Under the pieces are notes generated by a model. It saw only the letters and a program-made list of their open reading frames with translations, did not search any database and was not told the origin of the DNA. Position numbers and translations under genes: made by a program. A DNA stretch of 9,667 bases, from NCBI GenBank assembly GCA_947588665.1, contig CANPYU010000033.1, positions 1-9,667 of the forward strand, given 5' to 3'. Positions 1-9,667 of the stretch are shown here, piece by piece; positions within the stretch are counted from its first letter, which is position 1, and every line of letters begins with the position of its first letter. The stretch is from an uncultured Bacilli bacterium. GTDB lineage: Bacteria > Bacillota_I > Bacilli_A > RF39 > UBA660.

Positions 1-1088
1 GTTCAGCAACAAACATGAAACAAAATGGAATATATAGTACAGAAGATGATTATGGAACAAGTTATGTATATCGTGGTTCTGTTAATAATAATTGGTTAAA
101 ATTTGGAAAAGAAGGTGATAAAGATATATATTGGCGAATAATTAGAATAAACGGAAATGGAACACTCAGGCTAATATATAATGGCACAAATTTAAATACA
201 AGTGATGGAGGATATACATCACTAGGTAATGATACGATGATAGAACCATATAAAAGCGACAGTGTTAATTATCCAACTCCAAATATTAATTCATATCCAA
301 GAGCATTATATTATAATAAAAATATAAATGATAATAAATATGTCGGATATATGTTTGGAGGAAGTGATAGAACAGTAGCATCAAATGATTATAAAGATGC
401 TCATACAAATACATATGAAAGCGATGTAAAAAAGCAAATTGATTATTGGTACGAAAATAAAACAAATTTAAATTTATTAAGTGATAAAATAGATGAAGAA
501 ACAGGCTTTTGCAATGATAGAGAGGTAGCTACAACAGCTCATGGAGATTATGGAATAAATGGTTATGGAACCTATAAAACAGCATACGCAACAGCTCATA
601 GGGTATGGAATAGCGATATTGTATGGGATACTGCAGAAAATTGGGATACAGCGCAAGAACCAACATTAAACTGTGGATATGATGTAAGAAATAAAACAAC
701 AAATGAAGAAGCAAGAAAAAGAGATTTATTTACAGGGACGGATGCTAAAGGAATAACTACGAATGGAAAATTAATAACGGGAAATAATAAACTAACATAT
801 CCAGTTGGAATGATAACGATGGACGAAGTAATATATGCTGGAGGATTTGGGGGTCAAAGTAATACAAAATACTGGTTATATACAAATTCCTATTATTGGA
901 CAATATCTCCGTTTTTCTTTAACAGCAACTATGCTCTTATGTTCTACGTGCTAACTAGTGGTTGTCTCACTTATGCAAACGTGGACGGCACTACCATCGG
1001 TGTTCGCCCAGTCATAAATTTAAAAGCCGATGTTAAACTATCTGGCTCTGGAACAACTACTGACCCATATACAATAAAAACAGAATAA
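1..1088 (+). CDS. C-terminal part of a surface-type protein ending in a GVRPVINL (C-type-lectin-like) domain; 5' end outside window
   Basis: The frame is open to the left edge (codons for S-A-T-N precede the ATG at 15). That ATG has no Shine-Dalgarno, so the true start is outside the window and about 361 residues are visible. No enzymatic motif is seen. The visible part is rich in Asn, Tyr, Gly and Thr, with the block YWRIIRINGNGTLRLIYNGT at about residues 43-62 of the visible part. It ends in YWTISP, a variable stretch, then GVRPVINL and a short Ser/Gly/Thr-rich tail. I recall this arrangement from many paralogous cell-surface or prepilin-like proteins of gut Firmicutes; that is memory, not a search. 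The GVRP ending resembles C-type-lectin/formylglycine-enzyme-like folds used for ligand display. Most of the gene uses A-ending codons (GGA, ACA, ATA), but the last third does not (see 909-1016). A terminator follows 29 bases after the stop, so it is not cotranscribed with dnaE. A binding or adhesion role is inference. Confidence 0.6.
   Translation, partial: SATNMKQNGIYSTEDDYGTSYVYRGSVNNNWLKFGKEGDKDIYWRIIRINGNGTLRLIYNGTNLNTSDGGYTSLGNDTMIEPYKSDSVNYPTPNINSYPRALYYNKNINDNKYVGYMFGGSDRTVASNDYKDAHTNTYESDVKKQIDYWYENKTNLNLLSDKIDEETGFCNDREVATTAHGDYGINGYGTYKTAYATAHRVWNSDIVWDTAENWDTAQEPTLNCGYDVRNKTTNEEARKRDLFTGTDAKGITTNGKLITGNNKLTYPVGMITMDEVIYAGGFGGQSNTKYWLYTNSYYWTISPFFFNSNYALMFYVLTSGCLTYANVDGTTIGVRPVINLKADVKLSGSGTTTDPYTIKTE
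909..1016 (+). other. candidate hypervariable (DGR-type) region at the 3' end of the surface gene
   Basis: Of the 29 codons from 912 to 998, 24 end in C or T, many in C (TTC, AAC, AGC, TAC, CTC, GAC, GGC, ACC, ATC). The preceding 900 bases favour A-ending codons. A fixed scaffold can be read: YWTISP, then Ala at 933, Gly at 960, Val at 981, then GVRPV at 999-1013. The residues between are diverse (F, N, S, Y, L, C, T, D). NNC/NNT codons at exposed positions, ended by a conserved G/C-richer block just before the stop, are the hallmark of variable regions written by diversity-generating retroelements from an AAC-rich template. No reverse transcriptase or template repeat lies in this window. Recombination between paralogous cassettes is an alternative. 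Confidence 0.4.
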
Positions 1089-1117
1089 TCCATCTTTCTT
1101 TCTAACTTTAATCTTTT

Positions 1118-1144
1118 AGAGAGTAGCAATTACTCTCTTTTTTT
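1118..1144 (+). terminator. intrinsic terminator of the surface-protein gene
   Basis: A perfect 8-bp stem (AGAGAGTA at 1118-1125 with TACTCTCT at 1131-1138) encloses the 5-base loop GCAAT. An uninterrupted T-run of seven (1138-1144) follows. It lies 29 bases after the TAA stop of the upstream gene and isolates that gene from dnaE. Confidence 0.85.
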
Positions 1145-1152
1145 GCTATAAT
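1144..1152 (+). promoter_or_regulatory. extended -10 promoter for dnaE (TGCTATAAT)
   Basis: TG at 1144-1145, one base, then consensus TATAAT at 1147-1152 make an extended -10 element. No good -35 is found at the usual spacing (1124-1129 is TAGCAA, inside the terminator stem), as extended -10 promoters permit. Transcription would begin near 1159, so the dnaE mRNA would have only about 15 leader bases, most of them the ribosome-binding site GGGGAG at 1160-1165. Confidence 0.6.
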
Positions 1153-1173
1153 TATTCTAGGGGAGATGATATT

Positions 1174-4071
1174 ATGTTTATACCACTTAAGATAACTACA
1201 GAATATACTTTACTTAAAAGTACAATTAAGATAGATAACTTAATTAATTTTTTAAAAGAACATAATATTAAATCTTGTGCTATTATGGATGAAAATTTAT
1301 ATGGAGTTATGAATTTTTATAATAATATGCTTGCTAATAATTTAAAACCTATTATTGGTTTAAATATTAAAATAGATAATTTAAATATTTATTTATACGC
1401 TATAAACTATGAAGGCTATAAAAATTTACTTAAAATTCATACTTTAAAAGAATTTAATGAATTAACCTATGATAATTTAAATAAATATTTAAATAATATT
1501 AAAGTTGTATTACCCTATGGGTCTTATAGTTTATTATCTACTTTTACTAATGCCTATTTAAGTTATTCTTGTGATACTGAAAAACTAGAAGCTTTAATGC
1601 TTAGTAATAATACAGTATATATAAGAGATATTTGTTCATTAACTAAAGAAGACACTAAATATTTAAGTTATTTAGAAGCTATAAATAAAGGTGTATTATT
1701 AAAAGACATAACAACAGATTATATTCTTAAATATTTGAATTTAAATATTAAAGAAGAAGATAAATTAAGTACTATAGAATTTGCTAAAGATATCGATATA
1801 AAAATAGAAAATAACAAAAATTATATTCCTAAATATAAAGATGGTATTAATTCCTATGAGTTTTTAGTTAATTTAGCCCATAAAGGCTTAACTAAAAGGT
1901 TAAATGGAAGTATTCCCGATATCTATTTAAAACGTCTTAACTATGAATTAAATGTGATTAATAATATGGGTTTTGTTGATTATTTTTTAATCGTCTATGA
2001 TTATGTTTTATATGCGAAAAAAAATAATATTTTAGTAGGTCCTGGAAGAGGAAGTGCCGCCGGTTCTTTGGTAAGTTTTTCTATTGGTATAACTAATATT
2101 GACCCCATTAAATATGATTTATTATTTGAAAGGTTTTTAAATCCCGAACGAATAACCATGCCTGATATAGATATAGATTTTGAATATACTAAAAGGGGTT
2201 TAGTAATAGATTATGTAAGAACTCGCTATGGCAAATTTAATGTTGCTCCCATCATGACTTTTGGAACTTTAGGCTCTAAACAAGTAATAAGAGATTTAGG
2301 GAGAGTATTAAATATTGATAATAATTTAATAGACCAAATATCTAAATTAATTGATGCTAAATTAAGTTTAATCGCGAATTTAGAAAAAACTCATTTAAAA
2401 GATTTTTTAAATAACTATCCAGAACTTAAAAATATGTATGAAATAGGTATTAAAATTGAAGGCTTAAAAAGACATATATCAACCCATGCCGCCGGTGTTG
2501 TAATATCAAGCACTCCTTTGGATGAAGTAATACCAATCATTAATAATGGTGAATTTATTATGACGGGTATTACGATGGAATATCTAGAGAATTTAGGCTT
2601 ACTTAAAATGGACTTTCTCGCCTTAAGAAACCTAACGATTATTGCAAATGTTCTCGATTTAATTAAAGAAAATACGGGTAAAACTCTCGATTTAAATAAA
2701 ATAAATTTAAATGACCCCGAAATATTTAAATTATTTTGTGCGGCCGATACCGAAGGCATATTTCAATATGAAAGTTCTGGTATGAAAAACTTAATGCTAA
2801 AAATGAAGCCTTCATCATTCTCGGATTTAGTTGCATCAGTCGCTTTATTTCGTCCTGGTCCAATGATGAATATTGATACCTTTATTGCTCGTAAATATGG
2901 TAAAGAAAAAATAATCTATTTACATCCAGATTTAGAACCTATTTTAAAAGAAACTTATGGTATTATTGTCTATCAAGAGCAAGTAATGCAAATACTAGTT
3001 AAAATTGGAGGCTATACCTATGCTGATGCTGATAACATCAGACGCGCGATGAGCAAGAAAAAAGAAAGTGTAATGTTAAGTGATAAAAAGCATTTTATAG
3101 ATAATGCTCTAAATAGAGGTTATAATCTAAAAGTTGCCTCTGATATCTATGATTTAATCTTAAAATTTGCTAACTATGGTTTTAATAAAGCCCATTCGGT
3201 TTCTTATGCTTTAATAGGTTATCAAATGGCTTATTTAAAAACTAAATTTCCTATTTATTTTATTACTAATTTACTTAATATGAGTATTGGTAGTGAAATT
3301 AAAACTAAAGAATATATTGATGAAGCAAAACTAAAAAATATTCATATCTTAAAACCCGATATTAATATTAGTTCTAATAATTATTTAATATTTAATAATA
3401 GTTTAATGTTACCTCTAAGTAGCATTAAAAACTTAGGCATAAATGCTACTGAATCTATTCTTGAAGAAAGAACTACTAAAGGTAAATTTAAAGATTATTT
3501 AGATTTTGTCAGTCGTACATATGGTAAAAGTGTTAATAAAAAAACTATTATATCTTTAATTGAGGCGGGAGTATTAGATAGTTTTAAAATAAATAAAAAA
3601 ACTATGATTGAAAACCTCGATATCGCGATTAATTATGCAAGCCTAATCGCCGATTTAGATTCTTCCTTTGTCGCTATTCCAACACTAGACGAAAAAGGGG
3701 AATATTCTTTAGAAGAATTAAGAGAAAAAGAATATAATTCTTATGGCTTTTATTTAACTAATCATCCCTCTAGTATTTATAAAGATAAAAATATTATGAA
3801 AATAAATAATATTAGAAATTATTTTGATAAAAGAGTAAGATGTATAGTTTTATTAGAAAAAATGCGTACTATTAAAACTAAAAAAGGGGATAATATGGCT
3901 TTTTTATCTTGTAGTGATGAAACTGGAAGTACTGACTTTGTTATATTCCCCAAAATCTATAATATGCTTTTAAATATTAATAAAGGCGATTTATTAAATA
4001 TAGAAGGAAGAGTAAGCAAAAGATTTGATACTTATCAAATAAATGTTGATATGTTAAATAAAATTAATTAA
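1174..4071 (+). CDS. dnaE: DNA polymerase III alpha subunit, DnaE type (short form)
   Basis: This is a family C replicative DNA polymerase without a proofreading domain. In Gram-positives DnaE extends RNA primers and works with PolC. The product is 965 residues, shorter than the roughly 1,100-1,160 usual in Bacillus or E. coli. Domain order: a degenerate PHP domain (about 1-200); palm with GPGRGSAAGS at 289-298; the catalytic pair in PDIDIDF (D333, D335) and the third acidic residue in KMDFLALRNL (D480); fingers with YQEQVMQI at 600; a GFNKAHSVSYA block; a helix-hairpin-helix region around 745-810; and an OB fold from about 888 to the end. The C-terminal extension of E. coli DnaE is absent. 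The PHP metal-binding HxH is replaced: the N-terminus reads PLKITTEYT where relatives have histidine. The ATG is set by GGGGAG 8 bases upstream. polC lies downstream after one intervening gene. Identification is firm; only the subclass is uncertain. Confidence 0.96.
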   Translation: MFIPLKITTEYTLLKSTIKIDNLINFLKEHNIKSCAIMDENLYGVMNFYNNMLANNLKPIIGLNIKIDNLNIYLYAINYEGYKNLLKIHTLKEFNELTYDNLNKYLNNIKVVLPYGSYSLLSTFTNAYLSYSCDTEKLEALMLSNNTVYIRDICSLTKEDTKYLSYLEAINKGVLLKDITTDYILKYLNLNIKEEDKLSTIEFAKDIDIKIENNKNYIPKYKDGINSYEFLVNLAHKGLTKRLNGSIPDIYLKRLNYELNVINNMGFVDYFLIVYDYVLYAKKNNILVGPGRGSAAGSLVSFSIGITNIDPIKYDLLFERFLNPERITMPDIDIDFEYTKRGLVIDYVRTRYGKFNVAPIMTFGTLGSKQVIRDLGRVLNIDNNLIDQISKLIDAKLSLIANLEKTHLKDFLNNYPELKNMYEIGIKIEGLKRHISTHAAGVVISSTPLDEVIPIINNGEFIMTGITMEYLENLGLLKMDFLALRNLTIIANVLDLIKENTGKTLDLNKINLNDPEIFKLFCAADTEGIFQYESSGMKNLMLKMKPSSFSDLVASVALFRPGPMMNIDTFIARKYGKEKIIYLHPDLEPILKETYGIIVYQEQVMQILVKIGGYTYADADNIRRAMSKKKESVMLSDKKHFIDNALNRGYNLKVASDIYDLILKFANYGFNKAHSVSYALIGYQMAYLKTKFPIYFITNLLNMSIGSEIKTKEYIDEAKLKNIHILKPDINISSNNYLIFNNSLMLPLSSIKNLGINATESILEERTTKGKFKDYLDFVSRTYGKSVNKKTIISLIEAGVLDSFKINKKTMIENLDIAINYASLIADLDSSFVAIPTLDEKGEYSLEELREKEYNSYGFYLTNHPSSIYKDKNIMKINNIRNYFDKRVRCIVLLEKMRTIKTKKGDNMAFLSCSDETGSTDFVIFPKIYNMLLNINKGDLLNIEGRVSKRFDTYQINVDMLNKIN

Positions 4072-4077
4072 AAACTC

Positions 4078-4117
4078 TATTACGAATTTTTACCGTTTTT
4101 GAGTAAAATTCGTAATA
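4078..4117 (+). repeat. long inverted repeat after dnaE (stem-loop, no U-tract)
   Basis: TATTACGAATTTTTAC (4078-4093) pairs with GTAAAATTCGTAATA (4103-4117), leaving one bulged T and a 9-base loop rich in T. It begins 6 bases after the dnaE stop. On the + strand it is followed by AAAAG, not a T-run, so it is not a standard intrinsic terminator. It may protect the dnaE mRNA 3' end or terminate weakly. On the - strand a TTTTT lies a few bases beyond the stem, but no - strand gene needs it. Confidence 0.6.
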
Positions 4118-4122
4118 AAAGA

Positions 4123-4151
4123 TTGTACTAATATTAAAAATATATTATAAT
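4123..4151 (+). promoter_or_regulatory. sigma-A-type promoter for the ATPase gene (and probably polC)
   Basis: TTGTAC (4123-4128) lies 17 bases before a consensus TATAAT (4146-4151), an optimal arrangement. Transcription would start near 4158, giving a leader of about 30 bases to the ATG at 4188. No terminator is seen between the ATPase gene and polC, so the transcript probably continues into polC. Confidence 0.7.
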
Positions 4152-4187
4152 TAAAAAAGATATAACTTATAGAAGGGAATGAAATAT

Positions 4188-5426
4188 ATGGAAATTAAAA
4201 GAGATAGTTATTTAAATAAATTAATCGAAAAACAAGATAATGGGTTAATTAAAATTATTACAGGTATTAGAAGATGTGGAAAATCTTATTTATTAGACCC
4301 CTTATTTAAAAATTATCTTTTAGCTCATGATGTTGATTTAAAACATATTATTAAAATTGATTTAGATATTAAAGAAAACGAAAAGTATTTAGACCCTAAT
4401 GTTTTAAATGAATATATAAAATCACAAATAATAGATGAAGAAAAATATTATATATTATTGGATGAAATACAAAAAGTTCCAGATTTTGAATCAGTTTTAA
4501 ATGGCTTTTTAAAAATAAAAAATGTTGATATATATGTCACGGGCAGTAATTCTAAATTTTTATCAACTGATATTATCACCGAATTTAGAGGTCGAAGTGA
4601 CGAAATAAGAGTTTATCCTTTATCTTTTAAAGAATTTTATTCTGTAAAAAATGAAGATTTAAGAGAATCATGGAAAGAATATATAACCTATGGAGGATTA
4701 CCTCTTATTTTAAAGCAAAAAACTATTGAAAGTAAAATTAATTATTTAAAAACTCAACGTGATAATGTCTATATAAATGATGTTGTTGAAAGAAATAATA
4801 TTAAAGATGAACAAGATTTAAACTCTCTCGTGGAAATTGTATCCTCTGCAGTTGGTTCACTTACTAATCCTTTAAAGTTATCTAAAACTTATCGGGGAAA
4901 TAATATTAATTCTACTATGACTGATAAAACTGTTTATAATTATTTAAAGTATTTACAAGAAGCTTTTATAATTGATAAAAGTCTTAGATATGATATAAAA
5001 GGAAAGCAGTATATTGAAACTCCTCAGAAATATTATTTTACCGATATAGGCATTCGCAATTCTTTTTTAGATTTTAGGCAAATAGAAGAAAATCATATCA
5101 TGGAAAATATTATTTTTATTGAATTAAAAAGAAGAGGCTTTAATGTTGATGTTGGAGTAGTAGAATGTAAAGAAAAAAATAAAAGTAATAAACTAGAAAT
5201 AGATTTTATAGCTAATAAAGGTAGTGATAAATACTATATTCAATCGGCTCTTAATATAGATACTGAAGAAAAAAAAGAACAAGAATTTAGACCATTTAGA
5301 AATATAAATGATTTCTTTAAAAGAATATTAATTGTTAAAGATGATATAGTATCATATACCAATGAAGAAGGAATATTAATTCTTAGTATTTTTGATTTTT
5401 TATTAAATGATGATTCTATTAAATAA
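4188..5426 (+). CDS. AAA_14/DUF4143-family P-loop ATPase
   Basis: This is a 412-residue P-loop ATPase with the layout of the common but poorly understood AAA_14/DUF4143 family. Walker A is GIRRCGKS (26-33), with K32 and S33. Walker B is YILLDEIQKV, with D92-E93. A sensor-like TGSNS follows at 118-122, then the family-typical FRGR...YPLSFKEFY stretch and a helical DUF4143-like region. The C-terminal segment reads LEIDFIA then YYIQSA, resembling a PD-(D/E)xK nuclease fold with the usual lysine apparently replaced, so nuclease activity is doubtful. Start choice: ATG at 4179 sits one base after GAAGGG, too close for a ribosome; ATG at 4188 has about 9-10 bases of spacing and is preferred. The gene has its own promoter and lies between dnaE and polC, 26 bases from polC. 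Base composition matches its neighbours. Its cellular role is unknown, and neighbourhood alone does not show a replication function. Confidence 0.85.
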   Translation: MEIKRDSYLNKLIEKQDNGLIKIITGIRRCGKSYLLDPLFKNYLLAHDVDLKHIIKIDLDIKENEKYLDPNVLNEYIKSQIIDEEKYYILLDEIQKVPDFESVLNGFLKIKNVDIYVTGSNSKFLSTDIITEFRGRSDEIRVYPLSFKEFYSVKNEDLRESWKEYITYGGLPLILKQKTIESKINYLKTQRDNVYINDVVERNNIKDEQDLNSLVEIVSSAVGSLTNPLKLSKTYRGNNINSTMTDKTVYNYLKYLQEAFIIDKSLRYDIKGKQYIETPQKYYFTDIGIRNSFLDFRQIEENHIMENIIFIELKRRGFNVDVGVVECKEKNKSNKLEIDFIANKGSDKYYIQSALNIDTEEKKEQEFRPFRNINDFFKRILIVKDDIVSYTNEEGILILSIFDFLLNDDSIK

Positions 5427-5438
5427 ATAAACAAATAA

Positions 5439-5455
5439 GTGGGGTGAATATTATG
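5439..5455 (+). promoter_or_regulatory. ribosome-binding site that fixes the polC start at ATG 5453
   Basis: GTGGGGTGA (5439-5447) can pair with the 16S anti-Shine-Dalgarno and lies 5 bases before ATG 5453. The alternative GTG start at 5444 is inside this element and cannot use it, so the shorter product is preferred. Confidence 0.7.
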
Positions 5456-7615
5456 CATGATTTAAATAGTTTTTTTAAAAGTATTAATTTTAATGATAAA
5501 GAAGAATTACTAAAAGATGTTAATATTTCTAAAGTAGTTTTAAATAAAAAAGAAAAGATATTTAATGTCTATTTAAAAAATTCTACTGTTTTACCATTTA
5601 ATATTATAGATAAATTAATAAATAATAAATATAAAATAAATAATACTTATGATTGTAATATTTATATTGATTATGATACCATAACTAGTACTGATGTATT
5701 ATCATATATTGAAGAAATAATAAAAAGATTAGTCGCGGAAAAACCTGCTTTAATTAGTTTATTAGATAATAAACCCATAATTGATGATGATATAATTATT
5801 TTTGAAGTAATAAGTAACATTGAAGAAGAAAGAATAAAAAAAGAAGCTGGAAACATCAGTAAAATTTTAACTAATTTAGGTATCAAAGATTATTATATTA
5901 CTACTAAATTAAATGAAGAAAAGCAAAAAGAAGTAGAAGAAACTCTAAAGGATGTGCAAAAACCGGCAACTTATCAAGAAGTAGTTCATGAATATACTCC
6001 GGGTGAAGTAATCATGGGTAAAAATATTACAAAAGAATGCACTCCAATTAGCAGTATCACTAATATAGGTAGAAATATAACTATTGAAGGTTATATTGAA
6101 TCTATTTCTTATTTAGAAAGAGATAATATTAATATTATTACTTTATCTATCAATGATAATAATAAAAGTATTATGGCGAAAATATTTAAGAAAGATAAAG
6201 AAGAATATTTGCCATTAAAAAACACTTTAAAAGAAGAAAATTGGTATCGTTTAAATGGCAATGTTGATTTTGATTCCTATTCTAAATGTTTAAGTCTTGG
6301 CGTTAGAAATTTAGAAGCTATTGAAAATAGAGAAATAATTATCTCTAAAAGTGAAGACCCTAATATTATTATTGGCGAACATATTGAGGGGGATATTACG
6401 CCTATCACAAATATTTTAGGAGCCATGGAAAATATAATTGTAGAAGCTTATGTTTTTGGTACTGATTTAAAAGAAACTGATAATATCAATATTATGACTT
6501 TAAAAATAAGTGATAATACTAGTAGTATTCTAGCAAAAATTTTTAAGAAAAATAAAAGAGAATTCGGCTTAATTAAAAGTGCATTAAAAGATGCTCCTAA
6601 AAAAAAGAGTTGGTTTCGTATCTCAGGCAATGTTGAATTTGATAATTATGATAATGAATTAGTCTTTCAAATTTGGAATTTAGAAAGTATTGAAAATAAA
6701 GTGGAAAAAATCATTGATGATGCGCCCCTTAAAAGAGTTGAACTTCACACCCATACAATGATGAGTATGATGGATGGAGTAATACCTAATGATGAAAAAG
6801 ACCCTAATAATATTGTTGATTTTGCGAGTAGATTAGGTTATAAAGCGGTCGCTGTAACTGACCATAATGCTCTACAAGCTTATCCCAATTTATTTCATGC
6901 CGTAAATAGTATTAATAAAGGTCGTGATAAAGATAATCATTTTAAAGTTATATATGGAACAGAATTAAATGTTGTAAATGATGATATTGATTTTATTCAT
7001 AATTTAAGAGATTATAACTTACTTAATCAAGAATATGTTGTATTTGATACTGAAACAACCGGCTTTTATGTTGGCAGTGACCAAATGATTGAAATTGGGG
7101 CAGTTAAAATTAAAGCGGGCGAAGTAATTGACCGTTTTGATGAATTTATTGACCCGGGAAGATCTATCCCTGAAAAAATAACTGAATTAACTAATATTAC
7201 TGATGAAATGTTAAAAGGGCATGATAATGAAGAAACTGTTACTAAAAGATTTCTTGAATGGACTGGCCCTTTACCAATGGTTGCTCATAATGCTAAATTT
7301 GATATTGGTTTTATCAGCGCGGCTTGTGCTAAATATAATTTAGGCGAATTTACGAATACTGTTTTAGATACAATGAGTATGGCGCGAATGCTTCATCCTG
7401 AGTGGCCTAATCACAAACTTACCACTTTAGCTCGTCGTTATAAAGTCGAATGGGATGAAGATGCTCATCACCGGGCTGATTATGATGCTGAAGGAACTGC
7501 TCATGCTTTTCATAAAATGTGTGAAGAATTAGATGCTCGTAATATTGAAACAACCACCAAATTATTTAATTCAGTTGATATAAATGAATTAATTAAATTC
7601 TCTTATCCTAGTTAA
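5453..7615 (+). CDS. polC: DNA polymerase III PolC, N-terminal half (N-domain, two OB folds, half PHP, proofreading exonuclease); frame ends early
   Basis: This is the first 720 residues of PolC, the main proofreading replicase of low-GC Gram-positives, normally about 1,440 residues long. Domain order: N-terminal domain (about 1-170); two tandem OB-like domains (about 185-292 and 304-415) where Bacillus has one; the first half of the PHP domain, with HTH at 432-434 and TDH at 469-471, metal ligands kept; then a DEDDh 3'-5' exonuclease. The exonuclease has DTE (D532, E534), HNAKFD (D617) and HHRADYD (H673, D678), so it looks complete. The frame ends with TAA right after the exonuclease, where PolC should return to the PHP domain and then the polymerase core. 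The rest follows in another frame (7593-9667), so this is a broken gene or a naturally split one. It is probably transcribed together with the upstream ATPase gene; no convincing promoter was seen in the 26-base gap. Confidence 0.93.
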   Translation: MHDLNSFFKSINFNDKEELLKDVNISKVVLNKKEKIFNVYLKNSTVLPFNIIDKLINNKYKINNTYDCNIYIDYDTITSTDVLSYIEEIIKRLVAEKPALISLLDNKPIIDDDIIIFEVISNIEEERIKKEAGNISKILTNLGIKDYYITTKLNEEKQKEVEETLKDVQKPATYQEVVHEYTPGEVIMGKNITKECTPISSITNIGRNITIEGYIESISYLERDNINIITLSINDNNKSIMAKIFKKDKEEYLPLKNTLKEENWYRLNGNVDFDSYSKCLSLGVRNLEAIENREIIISKSEDPNIIIGEHIEGDITPITNILGAMENIIVEAYVFGTDLKETDNINIMTLKISDNTSSILAKIFKKNKREFGLIKSALKDAPKKKSWFRISGNVEFDNYDNELVFQIWNLESIENKVEKIIDDAPLKRVELHTHTMMSMMDGVIPNDEKDPNNIVDFASRLGYKAVAVTDHNALQAYPNLFHAVNSINKGRDKDNHFKVIYGTELNVVNDDIDFIHNLRDYNLLNQEYVVFDTETTGFYVGSDQMIEIGAVKIKAGEVIDRFDEFIDPGRSIPEKITELTNITDEMLKGHDNEETVTKRFLEWTGPLPMVAHNAKFDIGFISAACAKYNLGEFTNTVLDTMSMARMLHPEWPNHKLTTLARRYKVEWDEDAHHRADYDAEGTAHAFHKMCEELDARNIETTTKLFNSVDINELIKFSYPS
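6005..6697 (+). repeat. tandem duplication of the OB-fold domain inside PolC
   Basis: Copy 1 is about 6005-6328 and copy 2 about 6362-6697, offset by 119 codons at the start. Matching landmarks are TPI, DNINI-TL, SI-AKIFKK, W-R--GNV-FD-Y and NLE-IEN. By hand alignment about 45 of 100 positions are identical, with a 3-4-residue insert in copy 2. The DNA has diverged more than the protein, so the duplication is not recent. Copy 2 is next to the PHP domain and so occupies the usual OB position. Copy 1 is the extra unit. Confidence 0.75.
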
Positions 7616-9667
7616 GAATAAAGTAGGTTTAAAAAATTTATTTAAAATTATATCATACGCGAATACTACTTATTTATTTCGTGGCAGTGAACCCAAACTT
7701 CCTCGCGGTGAACTAAAAAAATTAAGAGAAGGCTTGCTTATTGGGAGTGGTTGTATTAATGGGGAAATATTTGAAGAAGCCAAAACTAAAGATGATGAAG
7801 AACTAGGAGGGTTAATGCAATTTTATGATTATATTGAGGTTCAACCCATCAGTGCTTTTAAACATTTATTAGAAATGGAATCTAGTGGTTTTCATACCCT
7901 TAAAGATTTAGAAGAGCATCTAAAAAAGATTATTCGGGTTGCTAAAAGTGCTGGAAAAATTGTTGTTGCAACCAGTGATGCGCATTATTTAAGACCTCAA
8001 GACAAAATATATCGTGATATCATTATTGCTCAAAAAACAAACGGTAAACTGCATCCTTTAAATAAAAGGGGTGTTAATCAACCTGATATGCATTTTCGAA
8101 CTACTCAAGAAATGTTAGATGAATTTGCCTTTTTAGGTGAAGAATTAGCCTATGAAATTGTGGTTACTAATACTAATAAAATTGCCGACATGATAGAAGA
8201 AGTAGAAGTAATTATCCAAACCGGTGGAGTTCCTTTTTCACCAAAGATTGACCATTCTATTGAAACTGTAACCGATTTAGTCTATACTAAAGCCGCTTCT
8301 TGGTATGGTAATCCTTTACCCTATAATATTGAAGAAAGAATATCTAAAGAATTATACGGCGATGCTGTCTTAGATAGCATTAAAACTAAATTAATTAGAG
8401 AAGAGTCTTTAGAAGGGGAAGAACTAACCACTAAATCTTTTGCTATCCTTCATGATACTATTTTAAAAGGAATGGATGCTGTAAAAGAAGTAGTAAAAAG
8501 TGAATTAATATTAAAATTACAAAAAGAACACGAAGCTAAAATTGAAGAATTAGAAACTAAAATATCTACTTTAGAAGGGGAAGAAAAAGAAGAACTTACA
8601 AAAGAACTAGAAACTCTAAAAGAGTCAGACCCTCTAACAGATATAGATAAATCAGTTAAAAAAGCTTTAGGAGGTATCATCGGTGGCGGTTTTGACGTTA
8701 TCTATCTAATTGCTCAAAAATTAGTTAAAAAGAGCAATGACGATGGCTTTTTAGTTGGCTCTCGTGGTTCTGTTGGTTCAAGCTTTGTTGCAACCATGAT
8801 GGGTATTACCGAAGTTAATTCTTTACCACCTCATTATCGTTGTAAAAATTGTTGTCATAGTATTTTTGATGATGAATTGGGTAATCCTTTGGGAGCTACT
8901 TATAAAAGTGGTTTTGATCTTCCTGATTATGTTTGTCCTAAATGTGGTACTAAAATGACTAAAGATGGTCAAGACATGCCTTTCGCGACTTTCTTAGGTT
9001 TTAATGCTGATAAAGTACCTGACATCGACTTAAACTTTTCGGATTTAAATCAAGCGGCCGCCCATGAATATACTAAAGTTTTATTTGGCGTTGACAATGT
9101 TTATCGGGCTGGAACTATAGGTACCGTTGCCGAAAAAACTGCCTATGGTTTTGTAAAAGCTTATGCCGAACAAAAGGGTATTGTAATTAATCGCGCTGAA
9201 ATAGAACGTCTTGCAATTGGCTGCACTGGAGTTAAAAGAACTACGGGCCAACATCCAGGTGGAATTGTTGTTATCCCAGGTTATATGGATGTCTTTGATT
9301 TTACACCTTTTCAATATCCAGCCGAAGATATCGATGCTGCCTGGCGAACCACCCATTTTGATTATCATGCGATTGATGAAGATGTCTTAAAACTTGATAT
9401 TTTAGGTCATACTGACCCAACTCAACTGCGCATGATTCAAGATATCTCCGGAATTGATGTAACTACCGTCCCTCTAGATGACAAAGAAACTATGGGTATA
9501 TTCTTATCACCCGAGCCACTTGGAGTTACTAAAGAACAAATTATGAATGAAACAGGAACTTTAGGTGTCCCCGAGTTTGGTACTCCTTTTACAATTGGTA
9601 TGCTTGTTGATACTAAACCTAAAACTTTTGCCGAACTTATTAAAATTTCTGGTTTATCCCACGGGAC
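7593..9667 (+). CDS. polC: PolC, C-terminal portion (rest of PHP domain, zinc motif, polymerase palm) in a shifted frame; runs off window
   Basis: This is an open frame of about 690 codons to the right edge, preceded by an in-frame TAA at 7590-7592; recognisable PolC homology starts near 7608. It contains the rest of PHP (GLLIGSG, DYIEVQP, and the metal-binding SDAHY at 7974-7988); HFRTTQEMLDEFAFLGEE; an unusual charged insertion (8355-8672); GSRGSVGSSFVATM; a zinc-binding C-x2-C pair set (Cys codons at 8841, 8850, 8934, 8943); the catalytic PDIDLNF (Asp at 9021 and 9027); GCTGVKRTTGQHPGG; and the third catalytic Asp in LKLDILGH (9396). All polymerase residues in view are intact, and no second break occurs. 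The fingers and C-terminal end lie beyond the window. The first usable ATG is at 7815, behind a perfect AGGAGG; an alternative TTG is at 7734. Whether this half is translated separately, fused in the real genome, or dead cannot be told here. Confidence 0.9.
7607..7616 (+). other. polC: polC reading-frame break (apparent ~17-base deletion)
   Basis: The first frame reads ...F-S-Y-P-S-stop. PolC homology resumes in the +1 frame as L-V-K-N-K-V-G-L-K-N. In Bacillus PolC (from memory) the proline is followed by Y-H-A-T-L-L-A-V-N-S-T-G-L-K-N, so five to six residues are missing here. The frame change needs a loss of 3n+2 bases. A 17-base loss fits both the frame and the missing residues. An ancestral CTAGT on each side of the lost segment, collapsed to the single CTAGT at 7608-7612, would explain it. 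The ancestral sequence is inferred. Confidence 0.7.
7805..7817 (+). promoter_or_regulatory. internal Shine-Dalgarno plus ATG in the second half of polC
   Basis: AGGAGG at 7805-7810 is followed after 4 bases by ATG at 7815, in the frame of the downstream half. It is about 200 bases after the stop of the first half. It would yield a protein starting MQFYDYIEVQP, missing about 70 residues of PHP. The hexamer also encodes Leu-Gly-Gly, so it may be coincidence. Confidence 0.35.
8355..8672 (+). other. ~106-residue charged, coiled-coil-like insertion in PolC
   Basis: In Bacillus PolC, as recalled, the helix ending I-E-K-E-L runs almost directly into the IIGHGFAVIYLI segment. Here the equivalent KEL (ends 8354) and GIIGGGFDVIYL (from 8673) are separated by about 106 residues. 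The insertion starts YGDAVLDSIKTKL. Its second half, roughly 8496-8637, is dominated by Lys, Glu and Leu in a heptad-like pattern (KIEELETKISTLEGEEKEEL). It stays in frame and keeps the local base composition, so it reads as part of the protein. It may be shared by a clade rather than unique. Confidence 0.65.

Follow-up and report, generated by a model that had tools for sequence, protein, structure and literature searches.

The window, by which we mean the whole 9,667-nucleotide stretch of DNA analysed, carries dnaE and polC on its forward strand. The dnaE gene (1174..4071) is a single open frame of 965 amino acids, and in relatives it lies directly 5′ of polC. The window's polC has the same position after dnaE as in relatives, where a dnaE match occurs just upstream of polC in 28 of the first 60 loci. 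The gap between these two genes is at most 66 bases in 27 of the 28 loci, and is 866 bases in locus L008. On this contig, a gene for an AAA_14/DUF4143 ATPase (Pfam; 4179..5426, forward strand) lies between dnaE and polC, and tblastn at E 1e-15 found no copy of it in 80 fetched relative loci. The large ORFs of the window other than polC have no frame break. At the start of the window, positions 3-1088 form a partial ORF for which neither Pfam nor NCBIfam gave a match at E 0.001; within it, positions 716-920 resemble positions 362-572 of locus L001 with 73% DNA identity.

The polC gene is read in two frames, both on the forward strand, and changes frame and stops at 7608-7615. The first frame, ORF1 (5444..7615), encodes 723 amino acids; the database copy starts at 5453 and has 720. 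ORF1 begins with an N-terminal domain and two OB-like domains; these are followed by the first part of the PHP domain (PF02811; 6740..7003, residues 433-520) and by a complete exonuclease domain (PF00929; 7037..7510, residues 532-689, profile positions 1-164 of 164). Its C-terminal end reads ...KFSYPS and is followed by a TAA (7613-7615). The second frame (7608..9667) holds the rest of the PHP domain and the polymerase up to the contig end (PF07733 and PF17657). It is open from 7593, the upstream stop ending at 7592, and its alignment to PolC starts at 7608; its 686 codons run without a stop to the contig end, and it is 92% identical to the protein P0121. The frames overlap by about 20 bases (7593-7612) before the stop.

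The identity of the gene as polC, proposed in the initial annotation, is borne out by the domain order of the two pieces together. The same annotation placed the split exactly at the boundary between exonuclease and PHP domain, which proved slightly off: the exonuclease match ends at residue 689, and the break comes 34 residues later, at 723, where the second PHP part begins. The nearest relative is the MAG of L001, with protein identities of 89% and 92% for the two halves. The nearest relative with a Candidatus name, among those listed, is Candidatus Caccenecus avistercoris (L013).

In comparison with the intact PolC of the genus (NF001688 / TIGR01405; L001 / P0121), the window shares the domain order and the place after dnaE, but it is 17 bases shorter, its frame is broken, a PHP histidine is lost and the extra ATPase gene precedes polC. 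Together, the two pieces have the order expected of PolC, that is, an N-terminal region, a PHP domain with inserted exonuclease and a polymerase core, inside which the contig ends. There is no single uninterrupted frame, given the TAA and the frame change. The NF001688 cut-off is 873 bits in one protein; the pieces score 413.5 and 872.8 bits, the second being cut by the contig end. The OB-like stretches are a tandem pair in this PolC (window 6029-6739, ORF1 residues 196-432), with 45.6% identity to each other over 103 columns (E 7e-30). This tandem may explain the longer PolC of the genus, which has ~1670 amino acids, as against ~1430-1550 in many relatives.

A loss of 17 bases at the junction (7608..7615, forward strand), the size predicted in the initial annotation, is confirmed. 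A real polC match was obtained in 35 genomes of the same genus, and in every one of them the aligned stretch is exactly 17 bases longer than that of the window, so a one-base slip is excluded. The same-genus set consists of 36 genomes from the genus of the closest relative, of which G309 was left out, having a spurious match only. The difference was obtained by subtracting aligned lengths, and the G304 match consists of two parts that lie at contig ends. We also fetched the best 80 of 267 relatives from a scan of genome_contigs, a set that overlaps with the 36 genomes. All 79 loci that span the site read through it; the remaining locus, L023, begins downstream of the polC site and was left out. 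When 27 of the 79 were aligned with the window at the DNA level, one 17-column gap resulted and no other internal gap over ~260 bases. The comparison with close relatives that the initial annotation called for thus found no polC that is split here.

The missing bases encode real residues, as had also been proposed. The suggested block, Y/S-H-x-T-x-L, was a close guess, although genus relatives read P-[FY]-H-L-C-C-L at the lost site, followed by a V-K/Q-N block. The HLCC sequence is held by 29 of the 80 loci and by 67 of 238 listed proteins, and more distant relatives have H-V-N-I-L and similar sequences. Every one of the 79 loci spanning the site has the histidine, and so does every listed database protein extending that far (222 of 222, of which 215 were recognised by motif and 7 by alignment). 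The other 16 of the 238 listed proteins, including the window's own, end before the histidine site and were not counted.

The lost histidine (query residue 721) should correspond to H83 of E. coli Pol III, judging from a match range that places query residue 720 against Pol III residue 82 at its start. The alignment to the G. kaustophilus PolC chain likewise has a histidine at the lost position. Table 1 of PMC3666897 gives H83 as the sixth of nine metal ligands and aligns it with H620 of G. kaustophilus PolC. By these alignment ranges, the break in the window would remove ligand 6 of the PHP metal site. Eight of the nine ligands are present by motif: ligands 1-5 are in ORF1 and ligands 7-9 are in the second frame. 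The earlier idea of a PHP site assembled from two polypeptides therefore holds in that the remaining ligands are on separate pieces, but ligand 6 is on neither of them. All nine ligands are described as strongly conserved in PolC (PMC3919608).

We considered how the 17 bases might have gone missing. The initial annotation suggested the collapse of two CTAGT repeats, for which the window alone is no test, since a collapse leaves one copy. Among the 27 aligned relatives, none has the left CTAGT copy, and the suggestion is unsupported. The microhomology left at the junction would amount to only 1-3 bases, depending on which synonymous bases were present. We found no direct repeats at 7560-7680, and no long repeat that could explain a graph collapse was seen around the junction. 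Nine inverted pairs, all imperfect, occur at 7560-7680 in an AT-rich stretch. One of these has 25 bases, is 76% complementary and has a left arm that ends at the junction; we draw no inference from it. The matching stretch of L001 has no unusual hairpin (z -0.96).

The possibility that the contig joins two species here was rejected. L001 is the best match with near-full coverage on both flanks, with DNA identities of 89.0% on the left and 88.2% on the right. Both flanks are therefore closest to the same relative, and no join of distant strains occurs at the break. For the last segment of the window (8601-9667), identity to L003 exceeds that to L001 by a narrow margin (86.6% against 86.3%).

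The sequence on both sides of the break is under constraint. The dN/dS ratio between the window and L001 is 0.100 before the break and 0.065 after it, and for five intact pairs it is 0.061-0.256 before the break site and 0.060-0.155 after; these values are rough, as synonymous distances are high (0.36-0.98 in the intact pairs). Past the break, substitutions unique to the window branch and to the L001 branch are similar in number, at 21/18, 16/12, 12/20 and 17/16 with four outgroups. Under rough assumptions, such counts would allow an unconstrained share of at most ~2% of the window branch. Given that the sequence after the break is constrained like that of intact pairs, any dead copy would have arisen very recently, unless the genome itself does not carry the break.

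A very recent lesion in a gene constrained up to now would also fit a fixed lesion in a cell where an intact second polC does the work, the window copy being a fresh pseudogene. We regard this as improbable. In five close genomes, a single unbroken polC match was obtained per genome, and a second full-length match to a 601-base query occurs in none of the 36 genus genomes. Moreover, it is the window copy that lies downstream of dnaE, as polC does in relatives.

The best reading, to which we assign a probability of roughly 0.87, is a one-off loss of 17 bases in this contig, and not a fixed, working split gene. It agrees with the initial annotation, which offered a misassembly or a minority variant as one outcome, and no examined relative shares the break. 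As to the cause, an artefact of assembly or reads has about an even chance, while a dead allele that is in the minority or of very recent origin is somewhat less likely. The truncated PolC protein forms a cluster with a single member, on one contig of 9,667 bases, a length which suggests that the window is probably that entire contig. Apart from the one-off loss, this is a normal polC from an uncultured member of the Bacilli; the loss interrupts its reading frame where the second PHP part begins. If a cell had no other copy, its product would be an N-terminal fragment with the exonuclease, and functional polymerase would be scarce or absent. As most likely read, the locus calls for caution when an essential gene in a metagenome assembly is broken on one contig alone.

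The two pieces could alternatively be a working PolC, in which ORF1 supplies the exonuclease and the first PHP part, and a separately started protein supplies the second PHP part and the polymerase. Both halves are constrained, as noted, and constraint alone is no argument against a working split, since a split enzyme would be expected to be constrained too. The first in-frame ATG, GTG or TTG start of the second frame is a TTG (7734..7736, forward strand), which is poorly spaced from a AGAGAAGG run ending one base before it. The next start is more like a ribosome site, with AGGAGGG and then a well-spaced ATG at 7815 (7805..7817, forward strand). These starts lie 118 and 199 bases past the stop, and using them would cost 42 or 69 residues, respectively, after 7608. 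The ribosome-site-like run before the start at 7815 is also only partly shared: L001 alone of 18 relatives has GGAGG there, and L003 and L009 have AGGAAG.

PMC3666897 reports variant PHP domains, in Pol III as well as in PolC, in which the set of ligands is incomplete, so one lost ligand need not kill the enzyme. The same source also states that E. coli Pol III depends on an intact PHP domain for its stability and its activity. In the window, ligand 6 and the residues surrounding it are on neither piece. No examined relative is split at this place, and the truncated protein is, again, the only member of its cluster. It is thus very unlikely that a two-piece PolC works here, or that the strain lives with one whose PHP site is without ligand 6 and whose polymerase piece is started inside the old gene. 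If the split did work, the PHP domain of PolC could form from two chains and dispense with one metal ligand.

A replicase coded in two frames is known from cyanobacterial DnaE, which is split by an intein (described in PMC3919608). The pieces in the window differ from that system in being adjacent, and no intein family was found in either polC piece (Pfam, E 0.001).

A +1 ribosomal frameshift in the overlap of the frames before the stop (7593-7612) could in principle join them into a single PolC chain that lacks a short internal stretch. Known frameshift sites of the prfB kind have a slippery site and a ribosome-site-like run, but neither was seen by eye at the junction. All 27 aligned relatives keep the frame, so there is no conserved frameshift signal, and the product would still be without ligand 6. 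We consider a frameshift the most far-fetched of the explanations, and a one-off loss in this contig remains our preferred one.

Breaks in polC also occur elsewhere. Polymerase genes are reported to be met in fragmented form, mostly by frameshifts, some of which are perhaps sequencing or assembly errors (PMC3919608). We found two such cases, L022 and G255, that likewise have a single frame break in a conserved polC, but at other positions than that of the window. In L022, the only such case in the 80 loci, the break is at residue 1363 of P0182, near position 10185 of the locus. In G255 (L123), it is at residue 902 of P0187, near position 3670. Three short-looking cases were fetched, of which G255 alone has a frame break; it is an example and not a rate, taken from the listed part of the matches, which occur in 282 of 288 genomes. 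The junction pattern of the window is absent from viral_contigs, and a literature search for a split or frameshifted polC found none described in the titles or the openings of abstracts among the papers listed.

Short PolC proteins, as defined by a length rule, were also listed (120 of 724 matches). Their ends are scattered along the protein, with a mild excess, among those listed, at reference positions ~690-750. We rejected a recurrent natural split at this residue, as only the window's own protein, among the 120 listed, ends there. Four more distant fragments (P0039, P0040, P0047 and P0053), which belong to this mild excess, have frame-broken tails that resemble one another. The tails lie at the PHP strand where the window's polC breaks, or in the linker immediately preceding that strand. 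The stretch in which these tails occur could be prone to deletion or to error.
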